Part shown: in pieces, positions 1 through 64,000 of the stretch
Numbering within the stretch: the stretch's first letter is position 1
Layout of the letters: each line of letters starts with the position of its first letter
Source of the DNA: Tetradesmus obliquus
Taxonomy: Eukaryota; Chlorophyta; Chlorophyceae; Sphaeropleales; Scenedesmaceae
Assembly (NCBI GenBank): GCA_030272155.1
Contig: CP126195.1
Location: forward strand, 496,001 to 560,000
DNA length: 64,000 nucleotides
Reading direction: 5' to 3'
Program-made: the position numbers and the translations under genes
Notes under the pieces: generated by a model
Seen by the model: only the letters and a program-made list of their open reading frames with translations
Databases searched by the model: none
Told to the model about the DNA's origin: nothing

Positions 1-2655
1 GGCCGCTGCATCCACATGATGCAGCCTGAGCTAGCACACAGACTTAGCGCTGAATACCTGCACGTGGAGCGTCATCACAGCCAAGCAGCAGCGCAGCACA
101 GGCCAGGCACTCTGGCAGAGGCTCTGCACCAGCTGTGCACGCGTTACCAGGAAGGCGGCGCACTACCCGGCTCGACAGATAAGTTTATCGAAGCAAAACA
201 CCAATATGCCATGCCGCCTGCGCTGCATGCAACACTGCAACATATGATCGGCTGCAATAAGGAAAGATTTGCGAGCCCACTGAATGTCCACCCAGAAACC
301 AAACAATACTGGTCGGTACATCCGGAAGATCAGCTGTTTGGAGCCAACTATGACGCCTACAAGTGTGCGTGGACAGGAAGCAGCATAGCGGTCCCCAACT
401 TTGACCAGCATGCCGCTGCCAAGGCAACTGACTGGGCCATCAGGTCCGCCCTGAACACAGACACTCCCACAGTCACAATCCTCCTGGTACCCACCTACTG
501 CGCAGATCATGAAGACGCAGCCCACATGCGACTGGTGCATCTGCATCGCCACTGCTGCAGGATGCTGTTCACAGCCCCAAGCAGGATGGTGGACCTCCAG
601 CCTCCAGGCAACGCCCCAATGCTGAGCTGTAAACAACTGCATTGGCGGCTTCAGGCTATAGCCATAGCTAACGAGGCAGGTTTTCAGCAGCACCTACCAC
701 TATGGGACCGAGAGTGGCAACGAGAGTTCAGAGAGAACATAGAACTGGCGCTGCCAAGAAAACTAATCAACAAAAACAGCCTACGCATTCAGTTTGACGA
801 CGCAGAATACGCGATCACCGGCTTCGGCGGGTGCAGAACAGACTCAATCCTAACGGAAGCACGATGGGTAGCAAACGCATCCAAACGGTTCCAACGCAAG
901 TCACAGGACACCAGGAAACCAGCCCGACTGCTTGGCATGGCCAGCACGGCCCTCGGGGTTCAGGAGACTCAACTGCTGAGAGAGCAACACTGGGTCAGGC
1001 TGGGCCAGCTGGACTCGCCCCCTGAACTGCTACACAAGTGGGATACGTTTACGTACACAGACGGCAGTGTGATACAGGACGAAAATTGCAATGGACCAGG
1101 CATAGGCGCAGCAGTGCACACGCCTGCCTCCCAGGGCAGACATGAACGCACGTGGTACGTCAACTGCATACAGCGGGACGGCAATGCAGACCTGAGCTAC
1201 GTCAACACCATCAGTAGGGCAGAACTGGCAGCTATTCATGTAGCACTTACAGAGGCAGCGCCTCTGATAACCCAGCCAGACAACGCCGTCCACATCGCCA
1301 CTGACAGCCTGGGGTCGATTTTTGGCATTAGAAAAGCGGTGGATCGTCCCCAGGATATTTCAGAACACCGTCACCTCCACTTGCTAAATGGGATAGTTGA
1401 TGCAATAAGAGCGGCACCCGGCTCAGTTCACATCTGGAAGGTTAAAAGTCAAATAGGTATAGCAGGCAATGAAGCTGCAGATAAGGCAGCAGTGGCCGTG
1501 GCACATGGGGAAGTGGCTGCCACCCAACTCAATGAATATGGCAGGCCAAGCAACCTGCGAACAAGCACCCACTGGCCACATAGACGCATCGAGCAGCAGA
1601 AAGAAGCAAATGGCAAGTCCATTCAGCACACGATGTACGAACCACTGGCCAACCTAGAGGATGCACTGCGAGACATAGCCCATACGCACAGGTGGTTCGG
1701 CATGTCCAATCTACAGTCATACTACGCAGAGCAATGGCTACGGCACTGCGACCAGATGGAACACAGATACAGCCATATGTTTCTAACAAGCTCAAAGGTC
1801 TCCCTGCGTACCAAAAAGCTAGCCATCGGATGTAGGTTTGACGTAGCGCCGACACACAAGCAGTTGCACCGTTACCGTGTAGTAAAGAGCCCCATGTGCC
1901 CCCTCAGATGTGGCGAAACAGACAGCTGCCACCACGCCATCAGTGGATGCCCTAGGCTATCCACTACCGTCACCAGCCGTCACAATGCAGCTGGGTCTCT
2001 AATTGCTGAAGCGATATGCAAAAGCTCAGGCTCTAGTTCTATACTGCTAACAGACGTGGGAATCCGAAGAAGGTGGCCAGACGGCGATGTCCCAGCACGC
2101 CTGCCATGTAACCGCTACCTGCGCGACACTGACCTCCCCACAAACATGCCCCCAGCCCTGCGCGCTGCCCTACAAGCCTACACAGGCAGCATTCCCGACA
2201 TTCTACTGCAGAAGATGGACGGCATGAGCAGTCAAATGATTTACGTCATAGCAGAGATCAAATACTGCAGAGACACAGACCCAGAACCCCAGCGGCAGCG
2301 CGCACAAGCCCAGCATGCTGCGCTGAAGGAACTGTTTACGACACACGACCCAGACTGCAAAGTTACAGTTGCGCCAATCCTACTAGGGGTAACTGGGGTG
2401 ATATACAAAGAGACAATAGACACAATTGAACACCAACTAGGGGTAGAAGGACCACGATTGGCAGCACTGGCAAAGAGGCTGCACTTCTCAGCAGTGACCA
2501 ACATGCAGAAGATATGGAGGCAACGTAAGGCAATCATGATGACAGCGAGGAAAGGTACTGGCACGAGACCAGCACAGCCGAACTCAAACCCTGCAAAGAA
2601 ACGACAGCACGGCACCGGCGAACCAGACCACCGCAAAAAGCCACGCTTTAGATGA
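1..2655 (+). CDS. LINE polyprotein C-terminal part: PCIF1-like region, RNase H, restriction-like endonuclease
   Basis: The frame is open from base 1; the first ATG is at 16, so the true start is probably upstream. Residues are numbered from that ATG (879 aa). Residues about 85-190 (ERFASPLN, FGANYDAY, then KATDWAIRSA and a hydrophobic LLVP strand) resemble PCIF1/CAPAM-type methyltransferase regions of algal proteins. The expected NPPF-like catalytic motif reads VPNF, so activity is doubtful. RNase H spans about 343-495 with the acidic set D349 (YTDGS), E403 (RAEL), D430 (ATDS) and D489 (GNEAAD). The restriction-like endonuclease spans about 625-760, with C628, C632, H639/H640 and C645, then RHN at 655-657, PD at 727-728 and EIK at 747-749. 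The last 40 residues are basic. RNase H and the endonuclease are well supported; the PCIF1 resemblance is from memory of the family and less certain. Confidence 0.75.
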   Translation, partial: GRCIHMMQPELAHRLSAEYLHVERHHSQAAAQHRPGTLAEALHQLCTRYQEGGALPGSTDKFIEAKHQYAMPPALHATLQHMIGCNKERFASPLNVHPETKQYWSVHPEDQLFGANYDAYKCAWTGSSIAVPNFDQHAAAKATDWAIRSALNTDTPTVTILLVPTYCADHEDAAHMRLVHLHRHCCRMLFTAPSRMVDLQPPGNAPMLSCKQLHWRLQAIAIANEAGFQQHLPLWDREWQREFRENIELALPRKLINKNSLRIQFDDAEYAITGFGGCRTDSILTEARWVANASKRFQRKSQDTRKPARLLGMASTALGVQETQLLREQHWVRLGQLDSPPELLHKWDTFTYTDGSVIQDENCNGPGIGAAVHTPASQGRHERTWYVNCIQRDGNADLSYVNTISRAELAAIHVALTEAAPLITQPDNAVHIATDSLGSIFGIRKAVDRPQDISEHRHLHLLNGIVDAIRAAPGSVHIWKVKSQIGIAGNEAADKAAVAVAHGEVAATQLNEYGRPSNLRTSTHWPHRRIEQQKEANGKSIQHTMYEPLANLEDALRDIAHTHRWFGMSNLQSYYAEQWLRHCDQMEHRYSHMFLTSSKVSLRTKKLAIGCRFDVAPTHKQLHRYRVVKSPMCPLRCGETDSCHHAISGCPRLSTTVTSRHNAAGSLIAEAICKSSGSSSILLTDVGIRRRWPDGDVPARLPCNRYLRDTDLPTNMPPALRAALQAYTGSIPDILLQKMDGMSSQMIYVIAEIKYCRDTDPEPQRQRAQAQHAALKELFTTHDPDCKVTVAPILLGVTGVIYKETIDTIEHQLGVEGPRLAALAKRLHFSAVTNMQKIWRQRKAIMMTARKGTGTRPAQPNSNPAKKRQHGTGEPDHRKKPRFR

Positions 2656-2930
2656 GCGCACGCAAGCGATACGCCCCGCTTGTGCCCTAGGGCGCAAGTG
2701 GACGGGTAGTGGGTGTGGAGCCCAGGGGCGCCGCCCCTGGCCACACACACCCTCTTAGCCTAAACTTACCCAGGAGCTGCAGAGCTGCCTGGGTAGTCAC
2801 TCACTCACTCACTCAACAACCCCGTGGTCCTGACCGAGTCAGTCAGGCCGCCTGACTGACCCAGTGGTATCAGTTGTTCGGAACTCCTGCAGGAGTTGAC
2901 CCAGTGGTATCAGCTGATACCCGAACCTTG
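1..2930 (+). mobile_element. LINE (non-LTR retrotransposon), 3' portion, RNase H plus restriction-like endonuclease type
   Basis: The window opens inside a long open frame that ends at 2655 and is followed by about 270 bases of non-coding tail. The frame carries an RNase H domain and, after it, a zinc-knuckle plus PD-(D/E)XK arrangement like the endonuclease of R2-type LINEs. A reverse transcriptase is not seen and presumably lies to the left of base 1. Elements with both RNase H and a restriction-like endonuclease are known in green algae (Dualen/RandI), which is the nearest family I can name. The tail contains TCAC repeats, a perfect 16-bp palindrome and a repeated 18-bp motif. The 3' end is placed where these structures stop and is approximate. 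No target-site duplication can be judged because the left end is outside. Confidence 0.8.
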
Positions 2931-3426
2931 TGCCTGTCACAGCAGCGACCACTGTTCGGGCTGCTGCCTCATTCACCTCATCGATTTGAAAACGGGCACC
3001 ACAGGATATCGTAACACCACCTTGCAGACGTGTGTTGACAGTTTACTAGGCTTGTTCAGCAGAGCAACGAGAGCAGCATCACTCAGTGACAGCACCATTA
3101 CGCCTGTGGTTGGCACGACGCAGCCAGGAGGTGCCGGGCCCCTGCCATCCCACAGGCAATACAGCCCTGCTGATGCCAGCCTTGTGGCAGCAGCACAACA
3201 CTCAAAATACCAGGCTTGAGGCTGGGCTGAGCTGGCAAAGGCCAGCAATATCACCACCATTACCATGCAAACATTGCCCACTCGATTCGCCCACTCGGTT
3301 CGTCTGACTGTTGCGTGTGACTAGCCAGTAGACAGTCGTCCCCCGTGTGACAAAAAAACATTGCCCACTCGGTTGCCCAGCAGCAGCACGTGCCTGCCCT
3401 TGAAGAACAGCATCACACCAGCGCCG
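2656..3426. other. LINE 3' tail and intergenic spacer
   Basis: After the LINE stop there is a TCAC run near 2798-2813, a self-complementary stretch at 2836-2859, a perfect 16-bp palindrome centred near 2888 (AACTCCTGCAGGAGTT), and an 18-bp motif (GACCCAGTGGTATCAG core) near 2858 and again near 2899. From about 2930 the sequence looks like spacer. It holds one minus-strand near-copy of the last exon of the neighbouring phosphoesterase at about 3125-3190. No independent gene is seen. Confidence 0.5.
3125..3190 (-). repeat. Echo of the last phosphoesterase exon (SAGLYCLWDGRG segment)
   Basis: On the minus strand this segment encodes SAGLYCLWDGRG followed by a Pro/Gly stretch and PTTG. The same peptide occurs in the last exon at about 3450-3520 (ESAGLYCLWDGRG, then PITG). 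The DNA is clearly homologous, including a shared CCTGCCATCCCACAGGCA block. It lies just downstream of the chosen stop codon. It could be an alternative 3' terminal exon or a dead duplicate. Confidence 0.7.
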
Positions 3427-3543
3427 TCATGGGCCTGTTATTGGCAGCACAGTGCCGGGTGCCGCCAGCCCCCTGCCATCCCACAGGCAGTACAGCCCTG
3501 CTGACTCAGCCCCCACAGCATCCAATGCGTACTGCACGTACCG

Positions 3544-3582
<39 letters not shown>

Positions 3583-4144
3583 GCCGGTTGAGCTCATGCT
3601 CTTCAGCGCTGCTGCTGTTGGCAGCACCATGTCAGCGTTGATGTGGCTGTGGCCATACACGTGCACGGCTGATGACACCTGCACATGCATATGGAGGCAG
3701 CCAGCAAACACAAGCAAATGTGAATGCGGCAACGCATGCCGTTTGCTATGTGACATGGTTCACAATGTGGAGATGCAAAGCTGCATAGATTTAGGCATGT
3801 CTCTGCAGTCCTCCGAACCTGGAGGCACAGTTCACAGATGCGTCCTGCAAGGCACCTGCCAGCAGCACATGATCCTGCCCAGCACAGGCAGCCCCCTTCA
3901 ATTGTAAAAGAATTACTGTTATTGTAACCATATTTCTCAAGTCAATCACCAGAAAGGCTTAGTTGTTTTTTTGTTTCCGGTGAGATATGAGCAGCAATTC
4001 TGTACTCTCGGCATCACAATCGTCACCTGCTCCAGCTGCAGCTGCAGCTCGCAGCATCCCATGGCCTTGCCCAGCTCACTGAAGCGGGAGTGAGGCAGCC
4101 CAGGGTGGGGCAGGAAGTGGCTGGCGGTGATCACCGTCACACCC

Positions 4145-4179
<35 letters not shown>

Positions 4180-4380
4180 AGCCCCTGCTGCTGCAGGCAT
4201 GAGTGCTGGTGCCGCTACTGGTCTAGTCGTGTTTGTCGTAGGTGGAGCATGCCGGCCAGTTGATGGGTGTGGGGTTGGGGGAGCTGCAAGGCGCTGCAAG
4301 CTGAGCCTTGCAGCAGGCTGTGCCACTGGAGCCCTGCCGGCCGCTGCTGCTGCCGCCGTCTGCGCCAGATGCTTCAGCTC

Positions 4381-4424
<44 letters not shown>

Positions 4425-4622
4425 TTTGTTGCTGCCCTGTGCTCCTGGCTGCTGCTAGCTTCAGGTTGAGCTGCAGGCCTGGCACCCGCCTGGAGCTGGC
4501 CACTGCCAGCACACCAGACTCATTCCATGTCACAGTGCTGCTGCTGCTGCCGCTGCCGCTGCTGCTGCTACCTGCAGCTGCTGTGGGTAAGGCTGCGGTG
4601 GCGCTGGTGCCAGCAGGAGGTA

Positions 4623-4664
<42 letters not shown>

Positions 4665-4911
4665 CAAGAGCTGCAGCATGCAGCTGCTGCTCCATCAGTA
4701 CCTTGGGAGTATGCAGTGGCTCCTGCTGCTCCGGTTTTGAATGCTGCTGTGGCTGCTGCTGCTGCAACGTGCTCTGCTGCAGCTGTGCGACGCGTGCCGC
4801 AACGAGGGCCACAGCCCTGCTGTTGAGCCGCATCATGACGTGCCACATTTGATCATCAGGCACAGGCCAAGCACAGAAGCTGTCATGCCTGTACCTGCCC
4901 GGCCTGGTGGC

Positions 4912-4960
<49 letters not shown>

Positions 4961-5301
4961 AAGAATACTGAGCAGCAGTGATGGTTTATTCAGCACTGTC
5001 AGGTCATTGCTTTGCCGCCATGGCGGAGGCGGCAGCAGCAGCAGGGCATGAAAAGCAGTGGCTGGCGGCAGACTATCAACGCTTGAAGCACACGGCACAG
5101 CTACTATATCATGTGGGGTGATGTGTGTACAGCAGTAGCGCCCCAAACAACAGCATAGCCGAGCAGTTGATGATCACAAGCTACCTTGGGTCTGATGTGT
5201 CAAAGGCAGCGGTGTACCACGACAGCAGTGGCAGCACGAGCAGGCCGGGTGTCACCTCCACTGGCCCCACGTCAACACCACACTCATCAGCCATCTGCGG
5301 T

Positions 5302-5332
<31 letters not shown>

Positions 5333-5397
5333 CGATCAGGCCAAGTGTCACCTCCACAGGCCCCACGTCTACGCCACACTCATCAGCCATCTGCGAC

Positions 5398-5436
<39 letters not shown>

Positions 5437-6227
5437 AGAGGCAAGAGCAGCAACAGCCTGAGATGCAACATACACTGCGGTCCATCACAAATCACGTAAC
5501 ACACAGTCAGTGTCAGCCCCCACGCACCAGCGCAGCTGCAGCTGGAAGGAACAACAGCAGTGTGCAGCGAAGCAAGCAGCCAAGCAAGCCGCACCTGCCG
5601 CAGCGCCAGCAGTTTAGAAAAGGAGTCGCTGTAATGCGCACAGTCGCTGCTGCCCGGCCGCAGCCAGGCCTCGTGGTTGCCCGGCAGCCACACTACACGC
5701 CTGAAGCAGGGCGACAGCAGCTTCAGTGCTGCTGCCACTGCCGCTGCAGTGTCAGCCACATCGCCTGCAGCAGCAGCAGCAGTGAGGCGATGCAGCAAGC
5801 AGCTCAGGGAAGGGGAGATGAGGAGAGAACACGCAAACTTGCTTGAAGCAACGCGCCCCACGTAGCGTAGCATTCAAGTTGTTGCAGGTGTGCAGCCTGT
5901 GCAGCATCACCCCACAGTGGCAGCACTTGCAACGTCAGAGACGCGGTCCCAGCAACCAGCCGCAACGCCACGCTGTGTGCATCAATGCGTCACCAACTCC
6001 ACAGCCCGCAGATTCAAAGTCTAGCTTTGATTACATTACATTACATTACATTACATTACATACATATCAACTATCAGCTTCACTGGATGAAGCAGCAAAC
6101 AACTGGCACGGCTCACCTGCCACGATCAGCACGTCATTCCTGAAGGCGCTGCTGCTGATGCGCTGCAGCCAGGCCATGTTGCCCCCGCCTGCCTTGTCCA
6201 CGTGCAGGTCGGACACACAGAACACAC

Positions 6228-6275
<48 letters not shown>

Positions 6276-7087
6276 GGGTGAGTTGGAAGCGATCCTTCAT
6301 CCGCTGCCAGCGCTTGCAGATACGTCCCTGCTGCTGCTGCTGCTGCTGCTGCTCCTCTGGCAGCTGGCACAGAGCAGTCAGCATTTGCAGTTGGCCTGCT
6401 GCCAGCTGCTGCACTGCTGCTTGCACTGCTGCATTTGATGCTGCTGCTGCTGCTGTTCTGCATTGGTGATAGCCCTTGGCATACAGGCAGTACGCCACTT
6501 CTGTGTCACCCATGCCAGCTGCTGCCGCCGCCATTGACTGCCAGCATCTGGCACACAGCAGAAGGCCTGCAGCATGCAGCAGCAGTGTTAACACACAAGG
6601 CGTTGGAAAAGGATACATGCAGCTGCATCCGCAATGCACGTATTGCAGTACTAGCAAGGTAGACTGCATTGTTGTGGCGGTGTCTAGCTGTAGAGACTAT
6701 GTTGCTCATCCTAAACGTTTTCTGTCGAGTATTGTGCAAAAATGCACACAGCAATGCATCTTGCATGCCTCCCTTCAGCTGCAGATAGCTAAGGCTAACA
6801 ACAGTGCAGCAAATAGGGTTTCCAAAACGTAGTGTGTGAGTTGGTTGACGCTGCCGCAGCATTGCATGGCTGGTTCAGAAACAGCACAGCAGCCTGAAGG
6901 CAGCGCTCTCACCTGCACTGTCATTCTGCCTCGGCTGTGCTTGGGAAGTGCCTCCTGCACTGTCTAGGGCCCTCTTTGCCGCCACGAAGGCATGCTCGAA
7001 CATCTGCTGCTGCAGTAGGGCGAGAGCCTGCTGGTACAGCTGGCTGCTGCTGGCAATGGAGGCTGTGGTTCCTACTGCTGCAGCCAT
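3427..7087 (-). CDS. Calcineurin-like metallophosphoesterase, 6 exons, 674 aa
   Basis: Exons on the minus strand are 7087-6913, 6566-6117, 5764-5595, 5294-5185, 4894-4027 and 3678-3427; phases agree and the total is 2025 nt. The protein has a TPR-like N-terminus, then the two-metal phosphoesterase signature: SDLH (about 176-179), GD (209-210), GNHE (237-240), a SHFLPH segment, and GHSH (600-603) near the C-terminus. These histidines and acids bind two metal ions in the family and hydrolyse phosphoesters; the substrate cannot be told. It resembles an uncharacterised plant/algal phosphoesterase group. Long poly-Q, poly-A and poly-S tracts interrupt conserved blocks, notably a Q/A-rich stretch between WHVMMRLNSRAV and SHFLPH. 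The exon MADECGVDVGPVEV occurs twice (5185-5294 and an echo at 5334-5394). The ATG at 7087 was chosen because upstream in-frame starts are non-ATG. Confidence 0.85.
4142..4958 (-). repeat. CTG/CAG triplet tracts in and beside phosphoesterase exon 5
   Basis: Five or more separate CTG/CAG runs of roughly 10-15 units lie at about 4142-4179, 4382-4423, 4625-4662 and 4917-4956 (plus a shorter one near 4540). Those inside the exon read as poly-A or poly-Q. The one at 4917-4956 lies just upstream (in gene sense) of the exon 5 acceptor at 4894. Confidence 0.9.
5334..5394 (-). repeat. Echo of phosphoesterase exon 4
   Basis: This encodes MADECGVDVGPVEVTLGL on the minus strand. It is nearly the same as the real exon 4 start (5294 downward) and is also preceded by a CAG acceptor. 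A CTG run follows each copy. The real exon is chosen because it continues into PLLSWYTAAFDTSDP, the family's conserved PLxSWY segment. Confidence 0.75.
6031..6064. repeat. TTACA pentanucleotide microsatellite
   Basis: About seven TTACA units lie inside intron 2 of the phosphoesterase gene. The complementary TGTAA array occurs in an intron at 27728-27768, and a TGTAT array ends the SINE near 35118. Confidence 0.9.
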
Positions 7088-7654
7088 CGCAATCAAGGTG
7101 CAATCAGCACTTGTGCAGCCTCAGGTGAGAAGATGCAACGCTGTTGAATATTAAGTTGCTGATATTTCGAACGTTTCGACGTGTTGTATTAGCCACAAAG
7201 GACTCGAGCAGCAGGAACCAAGTCCAAGGTAGCACTTAGCAGCCGTCTAACCAACGAACAGTACATTGAGCCAGGACTCATACAGCTACTCATGGTTATA
7301 AGGATCATACGCCTCCTCCAACTGCAACTTCTAGGAAGGGCCGATGTCAGTAGCAACCGCAACCGCCCTCGCCTGGAAGTAACTAGTGCCGCAAAACAAC
7401 CACAAGCTCTTGTCGAGCATCACGAAACATTATTGCTTTGTTCCGAACATCAGAAAGCGGCACGAGCCATGAGCACATTACAGGACTCGTACAGGAGTAC
7501 GGTGTACGCTGAAGATCCTTGTGCTGCGCAGCACAGCATGCTTCTGCCCTTGCAAACAGCAATTGCTCCTGCGGCTGCTCCTGCTGCTGCCGACTGCTTG
7601 CTTTGTCACACAGCGTGAGCTGCAGCGGTAGCAGCTGTCCAGCTGCTGTCCAGC
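7088..7654. promoter_or_regulatory. Spacer holding the phosphoesterase promoter and the desulfhydrase 3' UTR
   Basis: Both flanking genes run on the minus strand, so this 567-base spacer must contain the 3' end of the desulfhydrase transcript and the promoter of the phosphoesterase. No TATA-like box is clear. A TGTAA on the minus strand lies at 7478-7482. Confidence 0.45.
7478..7482 (-). terminator. Possible TGTAA polyadenylation signal
   Basis: TGTAA is the usual poly(A) signal of chlorophycean algae. This copy is 173 bases downstream of the D-cysteine desulfhydrase stop. A pentamer occurs by chance often, so this is a candidate only. Confidence 0.35.
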
Positions 7655-10369
7655 TCACTGCTGCATGGCTGCGCTCACGTCCATCCTGCTGCTCCTGCCC
7701 AGCCCCTCCACCAGCGGCTGCAGCTGGTCCGCCTTATCATACATGCCCTGCAGCAGCAGCACACGTGCATGTCGTTAGATACAGCAGACTTGGCGCTGGG
7801 CTTCGCGATCCACCATTATCTGGCATTGGAACAGCAGCAAGGCCTGTGCAGGAAGTCCAGGCGCTAGGTCCACGCGCTCGACCAGAAGCTGCCGGCAGAA
7901 CAGACACGTGTCTTCCTGCCCTGAAGCTGCTCTGCTTCACGCTGCCATTCCAGCAAACTCACACAGCTATTGGTTTATGATGCACACTCGCTTGAAACGC
8001 AAGCAACAAAACAGCTGCTCTCATACTCACCAGCAGTCCTCCCGTGTGCACGAACAGCACCTTTTTGCCCTGCCACTGCTGCGGGTCTGCGCGCATGCCT
8101 GCCAGCAGGCTGTGCAGCGCCTTGCCTGAGTACACAGGGTCAAGCAGCACACCTGTGGCCAGAGCCACCTCCTGCAGGGCAGCAGCAGCAGCAGTAGCAG
8201 CAGCAACAGCACGGTTCAGCATCAGCATCAGCACTTTGTGCAGCACCTTGCCGGAGTACACAGGGTCGAGCAGCACACCTGTGGCCAGAGCCACCTCCTG
8301 CAGCATAAGAAGTTGTGCAAAGAAAGGTTGTACAACATATTCAAAGCAGCATGGTCCAGCAGCATGCCAATCGTCAGCTTCAGATGCCGTCAGGCAGCAG
8401 GATTTGTGATGTCAACATGCCCAAGGCACCAGGGGCAAGCAGGATTTGTGATGTCAACATGCCCAAGGCACCAGGGGCAAGCAGGATTTGTGATGTCAAC
8501 ATGCCCAAGGCACCAGGGGCAAGCAGGATTTGTGATGTCAACATGCCCAAGGCACCAGGGGCAAGCAGCAACAACACAACCGCCGTCAGCGCGCAGCAAC
8601 AATATCAGAAGGGCCTTGGTCAAATTGCAGTGACAGCTGTGACCCAAGCATGCAGAAGCAGCATATGCTGTCCCGATCACCGATAGTCCAGAAAGAGCTG
8701 CCGCACCTGCACCGTCTTGAGCTCCTCGTCTGTTGAGATGGCATAGCCTAGGCCCTTGGCATTGTGGGCGGTGAACAGCTGGCTTGCTCCTGCAGACCAG
8801 CAGGTGAACAAGTCACATGATCAAGTCGCATGCGGATGTAGGTCAGAGGCTGTATTGAAGCATCTATCTGGATCTGAGTGAATCTCGCTTTGCTCCTTCC
8901 TTGCTTACACACATTGCAGCAGGCGCCCACATTGTGCAGCATGAGCTCAAGTGCAGCATGAACTTGCAAGCACACGGCAAGCCACTATGCACACATTGAA
9001 CTCCAAGCACACTAGCAGCACTGATGTCCAGCAACGTAAGTCAGCATGCAGGAGCTGTGCCACACCATCCTTCGCACCTGCCTCCGTGTACCCCAGCTGC
9101 TGCAGCAGCCCGCCAATCTCATCAAACAATTTGTGATGTTGACACATGTCTGCACGCAGACCAAAAAAATTGCCACAGCAAGGGCGCACCTGCCTCCGTA
9201 TAGCCCAGTTGCTGCAGCAGCCCGTCTATTTCTTCGTAAAAATACTCGGGGCTGTCGCACACCGCATAAGCATGCACCGCAGCGGCCAGCCCAGCTAGCT
9301 TGGCTCCTAGCGCCAGGCCTGCCGTGGTGCCCGAGCTGCCGCAGGCCTGCAATGCAAGGCAGGGACCAATGACGGCACCAGATGAAAAGGGAGCAAACAG
9401 CGGCAGGTGCAGCCGCCAGGGCTGCTAGCTTGGCTCCTAGCGCCAGGCCTGCCGTGGTGCCCGAGCTGCCGCAGGCTTGCAGTGAACGAAGTGAGCACAA
9501 GCTTGGTTCAGCCCAGGGCAAAGTCTTGTGCAGCGGCCAGCCCAGCCAGCTTGGCCTTTAGTTGCCAGGCCTGCCGTGGTGCCTGAGCTGCCGCAGGCCT
9601 ACAGCAAGATGAAAGCAGTGCACATGCCGGGTTGTGGTGCAGGGCAAGTGACAAATGGTGCAGTGCCGCTGCCTGCCAGTGGCGGCAGCTAGCCAGCCCA
9701 GAGCCATGCCAGCTGTTGTGCCTGAGCTGCCGCAGGCCTGCAGATGACAACCAGACAAGTAAACACAGCACTAGCATGCACGCCAGCCGGCAGTCCCTTC
9801 ACTCGCAGTGCATTGTTGGGTGGCTGCTAGTGCAGCTGCTGCTGCCTAACCACAAGAACCACAGTCTCTCACCGAAGCCAGCACAACAAACTGCAGCCCC
9901 AGCTCCTCCTGCTGCTGTAAAATCGGCAGCATTCAGGTAGCCCCAGCAGCCCAGCACGGCGCAATGATGATGATATCAGCTCCCCCCCCCCAAACAAAAG
10001 TCAATCATCCAGGCCGTACTTGCTGTGGCAAGCTGCAACCATTGCACCTCAACGCTGGGCGCTTTGTACGTGTCACTGCCCTGCCTACGTGGCCTGCCGC
10101 AGCTGCTGCCGCTGCTTCTGTTCTTCAGCCCAAGCCCTCTCACCGACGCAATCACATCAAATTGGAGCCCCAGCTCCTTCTGCTGCTGCGCAATCTCCTC
10201 GACAGCATTCAGGTAGCCCCAGCAGCCCAGTGCGCTGCTGCCACCCACGGGGATGTAGTAGGGCTTCTTGCCCTGCTGCTGCAGCTGCTGACTCAGCGCA
10301 GCACCCAGGCGGGCGGCCCCCAGGCGCGCATACTCTTCCTTGCTGACCTGGGGGGTACAGTCCAGCGGC

Positions 10370-10403
<34 letters not shown>

Positions 10404-10742
10404 ACATGGTTTGATAAGGTGCGTTCGGCTCTGCAGCAGCAAGAACGCCACCGATTGTGAACATCCTGACGTGTGTTTAGCTGTTTCTTCTCTGCCTGTG
10501 TGACCGCGTAGCACCCATCATACATCACATTCACCTACATTCGCCAGCACATGTGGTTGTAATCAAACCCACCTGGTGTATGGATGCGCCCACCAGCCGC
10601 CCCACCAGCTACTGGTGAGAGTCATTACAGTGTATGTAACAGTGATTGTGGTTGTAATCACGCCCACCTGGTGTATGGTTGCGCCCGCCAGCCGCTCCAC
10701 CAGCAGGTTGCCCACCAGCCCGGGGTCACTGTCAGCCAGGGC

Positions 10743-10784
<42 letters not shown>

Positions 10785-12097
10785 TTTGATTAGTGGCTCA
10801 GCAGAGGTGGCAGCTGGTAGGACTTCCAGCAGCTGCAGCAGCAGCTGGCGGTCTGGTGCTTTCAATCAATAAAAGGTGAGAGCTGCGCTGTCGTTGCTGA
10901 GGCCAGTGCATGATGCAGAGTAGCGGAAGGCATGCAGCTGCCGCCCCTCACCGCTACTCCACAGGATGAGGTGGCAGGGCAGGCCCAAGTACGGTCGCCG
11001 CCACTGCTGTCCTGACTACTACTCCATTCATGAGTGACACAAACAGCACCAGACAAGCGGCCTCACCTGCTGTTTCTCAGAATGAGGTGGCAAGGCAGGC
11101 CCAGGTATGTCGCCGCCACTGCTGTTCGCAGTTGGTAAAGTGCCATCTGCAATACTAGCAGTGACAGACATCGGCACCGCCCTACCTGCTGTTCCTCAAA
11201 ATGAGGTGGCATGGCAGGCCCAGGTATGTCGCCGCCACTGCTGTCGCGCGCGCGTGGTTGGACTGTATGCCTCCAATGGTGATCACGCAGTCGTGCTGCT
11301 GCGCCACTGCCTCAGCCATTAGGAACTCCAGCTTGCGCACCTGCAGGCACAACACCATGGGTGTGACCACACTTGAGTACTCAAATCATCAGCAATGAAA
11401 CGCGACCACGGGCACTTGCTCAGCCATCAGGAACTCCAGCTTGCGCACCTGCAGGCACACCACGCAGTAGTTTGCAACCACACCTCCTACTTCCTTCTTT
11501 CCCTTATCAATGAAAACTGACACGGAGCACTGGCCCAGTCAGCAGTAACTGCAGCTTGCGCGCCTACACAAAGGACAAAACGTAATGCATTGCTTCAGCA
11601 GGACTGCAACCTGACTCAGAAGGGCCGGACCCCAGGCACTTGTCCCAGAAACACATCAGCAGCAGCTGCTGTGTGGCAGTTCCAGACAAGCCCAACTAAT
11701 TGTTTTGCCAGACAGCTGCATGCCGCTCAGATTGAAAGCATATTGCAACACTGCTACTGTGTACAGCTGCCAAGCCAAACATGAGCTACAAGTCGGCAGC
11801 ATGTGCTGTGCACTGCCACAGCCAACTTGCCTTATTTCCAGGCAGCTGCATGCCGCTGGATCACTGCATTGCCGGGCAGTACTGCTGCCGAGCAAGCACC
11901 CTGGGGTGTTCTTACCACCTACACAACACCGTAGCAGGTGCTTTGATACAGCACCCTACTAACCTTGTTGCCAGACAGCTGCATGCCGCTGAGGTCGTCG
12001 CGCTTGACCCACACCTCCGTGCCAGGAGGCAGGTTGGGCAGCGGCCAGCGGTGGATGGGTGTGGGTAGCAGGCCCAGGCGGTAGCGGCTGCTGGGCT

Positions 12098-12146
<49 letters not shown>

Positions 12147-12278
12147 TGCAAACTGGCACTGGGGCAGGGCCTGACAGAGCGTAGCTGTGAGTGATGTGGG
12201 CTCCCAGGCGTAGCAGGCAGATAGGGAAGCACACTGTGGTAGGGGATGGTGACACTGCTGTGGCTCAAGTGGCAGCAA
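7655..12278 (-). CDS. D-cysteine desulfhydrase (PLP-dependent, plant type), 8 exons, about 407 aa
   Basis: Exons on the minus strand are 12278-11964, 11340-11186, 10743-10668, 10347-10144, 9346-9190, 8789-8707, 8171-8031 and 7747-7655; all phases match (1224 nt). The family converts D-cysteine to pyruvate, sulfide and ammonia and is related to ACC deaminase. Visible signatures, in order: PTPIHRW, VKRDDLSGMQLSGNK (with the PLP lysine), VRKLEFLMAEAV, ITIGGIQSNHARATA, DPGLVGNLLVERL, PYYIPVGGSSALGCWGY, ACGSSGTTAGLALG (phosphate-binding loop), AKGLGYAISTDEEL, ATGVLLDPVYSGK and VHTGGLLGMYDK. Exon 1 contains a poly-Leu run from a CTG tract. An alternative is that the tract is an intron end and the acceptor is the CAG before PSSRYRLG, with a further upstream exon giving an organelle signal; the exact start is therefore uncertain. 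The introns contain many copies of flanking exon ends, listed separately. Confidence 0.92.
8225..8302 (-). repeat. Echo of desulfhydrase exon 7 start
   Basis: On the minus strand this repeats the acceptor CTGCAG and the first 17 codons of exon 7 (EVALATGVLLDPVYSGK), then diverges after a GTGCTGC that could serve as a donor. It lies upstream (in gene sense) of the real exon at 8171-8031. Confidence 0.85.
8399..8566. repeat. 42-bp minisatellite, four nearly perfect copies
   Basis: The unit begins AGGATTTGTGATGTCAACAT and repeats at 8399, 8441, 8483 and 8525. The unit length is divisible by three, so several frames stay open, but the array lies in desulfhydrase intron 6 and shows no link to a protein. 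Confidence 0.95.
9055..9743 (-). repeat. Echoes of both ends of desulfhydrase exon 5
   Basis: The real exon 5 is 9190-9346. Copies of its 5' end (ACGSSGTTAGLALGAKL with its acceptor) lie at 9426-9480, 9546-9600 and 9690-9743; the first differs from the real one by about one base in 55. A copy of its 3' end, with donor, lies at about 9078-9125 on the other side. Thus one exon is bracketed by four partial copies of itself. Confidence 0.85.
9867..9961 (-). repeat. Echo of desulfhydrase exon 4 3' end
   Basis: About 95 bases match the last part of exon 4 and its donor (real copy about 10137-10236), including the segment coding for CWGYLNA and the GTGAGA donor. It has small internal differences that break the reading frame. 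Confidence 0.8.
10571..10609 (-). repeat. Echo of desulfhydrase exon 3 3' end
   Basis: This repeats the ATACACCAG|GTGGG donor region of exon 3 (real copy 10662-10700). It lies in intron 3 on the gene strand. Confidence 0.7.
10746..10783 (-). repeat. CTG run acting as pyrimidine tract of a 3' splice site
   Basis: In gene sense this is about 13 CTG units followed at once by CCAG and the start of desulfhydrase exon 3 (10743). No other pyrimidine tract is present, so the triplet run occupies the position normally held by one. Confidence 0.75.
10949..11570 (-). repeat. Echoes of both ends of desulfhydrase exon 2
   Basis: The real exon 2 is 11186-11340. Copies of its 3' end (ATYLGLPCHLIL with donor) lie at about 11065-11123 and 10949-11012. 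Copies of its 5' end (VRKLEFLMAE with acceptor) lie at about 11413-11461 and 11529-11570. Copies farther from the exon are more diverged. Confidence 0.85.
11695..11862 (-). repeat. Echoes of desulfhydrase exon 1 3' end
   Basis: Two copies of the segment coding for SGMQLSG plus donor region lie at about 11826-11860 and 11695-11733. The real one is 11961-11997. Confidence 0.75.
12099..12142 (-). repeat. CTG/CAG tract at desulfhydrase exon 1
   Basis: About 14 CAG units on the plus strand, reading as poly-Leu in gene sense if coding. In gene sense it is followed by CAG and the family-conserved part of the protein, so it may instead be a 3' splice site tract. Confidence 0.85.
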
Positions 12279-13628
12279 AATGGCGTCAACTGTGAAGGTG
12301 TGTCTGCTGATGTGTAGGTAGCAGGTCAGCAGCTGCAGAGCAGCATGAGCAGGGACACCAGTACAATGGGTACTGCTGCCTTTTCACTCCACGTACTGCA
12401 GCGATGCCATGTTGCCAGAGTGCATACCAAGATGTAAGCAGGTTTCATCTTATGCTTGCGTCAGCTGCTGCTACAGCCACAGCAATGGATGCTGCTGTGC
12501 CCTGTTGCCATTGCTACTGCTACTGCTACTGCTACTGCTACTGCTACTGCTGCTGCTGCTTTAGGAACGAGTTCCCCGTCAGCCCACTCACCACCAGCTT
12601 CAGTGCTGACGCCCATTCCGGTGCTTGGTATTTTTGTAGTTGCAAGAACGAGGTGTGGCTTGCTGTCACTGCTGCCATGCCTGCGTCTGTGCCGGAACGA
12701 GGTGTGCTTCTCTGCTGTGTGATCAGACAGGTAAGGTGCCAGTCGCTGCCGTGCGAAATACGCAGACAAACAGATATTACGCCTAAGAAGGCGGTTTACA
12801 CGTGCATACCTCTGCCTAACGGCATCAAGCATCACTTCTTTGCGATACGACCCGTTACAACTCCAGCAGGCAGCGATCGGAACTTCTGCACACCAAATGC
12901 CTGTAACGTGACGCAATAAATGCACCTTAACCAAACCGGCTATGATTGGCACAGCAGGGCACATGTGGGCCAAGCCTTGTGCAGACATCATCAGGTACAA
13001 GGTATGGCAGTGCTACTGCTGTGTAGTTCCTGATACCACGTGTGGCCAGCTCAACTTCAGCGTGTCACCAGCTCATGCTGGAGTTGCTGCTTTTAACCCT
13101 GCTGAGCGCAGAATATGCCACGGGCAGGTGCAGTGCTGCCATGGGCAGCCATGGCTGAGCATGCTGCAGCTGGGGACCAGCCAGCAAACTGCAGCAAGCG
13201 CTGTCAGCGCACGTTGAAGAGGTTGTTCAAAAGTGACACTATTATTTCAGATCTGTGATATCCACCAACAACCAAGCTGTGAAGAGTCAGTTTGCAAGAG
13301 TGAACCCCACTCCACACTAGCCGGAGTGTCAGAAGGAGCCGGCCTCCGTCCAGTTTCAGCAGGGGTTCTCTGAGATATTTCGTACACAGAGACAATAACG
13401 CCTTGATCGGAGTAAGTACTTCAAATTCAAGAGGGCTGTGTTGCAAACGCGCTCATGCCAGACATCTGCAGCAAACTAACCAGGTGACAGGGCACTTTCG
13501 AACGTACCGCAACTGCACATGCAGCGACTGATGTCAGCAACAACCACTTCGTGTGCTTGACAACTGCTTTACTCGCAACATCCAAGGTCTCGGGGCTCGT
13601 GCTTCAGCTGGTGTTCACCACAACAGCC
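12279..13628. other. Intergenic region between divergent genes
   Basis: This separates the desulfhydrase (minus) from the Q/A-rich gene (plus). It may hold a first desulfhydrase exon and must hold both promoters. A CTACTG hexamer array lies at about 12509-12560. No other gene was recognised. Confidence 0.4.
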
Positions 13629-14246
13629 ATGAGAGAAAGAACCCGCAGGCAGCAGACCGCAGAGGGAGGCGATGTAGTTGTCAATGAAGTAGGTTTGCTA
13701 GATGCGCCAGACGGCCCGGCAGTGCCTGCAGCTAAGCGCAGAAAGAGTGCAGCAGGACCCAGAGCATCAGCTGCTCCAGCTGCACTGCAGCAGGATGCAG
13801 CTGCACTGGAACAGGATGTAGCTGCACTGCAACAGGATGGAAGTCCAGCAGGCGTCACGGACGCAGTGAAGCAAATGATCATTCAGCGGACGGAGGCCAT
13901 CAGGCAGGCTACCAGCCAAGCTCTGGGTGCTGCAGGCACCTGTGCTAGCAACTTGGATTATTTGGGTCTGAACTGGCAGGGCTATGAGCAGCTGAAGCAG
14001 AAGGCCCACGAAGACCAGCGGCGGGAGCAGCAGCATGGGCTGACACTGCAAGGAGTGATGTCCACGCTGCGGCAGGTGGCAGCTGGCAGGCTCAGGCCAT
14101 CGCCAGAGCTAGTGCGGCATATTCAGCAGCAGGAGGTTGTGCTGCCAGACCCAGAGCTGTTGAGTGCAGAGGACTGCACCAGCAGCAGCGGTGGATCTGC
14201 AGCAGCAGGCTCGGGATCTGAGCAGGGCGATGGTCCAGCAAATGTC

Positions 14247-14308
<62 letters not shown>

Positions 14309-15710
14309 GGTTGAGCAGCCGTGTGTGACAGGCCAGCTGCAACCAATTCAGCAGCAAGAACAGCAAGAGAATGCTGCAGCACGTGTTATCATCCAGCAGA
14401 TAGCTGAGCAGCAGCAACAACAGATGCAGCTGCTGCAACGCCTTCATTGCGTGTTTACTCAGCAACAGCAGCAGCAGCAGCAGCAGCATATGTCATCTGT
14501 GTTGCAGCTGCAGCTGCATCCGCAGCTGGCTGCTCTGCAACAGGCACTGCAGCTGCAGCAACAGCAGCAGCAGCAGCTGGTGCAGCAGCTGCAGCGCATG
14601 TGCGGTGCTGGGCAGGTGCAGCACCAGCAGCAGCGCAGCTTCGCGGCCCAGCAGTCAGTGGGTGGCGTCGATTCCGCAGCAAACATGTGGCAGCCGCTGA
14701 CCAGCTCGCAGCCTGGCCTCAATGCAGCGGCCAAGCCTGCCGGCAGTGGCTGCATGGCCAATGCTGCTGGCAGTAGCGAAGCAGCACTGCAGGGGCCTGC
14801 AGGCAGTGTCTGTATGCTCAATGCTGCTGCAGCTGCTGCTGCTGCTGCTGCTGGCAGTAGCGAAGCAGCGCAGCTGGAGGCGGCTCTAGATGCATACGAA
14901 GACCGTTTGATGGCAAGGGTGCTCAGCGGCATGACGGCGGTGCTCTCAGCAGCTGGGCTGAGTTGTAGTGCAGCAGCTGCTGTGGCAGGGTCACGTGCCA
15001 CAGCAGCAGCTGGGGGCGGGGTGCCTGGAGCAGCCGCCGATGTAGCCGCAGCAGTGGCAGCGGCAGCGGCGGCAGCAGCAGTTGGCAACTTAGGCTCGGC
15101 AGCAGCTGCACCGAGCAGCTGTACAGCAACAGGTGCTGCTGCTGCTGCTGCTACCAGCAGTGGCGCGCAGCAGTTGGTCACTGCACAGCATGACAGCACA
15201 GGTTCTGGCAAGGTCAGTGCAGTGAAGATCGGCTTCCCTGACCTCAGCAAGCACAACAGCATTGAGGCGCTAGCGGAATGGTATTACGTACGCGCTCTGG
15301 GCAACACAGGCAAGACGCCACAGCAGCTGGAGGCAGCAGGGGCTGAGGACGGGTACAGCTGGCGGGGAGGGCAGCACCACCGGCCGCAGCGCTGGGCGGA
15401 GTATGTGCAGCTTGTGAAGGCGATTGCCGCAGCACAAGATAAGTTGACTGAGGCGGCTCGCAAGGCATCACAGCAGCAGCCGCAGCATGTCGCAGCGGTT
15501 GCCCCAGTAGCAGCAGCACGGGAGCTGGATGAGCAGCGGACGCTGCTGCGGCTGTCAGTGTGTGAGTTTCGGGAGTTCCTGAACCACACAGGGAAGGGGT
15601 ATAAGAAGGGCAGGGCGGCTGCTGCTGCGCTGCCAGCTGAGCAGTGGAACAAGCTGCCGCCAGAGCTGCAGGCAGAGCTGCAGGAGGCACAGCAGGCGGC
15701 AGCTGGCTAG
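13629..15710 (+). CDS. Intronless Q/A-rich protein of unknown function, 693 aa
   Basis: The frame is open upstream to 13551, but the first ATG is at 13629 (MRERTRRQQTAEGG). A basic AAKRRK patch near residue 37 could be a nuclear signal. The middle is dominated by poly-A and poly-Q from CAG runs, the longest at about 14252-14309. The last 170 residues are less repetitive: FPDLSKHNSIEALAEWYY, a GYSWRGGQHHRPQRWAEY block and a charged end. I do not recognise a catalytic domain. An intronless 2-kb gene among intron-rich neighbours could be a retrocopy or derived from a mobile element, but no terminal repeats were found. It could also be a nuclear regulator. Confidence 0.6.
14252..14309 (+). repeat. 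CAG tract coding poly-Ala
   Basis: About 19 CAG units, read in the GCA frame as poly-alanine within the Q/A-rich protein. The same triplet is read as Gln elsewhere in the same protein. Confidence 0.95.
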
Positions 15711-16646
15711 GCATATGCATGCTGATGCATGAGTTGCATGCATGTTACAGTGGCTCGCTGCAGTTGCAGGAGTTGCCAGTGCGTGTGTGCGCAATGTCTT
15801 TCGCTTGAAGGTCAGTGCATTTCTGTACAGCTACATGGATTGCTGCACATGCACCGCCTGTTCTACGGCCTGCTGTCGCTGGCAACTCGCACAGAAGCAA
15901 CAGCTGACGTTTGGATGATGCTGTTGCATCAGCAGTTTGCACCGCTATAACCACAGCAGTCTCTGCACAAGTACGCACAGCAATGCATATAGTGCGTGGT
16001 TGCCTGGCTGCAGCTCGACCTTTTGTGCGACACTTGGGATGTGCTGATAATCGTGTGCAGCACTACGGCGTGCAATGTGACATGGTAAATTAAGTGAAGT
16101 CCAGGGCTGGTTCACAGTTCGCTGAGCTGGTGACTCCAGTGGTTGCTGCCCAGCATGCTGTGCAGCAACCTCATCTGCTGCGAGCAGCGGTGCGAGGCTG
16201 ATGCCTGTTGCTGCTTACAGCAAAACTCTGCAAACTCCATGTTAACAGCGTCAGCTGCGTAGCATATGTGCCCACATCAACCACCACGGCATGACATTCT
16301 CCACAACCTGGAGCATCGGCGACAACTTGTCAGATCTGTGACAGATCTGTCTAGAATTGGAATTCCTGAGCCTTCAATGCACGGCATGCACTTACATGGA
16401 AAGCACTCAGAATCCAAAACCCACCTGGAGGATCACATGACCTAAACCACAGTACGAAATGCAGACAGAACAACAGATTTCATCATGTTTCGCACTAGTG
16501 ACAGGCTGTCACTGACAGCAATCTGTCTACTACGGATTGCCGGGGCCCTGTTCTTGCCGTCGTACTCATAGTATTAATTTCTATCTGTTTAAAGAGTATG
16601 GAAGCCTGTTGAAGGCCGCTCGACACTCTAACACGTGAAAATCGCC
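15711..16646. promoter_or_regulatory. Spacer upstream of the secreted protease
   Basis: The stretch just after 15710 is rich in GCATGC/TGCATGCA motifs that form small palindromes. Nothing else gene-like is seen. The last part must contain the protease promoter. Confidence 0.4.
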
Positions 16647-18683
16647 ATGGGGAAGCAACACTCGACGACGCTGCTAACGCTGCTCGTCGCTCTGCTTGCT
16701 GCGTCTACCATCGTTGCTGAAGGTGAGTGAAGGTGATCGCGACTATTGACTAAGCCTGAAAAGCAGCGAAAATCGGATGCCCGACGGGTAAAGTGTGCAG
16801 AGGCGGGTGGCTCTGTTGCATCAACCGTGTCTGCCTCTCCCCTCCTTGACGGGTAAAGTGTGCAGAGACGGGTGGCTCTGTTGCATCAACCGTGTCTGCC
16901 TCTCCCCTCCTTGACGGGTAAAGTGTGCAGAGGCGGGTGGCTCTGTTGCATCAACCGTGTCTGCCTCTCCCCTCCTTGACGGGTAAAGGCTTTCTTGACG
17001 GTTCTTGTGGGTCCTTGTTCGGTGTGGCAGACACATCTGTGCTGTTTCTCAGCAGATTGTGTTGAGATTCACAGGACCAAAGCAGCAGCAAAGCAGCAGG
17101 CTGCGCACTGCAAGCCCAGCCTGGGCTAGCAGCCTGCAGGTGGGCTGCCTGGCAGGTGGCAGCACCTAATAGCTACAGCTGCATGCAACTTGACGATGTC
17201 ATTGCTGCGGTATGGCGGTGTACTCACTTGGGTTTGTTGCTTTGCGTCTGCAGGAAAACCAGCCACACTCAACACAGCCAACACAGCGAACACAGCTAGA
17301 GCTGGCACCGGGCCACAGCTCATCAGAGCACAGCAGCTGCTGGCAGCTTACTATCACGGCACGCTGCCTCGCCCACAGCCGGCAGCAGCAGACACTGTGG
17401 TGACAGCAGCAGTAGGCGCACAGCAGTTTGATTGGGCCAAGCCTGAGTGGGGCCAGTACAGGCAGCGTGCTGTGGTGCATGCTGACCCAGCGAGAGGCGG
17501 CAACTTGACGATCTGGGCGTGGGACATTGTGACAGAGGTAGGCGTGTGTGGTTTTGGATGCAGCCAAGAGCCATCAGCGCTGTTAATCAGCTGTAGCCAG
17601 CCAACTCTGGTGCCAGTACCGCCAGCACTAGTGAAAGCCAAGTCAGATACGTACTGTTTGTGACGCTGCTTGTGACGTAAGCTGTGTCATGCTGCGCGCA
17701 GGAAGATTGTCCGCGGCAGCAGCGCGCGTATGAGGGAGATGTGTGCAAATAGATATGTGCGCATTGCAAGCACTCAAATTGGACTCATGTTGATGTCATT
17801 GGTGTGGGGCTGCAGGCCAGCAGCTCGGCCAGTCAGCGCTCAGCTCCTGAACATGCAATGAGGCTTCCTGCGGCATGATGTGTGCAAGCGCTGCTATGCA
17901 CGCCGCGTGGAGTGCCGCAGTGTGCTGCGTCACGCAGCACCGCACCGCAATGCGCGATGTGCTGCTGAGCTGTTGCTGCGCTGCTGCTGCGCTGCTCTGC
18001 TGTGTTCCGCTATCTGCGGTGCATGCTGCCCTGCCCTGCGCTGCCCCATTCTGCCCTGCAGGCGGCTGTGCAGCAGGCGCTGCTGGTGATCTCACGCGTG
18101 GTAGGCGAGCTCAACGCTGACGTCAGGCGGCGCCTGGTCACTTCCTCACCCCCGGCCAAGGTGGCCCTCTTCAAGCGGCCTGAGCAGGTCTGGCTGCCTG
18201 CAAGAGCGTTTGCTTTCAGCATGCACCTCGATCCCGCCAAATCCAAAGCCGTACGAGTTTGTGTTTCAACAGTTTCGATCGCTCAGGCAGAGCAGGAACT
18301 GAATGGTACAATCACCACCACCTTGAAGGGTAGACTGGTGGCTTGCTGTCCTAATGCCTGGGGCAGACTCTCATGATGCACTGTACTGACTCGGCTGTGC
18401 CTTGTGCCTGGGCTGAGCAGGTGTTCACGGACATTCCAGAGCACAGCCTATACAAGGGCACAGAGTTTGGTAACGTTGGAGACCCCGTGTATGCAGGCAA
18501 GTGGCAGCAAAGCGGATTGTGATAGAAGCTGGGCAGCATGGCCGTAGGCTGTGCCTATATTGCTGTATTCGCACGCGCCCTGTGTGCTGCTGCATGACAT
18601 GAATACAGCGGTAACATGCAGAGGCGCAGCATAGCATACTGCAGTGAGCTGCCCTGGCAGGCATGGCGTCACGCAAGGGCTCT

Positions 18684-18715
<32 letters not shown>

Positions 18716-19934
18716 TGCTGCTGCCGCTGCGCCTATCGCATACAAGCGTGCCGTCCTGGGTGTTGAAAATGTAAGGGCTGCGCAGCTTGTCGCTGGCATG
18801 CTTGGCCTCAGCTGGCCTGGGGGCCGTGGTACTGCAGCATCAGCCTGTATGCTGTGCCGCTTGTGCTGCTGCGTACCAGGCTGCATACATTGTCCTCGGT
18901 TTGTGCTGCTGCAGGCGTAGGCGGCACTAAGGAGATTCCTGTGTCATCGTGTGACATGCGAAACATTCTGGAGACGTCTGACGATCCATACAGGGATGAG
19001 TCGGTCCTGGTGAGCGAAGGCGGGGCAGCAGCCAGTGACGCCAGCAGCAGCATGGCTGGGGCCGCCTGTAGTGGCGCGGGCCACATGGCTGCATCAGATC
19101 TAGCAGTGTGCTGTGTGCTGTGTGCTCTGTGCTGTGTGCTGTGTGCTGTGTGTCATTTGCTGTGTGTTGTGTGCTGTGTGTCATTTGCTGTGTGTTGTGT
19201 GCTGTGTGTCATTTGCTGCGTGCTGTGTGCTGTGTGCTGTGTGCTGTGTGCTTTACAGGAGCTGTAGGGCCGGGTACACATGTCCATGCTTCCACATGTG
19301 GCCTTGAGCTGTGCTGTCGCCATTGTGCTGCGTTCTGCAGGTGCATGAGTTTGGGCACCATATCCACAACGTGGGATTGTCAGGCTGCGAAACGGATGCT
19401 GCTACGGCGGCTTACACGCATGCTGCAGCGTCTGGCACATACACACCAAATATCTACATGATCAGCACTAACGCTGAGTACATGGCCAACGCTGTGACAG
19501 CGTGGTTCCAGGTGAGGCGGGCGGCAGCAGCAGCAGAAGCACCGGCAGCGGCGGCGGCAGCGGCGGCGGCAGCGGCGGCGGCAGCGGCGGCGGCAGCGGC
19601 GGCGGCAGCGGGGGCAGCAGCAGTGTGATCGAAGCAGGGCAAGCAAAGCCGCAAACCAGCGAAAAGAAAGGCGGGCTGCAGCCAAATGCAGAGCACGCAG
19701 ATCAGCAGGTGATGAACAGGCTGCCCACAGCAGCGACCTCAATGCTCCTGGTTAACATGGACAGTCGTGCAGCAGCAGCAGCAGCAGCAGCGAGCAATGT
19801 GGCAAAAGGGCACACAGACGAGGCTGGCGGGTTACAACAGTAATTGAAAATTGCAAGCTACTTTAGCGCGTTGGGAGATGCCTTCTCCCAGCGGTGCTGG
19901 AAGTGCTGCACATGGGCAAGTCGTGTGCGTGCTG

Positions 19935-20003
<69 letters not shown>

Positions 20004-21952
20004 AGGGTATTGGCCGCGGTGACGTGAATGACGGCATCATTGACAGGCCGCGCCTTCTGGCAAGGGACCCCACGCTGTTCAGCCTGATGCAGTACATGTT
20101 CACGCCAAGCGTGGCGCGCATGAGGTACCGCAGCGTCTGCTCCAACTGTACCAAATGGAAGACTGTGGCGAAGCTGCCGTTGCTGGAGTCGACACCACCA
20201 GTGAGTCGCAGGTACAGCAATGCACGCAGCACTGTTTACAGGGAGCTTCCATGGTTCACACACATGCAAGGATTGTGCGGAAGCTGCAGCTGTAAACTGT
20301 TGTACAGAAATTGTTTCCTGCGCTGAAGAACCTGCTGGCACATGCACAGCAATGTGCTGAACGATGCGCTAATGATGCGCTTTGTTTGAGAACTGGCAGA
20401 TTACTGTGAGGGGTGGCCTCAGCTTGCGTTGCATCCTACAGTGCGTTTGAGCCTGCAACACCACTGAGCGCCATGCGGTCCGCATGTACCACATTGTGCA
20501 CCGCTTCCAAGCTGACCGGCTTTGAGAGCGGATAGTTACATGTGGGTCCTTGCACCATCTTCAAATGTATGCGCCACACCAGGTTGAATACTTGCTCTGA
20601 GACCAGAAAATGTTTGGTGGCAGTGGCAGTGTTGCGAAGTCTCAGCTTGTTCGTGCTTGCATATCCTATGCTTGAGTGAACCTGTGTTCCATGATCATGC
20701 CGGCAGTGCTGGCCAGCATAGCTGTACATAGCTGCCTTACCGTGCGTCTGTACGCTGCTCTGCTGTGATGGTGTAGGTGAATCTGACCAAGCTGCCGTTG
20801 GAAAAATGCATCGGCCCTGCAAATGACTGGCGGCCAGTACCCTCCAACGCGCCCGACTGCGCTGATCTCGACACAGACTGCAGGGACCTGGCCATATCAG
20901 GACAATGCGACATCTCTTCTGACATGCTGACCCGCTGCCAGCTGTCGTGTGGGGTGTGCCGCCTCGTCAGCAGCAGCTCTAGCTGCTTTGACCGCACCGC
21001 ATCATGCCTGGTGGCAGCCAATGTACAGGGCAAATGCAAGAGTGATGCAGCGGGAATGGGGCCGCAGGGCTTGGGCTGTGCCATGTCCTGCGGCCAGTGC
21101 AAAGCAGCACCACCATCACCCAGCCCCTCCAGCCCCAGGTGAGGATAGAGGCAGACTTTCATTACTTTACATCAGCGTTCGAAGTTCTCTGTCTATAGGA
21201 GTGTTCCCCATCAAACCATACCAGGAGCAATGCAGCAAGTGCTCCACAAAGCAGCTGAGCATGCGTGCAGTGTGCAATACCGTGTCACAATGTGCATTAC
21301 TGTGTCATATCTTCACGATGATGCCCTGCTGCTGTTGTGGCTCACACTGACCTTGCTCTGCTGTCCTGCCTTGCTCACTTTCCTGCCTGCCGCCAGCCTC
21401 TGCGGCGCATGCGCCAGCAGCCGCTGCACCTCCCGCCAAGGCTGCTGCCTCAACGCGCAGCGCAGCGCATGCAGCTGCAGCAGCAGCCGCGGCCTGGAGC
21501 CGGCCAGGCGAGGCAACAGCAGCGCACCTATCTTCTTCTGCAAGTGGGCGCTGCGCAGGCCTACCCGGCTCTGGATGGTGCCTGTTGGTAATATTGTGCA
21601 GATTCCTTTCACGCTTGCGGGTCCCTGGGACGCTGACACTGCAACTGCCGAAGCTGTGTGCCCTTCACAGGGCTTCAATGTTTTCATAGGCAGCAGAGGC
21701 AGGAACCCGCTTGGCACAGGGCTTGTGTACAGCCGCAGGACTGCATGCCCAGCCCTCAGCTTCAATCAGTTGGTGCCGCAAGAAGGTGTTGGCGAAGCTG
21801 AGCTTGGGGAGTACTGTACTAACGGGCAGAGCTGGCTGATGCTGAACGTAACGATGCCACCTGGAGCTGGTTTTGAAGAGTGCTGGTCTGTGGTGATGAG
21901 GCTCACAGACGGTACAGCTTACAACGCTGTGTTCCAGTTCTATGAATGGTGA
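16647..21952 (+). CDS. Secreted HEXXH zinc metalloprotease with two ShKT domains, 9 exons, 646 aa
   Basis: Exons are 16647-16722, 17254-17537, 18062-18187, 18421-18496, 18915-19009, 19341-19511, 20006-20200, 20777-21138 and 21397-21952; phases agree (1941 nt). Residues 1-25 are a signal peptide (TTLLTLLVALLAAST core). The zinc site is HEFGH at 221-225, and NAEYMANAVTAWF supplies a likely third ligand, E265. GDVNDGI and LLARDPTLFSLM follow, as in related peptidases. Two cysteine-rich ShKT domains lie at about 369-402 and 411-450, then a PPSPSPSSP linker of cell-wall-protein style and a C-terminal Cys-rich domain ending CWSVVMRLTDGTAYNAVFQF. It probably acts outside the cell on wall or matrix proteins. 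The exon 4 donor is GCAAGT, a GC-AG intron. A poly-A exon-like stretch at 18662-18772 could be a cassette but breaks phase with the chosen donor. The exact peptidase family is not asserted. Confidence 0.87.
16783..16987 (+). repeat. 65-bp minisatellite, three full copies plus a partial
   Basis: The unit starts GACGGGTAAAGTGTGCAG, with copies at 16783, 16848 and 16913 and a fragment at 16978. They are almost identical and lie in intron 1 of the protease gene, close to the signal-peptide exon. Confidence 0.95.
19105..19255 (+). repeat. GTGCTGT-rich simple repeat
   Basis: Imperfect GTGCTGT/TGTCATTTGCTG repeats fill most of protease intron 5. They run towards but stop before the acceptor at 19341. 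Confidence 0.9.
19549..19615 (+). repeat. GGCGGCGGCAGC 12-bp tandem repeat
   Basis: About five units in protease intron 6, just downstream of the donor at 19512. A GC-rich array this close to a donor could slow or structure the transcript, but nothing in the sequence shows that it does. Confidence 0.9.
19936..20002 (+). repeat. CTG run abutting the protease exon 7 acceptor
   Basis: About 22 CTG units run straight into CAG|GGTATTGGC, the start of exon 7. The tract takes the place of the pyrimidine tract. Confidence 0.9.
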
Positions 21953-22919
21953 TGAATCTTGAGCTCATGAGGTTGTGTGCGCTTGTTGCAGCCGTCGAGT
22001 TTTCTGGTCGCCTGACCAGCCGGCATGCACCTTTAGTGTGGAGCAGTAGGTGGTAGCACACGTGCGTTGGTTGAGGTGGGCTACACCCTGTTTTGAGGCT
22101 TTGTTGGGTTATGTGGGTTGCATGACGAGCTGCTGCTCAGTAAAAAGGCCTTTGTATGTAGGCCGTCAGCGCTGGCGCTGATGGCTATGATGTGCCATCC
22201 ATGCACTGGGCTGCTGGTAGTTCTATTTGAACAGAAGCTGTTTTTGTTGCTCGGTGCACGCCTTTCATATGATGCTTCACCCACCAGATCAAAAGCGACT
22301 TTCAGGCTGCCGCCGGTTCAACGTGTTTGCGTGCAGTGATCTGCCAACAAGTTGGTTGCCGCAATGGCATTGTTGGGAGCTGCAAGAAGCAAAGGAGCAG
22401 GCATGCAAGGTAAAAGTAGGCATGAGGCTGCGTGGTTTGGCAGCATTATGGCTGCGCAGCAGTGCAGTTGTTGAGTAAATGTCAGGATGAGTAGTATGTA
22501 GTACATTGTTAGCATTTGACAGGCGGCAAGAGGTGCATTGAACAGAACATCAAGGCAGCATGCATATGTGTGGTAAGCGTAAGGTAGCACGGAAGAAGCA
22601 CAGCAAAACACCTTGTGCTGCTATTGACTTTCTTGGGCAGCACATGTTCATGTCCCAACACTAGTTTTTCCTTGTAGGATGTGCATATTGTGTCATGGAA
22701 CACCTGACACGTGCACACATCATGCAGGATGCGTCATCATGGGTATAATGGGGTGCAATTTCACAGCCTGCAGCACCTGATATGCCCGTGGTATGCCACC
22801 ATCTGGCCGCTTCATATGGCACAGCACCAACAGATGCGCTCTTGTGCATACCCTGCTGTGAACAGTAATGCATTGCCAGTTTGATGAAAAATGCTGTGTT
22901 GACAGCAGTGGAATGAATG
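21953..22919. other. Spacer downstream of the protease
   Basis: This must include the protease 3' UTR. No exon, RNA gene or clear repeat boundary was recognised before the retroelement begins. Confidence 0.4.
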
Positions 22920-25010
22920 CATTCGGCAACTTTCTTTATAGAGTGGAGTCGGCTGGCGATTGGGGCAGTTTTGTCACAGGCAAATGCGGATGGTGAGGAG
23001 CATCCTCTTGCTTTTGCTTCACGTGCGCTCACTGCTGCTGAGCAGAACTATGCTGCTACAGAAGGTGAATGTCTGGCTGTGAAGTGGGCGGTTGATAAAT
23101 TTTCACTACTATCTGCGTGGCAATCGTTTCTTGCTGCGCACAGACCACAAAGCTCTGGAGTGGCTTGACAGCGCGCGTTTCACCAACTCCAAGCTGGAGA
23201 GGTGGGCGATGCAGCTGCCGGCGTATGATTTTTCGGTGCAATATATCAAAGGATCCACCAACTGTGTGGCTGACTACTTGTCACGTCCACAACCTGGTAG
23301 TTCGTGTGTTCTGGAGCATGAGGATGGTCGGCAGGAGAGTGTTTCTGCTGGTGCTTTGGTGATTTGCAGCGCTGCGTGGCCTAGCAGTGTTGTGAAGCAG
23401 TCGGATTTCGATGCGGTGGGTTGTGAGGTTTGTCAGGATCCTGGCGGTTTTGATAACATGGCAATCTGCTCTGGGTGCGATCGGTGCTTTCACCTGCGCT
23501 GTGTCATGCCACCCATGTCTACTGTTCCCAGTGGTGACTGGTTTTGCCCTGGATGTGACCCTTGGTTTTCCAATGTTTCTGAGCTGTGCGATCCGGATAC
23601 AGTGCTGCTGTATGCACCTGGAGATCCTCACGTGGATGATTTTTTGCTGGCTTATGTGCGCAGTGGTATGGATGATGGTGTGCTACAAGGTTTGAATCGC
23701 GGCAGAGTACGCGCCATACGGCACAGAGCTACTGCTCTGCGGCCTCACCGCACTTTGCAGGACTGGTTGATGGTGTTACGGCATGTGAAAGGCGCTAATC
23801 CTGTGTGGTTGTGCTGCCCTCCTGTGTCCTACCGCTGGGATCTGGTGCGCAGTATGCATGATGCTTTGGAACATGCTGGGGTCCAGCAGACATGTGCTTA
23901 TTTGCAACGGCATTTCCACTGGCGGGGCTTGCCTGGTGATGTTCGGCTGTTTCTGGCTCAGTGTGATGCGTGTCAGCGCCGTCGGATGGCACTGCCTGCA
24001 CCTTTCCCCATGCAGGAGCCAGTCGTTCGGGGGCCTTTTGAGCATGTGCATATCGACTTGTGTGGCCCTTTCGTGACTCCTTGTGCTGATGTATATGGAC
24101 GGTTGTATTTGCCTGATGCAAAGGAGCAGGTGTTCAAGGCTTGGGTGGTAGTTATGATCGATTACTTTACAAAGGCTGCAGAATTTGCTGTTATTTATGA
24201 TAAGACAGCTGCTTCGGTTGCTCGGGCTTTCTACTACAGTTGGATCTGCCGGTACTTCGTGCCCAGCCATGTCACCAGTGACAATGGTACTGAGTTTGAG
24301 GTTCAGTTTGGTCATTTGCTGGCACGTTTGGGCATCAAGCATGTTCAAACGTCAGCTTGTCATCCTGCTGCTAATGGTGTGGCGGAGCGGTTGGTGGGCT
24401 CTTTCAAAAGCATACTGGAGCGGCATGTGAACTCTCATCCGATTCATTGGGTGCAGAGTGTTCCTGTGATGCGGCAGCAGTACTGGGCTCGTGTACATGC
24501 CACCTTGGGCATTTCGCCGCAGGAGATGGTGTTTGGCAGACAGCCTGTGCCTGTGTTACCTTTGGCACGTGATGTGTTGGCAGTAGCAGCATCTGCTAGA
24601 GTCTGGGTTTGGCCTGAGTTGTTTGAATGTGAGCATCCGGCTTTGCATGCAGCGCAGTTGCGTCAGCAGCTGGCGGCTGTTGATCAGGATGTATTTGTCA
24701 GGATAAAGCAGCAGTTTCAGCGGAATGCGCGTGCTTGGCCCCTGCGTGGTGCCCGCCGCACTGTTGACAGCTCTGTTACTTTTAATAAAGGCGATCTTGT
24801 GCTTGAGGTGGTTTCAGGCCCTGTTACCAACCTAGGAGATGGTGTGCGTGGGCCTTTCCGTGTGCTGGAAGTGCGTGACAATGGTGTAGTTCTGCTTACG
24901 ACTGGCAGTACAGGTTTTCGTGATGCTGCTGCGTTCACGCGGCACATCAGCAATCTGGCCAGGTACCTGGACAAGCGCTCTGTGCGTGCTGCTCTAGCAG
25001 CGTCCTGAGT
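22920..25010 (+). mobile_element. Broken Ty3/gypsy-like LTR retroelement fossil (RNase H to integrase end)
   Basis: What remains, in order: the end of the RT-linked RNase H (AIGAVLSQ, HPLAFASRAL, NYAATEGECLA motifs), a PHD-type zinc finger (Cys4-His-Cys3, about 23424-23565), the integrase zinc-binding HHCC module (CDACQRRR), the integrase core (HIDLCGPF through the VTSDNGTEFE block) and a C-terminal GPY/chromo-like tail. Gag, protease and most of the reverse transcriptase are not seen and flanking LTRs were not identified, so it is broken, with about one break in the part that remains. The well-preserved integrase suggests a moderately young insertion. The PHD finger between RNase H and integrase is unusual. 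Confidence 0.88.
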
Positions 25011-25043
25011 TTGGAGGGCTGCAGCTTACATGCTCTCAGCGGT

Positions 25044-25751
25044 GGTAACAAATCCACTGCTACATAACGTAGTCTGTGATTTGCAGCGCTCTGCTGTTGC
25101 TGTGCACTGCTCTGTGGTTGCAGAACCCTGAGTAACACATGCCATGCTCGGTGCTTGCCTATAGCCAGCACACTCACAGTGAAACACTGTTGGGTGTTTG
25201 TTCGAGTTTCTGCTGTTTTGAGTGGTGCTTGGTTACTGGCTCATGTGAGTGCGGATTGTTGCCACCGCTGTGCTGCATCTGCATGTCCCTGGTTGGTGTG
25301 GCTCTGTGCTTGTTTCGGGATTGTTTGTGTTGGCACGCTTTGTTTGCATTGCCTGTCGGTTGTTTGGTGCTAGTGTTGGCTTGTGATGGCTTGCTTGTGC
25401 CTCAGTCTTCTCTTTTGGGAGGGGGTGAAGGTGTAGGCTACACACAGCGCTGACTGATAGACTTCACTGAAGCTTTGTGATATACCACAGCCAGAGTAAG
25501 GATGGAAAGGTGTTGCAGCTTCTGTGTGTACGCCTGCTGTGATATAAGAGTCAGCCTGAGGCACTGCGCTTCTAAGTTCAGCTGTTATAACAGTGTTATG
25601 CTGAGTCAGCGTAACAGTTACAGCTACAGGTTATGAAATGCCGTGAGTTGGCAGGTGTGAAGAAGAGAAAGGAAGTATGTTGCAACGCTGTCAAGCGTGT
25701 GCAGACGATGTGGCCGTCGAATGGCACGAGGTAACAAATCCAGTGCTACAT
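25044..25751 (+). repeat. Segment bounded by a 22-bp direct repeat
   Basis: GGTAACAAATCCACTGCTAC followed by AT at 25044-25065 recurs with one mismatch at 25730-25751. The enclosed 0.66 kb has no recognised coding content. It begins just after the Ty3-like fossil. It may mark an old insertion or a tandem duplication. Confidence 0.5.
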
Positions 25752-26759
25752 GTGGGTTTCCGTCTTTGCATGTGCAGTTGCGTAGTCACTACAGCCAGCA
25801 GGTTGGGGCTGAGGGTTTCCATAGAGCCGAACAGTGGGGCCGCGGCCATGAATGTCAATGTCGGCATCAACAGGTTTCCTGCATTACCCTGATGCTTATA
25901 AGTGGGGGCGTTGCTTTGCTGCTGTTTGTCAGCCGTTGGCTTGCACTCAGCTCCGCATGCGGCACTGCGCAGTGCGCACTGGCATGCCAGCCTAGCAATA
26001 TGGAGGTGTGACATGCCTGGGTTGTGTCTTGACCCAGCAGTTGTTGGTCTCATAAGTAAAGCTGTTGAAATGAACCAGCAGCACGCAGAAGGGCCGCCTC
26101 TGTCTGATACATGCTGCTGTTTCTTTGTGCATAAGAGTGCACTGCCCATGCACGGGCGCTGGGGCATACTGCCGTGCGTTGTGCACAATGCGCGTGCGCT
26201 GCAAAATTCGCTGAGATGATCACCCACGACGCAATGGCATGGGGCATATAACCACGCTGAGCACTACTTTCCAGAAGCGAGTGCTAGCACCGCGCTGTGC
26301 ACAGCAAGGGCATTGGTGTCACTGACACAAGCGACTTGAAGCGACACATGGTATTGGTAGTGCGGCCAATTTGCTCAAGGGGTAAAGCTTCAGTAAAGCT
26401 TACGTGATAAGCTCAGCTGTTTTACGACTCCCTAATGGCTGAAGTTTCGTTTTTCTCTGCTTGAACACCAGAATTGACAACTGTGCACCAGATTGGTGCA
26501 GGTCCATAAGCATAGTTTCAACAATCGCTCAGGTGGGTTGAAGCCAGGAAGCCAGCTACCAAATAGCAGTAAAACGTTTCGAGAACTTTTGCCGGGCAAT
26601 CGTCGGCTTCTTGAGGGTCCCGACGGGTCACGGAAATGGACGGACACCCCTTGCTGTTTAGGCCAGCCATCGCTTTATCATACACGTCTGCGACAAACAT
26701 CTCCAACAAGCGTTAGTCATATACATTTTATGAGCTGTGCAGGCGCTCGAGATCCATCT
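25752..26759. promoter_or_regulatory. Spacer upstream of the sushi/propeller gene
   Basis: About 1 kb with short open frames only, none with recognisable domains. A repeated TAAAGCTTCAGTAAAGCTTA motif lies near 26382-26401. It must contain the promoter of the gene starting at 26760. Confidence 0.4.
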
Positions 26760-29758
26760 ATGGCAGTGACCTGGAAGTCGGATGCAGGTTGGGTGGTGAT
26801 GGCCGTGCTGCTGCTGCAGCTGCAGCTGCAGCCAGGAGCCGCTCAGGCAACCGAGACATGGTGGATGCACAAACGTGAGCTGCTGAGAAGGCATCAGCAG
26901 GTGGGAAGCAGTGGTCATGGTCCCTTGCAGCATGCTGAGCAAGTGGTGCCAGCAGCAGAGCCAGGTCACCTGCACCAGTGGTGCACATGTGTCACCTGCA
27001 CAGCTCGCCTGCGGTGACACACCACAACTTTCACTGCCTGGAGTGATTCGGCATGTTTTTGCCCTTGTTCCTGTGCGCAGGCTGCCTGTCAGCCCCGCCC
27101 AACCCCGCCAACGGCTCCTTCCCTGGCGCCAGCTACACACAGCCGCGCCACGGGTCCCGCCCCAGGGGCTGCAGGGGCATGCCCAGCGGGGCGTGGTGCC
27201 TCGGGCGCTGCAACACAGGCTTCACGTGAGCGGCGCGGCTGCACAAGGCCAGGCTCAAGTTGCAAGCACTGCTATGTTACTGGATTTGCCGTAGATGCTG
27301 TACAGCTGCTTTGAACAGCTTCTTACTGGTGTCAGCAGCGCTCTGCTGAGAACAGAAGCACGATGCTTTGGCAACTAGCACTTCAAAACAACGCAAAATG
27401 AAACCGCATGTTTTTGCCAAGAAGCTGTGTGCCCCTTGTTTTCTTTCCTGCAGCGGCACACCAATGACAAAGTGCTGGCAGGGACAGTGGCAGCCCACCA
27501 AGGGAGCCTGCACAGTTGTTGTTGCCCTTCGACTGTTTTGAACAGCAGCACCATGTCAAGGCACCAGCACATTCTGTCACAGACCAGAAAGCACCACTTT
27601 GTGCATGTATATGAATATTTTCTGCTGCTTATCTGCAGTGGCACGCCGATGGCGAAGTGCTGGAAGGGACAGTGGCAGCCCACCAAGGGAAGCTGCGCCC
27701 CAAAGCCAGGCCCCTGGCCCCCAACAGGTATGTAATGTAATATAATGTAATGTAATGTAATGTAATGTATGCTGCTGCGCACTGCACTGCAGCAGCTGCC
27801 ATGCAGCATGAGTGTGCAAAGTGGTCGAGCAGAGCTAGTCAGCGCAGCAAATGTTTGTTGCAGCTATAGCAAGGCGCATGGCTGGTCTAGCCTGGCTCTG
27901 CGGCTTTGCAGCATCAACAGCTGCTGCTACATGCCACCCAACTCTGACTGACTCGCTGCTACGAAATACATAACCGCACTGTGCCTGTTGTTGTGCGCTG
28001 CAGCCGGGCCGTGTGGGTCTCCTGGAGATGACTACTGCGCAGCAATTCCTCACGCCGTAAACGGCTCATGCACCATTGTGCCTCCCTACAACTACGAGTG
28101 AGTCCTTACAGCGCAGTTGCGCTGCATGCTTTTGGTTCAAGAAACCCTAAACAGCAGTTGCGCTGTCAGCAGGGCATTCAAATTACTTGCCTGCACTCCA
28201 TGCACTACCCATTGTGGATCGTGAGATGCAGGAGACATGCTAGGCAGCTGACGCTGATCAGCGCCTCATGAGACAGAGTTAGGCAAATGGTCGATGGAGC
28301 AGCAACCTTGCTGCTGCCACCTGCAGCAGCATGCTCACTGCGCCGTCGTCCCACAACAGCTTGTGCAGCGCCGTCACCCAACCTGAAGTGTAGCAATGCT
28401 GCCAATCAACAGCTGCACAATGCAGCAGCAGCTGCCAGGAGCACACACCTAGCCGCCAGGCGTACTGCTGAGCACTGCTGACAGCTTTATGCCACAGATG
28501 TGCTTGGCTGCTGCATGCCATGGCATGGCCAGTCGCCGGTTGATTGCCTGCATCCCATGTGACGCCCTCGCCCTGCTTCTCTCATCGCCTGCTGTTGTTG
28601 CAGGTGCAAGTGCATGCCTCTGTACGTCTGGAACGCAGAGGCAATGTCCTGCATGGTGGCTCTCGGCATTGCAGCTGGCACAGAAACACCCCCAGGCAGC
28701 ACTGCAGCAATGCCTGCCATCCTGATGTGGAACGGCACTCAGTGGAAGCCGCAAGCCCTCCCTGCAAGCCTTCCAGGCTCACTGAGGCTCACCAGTGTGG
28801 CATTAACCAGCAACACATCAGCTTTTGTGGCTGGATCAGTCCCAGGCAGCGGCCCGGGGTATCTGCTAAAATGGGATGGAGGCATCTGGTCAATCCAGCA
28901 GAATGGCAGCAGCCCGTTGGAGCCTGGTGCTGGGCCCTTTGTTGTTGCCGATATCGAGGATAGTTACGTATACACATACACACTGGCAGCTCCGCAAGTG
29001 CCGGCAGTGTGCTAACAGCAACTGCTGGGAGCCGCAGCACGCACAGCGGCGGAGAAGTGTGGGATGCTGTGCCTATTGCTGCTGACATCACCAACCCTGG
29101 AGCAGTCGTTGCACTTAGTGATGCCACGCACACCTGCGCTGGCCTTTGGGCAGCCACACAACACCAAATACTGCAGTACTCTGCGGACACGGACAAACAC
29201 GGCTATGAATGGCGAGCGCTGACACAGCCAAACCCTAATACCTGCACTGCCCTGGCAGCTGCCGGCCATCCCAGCACTGTGTGGGTGGCTGCATCACACC
29301 CGATGGTGCCAGCATCACTCAACAGATGGGATCCCAAAGGCGGTTACTTGGTGCCGCAGCCCACTGGGTCTGCGAGCCCGCCATTTGCTCAGGGCTACGC
29401 TTTCAACCACATCAGCGCAAGCGACGGCCTTACTGCCTGGGCGGTTGGTGCTGGTCTGCCAGATGCTGTGGGTGTTATTTTGGGGTTCAACAACAAGACG
29501 CAAAGCTGGGTGGTGGCACTAGATGGCAGGAAAGTTACACCAAACCTGCCGCCTCTGCGTGGGTCATACACAGTGGACAAAGATACTGCGGTCGCGGTGG
29601 GTGATGCTGGCGCTGTTGTGTGGTGGGATGGGGAGGCTTGGAAGCCTATGCATGTGCTGCCAGGGCAGCGGGGGGCCAGCAGGTATGACCTGCAGGCGGT
29701 AGCGCTGTATGCAAAAGCGCCTGGCATCAGTGGTTGCGGTACTGGTGGTGGCATGTAG
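26760..29758 (+). CDS. Secreted sushi-like and beta-propeller protein, about 513 aa
   Basis: Likely exons are 26760-26874, 27081-27225, 27639-27727, 28004-28097, 28604-28962 and 29019-29758 (1542 nt, in phase). Residues 1-32 hold a signal peptide (VLLLQLQLQPGAAQA). Next come Cys-rich modules that look like complement-control/sushi repeats (PPNPANGSFPG, CNTGF, GTPMAKCWKGQW, GSC). The C-terminal two thirds repeat a WNGTQW / LKWDGGIW / VVWWDGEAWKP pattern, typical of a beta-propeller. The role is unknown; an extracellular binding protein is likely. The 56-base intron at 28963-29018 is inferred only to keep the frame; a one-base change or assembly error is the alternative. Exon 3 has a duplicate at 27454-27513, which cannot be joined in phase together with 27639-27727, so the two would be mutually exclusive. 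Confidence 0.7.
27454..27513 (+). repeat. Duplicate of sushi exon 3
   Basis: GTPMTKCWQGQWQPTKGAC here matches GTPMAKCWKGQWQPTKGSC in the exon at 27639-27727. Both copies are preceded by CTGCAG acceptors. The first copy ends before a weak GT (GTTGTTG). Confidence 0.85.
27728..27768 (+). repeat. TGTAA pentanucleotide array
   Basis: About eight units, one imperfect, beginning at the donor of the sushi exon 3. TGTAA is also the chlorophycean poly(A) signal, so this array presents many potential signals inside a gene. Confidence 0.9.
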
Positions 29759-31814
29759 TGGCCTGGCGTGGCGATGGGCGGCGGCGCTGCGCTGGGTTCA
29801 ATGGTGATTTTTGACTTTTAAGTTGTCTCTGAAAAGGCAGCGTGTGAGAAGGGGCACTGATAGCTGCCTGCCTTGCTGGCATGCATTGCCGTCATGAGCT
29901 GCGGCTGTCGGTGGCAGCTCGCAGAGAGAACTTTATATATGACATTGTTGAAAGCGCCTGCAGCACTGCATGCATGCCATGATCAACATATGCATCAGCG
30001 ATCGAACTACGCAGTGTGCCGCAGCTTGCTCAGCAGCAACTGTGCCCAAAGTGTATGTTTGCAAATGTTTGTGTACAGTTGTGCTTGACTCGCATTCCCC
30101 TGCTGTGTTCTCCTGTACATTTGCTGCGAGATTGGAGGCCGCGTCTATGCAGGTGCTGTTTTGCATGTCAGGTGTATGACTGCATTTTCCAATGCAAGAA
30201 TGCTGTGCTGTTGCCTCAGGGCGTTGTCATCTGCATCATCAATCATGCAGCACTGATGCAGCTGACTGGGTAAGCCCACTGTTTCCACACTTTTCACACA
30301 CCTCGTGATGACGGATTTTGCAGTACTGAATGCCCCCCAAATGGCGTCCTATGGATCTCATGCACTGGCACGGTGTGCACATACTAGTGTTTCCATCTGC
30401 CCTTCACCACCTTTCAAAGGTTGTGGCAATGTGTTGCAGCAGTCCTGATGATGCAGCAATGCACAGTAGTATACTATGTGGAGCATGCCCCACCTTTTAG
30501 ACTTTTTGACTTTTTGCAAAAAGTCCAAAAGGACTTTTTTCAGTTGCGCCCACTGTGGGGCTGTTTGCATAGGTTTGCAGTTATAGACTGTTGGTGGTCA
30601 GCACTAGGGTTCAGCACGTCACAACTTGCAGCCCTAAACCCTCCGCAGTGTAGCGCAGTGCCGCCATGCAGATCATGTGCATAAACGCAGCATAGCTGCA
30701 CTGGGCAGCTGCCGCAGCTGCGCAGCTGGCACTGTTTGCTGTGTGAGTGCCGCAGCCTACAAGCATGGATGCGAGCTGCTGTCACTGCAAGAGAAACTGG
30801 GAGTTTGGCCTGATGCAGTCTGCAGTGAGCAGCTGCTGCAAGACTCCCCGCTAATAACTATCGCATCCGATTCGATGATTGAAGTCGTGATGGGTAGTCG
30901 TTGCCATCCTGCGATACGGGGACATGGCGTGCCAGAACCAGCGAAACAGATCGTCACTGCCACCACCCATCACAACTGGCGACTTGCTGTGCTGCACTAT
31001 CTCAAGTTAGCCGACTCGGACACTGTGCAATATGTGTCTGTATGGATCTCTGCTGCTGCGCTTATCGACAGTCCGCTGTCGTGCAGCGTCAGCGAATGCC
31101 CAGCACACGAGGTTGCACTTTGTTGAGCATTGCATCAATATATAATACCGGGCGACACGGAGCAGCACAAAATAATACGTTTACGTATGTTCGCCACAAC
31201 CTACGGCCAGGCTGCTGACACGCAGCTGACAGCTGACGTACACTAGTGGTATGATAACGTGCCAAAGTTTCCTGGAACACCACGAAGAACTGCGACTCTC
31301 TTACCATGCAATTTGTCCAGCATCACGATGCACTTTGACAGTAAGCAGGGCACCCAAGGCCTTAGTTTCTGCAAACTGGCTTTTTGAGCTTTTTGGCACT
31401 TATTGCATTCGCCCAGCGCTGCACAGCGCAGGTGCGCCAGCCGCCGCTGCTGCAGCGCAGGCAGGTAGCCCCCCACCCCACCCCACCCGCACACGCTGTG
31501 CACGCCACAGTATCAAGCCTCGCTGCGACGAATGGGGGGGCGCAAGCCCGCAAAAAGTCCGCGGGGCATGGTCCGTAGGGAAGAGTATATGAGTGCCTGT
31601 GGAAGGTTCTTGTCTCGCTTTTTGCCGGCCTAATGTGACCTCCTTTTTGCCAGAAACGGTTTCTGTGCCACCTGGGTGCCCGCTATGAGAAGCGATGCAC
31701 ACCGTGATTGTAAGGACATATCCTCTTGAAACATGCACTGCAGCAGGCCTGATGGGGCCTACATTTCATGATTGTGATTTAGTGCTGAGTTTGCTGTATA
31801 ACCGTTATACAAGG
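29759..31814. other. Spacer with possible worn remnants of the upstream gene
   Basis: No intact exon was identified. A short CPPNGVLWISCTGT reading near 30330-30372 looks sushi-like and could be a worn copy of an upstream exon, but it is weak. A near-perfect inverted repeat lies at 30508-30525 within repeated GACTTTTTG motifs. Confidence 0.35.
30500..30541. repeat. GACTTTTTG repeats with an 18-bp palindrome
   Basis: GACTTTTTGCAAAAAGTC at 30508-30525 is a perfect inverted repeat, flanked on both sides by further GACTTTTTG-like copies. It can form a short hairpin. Function unknown. Confidence 0.8.
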
Positions 31815-31875
31815 CTTGGATGGCAGGACAGACCGCATTTGCCACCTCTGCGTGGGTCATTCATTCACACTTGAC

Positions 31876-31891
31876 AAGGATACTGCGGTTG
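31876..31891 (+). repeat. Left target-site duplication of the LINE
   Basis: AAGGATACTGCGGTTG, identical to 34735-34750. In the uninterrupted parent exon the same site occurs once at about 29583. Confidence 0.95.
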
Positions 31892-34734
31892 ACATGACGA
31901 TGATGATGAAGAAGAAGAAGAAGAAGAAGAACGATGATGAAGGAGAGAGGCTTGTTACAGGAGAAGGCAAGCTATCACCCGAGAGTGAGTCACTCGCCCT
32001 ACTTTCAGCTCACATACCGTATGAACTCGATAGCAAGCCACAAGACGCCACCAAAGAACACTCCAGAGGCGTCTCGCAGCCCCTACCTCCCCATAAACGA
32101 ACATGTACATGCAGGGCAGCAAGTGCGAAATGCAGCACGAAAAGCAGCATGTGCTCCACGCACTAGGCACAAAGCGCACAGGGAAGGACAAGCATGGTCC
32201 AAACAGCAAGCGGGGTGCACAAAGGTGCTGCTCACCATAAATGTCTGGCATGATTGCATCAAGGCACTGCTGTACTCACCAGACTGCAGCAAGCAGGAGC
32301 ATGCATAACTGACGCGGCGTACGACTGACAGGCAAATCAAAGCAAACTAAGGCAAACTAAGGCAAACTAGGGCTCTGCTGCTTCTGCAATCCTTACTGCT
32401 GACAAGGACAGAAACATGCAGCACGGAGCAAAGAGCTGAGAAACCAGCGCTGCGACACCCACCACATGCAACATGTCCTTGACAGAAACTGGAAAATCGA
32501 CAACTGCTGACAGCACAACATGCAAAGGCAGGAAGGTCAACCAGAGCGGGGCACCAGTACAATGCGCAGCTGTGCTGGATCAGAGCACAGAAACGGGTGA
32601 TTGCCAGGCACCGCAACCCGCCAAGTAGCGGGCGCTGCCTCTGTCGCCACAAAATCAGCAAGCAACTCCCAAAACCTCAATACCGCTTGCTGTTGAGCCT
32701 CCTGTAACATCCGTGCTATTAGCTGTTGTCGCTGTTGTTGTTGATGCAGCTGCTGCTGCTGCCGGCGCTGCTCTACCAGCTGATTATGCTGTTGCTGCGC
32801 AGCAGTGAGAGCTGCAGGCTGCAGTGTATCAGTAATAAGCGCCTGGCCCGCCGGCAGCGGCGGTGGCTGCTGCACGGCCAGGGCGGGCGGCGGGATGCTC
32901 AACTTCTTAGCATGTCGTCTGCCAACATCCATGGCATTCAGAGCAGCTAGACAGACAACCTTCCAAACGCCCCTGTGGAGCTTGGTAGGGCCAGCTGGCG
33001 GCTGCATCAACCAGACATGCCGCATAGCAAGCGGCGGGCGGCCTGCAGCCCGCGTGCACCATGCAGCAGGCAATTCAGACAGCACACTGTCAATCACTGC
33101 TACCGCAACAGGGCACTCCCAAAAATGATGAACCCAACCAGGATCGGCAGCGCCACACATGCAAGTGTCACCTGACTTGTGCATACGCTGCGATGTCGGC
33201 AGGCCATCCATAATAAGCCGCCAATACAACTCTTTGAAATTATTATCCCAGCGCATCTTCCAAAGCATGCCCTGGTTAGCTGCCACCCACTTCAAGCCAA
33301 CAATCACTGCTGCTGGTGCAGCACCTGAGCCCAGCGCAGCCTGGACAAACCTAGTGCGCTTCTCACGGCGCTCAGCACGCAGCGGACCAAGCTGCAGTGA
33401 GGTGGCTTCACTAACAGACAATTTTGCAACAGGAACAGCCTTGCCTCGGACATTTTGCCAACCCAGCCGAGCCACCAACATGGCCTCAACTTGCTGTTCT
33501 GCTGCAGAAGGTATACATGGTGGGTCCGGCACAGCCGCAGGCGGCCAAGGCCGGTCTGCGGCAGGATGCTGCACAACAGGCAAAACAACCATAATCCATG
33601 CAACGGGCAGTTTATCAACCAGTCCTTGCAAATCCTCAGCCTCGTTGGCAGCATTGCTGTAGTTGGAGCCGTAAGGCAGCAACGGGTGCGGCAGCTGCTG
33701 CTGAACAACACGCTGAATGAGATACCATGCCTGAATAAGATCAGCCACAGTGCGAAGACGCGGCCTGCATTTGCCGCCACGACACTCATGCTCCCTGCGC
33801 CTAGCGGGCACCGGCAGGGACTGCAGCCCACCCGGCACAAACCCAAGCCCAGCTTGCAGGAAGGGGTTGGCAAACACCGGCGCCAAGCTGCACCAAGCCC
33901 CAGGCGCCAGCACTGGCGCGTCCTGCACAGCCTGCAACTGCTGTCGCAGCTGCTGCATGTCTGACAGCTGCTGCGGATGCGGCAGTGGCAGCACAGGGGA
34001 GGGCGAGGCTGGTGCCAGCGCCTTCACATCACAAACTTGGCCCAGTGCTTGAAGACCAGCAATCATGCGGCGCAGCGGTGGGGGAGGGAGGGACTGCTGG
34101 GGAAACGCCTGTGGCAGGTCCACAGGCGTTTGCGTGTCTGAGCTGCTGTCAAACAGGGCCAAGGGGCCCCACCACTTATGCTTGGAGCGCAACAGCGCCC
34201 GACCAATGCGGATCCAGGGCAGCTCAGTGTCAGGCGGTGCAGTAGCAAACTGCGCGCCCCACCAAGCATGCCGTGCACGTATGTGTTCAAGCCATGGCAA
34301 AGCACCAAAACCCCCTTCAGCTGGCCTGCCCGCCAGCAGGCGAGCAGCTACACCCGTAAAACGCCGTTCGGTTGACGCAGGCGCCAACCCTCTATCCACT
34401 AACTTCCCAACTGACGCAACAAGGTGCTGCCTGTCAACATCTGCCGGTACATCAGAGAATTCAGCTGCATACAACAGGGTGCTGACACCGTACGCTGCGC
34501 TACCCATGCCTCTGCCAAATACAGACAGCTGTGGAGTGTGCGCCAGCCGCGCGAGCGCGGCATCCACTGCAGCCAGCTTCTGACTCCAGTCCACAGGGGA
34601 GTCAGAGCCCACACACACACCAAGCACATTGGCCTGCAACACAGGACAGAAGGGCAGCACACCAGCTCCATGCTGCTGCGAGAGAGCTGCGTGCTGCTGC
34701 CGTGCAGCAGCACCCAGCAACAGTAACTTTGATG
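31892..34734 (-). mobile_element. 5'-truncated LINE (L1-like), inserted in the propeller pseudogene
   Basis: The insert is 2843 bp on the minus strand. It is bounded by a perfect 16-bp target-site duplication (AAGGATACTGCGGTTG at 31876-31891 and 34735-34750). It has one long frame and a 3' UTR of about 640 bases. The 3' end, next to the left duplication, is a GAA/GAT triplet run (CTT/ATC in element sense) and not poly-A. The reverse transcriptase is absent, as expected from 5' truncation on insertion. The identical duplication suggests a fairly recent event. Confidence 0.92.
32537..34720 (-). CDS. C-terminal part of LINE ORF2 with zf-RVT zinc finger
   Basis: The 727-aa frame starts right after the truncation point. 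The first 90 residues look like the segment that follows the reverse transcriptase in plant and algal L1 elements (NVLGVCVGSD, DWSQKL, FGRGMGSAAYGVSTLLYAAE). A zf-RVT domain lies at about residues 500-550: LYWRLIMDGLPTSQRM, then CMCG and WVHHFWECP with the Cys and His ligands. The end is poly-Q rich. There is no RNase H or endonuclease here, unlike the LINE at the left edge. The protein is not expected to function. Confidence 0.85.
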   Translation of the reverse strand: MLGAAARQQHAALSQQHGAGVLPFCPVLQANVLGVCVGSDSPVDWSQKLAAVDAALARLAHTPQLSVFGRGMGSAAYGVSTLLYAAEFSDVPADVDRQHLVASVGKLVDRGLAPASTERRFTGVAARLLAGRPAEGGFGALPWLEHIRARHAWWGAQFATAPPDTELPWIRIGRALLRSKHKWWGPLALFDSSSDTQTPVDLPQAFPQQSLPPPPLRRMIAGLQALGQVCDVKALAPASPSPVLPLPHPQQLSDMQQLRQQLQAVQDAPVLAPGAWCSLAPVFANPFLQAGLGFVPGGLQSLPVPARRREHECRGGKCRPRLRTVADLIQAWYLIQRVVQQQLPHPLLPYGSNYSNAANEAEDLQGLVDKLPVAWIMVVLPVVQHPAADRPWPPAAVPDPPCIPSAAEQQVEAMLVARLGWQNVRGKAVPVAKLSVSEATSLQLGPLRAERREKRTRFVQAALGSGAAPAAVIVGLKWVAANQGMLWKMRWDNNFKELYWRLIMDGLPTSQRMHKSGDTCMCGAADPGWVHHFWECPVAVAVIDSVLSELPAAWCTRAAGRPPLAMRHVWLMQPPAGPTKLHRGVWKVVCLAALNAMDVGRRHAKKLSIPPPALAVQQPPPLPAGQALITDTLQPAALTAAQQQHNQLVEQRRQQQQLHQQQQRQQLIARMLQEAQQQAVLRFWELLADFVATEAAPATWRVAVPGNHPFLCSDPAQLRIVLVPRSG

Positions 34735-34750
34735 AAGGATACTGCGGTTG
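34735..34750 (+). repeat. Right target-site duplication of the LINE
   Basis: Exact 16-bp copy of 31876-31891. The propeller exon resumes directly after it. Confidence 0.95.
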
Positions 34751-34828
34751 CGGTGGGTGATGCTGGCACTGTTGTGTGGTGGAACGGAGTGGCTTGGAAG
34801 CCTATGCAGGCGCTGCAATAAAAAGGTT

Positions 34829-34898
34829 GGTTGGGTAGTTTAGTGGTAGAACACCGGCATGGTATGCTGGAGACCAGGTTCGAATCCTGATCCAACCG
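34829..34898 (+). tRNA. tRNA-like SINE head, anticodon GGT (Thr-like), probably not a working tRNA
   Basis: The acceptor stem GGTTGGG pairs with TCCAACC (one G-U). The D arm matches the A box (GTTTAGTGGTAGAAC). The anticodon stem CCGGC/GCTGG encloses ATGGTAT with T33 and anticodon GGT. The T loop is TTCGAAT (B box GGTTCGAATCC). The variable loop is one base short, or else the first T-stem pair is a C-A mismatch, and the context is a SINE. It may still carry an RNA polymerase III promoter. Confidence 0.65.
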
Positions 34899-35118
34899 CC
34901 CGTGGCTGGGCCTAAAAAGCTTGCGACTATGGCCCGTGGCTGGGGATAAAAAGCAACTGGAATTGACGGACTTGCGCGGATGGTTTCTATCGCCCAAACA
35001 ACGAAGGAAAGACTGGGTACAATTACTACTACCCCCCATGAGCGGATTAGCGGCTCGCTGGGCTAGTGCCTGGGGGCGGGTTCAGTCCCGAAAGTGTATT
35101 GTATTGTATTGTATTATA
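34829..35118 (+). mobile_element. tRNA-derived SINE
   Basis: It begins with a tRNA-like head (34829-34898), continues with an unrelated body that contains a repeated CCGTGGCTGGG...TAAAAAGC motif, and ends in four TGTAT units. It splits the propeller pseudogene between GCGCTGC and CCAGCAGGTATG. No convincing target-site duplication is visible (only a short ATAAA match). Boundaries are good to a few bases. Confidence 0.75.
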
Positions 35119-35165
35119 AAGCTAGAAGCCAGCAGGTATGGCCTGCAGGCGGTGGCGCTTGAGGT

Positions 35166-37096
35166 GACGAAGCTAGAGAGTTTTTGGTGGCGTTGGTGAG
35201 GGCGCAGGTGGCTGCACTTACAAGTGTAAGGGCCCCGACCGGCAAACTTTGCTCTGAGCTATTCTCAAGTCGAAGCGCACAAGTGGCAACGTTGTCTGCT
35301 GATAACATTACATTACACTACAAGCTCCACTCAAACAAGGAGATGATAAAGTGTGCGGCAAGGATAATTACATGTGGTACTGAACAGTACCTGCTCCAAG
35401 AAAGGAGGCGCCTACGCCTCCACACACCAGCAACACAGCAGCTACGATTGCTACCCACTGGGTCCCTCCTGGCGGTAGGGATACTAACTTCTAACAACAC
35501 CCCTTCGCTAAAATCCCGCAGTAAAGCAGGAGGTGCCCAATGATCATATGGCAAAACATGCGCACATGCTTTTCCCAGCTTGCAAGTGAAGGGCCTCTAT
35601 GCCATGCAGCACGGCATGGAGCGGCTTGGCAGCCAGCAGCAAATGCACAGCTTCAAACTGCAGCACCTGCTGCCAAAATCCAATTACGAAGTCCAGCATT
35701 TGATGCGCTTTGTCTACTTGGATCACAGGCGACGAGCGCGCCCAGCTGCGTATGCTGAGATGTGCACGCTGCTGTAACAAACACCGTGACGTATGTTGCA
35801 TGCCCGGGGCCATCATGTGCATGCTCCACTGCTCACGCTCTTCTGCAGATGCTTGCGATGCACAGATCAGCAAGCGCCAGCCAAGCAGCCGCATCAGCTA
35901 ATGCGGCTGCTCTGCCTGACCAGGCAGCAGCCGCCACGCAACCACAGCGCCAACCCATCAGCAGCCACCATATGCACACCACCAGCACGCTGCCTTTCCC
36001 TGTGATCACGATGTAGCAACCAGTGCATGCAGTTGTCCAACATTCTAGGCAGCACTTGCATGCGTACGTGAGCTGTAGCCAACATGTACTCGCCTGCTAG
36101 CTTGCATGACATGAGCGCGGCTGCTGCACTCTATGATGCACCAAATGCTCCTGCTGCTGCTAAACAGCAGCACCCTGTGGATCTGCTGTGCAGGAAGAAC
36201 AGGGCTGCGCGCCTCAATGCCTTCATGCATGCATGCAGCAACAGAGCGCAGTTGCATCTCAATTGATGCAAATGGCCTAGCACACGGCAGCGCGCAGCAG
36301 TCGCACTGCTGCATTGCCAAGTGATAGCCGTTGCAGCTGCAGAACTGTGAAGACGCGCTAAGAGCTGGGCATGATGCACACCCATGCACCATGCTCGTGT
36401 CCGCCTATGCGGATGCTGGTTATGTGGATGCTGCCAAAGAGCAACCGCACCGCATTCACTATCCCAAACAATTGGCATGCACAGAACGCGCAGGAAGACA
36501 CAGCATATCACATCTATACAAACTCGCGCTGTACACTACCCCAGACAGCGGCAACGCGCCATCCCATGCACTACGATGCAGGGGCAGCCACAACCTAATC
36601 GGCTGCAGCAACGCGCATTGCCTGGTGAGGCACAACACCTGACAGCCCCACGGCGTCCTCAAAGCACCTGCTCACGAGACAGTGCAGGCTCCGAGTCAAG
36701 GCGCACTACAGTAATTATACAGTACGTATCAGAAAACGTGCCGTGGCCTAAAAAAGAGCCACAACATCCGCACAATGCGCGCTAGCTGCACACATGCTGC
36801 CCAGTAATGCCTCAAGGCGCTCTGCGCTGCATGCAGCAGCACTAGGTGTATAGTCAACATACGTCCTGCGCCACCAGCCACTCGCCAGACGACCACCGAC
36901 AGACTTCCACTGCCCTTCTGCCTTGGTGTCTTCAAATCAGCCGACTGCAACACCCCCACCGCGCCCACACTGTACATAACTTCGGCCAATGAGAAATATG
37001 TATAAGCTGCACCGCTAGTACATGTGCAGCTGTAGCCATGGCCCCTCACACACACTGTTTCTCAACCCACACGCCAGCAACAGCTGGCCCATACAC
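35166..37096. other. Spacer, no clear gene
   Basis: A 65-codon plus frame at 35580-35777 (ending LMRFVYLDHRRRARPAAYAEM) is the only one with non-repetitive composition, but it has no recognised domain. The rest looks non-coding and includes the 3' UTR of the LisH gene on the minus strand at the right. Confidence 0.35.
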
Positions 37097-40000
37097 TCAC
37101 GCACTGAACCCGCAGGGAGAGATGCAGCCTGCGCCACCAACCAGCGTCATGTCTGCTGCTGCATCCAGATCACCGCTGATGGACCGCAGGTAGCCTTCAC
37201 TATCCAAGCTCACTGGCAGGCTCATGGCAGCAGACAGCCCTGGCAAGCTTGGTGGGCTGCACAGCCCAAAGCCCGCCATGCCAGGAATATCCAGCCCACC
37301 ATACGCAATAGCTTCCGGCATGGCTGTGCTGGCCATCGCGGCAGCAGCTGCTGCTGTGCTCATCTCAGCGCTGATGCCGCCGCTGCTGCTGCACGTGACA
37401 GGGCCCAGGCCCATGCGCGCAGCAAGTGAAGCGCTGAAGCTGCTTGCGCCGCTGCTGCCGCTCCCGCCTGCTGCTGCTGCGGAAACAGGCGGCGGCGCCA
37501 GCATCGATGAAGGCACCTGCAGCGGCGGCGGCAGCACCAGGCCACTGCGCGGCCCCACTGCAGCACTTGCGTCTGCTGCTGCTGCAGCCGCCGCAGCAGC
37601 ATGGCTAGTGAACCGCCTGCTGCTGCGTGTGCCGCCGCAGCCGCTGCTGGTAGCGCCGCTGCTGCTGCTGCTCCTGCTGCTGCGGTGGCCGGGGAGGCTG
37701 GCGCTGGCCGGTGGGTTGCTGTAGGGTGTGCGCTGGCTGCGGTTTTTGAAGAAGGTGGAGATGGTGGCCTTGTCTATGCCGTAGTGCTCCAGCAGGAACT
37801 CGCGCGTGGTTTGATTCACGTTGCGGCTGCTCCAGCCAATGTCTGTGCAGCCCACCAGCGCATACATGACCTCCTCCTGCGGCACAGGGCAGGAAGAGCA
37901 CACATATACAGTCAAGAGAAGTCTAGAACTGACCACAACTCATAATGACCTCCTCCTGCGGCGATGAAAGATAGAGACAGCAGCACACATACAGTCATGT
38001 CAAAATTGCCTGAGCAAGACCACAGCGCATACATGAACTCCTCCTGTGGCACAGGGCAAGCAGGGATAACCAGCAGCACACAAACAGTCGATCAATAGTG
38101 CAACTGTGATTTGATGCAGTAGTGGACGGCGCACGTCCGCACAGCTGCAGCGCTGCCGACAGCACTTGCAGGCACCACACTACATGCACGATCAATGCAT
38201 CACAGTCGCCACCAGCCACAGCCAGCAGCAGCATATACACCCACCTGGATGTCATTGGCATTAAGCCTCTCCGACTTCTTCTGCGACTTGGCTGCCTTGG
38301 GCCGCACCGGGTAGCGGAAGCTGAGGTACTTGCCTGGCTGGTCACAGGCAGGCACGCCCCGCAGCACAGACACAAAGCCAGCCTGAAGGGGCAGCAGGAG
38401 ATGGCGGTGAGGCAATGCACCAAACGATGCGGCGCTGTCAGCGCATTGATGGTGTAGGTGCACATTTCAGGAGAAAAGCATGTCTGCAGCAGCAAGAGAA
38501 TGACGAAATGCATGTGCATTGCCCTTGCGCATACCCAAGCAGCTGCTGTTGCTTGTATGGTTGTGCATCAGCGACTGCTCTGCAGGACCAAGAAACTGCG
38601 TGCAACAGCAGCGCTCAATCCCCCAGGTCCCAACACCTAATGCACATCGACAGCACTCGCCTGATCCAGGGGCTCCAGGGTGCCCAGGCGCATGGTGCTG
38701 CCCTGGCTGTGCTTCATGCCCAGGCTGCTGCGGTTCTGCCACCGCAGGCTCAGCGGCACCTGCCTCTCCCTTGGAGGCTGCAGATCCGCTTTCTCATCCA
38801 GCTGCTGCTGCTGCTGCTGCTGCTGCATCCCCAGCTGCTGCTGCTGCTCCTGCAGCGTGAGCCGCTGCTGCATGCCGACTGCCTGCGGGCTATGCCTGCC
38901 AGCAGCGGCTGCTGCAGCAGCTGCGGCAGCCACTGCAGCATCCAGCTGCATGCTGCTGTCCATTGGGGCTGGCATTGCAGCTGATGCAGGCAATGGTAGC
39001 ACACATGATGCCTGCGAGGCAATGTTTGGAGTGTGCACTAGCAGCTGCGGTGCTGCAGCAATGCCTGTCTGCTGCGGTGCCTGCGGCTGCTGCTGCATCT
39101 GTTGCTGTTGCATCTGTTGCTGCTGCCCTGAGTCTGCCTGCTGTTGAGGCTGCTGCATCTGCATCTGCTGCTGCTGCTGTGGCTGCTGCTGCATCTGCAT
39201 CTGCTGTGAGCTTGCCGCCGCTGCTGCTGCAGCCACCTGCTGCATATGCAGAGCATGCATTTCCTGCAACGCTGCCTGCTGTAGTTGCTGGCCAGGCATC
39301 TGCTGCTGCATCTGCATTCAGCAGCAGGTGTGGCACAATGAGTACCAGGCAGCAACGTACAGGGGAAGCTGCACACGAATCATGCAAAGCAGAGCATGCC
39401 AACATGGCATGCCTGATCCCTGGGTGCAACACAGGCATGCATTCGCCACAAGAGACCGCTGGCAGGCCTGCTCTGTTGAAATTGCAAGTTCACACACTGT
39501 GAAACTTGCAAGCTCTGAAACCCACGCCTTTGCAATTGCAGACATGCAGCAGCAGCAGCAGGACGTCCCCGTCGCACCTGGTAAGCCAGGGGTGGCTGGA
39601 AGTTGCGCCGTATGAGCTTGGGATACCTCCCAAACTTGGAGTGGTAGTAGTCGACAAACTCTTGTACTATCGTCATCAAGTCAATGTTGTCAGCAGCATC
39701 CACCTGCCATGCAGCAGAGCATACAAAGCAGCATAGCCTCAAGAAGTGCGAAACAATCAGCTGTGCTACTGCCTGCTTGCAGGAACAGTGTGCCGTGATT
39801 TGCTGCCAGCTGCTGTGTGTGCACAGTAGCTCTCCACGTGAGGGCTATCACAAGATAGAAAACACAACACACATGTTGCGTTCTGCTGCTGTGCCATGCC
39901 GTTGGTATTGCTGTGCCTGCAGCTAAGACTCCAACACCAGTGCAGCAGCAGCCCTTGAAGCAGCAGCTGATCTGTCCCACCTGGTCCAGTGTCATAGAGG

Positions 40001-40163
40001 CCTCTGCACACAGCGACTGGTAGGTGACCAGAAAGCCATAATCTGCCAGAAACCGCATCACGAGCACCAGAATGTCGCGCTTGCGCTCGTTGCATTTGTC
40101 TTCCTCTGTCATAGTGTCTGGAGGGCTCATGCTGAGCGCAGAGTTCAGTACGCCAGCAGCCAT
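37097..40163 (-). CDS. LisH-domain protein with KATNAL2-like N-terminus, 5 exons, 625 aa
   Basis: Exons on the minus strand are 40163-39981, 39703-39578, 39311-38661, 38382-38245 and 37876-37097; phases agree (1878 nt). Exon 1 gives a LisH helix pair (RDILVLVMRFLADYGFLVTY) and exon 2 DAADNIDLMTIVQEFVDYYH and KFGRYPKLIRR. Both closely follow the start of katanin p60-like 2 (KATNAL2). The AAA ATPase domain of katanin is not present: instead there is a Q/M-rich exon, a short conserved block (AGFVSVLRGVPACD, NDIQEEVMYALVGC, HYGIDKATISTFFKNRSQRT) and an A/S/G-rich tail. A microtubule or centrosome link is inferred from the N-terminus only. The exon 3 donor is GCGAGT, a second GC-AG intron in the window. 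Confidence 0.75.
37938..38050 (-). repeat. Echoes of LisH-gene exon 5 start
   Basis: Copies of the EEVMYAL region with the CCGCAG-type acceptor lie at about 37938-37962 and 38027-38050, upstream in gene sense of the real start (37876). The surrounding intron sequence (GCACACAT...CAGTCA) is copied with them, so the unit is exon start plus intron. Confidence 0.75.
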
Positions 40164-41483
40164 GTGTCCAAAAGCGTGGTTGATTAATATATTATCAAGA
40201 TTTAGACGAGCAGACAACACGTGGGGGTGAAACAAGCGATGGTGTTGGCACGTAGTGTGGCGTGAGGCTGCTGCGCACAGGCGTTTCAACACAACATTAC
40301 TTGCATGCTACACGTTGCTGTAAACACGTTGGCAGAGGGTGAACACGCCCACTTCTGCAAGATATCTTTCAAACAAGTGACATGACACTCCGTTGACAAG
40401 CCTGGTTGACGACAAAATTTGATATGCTTCACTGCTATAAATTCAACTGAAAACGAAGCACTTGCAACCATGGCTGCCGGGCGCGGGAACGCTGTGTGAC
40501 CTGTGTTCGCAGTCGCACTCAGGCCGTGCAATGCAACGAAACTTGTAGAGTCACATTTTGACAGCATATAACACTTGTCAGAGCCGATGCAGTGACTGCA
40601 GTAGTGCCCTGTTGCTCAGCAGTGCTGCTCAAGCACAACATGCTGCCACAACTGCCAGGCAGGTGCATCAAGGACTGAGCAGCAGTCTGCTTCACAGACG
40701 CCATAAAGGCGCCTTGAGAGCTGTTACCAGCATGCACAAGCTTTACATGAAAGCAATCATGTAGCGGCCGCGACTGAACGGTGCAGTATCTGTTTCAAGC
40801 AGGCAATGCCTGCATGGTCTTCACTGCCTTGACATCATGCTAGGAACCCCCAGCACAAGCTTTTAATCGCCAACTTTTGGCCCAGCAAGGATGCCCAGCA
40901 TGATGCGTTTGTCAAACAGGCAAGCCAAGTTGCCGGGGGCATGTGCCACACGTCCCGACTGCAGTGAGTCATTGTATCTGCCACACACATATTTGTACCT
41001 CCTGTGGCAGAGCAACATCTGCTCAGCATGCTGTATAAGCCTCGAACCATTTAAATACCATGAAGGATGCCGAACACGCATCCGATCTGAGTCAGCAGTG
41101 TTGACTGTACCATGCTGCTAGCACGGTGCACTGCAGCATGATGCTGTGCTGACGGGACACAAAACCAATCCACCCTGTCAGTGCACCAATGCGTTCTGTC
41201 CGTCCTGTCAGACCAACTTTCAAGCAGAGCAGCATCGACAGAAAGGTCGCTGCTGATAGATACATGCAGCCCATCAGGCAAAGCTGCAAGCGGGCCCACG
41301 GATGCTGGCTGCCTTGCCATTTGCGCCTTGCTCACACTATCAAAGTCACATGGCATGTTGACTGATCACCAGTCGGAGGTTACGCACCCCCTCCCCCATG
41401 CCTCGCACCGCAATGCCCACTGCCTATGTAGCAAGCCAAACACATGCTCATCAGCACACGAGCACACCTGCCAACGCAGCAGG
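40164..41483. promoter_or_regulatory. Spacer: LisH-gene promoter and ArfGAP 3' UTR
   Basis: Both flanking genes run on the minus strand. No exon or clear repeat was recognised. A TGTAA on the minus strand at about 40743 is too far from the ArfGAP stop to call with confidence. Confidence 0.4.
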
Positions 41484-42989
41484 TCAGATCAGCGTGCTGC
41501 CCGTGCCGCTGCCCACCAAGCCATTGCTCAGCCCAGCCGCGCTGCCACCAGACGGCACCACTGGCATCATCACCGACATGGGGTGGTGTGTGAAGCCACT
41601 GCTGCCACTCGCCACGCCAAACTGCTGCTGCTGCTGCACAGGCGGCCGAGGCGGCTGCTGCGGGCCTGGCCTGGGCACTCCTGCCACACCAGCCGGCATG
41701 AAGCCATACTGGGGCTGGCCCACAGCCCCAATGGCCGCAACAGGCGCCGCCAGCGGCTTCTGCTGCATGGGTGCATCGTACAGCTTCAGTATGTCCTCTG
41801 CTGTCTTCTTGGGCGTTGCTGCTCCGCTGCCGCTGTTGCTGCGGCTGTGCTGTTGCTGCCCAGTGCTGCTGCCTGCAGACGCCGCCGGGCCGAGCGCTGC
41901 TGCTGGTGCGTTGGTGCTGACAGCCATGGTCTGGATGCTGCTGATCAGGTCGTGCGACCCTAGGCTGGCAAAAGGGTCTGCTGCACCTGCAGCTGCTGCT
42001 GGTGGCGTTGCAGACTCCTGCTGCTGCTGCTGCACCTGCTGTGTTGACGCAGCAGAGAAGGGGTCTGCTGGTGCTGCTGCCGCTGCCTGCACTGGCTGCA
42101 TTGCCGGACCCGACACGCTGCTGAACGATGCCGAAAAGGGGTCCGCAGCTGCTGCCACCGTTGACGACACTGATCCTGACACAGACGAGGGCACAGCGCT
42201 GACACTGGGCGCTGATGCAAAGTCGTGCCAGTCATCATGATCCAGCAGGTTGAGCGGTCCTGCGGCTGCTGCTGCTGCTGGTGCGGCTGCTGCTGCTGTT
42301 GGCTGTGGTGCAGGGCTGTTGCTAGCGCTGCCGGCGAGGAGGTCAAAGGGATCAACTGAAGCTGCTGCAGCTGCTATAGCTGGGCTTGCGTTGCGACTGC
42401 TGTTGCTCGGCGGCGGGTGCAGCGACAGCAGGTCTGCTGCTGCTGGTGCTGCCTGGGCACTGCTAGAAGCTGGCGGACGCGTAGCTGTGCGTGCTGCTGC
42501 TGCGTCTGCCTGCTGCTGCTCCGGTGCTGGCGCCTGCTGCTGTGGCACATACGGGTGCCCTACATAGTTGTTTATGTCCGGTGGCGGCGCATCGCTGGCT
42601 GCATAGCGCCTGTCATTGTACTTGGCACGTATGAATGAGGCCAGCTCTGGGTTGGGCTGCCCTCCAGGTGGCCTTTTGAAGTGGTCTGGCAGCTGTGCTT
42701 CCCAGTACAGGTTTGCCTTGCTGTTGCCCATGGCCCGCACAAACTCCACCTGCCGCGGCAGCCACGTGTCTAAGTTGCATGAACGCACTTGCGAGATGTG
42801 CACGCCCAGAGAGCGATGGATGCCACTGCAGGTCAAGCAGACGAACACGCCCAGGTTGACGCTGGCCCAGGTCGGGTTGCGTGTGCCACAGTCTGCGCAC
42901 GTCCTGTTCCCATCCTGCTTCAGCACAGCAGCAAGAATGCGTCTGTGCCGCTCGTTCTGCTCAAGACTGACGTCTCTCTTGCTGTTCAT
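41484..42989 (-). CDS. ArfGAP domain protein (AGD5/SMAP-like), single exon, 501 aa
   Basis: The ArfGAP domain occupies about residues 10-130. It has the zinc finger CADC...CLTC (C-x2-C-x16-C-x2-C), followed by [12 protein letters not shown] with the arginine used as catalytic finger, and a typical end [14 protein letters not shown]. Such proteins stimulate GTP hydrolysis by Arf GTPases in vesicle traffic at the Golgi and endosomes. The remaining 370 residues are A/Q/P/S-rich with DPF-like motifs ([20 protein letters not shown]) typical of clathrin-adaptor binding tails. A single exon is unusual among its neighbours. The ATG at 42989 is the first in frame. Confidence 0.95.
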
Positions 42990-45900
42990 GCTGCTCGAGC
43001 CTTTCGCACTGCTAGCGGCAAACAGCTGTACACGTCACGTAGCTGCAGAGTAATAAAGGTCACTGGCTTCTAGTAAGTCTCAACGTGCCACGTGGGCAAA
43101 CCCCATGTCACGAACATGCTGCGGTTATGTCATTCGCCAGGTTGCTGACTCCAGTGGGGTTTTGTGCTCGATGGTCAAGTTGAGCTCCAGAGGCAGATGT
43201 TAGTGAAGGGCCTAGTGTTGCCAAATCTGCAAGAATCTGCTCCACAGGGCCAGCTGTCTGACTGCAGCAGACCGAAAACTCCCCACGCACACAACATGGT
43301 TGCCCAGATGTGCAGCAACCACTCCGCTCTATACCTAGTGTGCAGCAATCATGGCGCTGATGTGATCACATAAGCACTTCACGACGCATCATAGACAATC
43401 CTCACCACACAACAGTTCAGCCAGAAGTTCTGGCTGCACAACGCTGCAGTCCTGCAGGACACAGCTGTGCCAGCTGACCCAGTCCGTGCACACACAGCCT
43501 CATGCAGTTCGCAGAGCCTGCAGACCTCACAACATTGCAAAATCAAGCGCAACCACAACCGCGCTTCTGCTACACCAACCACACCCGTACGGTGAGCAAG
43601 TCACTCAAAACAGCCCATGCTCTACGCGCTCAGGATTCAAGTGCAGGCAGTGCTGCAACTGCAGCCGCTGCACCCATGGACAGCAGCTGCCAGTGTGCAC
43701 ACACAAGTGAAGGCCACGACGCCAGACAGAAACCAGTTCGTAAACAGGCCACCAATCCTAGCCTGACCTGGATCTAGTGGTGTAAACAGTCACTCTCTGG
43801 CAGAAGCCACCAGTGCAGGCCAACCCCCTCCCCACCAAGCTTGCCAGCGCGGCACAGCGCCAGATGTTTGATGAATCTGGGATGATTTTGGGAAGAACCT
43901 TCCCCAGCAATGCACAAAACAGCATGCCAGGCCCTGCCACCATCTTGGTGAGAGAATCTCACAAGATCAAGGATTAGAAGCTGGAGCGTGCCTACCACAC
44001 ACAGCAAACCCAAGCTGGGATTTTTTCAAGTGCAGTGCAAGGGCAACGCTGGCTTCCACCACGCATTGCCACACCAGCCGCACCTAGACTGACAAGGAAA
44101 GCGGCACGTCACGCTCACAGCACGAGCGGTGTGGCAGGTAATTCCGCTACACTGCTCCAGTGTTGCACAGACACAGCATGTGCAGCAGACAGGCCGAAAC
44201 CACACGGACAGTGTCGCAATCCTACATGACAGCAATACCTCAAAGCATGCAGCATGTATATATGAAAACATAACACTCGGCAGTAGGTGCTGGAGTTGCA
44301 GCCTGCTCAGCATGCCTGGCAGGCAGCTCCTGAAGTTCTTGGTGTGCACTCTCAACAAGCAGCAGCAGCACCTCACTGACAGTGCATGCACAGCTCCAAC
44401 TATCGACAACCACTCGCCCGTTAAGAGTGCTGGCGACGGGCCAGCTAATACCGCCCGGCCCGCGCAGCAATGTGCTGCCCTGCCCTGCCTGCCTGCTCGC
44501 CTGCAGCGCCAGGCATGCTGCAGCAGCAGCCAACACCACAACGTAATCGGCGCAGACTAACACAAGCACAGTAATCAGCAGAGCTGCATCTACAACACTC
44601 AGCCACATCAAAAATGACTGAGCAGCTGCTACATGCAACAGCACGCAGCATGGCTGATGAGCTGCTGCTGCCCAATACAGCCATGCCATTATCAAACACC
44701 CTCTGCTAGCCCAACAAAGCAGCGGCAGCTGCGCAAACGCAGCGCAGCAAGCCGGCCGGAGTTTGTATGGCAGCATTTGCGCCGCAGCTGCTGTATGGCA
44801 GCTGCTGAATGAGTGATGCATCATGCAAGTGCAGTTGAGTTGCATGTAGAACAGCACACCCCCAAACCACAGATACCCGATTAAACAGACAGCAACAGAC
44901 ACGTCACCGAAAATCGCACACCACAGAAAGCACAGGTTTGGCATGCCAGCTGCAATCAGCAGAAAGCGCTCAACACAGACATGCGCAATCAGCCCAGCCT
45001 GAAGCTTCCACACGCATCTACAAGCATTTGCTGTGGTTGCAAGTAGGCGCTGCGCAGCATGCTACAGCATTGGGCAAGCTGTGACTGCTGCGGCAGCCTG
45101 CAAGCCGCAAAAGCCCCTTCCAATGCATCAGTGCATGGCCAACTGCCATACATACAACACGTGCAAGCAGGAAGCGAGGGTCCAGCAAGAAGCATCGACA
45201 CTAGCGCTGCACGGAATCTCCTCGCAACCACTTTGCGTGCAGCCTGCATCACCTCTGGTTCAAAAAGCTGAACAGCAATTGGTGTTTACAGGCAGGCGAG
45301 GGGGCCGAGCAAGCCACCCACCACTCTCCCAATGTGCATGCTAAAACTCAAACACAACACTCTCACGAGTCCCGCCTCAAAAGTAACCCCCATCTCTCAT
45401 CAAAATGCAAATAAGGCAATGCACATGGCGCTGCTGCCAGACACAGGCACACAGCACCACCCAAGAAGCCACGATACGAGGGAGAGAGATTGAACAAATG
45501 TAACAGAGTAAAAAAGGCTGCGGCACATTTGCAGCTGCTGCTGCTGCCGCCGCCGCCAAAGCTGCATTGTCAACAGGCACAGCAGCAACTGTAGCAGGGC
45601 CAAGAGCCCCTGTCTGGCGCCCCTGACTCTGCTGCTGCCGCTGCTGCTGCCGCTGCCAATGCAGCTCGGAATTCCACTACACAACGCACCTCACAGTACC
45701 CTGCAGCAGCCGCTGTTGCTGCTGCTGTATAAGTTGCATGTTCGGTATAAACACCATACACCTGCTGCGCTGTTGCTGTGAACTGCAGCCCTCTCTGCCT
45801 CACGCTTCGCCTGCTGCTGCAGCTGCCGCTGCCGCTGCCACACACAGCGTATTGCCCCAACCCACAAACACAAGAATTCAACAAATGTAAACAGAATCAA

Positions 45901-46139
45901 CAGGCAACACCACAGGGCCAGCAAACACGGCGCATCAAACAGCACCACACAGTACGTGCCAAGCATACTGCCACACGAACACCACCCCACCCCTGCTGCT
46001 GCTGCTGCTGTCAACCAGAGCTACCCTCTCACACATTACCATGCACACCACCACTGGATGCAAGCCCGCGCCTTGCAGCTGAATTGCTGCAAACACGGCC
46101 CAGCCTGCAGCTGCACACTGCAGCCTACAGGCCAGTCCA
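42990..46139. other. 3.1-kb spacer, no supported gene
   Basis: It holds the ArfGAP promoter on its left and the 3' UTR of the Q-rich gene on its right. The longest frame is a minus-strand one at 44240-45013 with several hydrophobic stretches, but it has Cys/Ala-rich low-complexity composition and no motif, so I do not call it. A short CAG/CTG-rich zone lies at 45530-45850. Confidence 0.4.
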
Positions 46140-49100
46140 TCAATTCATGCGCGCAGCTGCATCACCTAGCCCAGCAGCAGCCCATGCCATGGGCTGTGAA
46201 GACAGTGCTGCCATAGCCTGCATTTGCTGACTGTACAGATCTGCACCAGAGCCAGGCAGGGCCCCCAGCATACCCTGCACCCCCACCGGCAGCGACAGCC
46301 CACCCTGCTGCTGCTGCCGCTGCTGCTGGTCCTGCTGCTGCAGTGACTGCTGCCGCTGCATGGCGACAGCAGCAGCAGCAGCTGCAGCCATAGGGCCGCC
46401 TAAAGGCATGCCCAGCTGCCCGCTCGCCAGCTGCTGCAGCTGCTGCTCCTGCAGCTGTTGCATGGCTGCTTGCTGCATGTCAGGCGGCCAGCCCTGCTGC
46501 TGCTGCTGCTGCTGCATTGCTGCTGCCAGGCCTTGCGGCCAAGCACCGAGTGCCTGCAGCCCCGCTAGGTTCGGCAGCAGCGCAGCAGCAGGGAAGCCCT
46601 GCAACATGGGAAAGCCTGCCATGCCCGGCCCAAACATCCCAGCAGCAGCAGCCTGGGCAGCAGCTGCCGACATGTCCCCGGCAGCAGCAGCAGCTGCTGC
46701 TGCAGCCGCAGCAACTGCCCTGCTGCTGCTTTTGTGGCCGTGTGCATGTGATGCATGGCTCCGACTGCCGTGGTGGCTGTCATGGTGGCCATGTGCCCTG
46801 CTGCTGCCAACATGCTTTGCTGCAGCAGCGTGATGGTGGCTGCCGCCAGCATGCTGCTGCACATGCTGCTGCTGCTGTTGTGGCAGCGGCAGCGCGTGCT
46901 GCTGCTGCTGCTGCTGCGAGGGGTCGCCGCCACTGAGGAGGCTGCTGCTGCCTGGCAGGGAGGAGTAGTGCTGCTTCGTGGTGCTCTTGTGCTGCCACGG
47001 CTCTATCGGGCTCGACAGCAGCACGCGCAGTGAGTGCCGCCAGCACACATCAGCAGCCTCTGACAGCTCATCTGCTGAAGGCGTGCTGCCTGCTGCTGCT
47101 GCTGCTGCTTTGCCGCTGCTGCCACCTGTGGCTTTGCTGTCGTGCCGTAGCTGATCCTGCGCCAGCTGCAGCAGGTGCTGCTGCACGTCCATGCGCACGT
47201 GGTGCGGCAGCTTGCCTGCAGCAGGGAGCAGCACAGGTGGCAATATCAACATTGGCACCCAGTCAGCGACTTAGGTCAAAGCAGCGCAGGCAACAGCTGC
47301 CCAGGCACCAAGTCCACAGCAGAGCAGCAAGCAGTGCCCGGCAGCGTCGCAGGGAAGATACATGCACCAAGACATGCTTGCAATGCTCGTTGACCGTGGC
47401 AGCCTCACAAAAGCGCCCTGCCAACCCACCAATCAGCCCAGCCACCTCCGCCAGCAGCGCCTGCTCCTCTTCCAGAGCCGCTGGAAGAGGCTCAGGGGTC
47501 AGCACAGGCTCATCAGCCGGCAACACCCCGAGACACCCGGCGACAACCCCGCAACACCCTGCAACCCACCAATCAGGCCAGCAACGCCCTGCACAACGCC
47601 GCAATGCCCTGCGACACCCCGCAACACCCTGCAACAGCCCGCGGCACCCCGCCACACCCCGCCACACCCCGCAACCCACCAATCAGCCCAGCCACCTCCG
47701 CCAGCAGCGCCTGCTCCTCTTCCAGCGGCTCAGGGGTCAGCACAGGCTCGTCAGCAAGCTGCATCGACAACAGCAGCTGCTGCGCATCGCAGCACTCGTT
47801 GCCAGCAGGCGCAGTCAGCCCCGTCAGCGCACTGGTCTGCGGCAGGCTCTGCTGCATGCCCTTCTGCTGCGCAGCCGCCATCAGCTGCAGCAGGCTCAGC
47901 TGCTGCAGCATCTGCGCCTGCTGCGTGGCAGCAGCCTGCGTCTGCTGCTGTGCTGCCGCTGCCGCTGCTGCCGCTGCAGCAGCGTCTGCAGGCTGCTGCC
48001 TGCCGTCTGCTGCTGCTGGGGAGAGCTGTGCAAGGTTGGCCAGGGATGGTTGCGAGCCAGGCAACAGCCCCACACTCAACAAAGCAGGTACCCCAGGTAC
48101 CCCAGGTACCCCAGTCCCAGCTTGCTGCTGCAGCAGTGCTGCCTGTGGCGCTGCTGCTGCTGCCGCTGATGCTGCTGCAGCTTGCAGCAACGGGCTTGCA
48201 GCCACTGCTGCAGCAGCTGCTGCTGGCAATGGGCCATGCAAGGGCAGCTCATCCACAGGCAATGCAGCAGCTGCTGCGGGGTCCACAAGCTCCTCTTTTA
48301 GCTGAACTGCTGCTGCTGCAGCTGCTGCAGCTGCTGCTGCCGACCGTGCGACGCCCTGACCTTGCTGCTGCCGCTGCCGTTCAGCTGCTGCGTCTTGCTG
48401 ATCAGCAGGCGGCGCGCCTGCTGCTGCACCCGGGAGTGCAGCAGCGGCAGCGACATCCACAAAAGCAGGCACCAGCTGCTGCTGCTGCTGCTCATGCTGC
48501 CCGGCCTGCCTGCTGCTGGCCTGCTGAGCAAGCTTTGCAGCAACAGCCTCAGGTATGGTGGATGCAGCAGCAGCAGCCCGATCAGCAGCTAACTTGGCTG
48601 CTGCCGCTGCTGCTGTTGCTGCCGCCAGCGCTGCCTCATCAACAGGCGCAGCAGCAGCTGCAGCAGGGTCAAGAGCACCTGCCTGCTGCCCTTGGATCTG
48701 CTGCTGCTGCTGCTGCTGCTCCGGCCACCACACACCAGGACTCACAGCTTCCGCAGCAGCAGCCGCGTGCGAGAACAGCTCGGCGTTCCTGTCACCGACC
48801 CGCGGCGTGCCTTGCTGCTGCTGCTGCTGCTGCTGCTGTTCGGCCAGCTGTGCCAGGCCTGTGCCATGGCTGCCCGGCAGTGTCACGCGTGGCGGTGGCG
48901 GCATCGCGCCAGCACCATCTGCTGACGTCGTGCGTGCCACCTTGTAAGGCTGCGCGCAGCAGGCAAGCACGGCAGCAGCATGAACGTCAAAGGCAGCAAA
49001 GGCATAAAACACAGCAACTGTCCTTTACGCTGCCAGGATACAGCAAGTGACGCGATACATGGCGGGCCTGCAACAGCACACCATCATGCCGACCAGCAAG

Positions 49101-52100
49101 CTGCAACCGTTGTCGTACAGCATGGCTCAAACAACATCGACTGGCCGTGCGATGCCAGCCATCCACAAACACAGGTGCTTTTCCTGTCGCGCCTCACACT
49201 GTTTCTCTGGTCAGTGCCCAGGCTGCCCTCACCTGTATCGAGTCCGTACTGCCGGCCGGCTGCCGCTTGTGCACGCCCCCGGAGCTGCTCCGGCCGTCAG
49301 CACCAGCAGTGCCCTGCATACCTCCCGGCCCGCCCATACCATCAAAAAGCGACAAGTCAGGGGCACCGCCTATGGCCCCATACTGCGAAGCACTCTGCAC
49401 AGGGCCACCGCCGGCGTCCACTGCTGCTGCCGCTGCAGCCGCCGCCGCAGCCGCCTGCAGCTGCGCCGCCGCGCTGTTGGCCTGCGCGGTGATCCAGCTG
49501 CTCGCCTGCGCTGCCATCAGCTGCTGCAGCCACTCAAAGGGGTTGGTGGCTGAGCCAGGCATCAGCACTGGCGGCGCGCCTGCGCCGCCTGCTGCTGCTG
49601 CTGCAGCTGCCGCTGCTGCCTGCTGCAGGAATGGGTTGCCTCCCAGAGCCCCCATTGCGCCCAGAGCTCCCAGCACTCCTGCAGGGCTTGTGGCAGCGGC
49701 AGCAGCAGCAGCAGCAGCAGGCCCGCCAGGCCCACCAGGCAAGCCAGGGAAGCTGGGGAGGCCAGGCAAGCCGAACCCTAGCATGGGGTTGGCAGCAGCA
49801 GCTGCTGCAGCAGCTGCTGCAGCAGCCATAGCTGGGTTGCTGCTGCCAGGCGTGCCATCCGGTTGCATGCCTGCGTAGCCTGCTCCGTTTCCGGCTGGCT
49901 CGCCCTGCCCCATGACACCATACGGGTCTGGCGGCTGCTGCTGTTGCTGCTGCTGCTGCTGTTGTTGCTGCTGTTGACGCTGCTGGTTGTGCTGCTGCTG
50001 TTGGTGCTGCGACTGTTGCTGCTGCGCATCGCTGCTAGGTACCGAGGGTGACCGCGTGCCAGCAGCACCCCCAGATAGCGCATCTAACTGCTGCTGCTGC
50101 TGCTGTTGCTGTAGTTGCTGCTCCTGCTGCTGCTGAGCCTGCTGTTGGACCTGCTGCTGCTGCTGCTGTGCGGTCTGTGGCAGCTGCGGCTGCGGCATCG
50201 GCTGTAGCAGGTTGTGATGCCGCAGCAGCTGGTTCTTGAATGCCTCAAGCCGCTGGAACTGCATCAGCAGGTTCTGCTGCTGCGCCACAATGGCCTTGAA
50301 CTGCTCGTGGAGTGCTGCCATGGGGTTGCCCTGCACACAGACAAAACAATAGGCACGTGAGCAGCGAAAGCTAGGCTTCAGAAGGCAGATATACTTTCTA
50401 TCACACATTGGCACGGAACAAGACACCGGTACACATGATGTTGATTACACACCCTACATCTAAATAGGACGATTCTAAGCATGGTAAAGCATAACTGTTG
50501 TTGCACGTGCTGACACTGGCGCACAGCATGCATCAAAGTGTAGTGCTCTGCCTCCAAACACATGTGCAGCAGCACCTCAGCCTGCACACTGCAAAAGCTA
50601 GGCTTCAGCATGCAGATATAAATTGTATTACACATTGGCACCGAACAAGACACAGGTACACATGACCATCGTGCTGATGCTGCTGTGCCCGGCGCCTCTG
50701 CAGCTCACCGACTGCTGCAGCAGCTGCTCCGACAGCTGCATGCTGAGGCCTGTTGTGTCTGCAGTGTCCTGGTCAAACTTGGTCTCCGAGCCTGGGAAGA
50801 ACACTGGCAGCAGCAGCAGCAGCAGCAAGCACACAGCGATCACATGTTTGAAGTAGTATTCAAGGTTGACTCAGTGTGCATATGGACGTTATGGGGCAAT
50901 GCTATGGCACACCAGGCAGTACATACACACAGACAGCGACAAAACTCTATTCATGACATACACAGGCTCTGTCACGTTCGCGTGCACGGCCTCACACATC
51001 ACGCAAGCCAGGTCAACGCATGGTCAATCCTCCCGCCAGTTGTCACTCACTGCTCATGTCAGGCTGCATCTCCTTGGCTCCAAAGCCGCCAGGGGCCCGC
51101 ATGCCTGGCATCGCCATCCCCGGCATGCCCAAACTCATACTGAGCCCGGGTGGCATGAAGCCAGCAGAGCCTAGCCCAGGCGGCAGCGATGGCGGCAAGC
51201 CCACGCCCTGCTGCTGCCGCTGCTGCTGCTGCTGCTGCTGCTGCTGCAGGTCCAGCTGCTGCAGGCGCTGCTGCGACGCAGACAGCTGCTGCTGCTGCGA
51301 CGTGGCATGCTGCTGCTGCTGCTGGAAGTCCTGCTGTAGGTCCGGGAGGTCTTGGCTGATGCTGCTGGGCACCTGCTGCAGGCTGCAGGAGCGGTTGAGC
51401 GCTGCCTCTACATAGTCTGCTGCTGCATGGCCCTGCCTGCCAAAGGCCTCCCTGCAGGAGCCATGTAAAAAGTTTGCAGGAAGCAGCAGAGGATGCACAA
51501 GACTTGAGGAGTGCACAGGGGAGATGCCCAACAGACAGCTTAGCAGCACTTCTAAACATGGATGTTGCGGCATGCGGGTGAGTGCAAGCGTGACGAGTGT
51601 GACGCAGTATTTGTGTTGGGTGTTGCGGTTGCGAGTACTAGCTGCGTATGCTGTGATGCTGAACTCCACGTGCGAGCTGCACACAAGCGGCATGCTTGCA
51701 GCCTCAGGCAGCGGCTGCTGCTGTGCTGTCCTGCAAGCACTGCACGTGTGACTGCCTGCAATCTTTGCTGGCAGTGCAAAACAGATCCCTCTGCTGTCAA
51801 CGTGTATCCTGACAGCGTAAGCTGCTTGGAAACTCAAAGGCTCGGCTCAGGTGCATGCATGGTGTAGAAGATGGCAGGCCATTACAGCAGCAGCACGATG
51901 CACAGCCAAGCACACAGTGCCCAGCTGCAGAGAGCTCTACAGAGCACCATCTCCGTGGCCATGAGCATCCCTTCTGCTGCAATATGATGGTGTGGCATGC
52001 CCACAGACACTCACCCCCACGGAGGAGCACGGTCAGCAGCACGCCCCGCTGCTGCTACCTCCGCAGGCTCGCTGGCACCACGCCCAGACAGCAGCTGGCC

Positions 52101-52336
52101 CCCGAATACATCTTCGGTGGCGTTCTGAAAGTCCTGCAAATCAAAGGCAACAGGCAGCTGTCAGGCACAGGCTGGTCCCAGGCGCCGGGTGAGAGTGCAT
52201 CGTGCTGGCTGGGCTGCATCACCTGGTAGTCCGGCCAAGATGTGTTGAGCTCATCGATGTTGTCCAAAAACGCCAAATCGCTCTTGTCTGTGAGGGGAGA
52301 GCCAGCACCTCCATTTCCATTGCCTCCCTGGAACAT
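46140..52336 (-). CDS. Q/A/M-rich protein of unknown function, 7 exons, 1390 aa
   Basis: Exons on the minus strand are 52336-52223, 52133-52015, 51451-51051, 50803-50709, 50330-49233, 48949-47680 and 47215-46140; phases agree (4173 nt). The N-terminus is acidic and ordered (DKSDLAFLDNIDELNTSWPD, then DFQNATEDVFGGQ). A likely coiled coil follows (ALHEQFKAIVAQQQNLLMQF, then RLEAFKNQLLRH). Near the end are LADEPVLTPEPL, LLAEVAGLIG, KLPHHVRMDVQQHLLQLAQD and AADVCWRHSLRVLLSS. Everything else is poly-Q, poly-A and Gly/Met/Pro-rich. The composition suggests a transcription co-regulator or condensate-forming nuclear protein, but no named domain is visible. Exon 6 could instead end at a second copy of its donor region (about 47400-47510), also in phase 1. 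Confidence 0.7.
47400..47770 (-). repeat. Duplicated exon 6 end with CCCCGCAACA-type minisatellite between
   Basis: The segment coding for DEPVLTPEPL and EEEQALLAEVAGLIG plus donor occurs at 47676-47760 and again at about 47430-47515. The second copy carries a short insertion. Between them lie imperfect repeats of CACCCCGCAACACCCTGCAA, and each half also carries CCAACCCACCAATCAG. Either donor gives phase 1, so both could be spliced to exon 7. Confidence 0.8.
50366..50665 (-). repeat. Direct duplication inside intron 4 of the Q-rich gene
   Basis: About 72 bases at 50366-50437 recur at 50591-50665 (AGCTAGGCTTCAG...GGTACACATGA) with about a dozen differences. This duplicates intron sequence only. 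Confidence 0.8.
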
Positions 52337-53241
52337 TTCAGTTCGCACGCAGCCGTGCGCGCGATCATTTCACCATATAGACCGATCAAGGACCGCAGGC
52401 GCACGAACAAGTGCCTCTGCGGCCTATGTTGAGCCAAGTTCAAAGCACCTCTCTTCTGCTTGGTGATGTTTGCGATTATAGTGATGTTGCTTGCAATAGT
52501 AAAGCATGATCAGTGTGCAGGTAATAGAATTGGCGTGACTTATGATGCTGGTGCCCAAATTGTGACGTTAGTGTGTATGTAGAGTCCACCACCGCCAAGA
52601 ACAGCTGATAGCTTGTTCCACAGCAACAGCGATTGCAAAATACCAGGTATGTTCACCAAGGTCACAGCTGTTCAGCGATCAGCAAGTTGGCAGTCAAAAA
52701 CCCCACTGCAGTACTTGGTTACAGCACGCATGTCAGCCAGCTGGCCATGTGCCCATGCCTGATGCCCCAGCCTGTGTAGCCTGTGCACAACCTGCCTGGC
52801 AACAAATATGTGAAAGGCATCAAGCTGCCTTTTATAGCGGCAACTTGATCACAAAGGTCACCATGTGATGCCATGCATGTGTGCGGCCGGCCACAGCTGC
52901 GGCGGCAGCCTGAGAATGCTTGCACATGTGCTAATGCATGAGTGTTATATATAGTGCGCACGGACAGACAGCATTCTAGACAGCACCTGCGCCCACCTTG
53001 GCCACTGCAGTTGTTTGACTATTCACAATTCACCTATGCTAGTGTACACATGCTCTTGGATCAATGGAAAAACACAGTCTGACGCTGCGGCAGCACTGCC
53101 CGCCTCGCCGCGCCAGCAGCTGCCTCATGCAGCAGCCTGCTTGGCTGCTGCTGGCGCTGCAGCCGACGCTGGCGCTGGCAGCGTGGCAGATGTTGCCAGG
53201 CAGGCACAAGCAGCGCGCATCTTGCCGCTCCGCCAGCTACC
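52337..53241. promoter_or_regulatory. Spacer: Q-rich gene promoter and dehydrogenase 3' UTR
   Basis: Both genes run on the minus strand. Short repeats of CAGCAGCCTGCTTGGCTGCTGCTGGCG type at 53128-53275 extend out of the dehydrogenase last exon into its 3' UTR. A minus-strand TGTAA lies at 52719-52723. No gene seen. Confidence 0.4.
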
Positions 53242-56200
53242 TCATGCAGCAGCCTGCTTAGCTGCTGCTGGCGCTGGCACTGGTGGTGGCGGCGTGGCAA
53301 ATGTTGCCAGGTAGGCAGCAGCAGCGCGCATCTCGCCGCGCTTCTTATGGCCACTCCACCTCAGCTCAGCTGCCATGAGCTCAGCCACCTGCGGGACAAG
53401 AGAGGACACAATGGCGGCAAGCACAGTATCGAATGTGCATTATGCTGCGGCAGGTGAGTGGCAGAGCTGAGCAGCTATGCATCTCCTTTCACTGTAGCTA
53501 CTCCAACCTCAGCTCAGCTGCCATGAGCTCAGCCACCTGCAAAGCAAAGCAAAAAGAGGGCACACGCACAGCATTGCGTGTGCATATTGCTGCGGCAGGT
53601 GAGTGGCAGAAGTTAGCAATTACGCATCTCGATCCGTTGCTTCCACCTCAGCTCAGCTGCCAGCAGCTCAGCCACCTGCAGGGCGGCAGCAGCATGATAA
53701 GAATAGGCTGATTGTAAGCCACAACTTTCAGCATCGGCACTGTGCCACTCCCTTTATAAAGCAGAAACTACGACTAATATTGCCCCTTATTCAGTGCAAA
53801 GTAGCCCACCCAAACCCTGACGCGGCAGCAGCAAGCACAGCAGCAGCAGCACAGGTGCGAGTGCTGCAGCAGCGTGTTGTTTGCATCGCACTTACTACAC
53901 AAGAAGTGCGTGTCAGTGCGTGCCAGTCCCAGCCAGCGTGTGCAGCTTGCTGCAGGTGATTTATATACGCAACCATCACATATCGATTCTGGCATGCATG
54001 CATGCTTATGCAGCGCCAGCTCACCCGTGGCACTGCTGCTGCTGCCGCCTTTGCGTCCAGGAAAGCCAGCCGGGTGCGCCGCGCCAAAAAGTCCTCCACA
54101 GACATGCAGTACTCATGCCTGCAGCCACAGCAGCAGCAGCAGCAGGTATAAATTATAGCTTACCACAGGTCGACGCAGTGTTTGTGGACTTGAACATGTA
54201 GGTGCAGCACACAACCGGCCAGTAACAGAGGATGGAGTGCACAAGCAAAGCAGACGCTTCACAAGCTGACAGCCACAATATTAACCTTGATGCCGCCAAG
54301 CAGCTCAACCCAGCTTGATCAGTGAACAGCAGAAAGTGCACACGGCGCCAGGCATGTCAGCCCAGCCAACCTCGCTGCTGTTGTAGCAATCACTGCTGTT
54401 TGGTCGGACGATGATCAGCAGCAGCCGCTGCTGCAGCTGCGTTTTCAGCAGTGACAATGCAGGAGAAAAGGATTGAGCAGGGCCCGCCTGACTGCCCACA
54501 CCACTTCGGCGACCAAGTATGGGTGCCCCGGCACCAGCAGCTTGCCCAGCTGCTGCGCGGCTGCCAGCTGTTTAGCTCGAACGGCGTTTGATGGTCAAAC
54601 ATGAAGCAGCGCCCACTTGACTGACCACACCAGGCACCTCATGAACCAACCATCAGCAGAAATCACACACGGCGCCAGGCATGTCTCACGAACCAGCTCG
54701 CTGCTAATGAAGCAATCGCTGCTGTGCAAGCGGCACCCACCTGACTGCCCAGACCACCTCGGCCTCTAGGTAAGGGTGCCCCGGCACCAGCAGCTTGCCC
54801 AGCTGCTGCGCGGCTGCCAGCTGCAGCACGTGCTGCGCCTGATCACCATATGCAGCAGCCAGGTGGCGTGCTGTGGCGCTGCTGCAGGCTGGGCTGCTGG
54901 GCAGCATCTCAGACGCCTGCTGCGCGACCTGCAGAGGATGCAGCAGCAGCAGCAGCAGCACATGCAGCGTGTGAAGAGCGTGTGTGCATAGAGCTGCTAT
55001 GAGCTGTCTACATAGCGGTCGTTGGTATGTAGACATCGACATGCAGCTGCCAGGCGCACATGGCGGCAGCGCAGCAGCTTGCTGAACACCGGCCGTTGCT
55101 GTGTGTGTGATGCTGATGCCAGCATGCTGTTGGCTGCTGCAGGCACACGCCAGCATGCGCCGGTGCCCTGGAACCGCAAACATCCGGCAGCTGATGTAAG
55201 GCACCAGGTATCCCTGCTGCAGCTGTTGCGCCAGCATTAGATACAAAGCCTGTTATTATACTTCACAACGCCCACCTCTGCGTGCTGCGTGTGCTTGTAG
55301 GCCTGGCCTCCCAGCAGCTTCAGGCGCGAGGTGGTGCACTGGTGAGCCACCTGCACCCGCCCAGTGGCCAGCGCGACATCCACGGCATCCTCAGCCATGC
55401 GCCGGTAGGTGGTCCACTTGCCGCCTGCAGCACAATTAAACGTAACAATGTCTTGTAACACAGGCGTATATTGTTTTGGCCAGCGCAGCATCAATGGCGT
55501 CCTCAGCCAAGCACCGGTACGTTGTCTACTTGCCGCCTGCAGGATATAAAATAGGAGAGCATTTTGTTAAGCAGCCATTCAATATGTTGCTGCCAGCGCA
55601 GCATCAACGGCGTCCTCAGCTATGTGCCAGTATGTGGTCCACTTGCCGCCTGCAGCACACCACAGTGGCAGAATGCTTTAGTGAACAGGGTGTAACTGAG
55701 CCTGTTGTTGGCTCTGCCAACTGAGCAATTCACTCCTGTGCTGAACAGAGTATGCAACGTGGCGCAATGGGGTGTCATGTGGTTCAGTTGCAATTCACCC
55801 TCAGCTGATCCCTGCCGCACCAATGTGTGGGGATAAGGCAGTCTGTCAGTTATCTGTCGGTTACTAACAGTTAAAGTCACGACTACTGGCCACTGCACCT
55901 GTGATGGTGATGAGGCCGTTAGGCTCTGTGAAGATGAGGTGGTCCCGCACAATGTTGCCGGTGTTGCCCGCATCCTGTGCTGTGGGGTCAGCCGCCAGGG
56001 GCCGGATGCCACTCCACGTGGACAGCACGTCTGCGTGCCGCACCTGCAGCGGCAATCATCATCATGCATCAGATTAGCAGTTGTGCTGAGTCACAGCATC
56101 GTTGATGCCAGTGGCCCTACGCCCTCAGGGATGACTTAGCTGCCAGGGGCCGGATGCCACTCCACGTGGACAGCACATCAGCGTGGCGCACCTGCAGTGG

Positions 56201-59200
56201 CGATTACATTACCATGCTTGGTCAGCGCAGCACCAACAGGCAAGCCGCAGCAGCAGCTGATCACACCCTGCAACAGGCACCCTGCTTTGTCGAGCACAAT
56301 TCCAAAATCAGCGCCAACATCCGCAAAATCAATTATGAATCACAGGATGCTCAAACACAGCACACAGCACCTTGACTTGCAGGAAGTCCGAGCCGTTACG
56401 AACAGGCCACAAATGGGCATTGCAAAATCACAACACACCAACTCCTTGCACGCACCTTGATCTGCAGGAAGTCCGAGATCGCGTCCAGTATGAAGGCTAC
56501 TTCATCAGCAGACGCCTGAGGCCGCGCTGTCACTGGGCAGGGTGCATCAGTAGTGCCTGCAATGATTGAACCTTGGAAGGGCAGCATGAACACCACGCGC
56601 CCATCCTGCAGGCAGCAAGCAGCAGCACGCATGTGAGTGAGCAGCATTTGTCCTAGGTGCTGATGGTTTGTGCAGCACCTGCTGACATGAATTACTTGGT
56701 CGATGGGGCCTCACGAGCGCAGGGGGCAGCCCACTATTTTGACCCAGTAGCACTGCCAGCAATATGCGAGCAGGTGTTGAACGGTGGCTTGCGCTGGACA
56801 GCAAAGCAATGTTCGCAAAGGTATCAACAGACAAATTGCAGCAACAGTGTCAACGGCAGCCAGCACAGGCCCACACCTTGATCTTTGGCACGATCATGCG
56901 GAGCCGTACCACTCAGGCATTTCCATCATCCTGTGGGCAGCTGCTGAGTAGTGTTCTGGCACAAAAAGCACGCGAATTTCCCAGACAAACAAAAACAGGA
57001 AGTTATACAGCAGCAGCAAGCGTGGCCTCTCACCTTGGTCTTTGGCACGATCATGCCGACCCCTGCGGAGCCGTACCACTCAGGCAGCGTCACGTGGGCG
57101 CCTGAGCTGGCTGTGACGGCATGCTTCACGCAACGCCCATTCAGGTCGCGCACCTGGTCCACAAAGGGACCTGCGCAGCAGCATCAACAGCAGCAGCAGC
57201 AGGCAGTTGTGTGACGCCATCTTCACTAGCCACCAATGGCAGCCGTGCACGCCGCCAGCAGCAGCAGCATGCATGCAGATGAATGCAGATGCTGCTCAGG
57301 TAGCCGCACGGCAGGCACCAGCTGCTGCATGCAGCCGAGCATGATGTGCTTTGCTGCATGCGCACCTGTTGCGTTGATGACCACTTTTGCGTGCACGTCA
57401 AACTTCTTCCCTGACTGCTTGTCGCGGCAGTGCACGCCAGTCACTTGACCGTTGGCATCCTGCAAGCAAGCAGACGGCCCGGAGCATCAGCTGTTAGCGC
57501 ATACCACGCACACACTGCATGCACATTAGTCTTGTGAGATCACACGTGCTGCACAGGCAAGCTGCATAGGATTGTGCGCCCGCCCTCTGCCTCCCTTGGT
57601 TTGCCTTCTGCTTCCTGCTTCCCTTCTTGCTTTGTTGTTACTGGCAAATTGGGTCAATGGACACCAGATGCGAGGCAACATCATGTGTAGCTCATGCGCA
57701 AATCAGCATGCACAGCAGGATCACATGTGTGCACCTTGATGAGGCCAGCCGCCTCCACAAAGTTGTCAAGTCAGCACCATTCAATGCATGGCATTGACAA
57801 AAGCTCGATCAAGTGCGCTGCATATGCACATCACAACGCACCTTGATGAGCCCCGTTGCTTCCACGTAGTTGGCCACAGCTGCGCCTGCTGCGGCTGCTG
57901 TGGTCGCCAGCGCCACGTTCAGCCGCGCGTCATCAAACTGGCCGTCATAGTACAGAATCTGGGGCATGCGAAGGTGCAGCAAGACACAGAAAAAAAGGCA
58001 CAGCATGACGGTACGGCACAATCAGGTAAGCCAAGCCTCTTGGACTGGCCGTCATAGTACAGGGCCTGGCGCAAGGCAAGGCAGCACGTGAAACCCACAG
58101 AATAGCAGGGCACGACACAGCCAAACATCGAAGTGGATGTCATAGTGCAGGATCTGGCACAAAGGAACGCACAGCAACAACAGCAAGATAAAGCCCAGCA
58201 CGGCACAGCAAGAGTGGTCCACGCAAGCATATGCTAGCTCTGCCACTGCCACCGCCTCCACAACACGCAGACGACACTGCGAAAGATGTCTACTAGACGC
58301 TCCAGCCCGCGGCATGGCCGTGGGCGCTGTGCTGTGGAGTGCATGTTATAATTGACAGCCATCCCCACTGACACGTTGGGTGCTTGTTGCTTAGCCGCTG
58401 AGACAATTGATGATCAGGCAGTCTGCGACAGCGCGACTGCCTACTACAGCGAGTCAGCTGTCAGCTGTACCCCACACAGGGACCAGCAGCATGTCGTGCT
58501 TGGATGGCTCTGCCATCTTACCCACAATTTCAAGGCAGACACCCACACATATTTTGGCAGGCCAAAGCAGAGAAGAGCAGCCAACTCAAGAACTAGCCGC
58601 GTCATGCACCGTGCCTTTGAGGCTGCTGCCATCGTGGCCTGATGTCAAGGACTATTGTTGCATACAAAGTCAATCTGGGTTCTTTGCTGGTCAAAGCTAG
58701 GCCAGTGATAGCCAGTCATTACACGCCCCAAAGATAACCCCACGCACCGTGCCCTTGAGGCTGCTGCCGTCGTGGTTGGCCTCAGCCAGTGTGGGCAGCC
58801 GCCGCAGCGACTCGCTGGGCAGCAGGTATTTGCTCCACGCCAGGTTGCGCGTGCCTGGGGCCAAAATGCAACAAAAGACACATCAGTTTGAGCACCGGCA
58901 GCCAGATGCAGCTGTGAGCCTTGTATGGATTCATACTGGAAGCAGGCACTTGATCCATGCCAGGTTGTGCGTGCCTAGTGCTGCAGGAGCAGCTACAGAA
59001 GCCTGTGCCTAGTGCTGCAGGAGAAGCTACAGAAGCCTGTAGCCGCAGCAAAGGCAGGTGTGAGCATGCGGCAAGCGCTGCAGGACCTGATGCGGCACGC
59101 AGGCATGCAGCATCACAAAACCGCTGCACGCACAAGCTGCCATCTGCTTCACATCCTGCACTGCGATGTTGTCAAGCGCCAAGCACAACTGGATAAGGGT

Positions 59201-61379
59201 GTCCACCAGGTGCTGCCGACTGCAGGAGCCAGATGAAATTGTAACAACGTCCATGTAACAATGTAACAGCTAAGTAACGCACCCGCGATGAGGTCGTAGG
59301 CCTTGAGCCCCGCCCAGTAGAAGGGCACCTCCCACCACTTGTAGCACGGCATCAGGATGGGCAGCGTGGATGTCAAGTGGGGTGCGTTGTCCAGCAGGTC
59401 CCGGCGCTCCTGCAAGCCCAGCGTGCACGTGCATGAACACAGCAGGTTCAGTGAGTTGCAGCGTTGATTTCTGCTTGAGCCAGTGTGAGGTGAAGAGCCA
59501 GCAGGTCACAGCGCTCTTGCAAGCGCCGCCCATTCAAAACAGCAGCAGCAGTGATGTGTTACCATCAGTGTAAAGCGTGATGTGCTGCGCCTGCGAGTGA
59601 CGGAGGCAGGGCAGCGTGGATGTCAAGTGAGGCGCGTTGTCCAGCACGTCACGCCGCTCCTGCAAGAGCAGCACGACACCACCTGCTTCAAGATTGCTTT
59701 AATCAGCTGTCCGAAGCCTCAAATGTGGAACACCAGTGCTGCTCTGTGCTATCACGTCCAATGACATAGCACAAGCCACATACCAACGTCTGCGACGGTT
59801 GCTGCCACAAGCCGCACCTGCAGCGCTGTGTACACCAGCTTCAGCTGCAAATTGCCACACGAACCAGATATAAGGATCCGCAACTACTTGCCGCCGCAAC
59901 CACTTGCCGCCTCAAGCCGCACCTGCAGTACCTCGTACACCAGCTTCAGCTGGCCTACCTTCCCGCACCCCAATCACAACATTGCTGCGCTGTGGCAGAT
60001 CAACCCCCGACACACAAACGACCAAGCAACAAAACATTCAAGCCGCACCTGCAGTGCCTCATACACCAGCTTCAGCTGCCTGGAACGCCACAGTAAAACA
60101 GATTCAAGGAGCCAAACACCAGACACGCTAGCTGCCACAAGCCCCACCTGCAGCGCCTCATACACCAGCTGCTTCAGAATTGTTGTGATTCGAAAACCCA
60201 AGTGGTGCTCGGTGCTTGTATTGTACCGCAAACCACGCGTCACACCTGCAGCGCCTCGTAGACCAGCTTCAGCTGTCCATAGTCCAGGTTGAACACTGCC
60301 TTCTCTAGGTAGCGCACCCCACCATGCACCAGCTTGGTGGACTTGCTGCTGGTGCCGCTGCCAAAGTCCTCGCGCTCTATCAGCGCGGTGCGCAGGCCCC
60401 TGCAACAGCAGCAGCAGCAGCGGGGCACCAATGATCATTGAGATACACAGCAGGATGTTCATGTATGCTGCTGGTGCCGCTGCCAAGGTGCTCATGCTCA
60501 ACAAGCGCGGTGCGCAGGCCCTGCAGCGCAGTATCGCAGCAGCAACCACGGAACATGCTCTGCGAGCAGATACGGACCAGCTGTCTTGACAACGATGCAT
60601 ACCAGAGGTTGCAGATGTGCTGCCGCTACTGCTGTTGGTGCTGCTATTTACATTGGCGTTGCGCCCAAGGCTACCCTGTGCTGCTTCTGCTGCTGGTGCT
60701 GTAGTTTCTGGCGCGCTTACTCCGCAGCAATGTTTGGTTTGCAAGGATGTTTGGTTTGCAAGGCAACCAGCACTCTAGAGATTCATAAAACGGGTTGCAG
60801 GCAAATGCCAGGTATTGGCTAGGCGAAAAAGGGTGTGTGCAGGAAACATGTACGTGCCCTCCAGGGCAGTGGCACTATGCTTCTGCTGGGTGGTTCCCTT
60901 CAGTTGTCGGCCAGATGCAGGCAGTACAACGCATATGGTGCATGACCTGGTTGCTTCTGCTGCAACGTGGCAAGCAGGTTGCTTGCTGTCATATCACCAA
61001 CACGTTCATTTTTGATAAGTTGAAGCCCCTGTGTGCTGATGCTGCTGGTGTTGCTGCTGCTGCTGCTGTCCCGCAGCCGAGGTTGTGCATGCTTGCTGCA
61101 CGTGACATGACCAGCTGCTGCCAAGAGCGTGTGCACCCACCTGGTTGCTGCATCCACTGCAATACCTGTGCCCGTGGCTCCTCCACCAATGACCAACAGA
61201 TCAAAGGGCTGGTTGGGCCTTGAAGTACTCAGAGCAGCAACTTGCTGCTGCCGGGAGGGAACAGCGGCAGCAAGCATAAGGTGCTCGCCCTCCTGCTGCT
61301 GTGTCGAGTTGAGGAGGATGCCTCCGCCAGCTCCAAGTCCCAGCACGCCCAGCCATGGTGCTAGGCGAGCTGAAATCAT
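53242..61379 (-). CDS. FAD-dependent glycerol-3-phosphate dehydrogenase, mitochondrial type (SDP6/GlpD-like), 13 exons, 615 aa
   Basis: Exons on the minus strand are 61379-61141, 60399-60246, 59409-59283, 58854-58748, 57958-57842, 57459-57366, 57170-57034, 56605-56456, 56043-55899, 55424-55276, 54928-54741, 54118-54025 and 53388-53242. All phases match (1848 nt). The enzyme oxidises glycerol 3-phosphate to dihydroxyacetone phosphate and passes electrons to quinone at the inner mitochondrial membrane. Visible blocks: a hydrophobic, basic N-terminus (targeting/anchor), [20 protein letters not shown] (FAD), [148 protein letters not shown] and [10 protein letters not shown]. Length is close to plant SDP6. 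At least 10 of its 12 introns contain copies of the neighbouring exon end. Confidence 0.96.
53490..53690 (-). repeat. Echoes of dehydrogenase exon 13 start
   Basis: The VAELMAAEL coding start and its acceptor (CTGCAG-like) recur at about 53500-53542 and 53637-53684. The second reads CTGCTGGCAGC where the real exon has CATGGCAGC. Confidence 0.8.
54485..54575 (-). repeat. Echo of dehydrogenase exon 11 3' end with its intron
   Basis: About 88 bases match 54739-54826 ([20 protein letters not shown] and donor). The following intron bases are also duplicated (AGCAGAAA...CGGCGCCAGGCATGTC at about 54328 and 54656), so the unit is roughly 330 bases of exon end plus intron. Confidence 0.85.
55480..55660 (-). 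repeat. Two echoes of dehydrogenase exon 10 start
   Basis: [14 protein letters not shown] coding sequence with its acceptor recurs at about 55480-55545 and 55590-55658; the real start is 55424. Each is followed in gene sense by different intron sequence. Confidence 0.85.
56138..56200 (-). repeat. Echo of dehydrogenase exon 9 start
   Basis: This matches 55988-56050 ([17 protein letters not shown] with acceptor) with about five differences. Confidence 0.85.
56368..56398 (-). repeat. Echo of dehydrogenase exon 8 3' end
   Basis: This short copy of the SDFLQ coding end and its donor differs at several places from the real end at 56456. Confidence 0.65.
56873..56930 (-). repeat. Echo of dehydrogenase exon 7 3' end
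   Basis: PEWYGSA...MIVPKIK and donor match the real end at 57034, but the copy lacks about 10 bases that code for GVG in the real exon. Confidence 0.8.
57733..57772 (-). repeat. Echo of dehydrogenase exon 5 3' end
   Basis: This repeats the VEATGLIK coding end and the CAAG|GTGC donor (real end 57842) with a handful of changes. Confidence 0.75.
58040..58156 (-). repeat. Two echoes of dehydrogenase exon 5 start
   Basis: LYYDGQ coding starts with CAG acceptors recur at about 58042-58062 and 58128-58155; the real start is 57958. Confidence 0.75.
58605..58640 (-). repeat. Echo of dehydrogenase exon 4 3' end
   Basis: The HDGSSLKGT coding end plus GGTGC donor (real end 58748) recurs here with few changes. 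Confidence 0.8.
58938..59040 (-). repeat. Echo of dehydrogenase exon 4 start and a nested tandem duplication
   Basis: [12 protein letters not shown]-like coding sequence with its acceptor recurs at about 58938-58979. Just beside it AGTGCTGCAGGAGCAGCTAC-type sequence is duplicated in tandem (period about 31) at 58978-59040. Confidence 0.8.
59493..59662 (-). repeat. Two echoes of dehydrogenase exon 3 start
   Basis: The [16 protein letters not shown] coding start with its CTTGCAG acceptor recurs at about 59608-59665, and a shorter piece at 59493-59525. The real start is 59409. Confidence 0.8.
59815..60177 (-). repeat. Four echoes of dehydrogenase exon 2 3' end, each with an intact donor
   Basis: The segment coding for [10 protein letters not shown] followed by CTGCAG|GTG recurs at about 60146-60177, 60046-60079, 59920-59952 and 59815-59849. 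The real donor is just after 60246. All four keep CAG|GT. Spacing is about 95-125 bases, so the array looks like serial tandem duplication of a unit that spans the splice junction. Confidence 0.9.
60470..60528 (-). repeat. Echo of dehydrogenase exon 2 start
   Basis: [18 protein letters not shown] here matches [18 protein letters not shown] in the real exon 2, again preceded by CTGCAG. Confidence 0.85.
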
Positions 61380-61655
61380 CTCAACGAAACCGAACGAGCA
61401 ACGACAGCCCTAACCTACTGAACAGCTCAGCAGCAGTTCTTTAAACAGGAAAGTAGCGACATTTTGAGTGGTTGGTGACCTTTTCAACAAGCGTGTTTGC
61501 GCTGGGGCTCAGCATGAAGTGCCAGAGTTTTTGCTGAGGTGGTGGAACAACGGTGTCAACACGATGCGAGTCCCTCCTCAGAGAGGTAAGATCATTTATT
61601 TTTGGAACTGAGATTAGTAGCTCCGTTTCGAGTTGCTGCAAGACAGCTGACCACC
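61380..61655. promoter_or_regulatory. Bidirectional promoter region between dehydrogenase and IscA/SufA genes
   Basis: The two start codons face apart with only 276 bases between them, including both 5' UTRs. Both products probably act in mitochondria or plastids, so shared control is plausible. No TATA box is obvious. Confidence 0.6.
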
Positions 61656-63626
61656 ATGATTGCTCGTTGCCTCAGCGCTCGCACTCAGCTCCGTCCAGCG
61701 GCAGCCAGGAGTGTTAGGAGTAACGTAGTACAGGCAGCTAGGCCGGTGGCAGCGCAGCAGCAGCGGCGACTGGTGACAGTTCGCTCAGGTGAGGTGCACC
61801 TGCTTCTGGAGCCTGCTGTGGCATGGGACTAGCAGCACAGCGTGCTTGAAGATCACATGTCTTGTGAGCAAGCCTTTATGATACATTGTAGGTCATGCTG
61901 CAGCACCCATGGGGCTGACATCGCCCAGAGCAGCAATCCTCCTACAGCAGCTGCATGCTGCAGTCCTGCAAGTGCTTTGCGTGCGCCACTGTGTGCCTCC
62001 GGTTGCCCTGTACTCATCACTCTTATTCTATACCATGTGCTGCATCCGTTCTGACACGATCTGTGTGCTTGGTGCTGGTGTCATGCTACAGATACGGGCA
62101 GCGCAGTGGCAACAGCAGCAGAGGTCGCACCGCAGCACGCCATCACGCTCACAGACAACGCGCTGTCTCACCTGCGCAAGCTGCAAAAGGAGGCTGGCAG
62201 CGAGAGCCTGCTGCTGCGTGTGGGCGTGAAGCAGGGCGGCTGCAGCGGCATGTCATACGTCATGGACTTTGAGACAGACGCAAACATCAAGGTGCGGCAG
62301 GGACTGGTCGCCTGAACACGGCCAGTACTAACAGTTTAGGCTGGGGTGTAGCAGGGATTCTTGTTAGAAGGCGCTGTTGAAGCTGCGGTGGGACATCAGC
62401 AGTCATGTGTGGCTGCAGCAACAGCAGCAGGCATGGCACAAGATACACCTTGGTTGTGGTGTGTCATCACATTCAGCAGCACAGTTTTGGTAGCTGCCAA
62501 GAGCTGGCGCAGCTATGTGTGGCCATCACACACAGCGCGCTTTGCTGCAGCTGTCAAGTTTGCTGCTGTCAAGTTATCTAGCGGAGTTTTGGGTGCACCA
62601 GCAGCAGACGGCTGTGGCGTTGCTAGCTCTGTGCTGATCATCAGCAAGCGGCACCGATGTGCATATGTAAGGCACAGCCGTGCTCCTCCTGCTTGACATT
62701 TCTCGTGTTGCTGCTGTGCCAAGCTTTGAACAGCCACTGCTGTTTGATGTGTGCCTGCATCATTACAACACCATTACCAGGAAGATGACTACATTCCTGA
62801 GTACGAGGGCGGCTTTCGGCTGGCCTGCTGTACCTCTTGCTGCTGTATCCATTTGCTGCGTCACTGCACCGCGTCACTGCCCATCCCAACTTTAATGTGC
62901 CTCGCACTGTGTCCAACAGGAGGACGACTACATCGTGGAGTACAGGGGCGGTTTCAGGCTGGCCTGCGACCACTCACAATGCTTGCTGAACCACTGTATG
63001 TGTGCCGCCGCCGCTGCAAAACTGAACAGGAGGACGACACCTTGCAAACAGGCGTTCTGTCGTCACGCGTCGCCTCGTTCGCTGCTGCTGTGGCAAGCAG
63101 CTACTATGGCCAGCTGCTTGTCATCTGACGTACATACTCTTTCATTTAATCTTATGCGCCGCAGGAGGACGACTATATTGTGGAGTATGAGGGCGGCTTC
63201 CGGCTGGCGTGCGACCCCAAGAGCCTGCTGTACCTCTTCGGCATGAGCCTGGACTACAGCGACGCACTCATCGGCGGCGGCTTCAACTTCAGGTATGCTT
63301 TGGCAGTGACCAGTCAACGTTTAGGGCTTGCTAGCTGTTGCGTTGGGCCTGCCAGCGTGCTGCGCACCACTGTCAACTTGCGACAGGGTCATGCAGGTGT
63401 TGCAAGCAGCATCAGAAGGCGTGCGCCTAAAGCGCAGGGCAGCTTTTGCAGCAGTGCATCGCATGTAACCTCACCTACTCCAGCACACTCCTCGACTCTG
63501 AAGATAATAGTCTGAAATGGGCAACCCTGGACTGATGTTGGTTTGCTGCCTGCCATTTCCTTGTTGCGCTGCAGCAACCCCAATGCTGAGAGCAGCTGTG
63601 GCTGCGGCAAGTCTTTCTCTGTCTAG
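61656..63626 (+). CDS. IscA/SufA-type iron-sulfur cluster carrier, organellar, 4 exons, 170 aa
   Basis: Exons are 61656-61788, 62092-62291, 63165-63292 and 63575-63626; phases agree (513 nt). The first 45 residues are Arg/Ala/Ser-rich and lack acids, as in organelle transit peptides. The A-type carrier domain follows: [32 protein letters not shown] (first cluster cysteine), a segment around [13 protein letters not shown], and the end [14 protein letters not shown] with the CGC pair. These proteins receive and pass on Fe-S clusters during assembly. ATG is preceded by CCACC, a good initiation context. Intron 2 contains three partial copies of exon 3. Plastid versus mitochondrial location cannot be settled by eye; the SCGCGKSF end favours the plastid/cyanobacterial SufA type. 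Confidence 0.94.
62778..63045 (+). repeat. Three echoes of IscA/SufA exon 3 start
   Basis: Copies of the [16 protein letters not shown] coding start with an AG acceptor lie at 62781-62830 ([16 protein letters not shown]), 62920-62972 ([17 protein letters not shown]) and, shortened, at 63030-63040. The real exon is 63165-63292. Each copy keeps CAGGA at its acceptor. Confidence 0.9.
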
Positions 63627-64000
63627 CCGCGCCAATGGCGCTGCGCCAAATGGCATGCAGCAGCAGACTCGAACAGCGGGGATGCTGGAGCAGCTGGTAG
63701 ACAGTTATCCTGCCCAGGGCCTTACAAGTTTGGGCGTTGCAAGGGCCCGTCGGCTCGGTCACTTTGTGCTGCAAGGGTGCATGCTCTTTGTGTATACTAT
63801 GTTGGTGCAGCAGCGTTGGCGCATGTCAGGCTGCTGCGTACGTGTTTGTGTTGGGAGCGTATGGTTGGCTGGTATCAGGTAGACGGTACGGATGCAGGAC
63901 AGCGCGGTTGAAGAGTGGAGCGCTGTTTGCTGCTTGTGTTCAAAACACGCCAGGCACTGTGGTACTGTGGCGTCTACGTGGCGTCGGGTGGCGTCAACGT
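63627..64000. other. IscA/SufA 3' flank to window end
   Basis: Presumed 3' UTR and spacer. No TGTAA was noticed and no further gene is visible. Confidence 0.4.

Follow-up and report, generated by a model that had tools for sequence, protein, structure and literature searches.

The window analysed here, i.e. a stretch of 64,000 nucleotides from Tetradesmus obliquus, carries on its minus strand an 8.1-kb gene for a mitochondrial-type, FAD-dependent glycerol-3-phosphate dehydrogenase (GPDH) of the SDP6 type, for which the gene model gives 615 codons in 13 exons that are separated by 12 introns of 195-836 nt (Table 1). The translation matches the public protein P0001 at every residue, and this protein is present on four contigs of at most 2,437 bp each. 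As these contigs are too short for the 8.1-kb gene, they presumably represent spliced transcripts; the exon joins of the model are confirmed by them, and the intronic copies of exon ends that are the subject of this analysis are absent from them. Such a partial copy of an adjoining exon end inside its own intron is referred to as an echo.

To each of the 24 GPDH junctions corresponds a probe of at most 50 exon and 12 intron letters, which was searched against the same intron. Thirteen of the 24 probes, in 10 of the 12 introns, outscored all 300 dinucleotide shuffles as well as every other GPDH intron, which bears out a sequence-only reading of this gene according to which at least 10 of the 12 introns hold copies of exon ends. 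In introns I6 (195 nt) and I10 the own-intron probe search gave no echo above the shuffles. At a score of at least 20, 21 exon-derived copies were aligned, of which 20 were kept; the one dropped, a match upstream of E11, is of low complexity and lacks the junction. The same reading had counted about 17 copies by eye, in groups of one to four; in the alignments the maximum is four copies at one junction.

Table 1. Genes, exons and exon-end copies, in positions of the 64,000-nt window
Feature	Position	Strand	Distance or remark
GPDH gene (FAD-dependent, SDP6 type, mitochondrial-type)	53242..61379	(-)	gene model; 100% identity to P0001
GPDH exons E1-E4	E1 61379-61141, E2 60399-60246, E3 59409-59283, E4 58854-58748	(-)	gene model
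GPDH exons E5-E8	E5 57958-57842, E6 57459-57366, E7 57170-57034, E8 56605-56456	(-)	gene model
GPDH exons E9-E13	E9 56043-55899, E10 55424-55276, E11 54928-54741, E12 54118-54025, E13 53388-53242	(-)	gene model
Echo of exon 2 head (56 exon nt + 22 intron nt), intron 1	60466..60543	(-)	122 nt from real acceptor
Echo 1 of exon 2 tail + donor, intron 2	60135..60170	(-)	98 nt from real donor
Echo 2 of exon 2 tail + donor, intron 2	60030..60078	(-)	197 nt from real donor
Echo 3 of exon 2 tail + donor, intron 2	59920..59955	(-)	323 nt from real donor
Echo 4 of exon 2 tail + donor, intron 2	59805..59847	(-)	428 nt from real donor
Echo of exon 3 head, intron 2	59604..59672	(-)	250 nt from acceptor
Second echo of exon 3 head, intron 2	59485..59554	(-)	107 nt; AG lost (CAA)
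Echo of exon 4 head, intron 3	58938..58981	(-)	120 nt
Echo of exon 4 tail + donor, intron 4	58603..58637	(-)	138 nt
Echo of exon 5 head, intron 4	58126..58210	(-)	195 nt
Echo of exon 5 head, intron 4	58029..58116	(-)	107 nt
Echo of exon 5 tail + donor, intron 5	57689..57775	(-)	107 nt
Echo of exon 7 tail + donor, intron 7	56828..56919	(-)	157 nt; 10-nt deletion breaks frame
Echo of exon 8 tail + donor, intron 8	56338..56392	(-)	85 nt
Echo of exon 9 head, intron 8	56138..56217	(-)	148 nt
Echo of exon 10 head, intron 9	55592..55694	(-)	225 nt
Echo of exon 10 head, intron 9	55489..55551	(-)	112 nt
Echo of exon 11 tail (119 exon nt) + donor, intron 11	54476..54610	(-)	253 nt; GC in place of GT
Echo of exon 13 head, intron 12	53642..53682	(-)	287 nt
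Echo of exon 13 head + homologous intron part, intron 12	53451..53593	(-)	148 nt; 145-nt tandem unit; TRF period 145
Copies of coding-sequence end across GPDH stop codon, 3' flank	53092..53228	(-)	lags 117 and 111
Two echoes of exon head starting at 63165, ISCA/SufA-like gene	62778..62971 (62778-62828, 62917-62971)	(+)	gene identity by eye
Three echoes (exon starts 9476, 9598, 9737) of exon starting at 9346, D-cysteine desulfhydrase-like gene	9407..9743	(-)	nearest echo identical for 53 nt

Distribution of echoes over genes and introns

Over the whole window, 140 repeats were found at spacings of 50-400 nt, as against 3, 1 and 1 in shuffled windows. They fall, among others, in GPDH, in an ISCA-like gene at 61.7-63.6 kb and, at about 8-12 kb, in a D-cysteine desulfhydrase-like gene, whose nearest echo is identical to the exon over 53 nt. 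Further clusters lie near 13-15, 19, 39 and 46-50 kb, some of them being short-period repeats, and the stretch from 20 to 36 kb, where a retrotransposon reading frame is located, gave a single repeat match only.

The survey set consisted of GPDH and four added genes, namely those for glutamate synthase (GOGAT), glycine decarboxylase (GCVP), carbamoyl-phosphate synthase (CARB) and gyrase A (GYRA), which were located by means of E. coli fragments and modelled with a spliced aligner; echoes were no criterion in their choice. Tested on GPDH, the aligner recovered 12 of the 13 exon starts and as many ends with a guide protein of 54% identity, whereas with a guide of 61% identity the prediction ran to 16 exons, of which 11 starts and 11 ends were correct. 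The E. coli protein served as guide for GYRA, and of the 24 exons predicted there 12 were excluded as unreliable; 3 of 28 were left out for GOGAT, and the last three of 26 were dropped for CARB. The GCVP model obtained with the E. coli guide matches the deposited protein OEZ86_008483 apart from the first residue and two stretches beside exons marked as unreliable, and its two wrong donors, which adjoin these exons, are not counted in the survey of four genes. For the five-gene counts the GCVP model was guided by the deposited protein, so that its introns are numbered one higher than in the E. coli-guided model. The final set comprises 80 reliable introns with 160 junctions (34,191 nt) in five genes on four contigs.

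An echo within the own intron was found at 62 of the 160 junctions (GPDH 13/24, GOGAT 11/42, CARB 13/42, GCVP 19/38, GYRA 6/14). None of 1,600 shuffles and none of 1,600 unrelated introns gave a match, so that chance, which had been named as a possible source of such copies, leaves the observation standing; nor did any of the 160 reverse-complement probes match, in keeping with the statement that the copies lie in the orientation of the gene. The pattern had been described for a single gene. It holds for GPDH, and it is in fact wider, as it recurs in the five genes surveyed and in further genes of the window; the echo pattern is real, goes beyond chance and extends far beyond GPDH.

The presence of echoes goes together with intron length: the 48 of 80 introns with an echo have a median length of 499.5 nt, the others one of 227 nt (p = 8e-10). 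Of the 44 introns that reach 400 nt, 39 have echoes, as do 9 of the 36 shorter ones; by finer length class, introns with an echo number 0/11 below 200 nt, 3/17 at 200-299 nt, 9/11 at 300-427 nt, 21/25 at 428-599 nt and 15/16 at 600 nt or more. Long introns offer more room for a match, yet the shuffle and unrelated-intron controls produced no chance matches at the threshold used.

Spacing, splice sites and coding character of the copies

Counted at a looser threshold (15), there are 105 echoes at 63 junctions, with one echo at 39 junctions and two to six at the other 24. The first echo lies 82-176 nt from the junction in 56 cases and 195-258 nt in the remaining seven, successive spacings are 73-165 nt in 39 of 42 cases, and the copies are overall spaced about 115 nt apart. 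Some arrays are very even, with copies at 111, 221, 328, 436 and 546 nt in GCVP and at 133, 266, 396, 529 and 662 nt in GOGAT. In the 200 kb that follow the window, repeats number 2-10 per 10-nt spacing class below 90 nt, 18-29 at 90-139 nt, 8-12 at 140-169 nt and 10-19 at 170-269 nt, i.e. at about twice the unit. The unit takes no account of the reading frame (remainders 0, 1 and 2 in 17, 21 and 21 of 59 lags below 170 nt). The shortest first spacing is 82 nt and the shortest intron seen 88 nt; that the unit is a minimal spliceable intron ('twin introns') was considered and rejected as a general rule, because several exon tails lack a final AG and most acceptor echoes an initial GT.

Of 45 ungapped units, 44 have a copied exon part of 16-89 nt (median 44) and one outlier has 1 nt; these lengths were taken from the ungapped scan, since the masking of the gapped survey shortens them at spacings below about 160 nt. 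Neither survey, gapped or ungapped, revealed an echo that holds a whole exon. Five of the 45 junction units are complete tandem units, spacer included, one of them only 70% identical, and a multi-unit array at about 718 kb of contig C5 has a 122-nt unit, again including the spacer, with a self-match of 313/316. For the majority of units, homology is confined to the exon part: the intron flank beyond the splice site is homologous in 31 of 83 echoes and shows no detectable homology in 52, the identity of the exon part being 94.5% (donor) and 92.8% (acceptor) in the former and 90.2% and 88.8% in the latter, and a non-homologous flank is seen even beside a 51/51 exon copy. Among 51 recent units from a 264-kb stretch, the spacer could not be matched to the left flank in 34 and to the right flank in 33. 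A purely tandem reading of every unit was therefore rejected, as most spacers lack flank homology in GPDH, in the 51 recent units and in the gene set alike.

Homology continues past the copy into the exon interior in 7 of 52 units and on the intron side in 13 of 53, which argues against simple erosion of longer copies as the source of most short ones. Since 52 of 83 flanks are without homology in spite of an exon-part identity of about 90%, either loss or replacement acts more quickly on spacers than on exon parts, or in many units a matching spacer was absent from the outset; this contrast between spacer and exon would be accounted for by conversion from the exon. The mean exon-part identity is flat with array rank 1 to 4 (0.893, 0.900, 0.883 and 0.896), and in 24 arrays the nearest copy is slightly more similar than the farthest (0.907 vs 0.873, p = 0.053).

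That the copies always include the junction, as had been claimed, is confirmed by the gapped survey of four genes, in which all 57 exon-derived matches abut it. This is what contiguous duplication together with selection for an unchanged protein would lead one to expect, whereas random pasting of exon pieces would not require it. In the ungapped scan, 12 of 57 rows end 0-36 nt short of the junction, copies being broken there at indels or diverged junctions. The GT is kept in 45 of 52 donor echoes and the AG in 35 of 41 acceptor echoes found with exon-only probes (counting alignments that reach to within 6 nt of the junction, which excludes five donor and four acceptor echoes farther off), in line with the earlier statement that most copies retain them. 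The median site score is 10.3 for donor echoes, 10.4 for real donors and -3.7 for other GTs; for acceptors the corresponding values are 8.5, 8.8 and, for other AGs, -0.9. Judged by sequence, the predicted arrays of potentially competing splice sites are thus present. GT or AG is also kept in 44 of the 52 echoes whose flank lacks homology. A survival of about 85% appears to be just what a divergence of about 10% in the exon part leads one to expect, and the retention of GT and AG is therefore no proof of their use in splicing. Acceptor echoes with an unrelated intron flank have a median site score of 5.4, as compared with 9.0 at their real sites, and one dead site (CAA) adjoins a perfect 53-nt copy.

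In 59 units, not all of which are independent, exon differences at codon positions 1, 2 and 3 number 68, 57 and 144, i.e. 54% at the third position. For a copy that evolves neutrally, set against an exon under constraint, this share is reckoned at roughly 46-50%, which leaves little room for coding selection. The changed codons comprise 114 synonymous and 104 nonsynonymous ones, three of the latter being stops, and the echoes carry frame-breaking indels as well. Coding selection on echoes had been considered because two ISCA copies look strongly synonymous by eye, and was dropped because the pooled counts disagree. As they are from the GPDH protein on the short contigs, echoes are omitted from the deposited GCVP prediction.

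Anchoring on the ends of coding sequence

A census of repeat pairs in the 80 introns yielded 166 pairs, 95 of which touch a real exon, while 65 hold exon-derived sequence (62 in both copies, three in one), two adjoin exon-derived sequence and four, in two introns, are purely intronic. In other words, 162 of the 166 pairs touch an exon or contain or adjoin sequence derived from one. The exon-derived class depends on a similarity threshold, and the census was repeated at four of them: under the stricter tests the intron-only pairs number four or five and the pairs with exon-derived sequence in one copy only go from 3 to 10. The four intron-only pairs are spaced 182, 208, 326 and 327 nt, none of them within 82-165 nt, and the strictest threshold adds one at 88 nt. 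In a simulation of random placement followed by decay, read with a similar detector, 0.97-1.40 intron-only pairs arise per junction pair. The discrepancy with the 4 of 166 observed implies one of two things: a bias of duplication towards coding ends, or a renewal of the units anchored on exons, with those inside introns disappearing meanwhile.

Anchoring is not restricted to splice junctions. Duplications run across the stop codon in two of four genes checked, namely GPDH (lags of 111 and 117 nt) and GCVP (106 nt); there is none at the stop codons of CARB (placed by extension of the last exon) and ISCA, nor at the start codons of GPDH, GCVP and ISCA. Because nothing is spliced at a stop codon, these cases argue against a spliceosome-borne origin and for duplication at the DNA level at coding ends. 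A repair process that copies junctions as such, which the sequence-only reading had offered as one of two explanations, is not needed, given that duplications of 106-117 nt span two of the four stop codons. The anchoring, some stop codons included, suggests that mutation is biased or that recombination has an effect there; we know of no name for such a phenomenon.

Origin of the echoes and related systems

The other explanation offered earlier, namely intron growth through short units that are duplicated in tandem over the splice junctions, is supported by the complete units (5/45), the 313/316 array and the greater length of introns with echoes. We consider it probable that the pattern stems from short tandem duplications (about 85-165 nt) that are anchored on the ends of coding sequence, are silent and lengthen introns. 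A duplication of this size would span the border of a coding exon, i.e. arise at a donor, an acceptor or a stop codon; anchoring, orientation and the stop-codon cases are observed directly. The outermost donor or acceptor would join the same coding bases, so that the mRNA could stay unchanged, and it is because the outer splice sites restore this mRNA that the duplications would be silent; in the genes other than GPDH and GCVP, too, these outer sites are presumably the ones used. The inner copy of the exon end would be left behind in the intron or the 3' flank, a relic outside the translated sequence, with a gain of one unit in intron length, and both longer introns and a near-neutral codon pattern are indeed seen. 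Once two copies are present, further rounds of exchange or slippage may build arrays with the same spacing; spacing, arrays and some complete units are again matters of observation. The exon, being held by selection, would remain a usable partner throughout, and the exon-derived part of a unit would then outlive its intronic part. Most units are at odds with plain tandem duplication followed by uniform decay (52/83 flanks without homology), and the steps proposed leave the start of the duplications at coding ends without explanation. More tentatively, and at somewhat under even chances, the selected exon may act as a lasting template from which units of 85-165 nt are repeatedly re-copied outward, longer introns then being largely layers of decaying exon-end copies.

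Several other origins have to be weighed against anchored tandem duplication. Junction contact in 57 of 57 matches and the stop-codon sites would also follow if tandem duplications struck at random throughout the gene and were seen only at junctions because exonic ones are selected out and intronic ones decay faster, but 4 intron-only pairs among 166, or 4-5 under stricter tests, are so far from the simulated 0.97-1.40 per junction pair that we regard this as quite improbable. Gene conversion, possibly from cDNA, by which the exon part of old, diverged units would be overwritten repeatedly from the exon, agrees with the sharp loss of homology at the junction beside a highly identical exon part, with a mean identity that is flat with rank, and with one echo that is identical over 53 nt and then diverges abruptly within exon-like sequence; it does not, however, account for the source of the copies, and with residual homology on the exon side being uncommon (7/52) it seems unlikely. 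If Introner-like elements had inserted at exon ends, the exon copy would be an unusually long target-site duplication and the spacer the element. The non-homologous flanks of 52 of 83 echoes would suit such an insertion, and so would the lack, for seven spacers, of any match elsewhere in 339 kb that exceeds 19 nt, but these seven form no spacer family in the 339 kb, complete units with homologous spacers exist, and the target-site duplications of 3-9 bp given in the available text on Introners (PMC9860276) compare with 16-89 exon nt in 44 of 45 units here, which makes insertion rather improbable as well.

It could also be supposed that echoes are kept for a function, be it as alternative exon ends that selection maintains or as splice sites that are redundant or recursive. 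Their sites do score like real ones, GT or AG is kept in 44 of 52 echoes without flank homology, and the shortest first spacing (82 nt) comes near the shortest intron (88 nt). This notion is nevertheless quite unlikely: a survival of about 85% is predicted by a divergence of about 10% alone, a CAA stands beside the perfect 53-nt copy, acceptor medians are 5.4 vs 9.0, nonsynonymous codons (104, with 3 stops) and frame-breaking indels are present, unit length is blind to the frame, and the public GPDH and GCVP proteins omit the echoes. As to an artefact of assembly or haplotypes, the spliced GPDH protein is intact on independent contigs. The copies are about 10% divergent and recur in five genes, which lie on four of the 17 contigs of the assembly, and they are thus no fold-out of the assembly; we take its probability to be negligible.

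Lengthening of introns is usually ascribed to transposons and small insertions. Minisatellites and satellite arrays in introns resemble the echoes in their regular period and in arrays that may grow by exchange; the present arrays differ in being anchored on coding ends. As far as the accessible text of the reports goes, single events of the kind proposed are on record. In a potato RdRp gene, one tandem duplication across an intron-exon boundary created a new intron and added exon sequence (PMC4974935); here too a boundary is crossed, splice signals are carried along and the origin is probably tandem, whereas 62 of 160 junctions are involved instead of a single event, existing introns grow, and the database proteins of GPDH and GCVP are without the copies. 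In a study of novel intron positions in Drosophila, for which tandem duplication or sliding is considered, seven introns are ascribed to tandem duplication, which needs a proto-splice site in the exon and makes a new intron (PMC2891723). Duplicated proto-splice sites there likewise turn exon-derived sequence into intron; unlike those cases, the echoes concern existing junctions and some stop codons and partly form arrays. Intron gain of the Rogers type, i.e. a new intron at an exonic AG|GT, is not what is found, as the copies lie within existing introns or beyond stops and no GPDH intron (195-836 nt) is of unit size.

Introners, known in some algae as families of similar elements, some of them with target-site duplications of 3-9 bp, share with the echoes the large-scale gain of intron sequence (PMC9860276, in the part available); the present copies, by contrast, derive from the adjoining exon over 16-89 nt, and seven spacers have no family in 339 kb. 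Tandem exon duplication, as the available text of PMC9013439 presents it, also places exon copies in introns in the same orientation and may lead to their splicing-in, whereas the echoes are exon ends of 16-89 nt in 44 of 45 units, with nonsynonymous changes, indels and some stops; in the gapped and ungapped surveys no full exon is copied, and the stops and frame-breaking indels set them apart from mutually exclusive exons. Among the papers listed in our searches of open-access literature, we found no report of pervasive, evenly spaced intron-lengthening arrays anchored on coding ends, and the main text of a comparative study of Sphaeropleales (PMC12571836) has no words beginning with intron or tandem. 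Going by these partly available sources, we rate the type of event as already known (potato, Drosophila) and the pervasive, coding-end-anchored arrays as the new aspect.

With each duplication the cell would gain a strong decoy splice site and have to deal with it. For annotators and for designers of guides and primers in T. obliquus, an alga of biotechnological use, it matters that exon ends recur within introns. Finally, 39 of the 44 long introns (at least 400 nt) adjoin the source of at least part of their own growth and hold copies of varied age, which allows that growth to be traced stepwise.

Copied exon ends and coding ends

In the D-cysteine desulfhydrase-like gene, the echo (partial same-strand copy of an exon end within the adjacent intron) that lies nearest to its source exon is identical to it over 53 nt and then suddenly diverges, yet remains exon-like beyond that point; its acceptor AG reads CAA, and to judge from the sequence it looks like a conversion tract. 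At the stop codons of the genes for FAD-dependent glycerol-3-phosphate dehydrogenase (GPDH) and glycine decarboxylase (GCVP), the coding end is copied in tandem, in units of 106-117 nt that cross into the 3' flank. A single methionine synthase fragment gave three matches inside 8 kb, which might represent either tandem gene copies or large-scale echoing.

Features of the window and of two sites elsewhere in the genome
Feature	Location	Strand	Basis
Nearest echo, D-cysteine desulfhydrase-like gene	9346-9476	-	alignment
GPDH stop-codon tandem copies	53092-53339	-	self-repeat search
GCVP stop-codon tandem copies	L043/L044 (GCVP site)		self-repeat search
Triple methionine synthase match	assembly G000, contig C8:3851377-3859028	-	fragment search
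Short-period tandem repeats	starts at 8396, 16783, 19103		repeat scan
LTR retrotransposon-like open frame	23083-25008	+	domain matches
Long open frame with ArfGAP domain	41484-43034	-	strong domain match

Other repeats and open frames

The short-period repeats (periods of 42 nt, 65 nt and a multiple of 7) differ in kind from the echoes. The retrotransposon-like frame, which matches RNase H (reverse-transcriptase), integrase zinc-binding and, under its curated cut-off, integrase core domains and also carries a PHD finger, looks like a fragment of an LTR retrotransposon.
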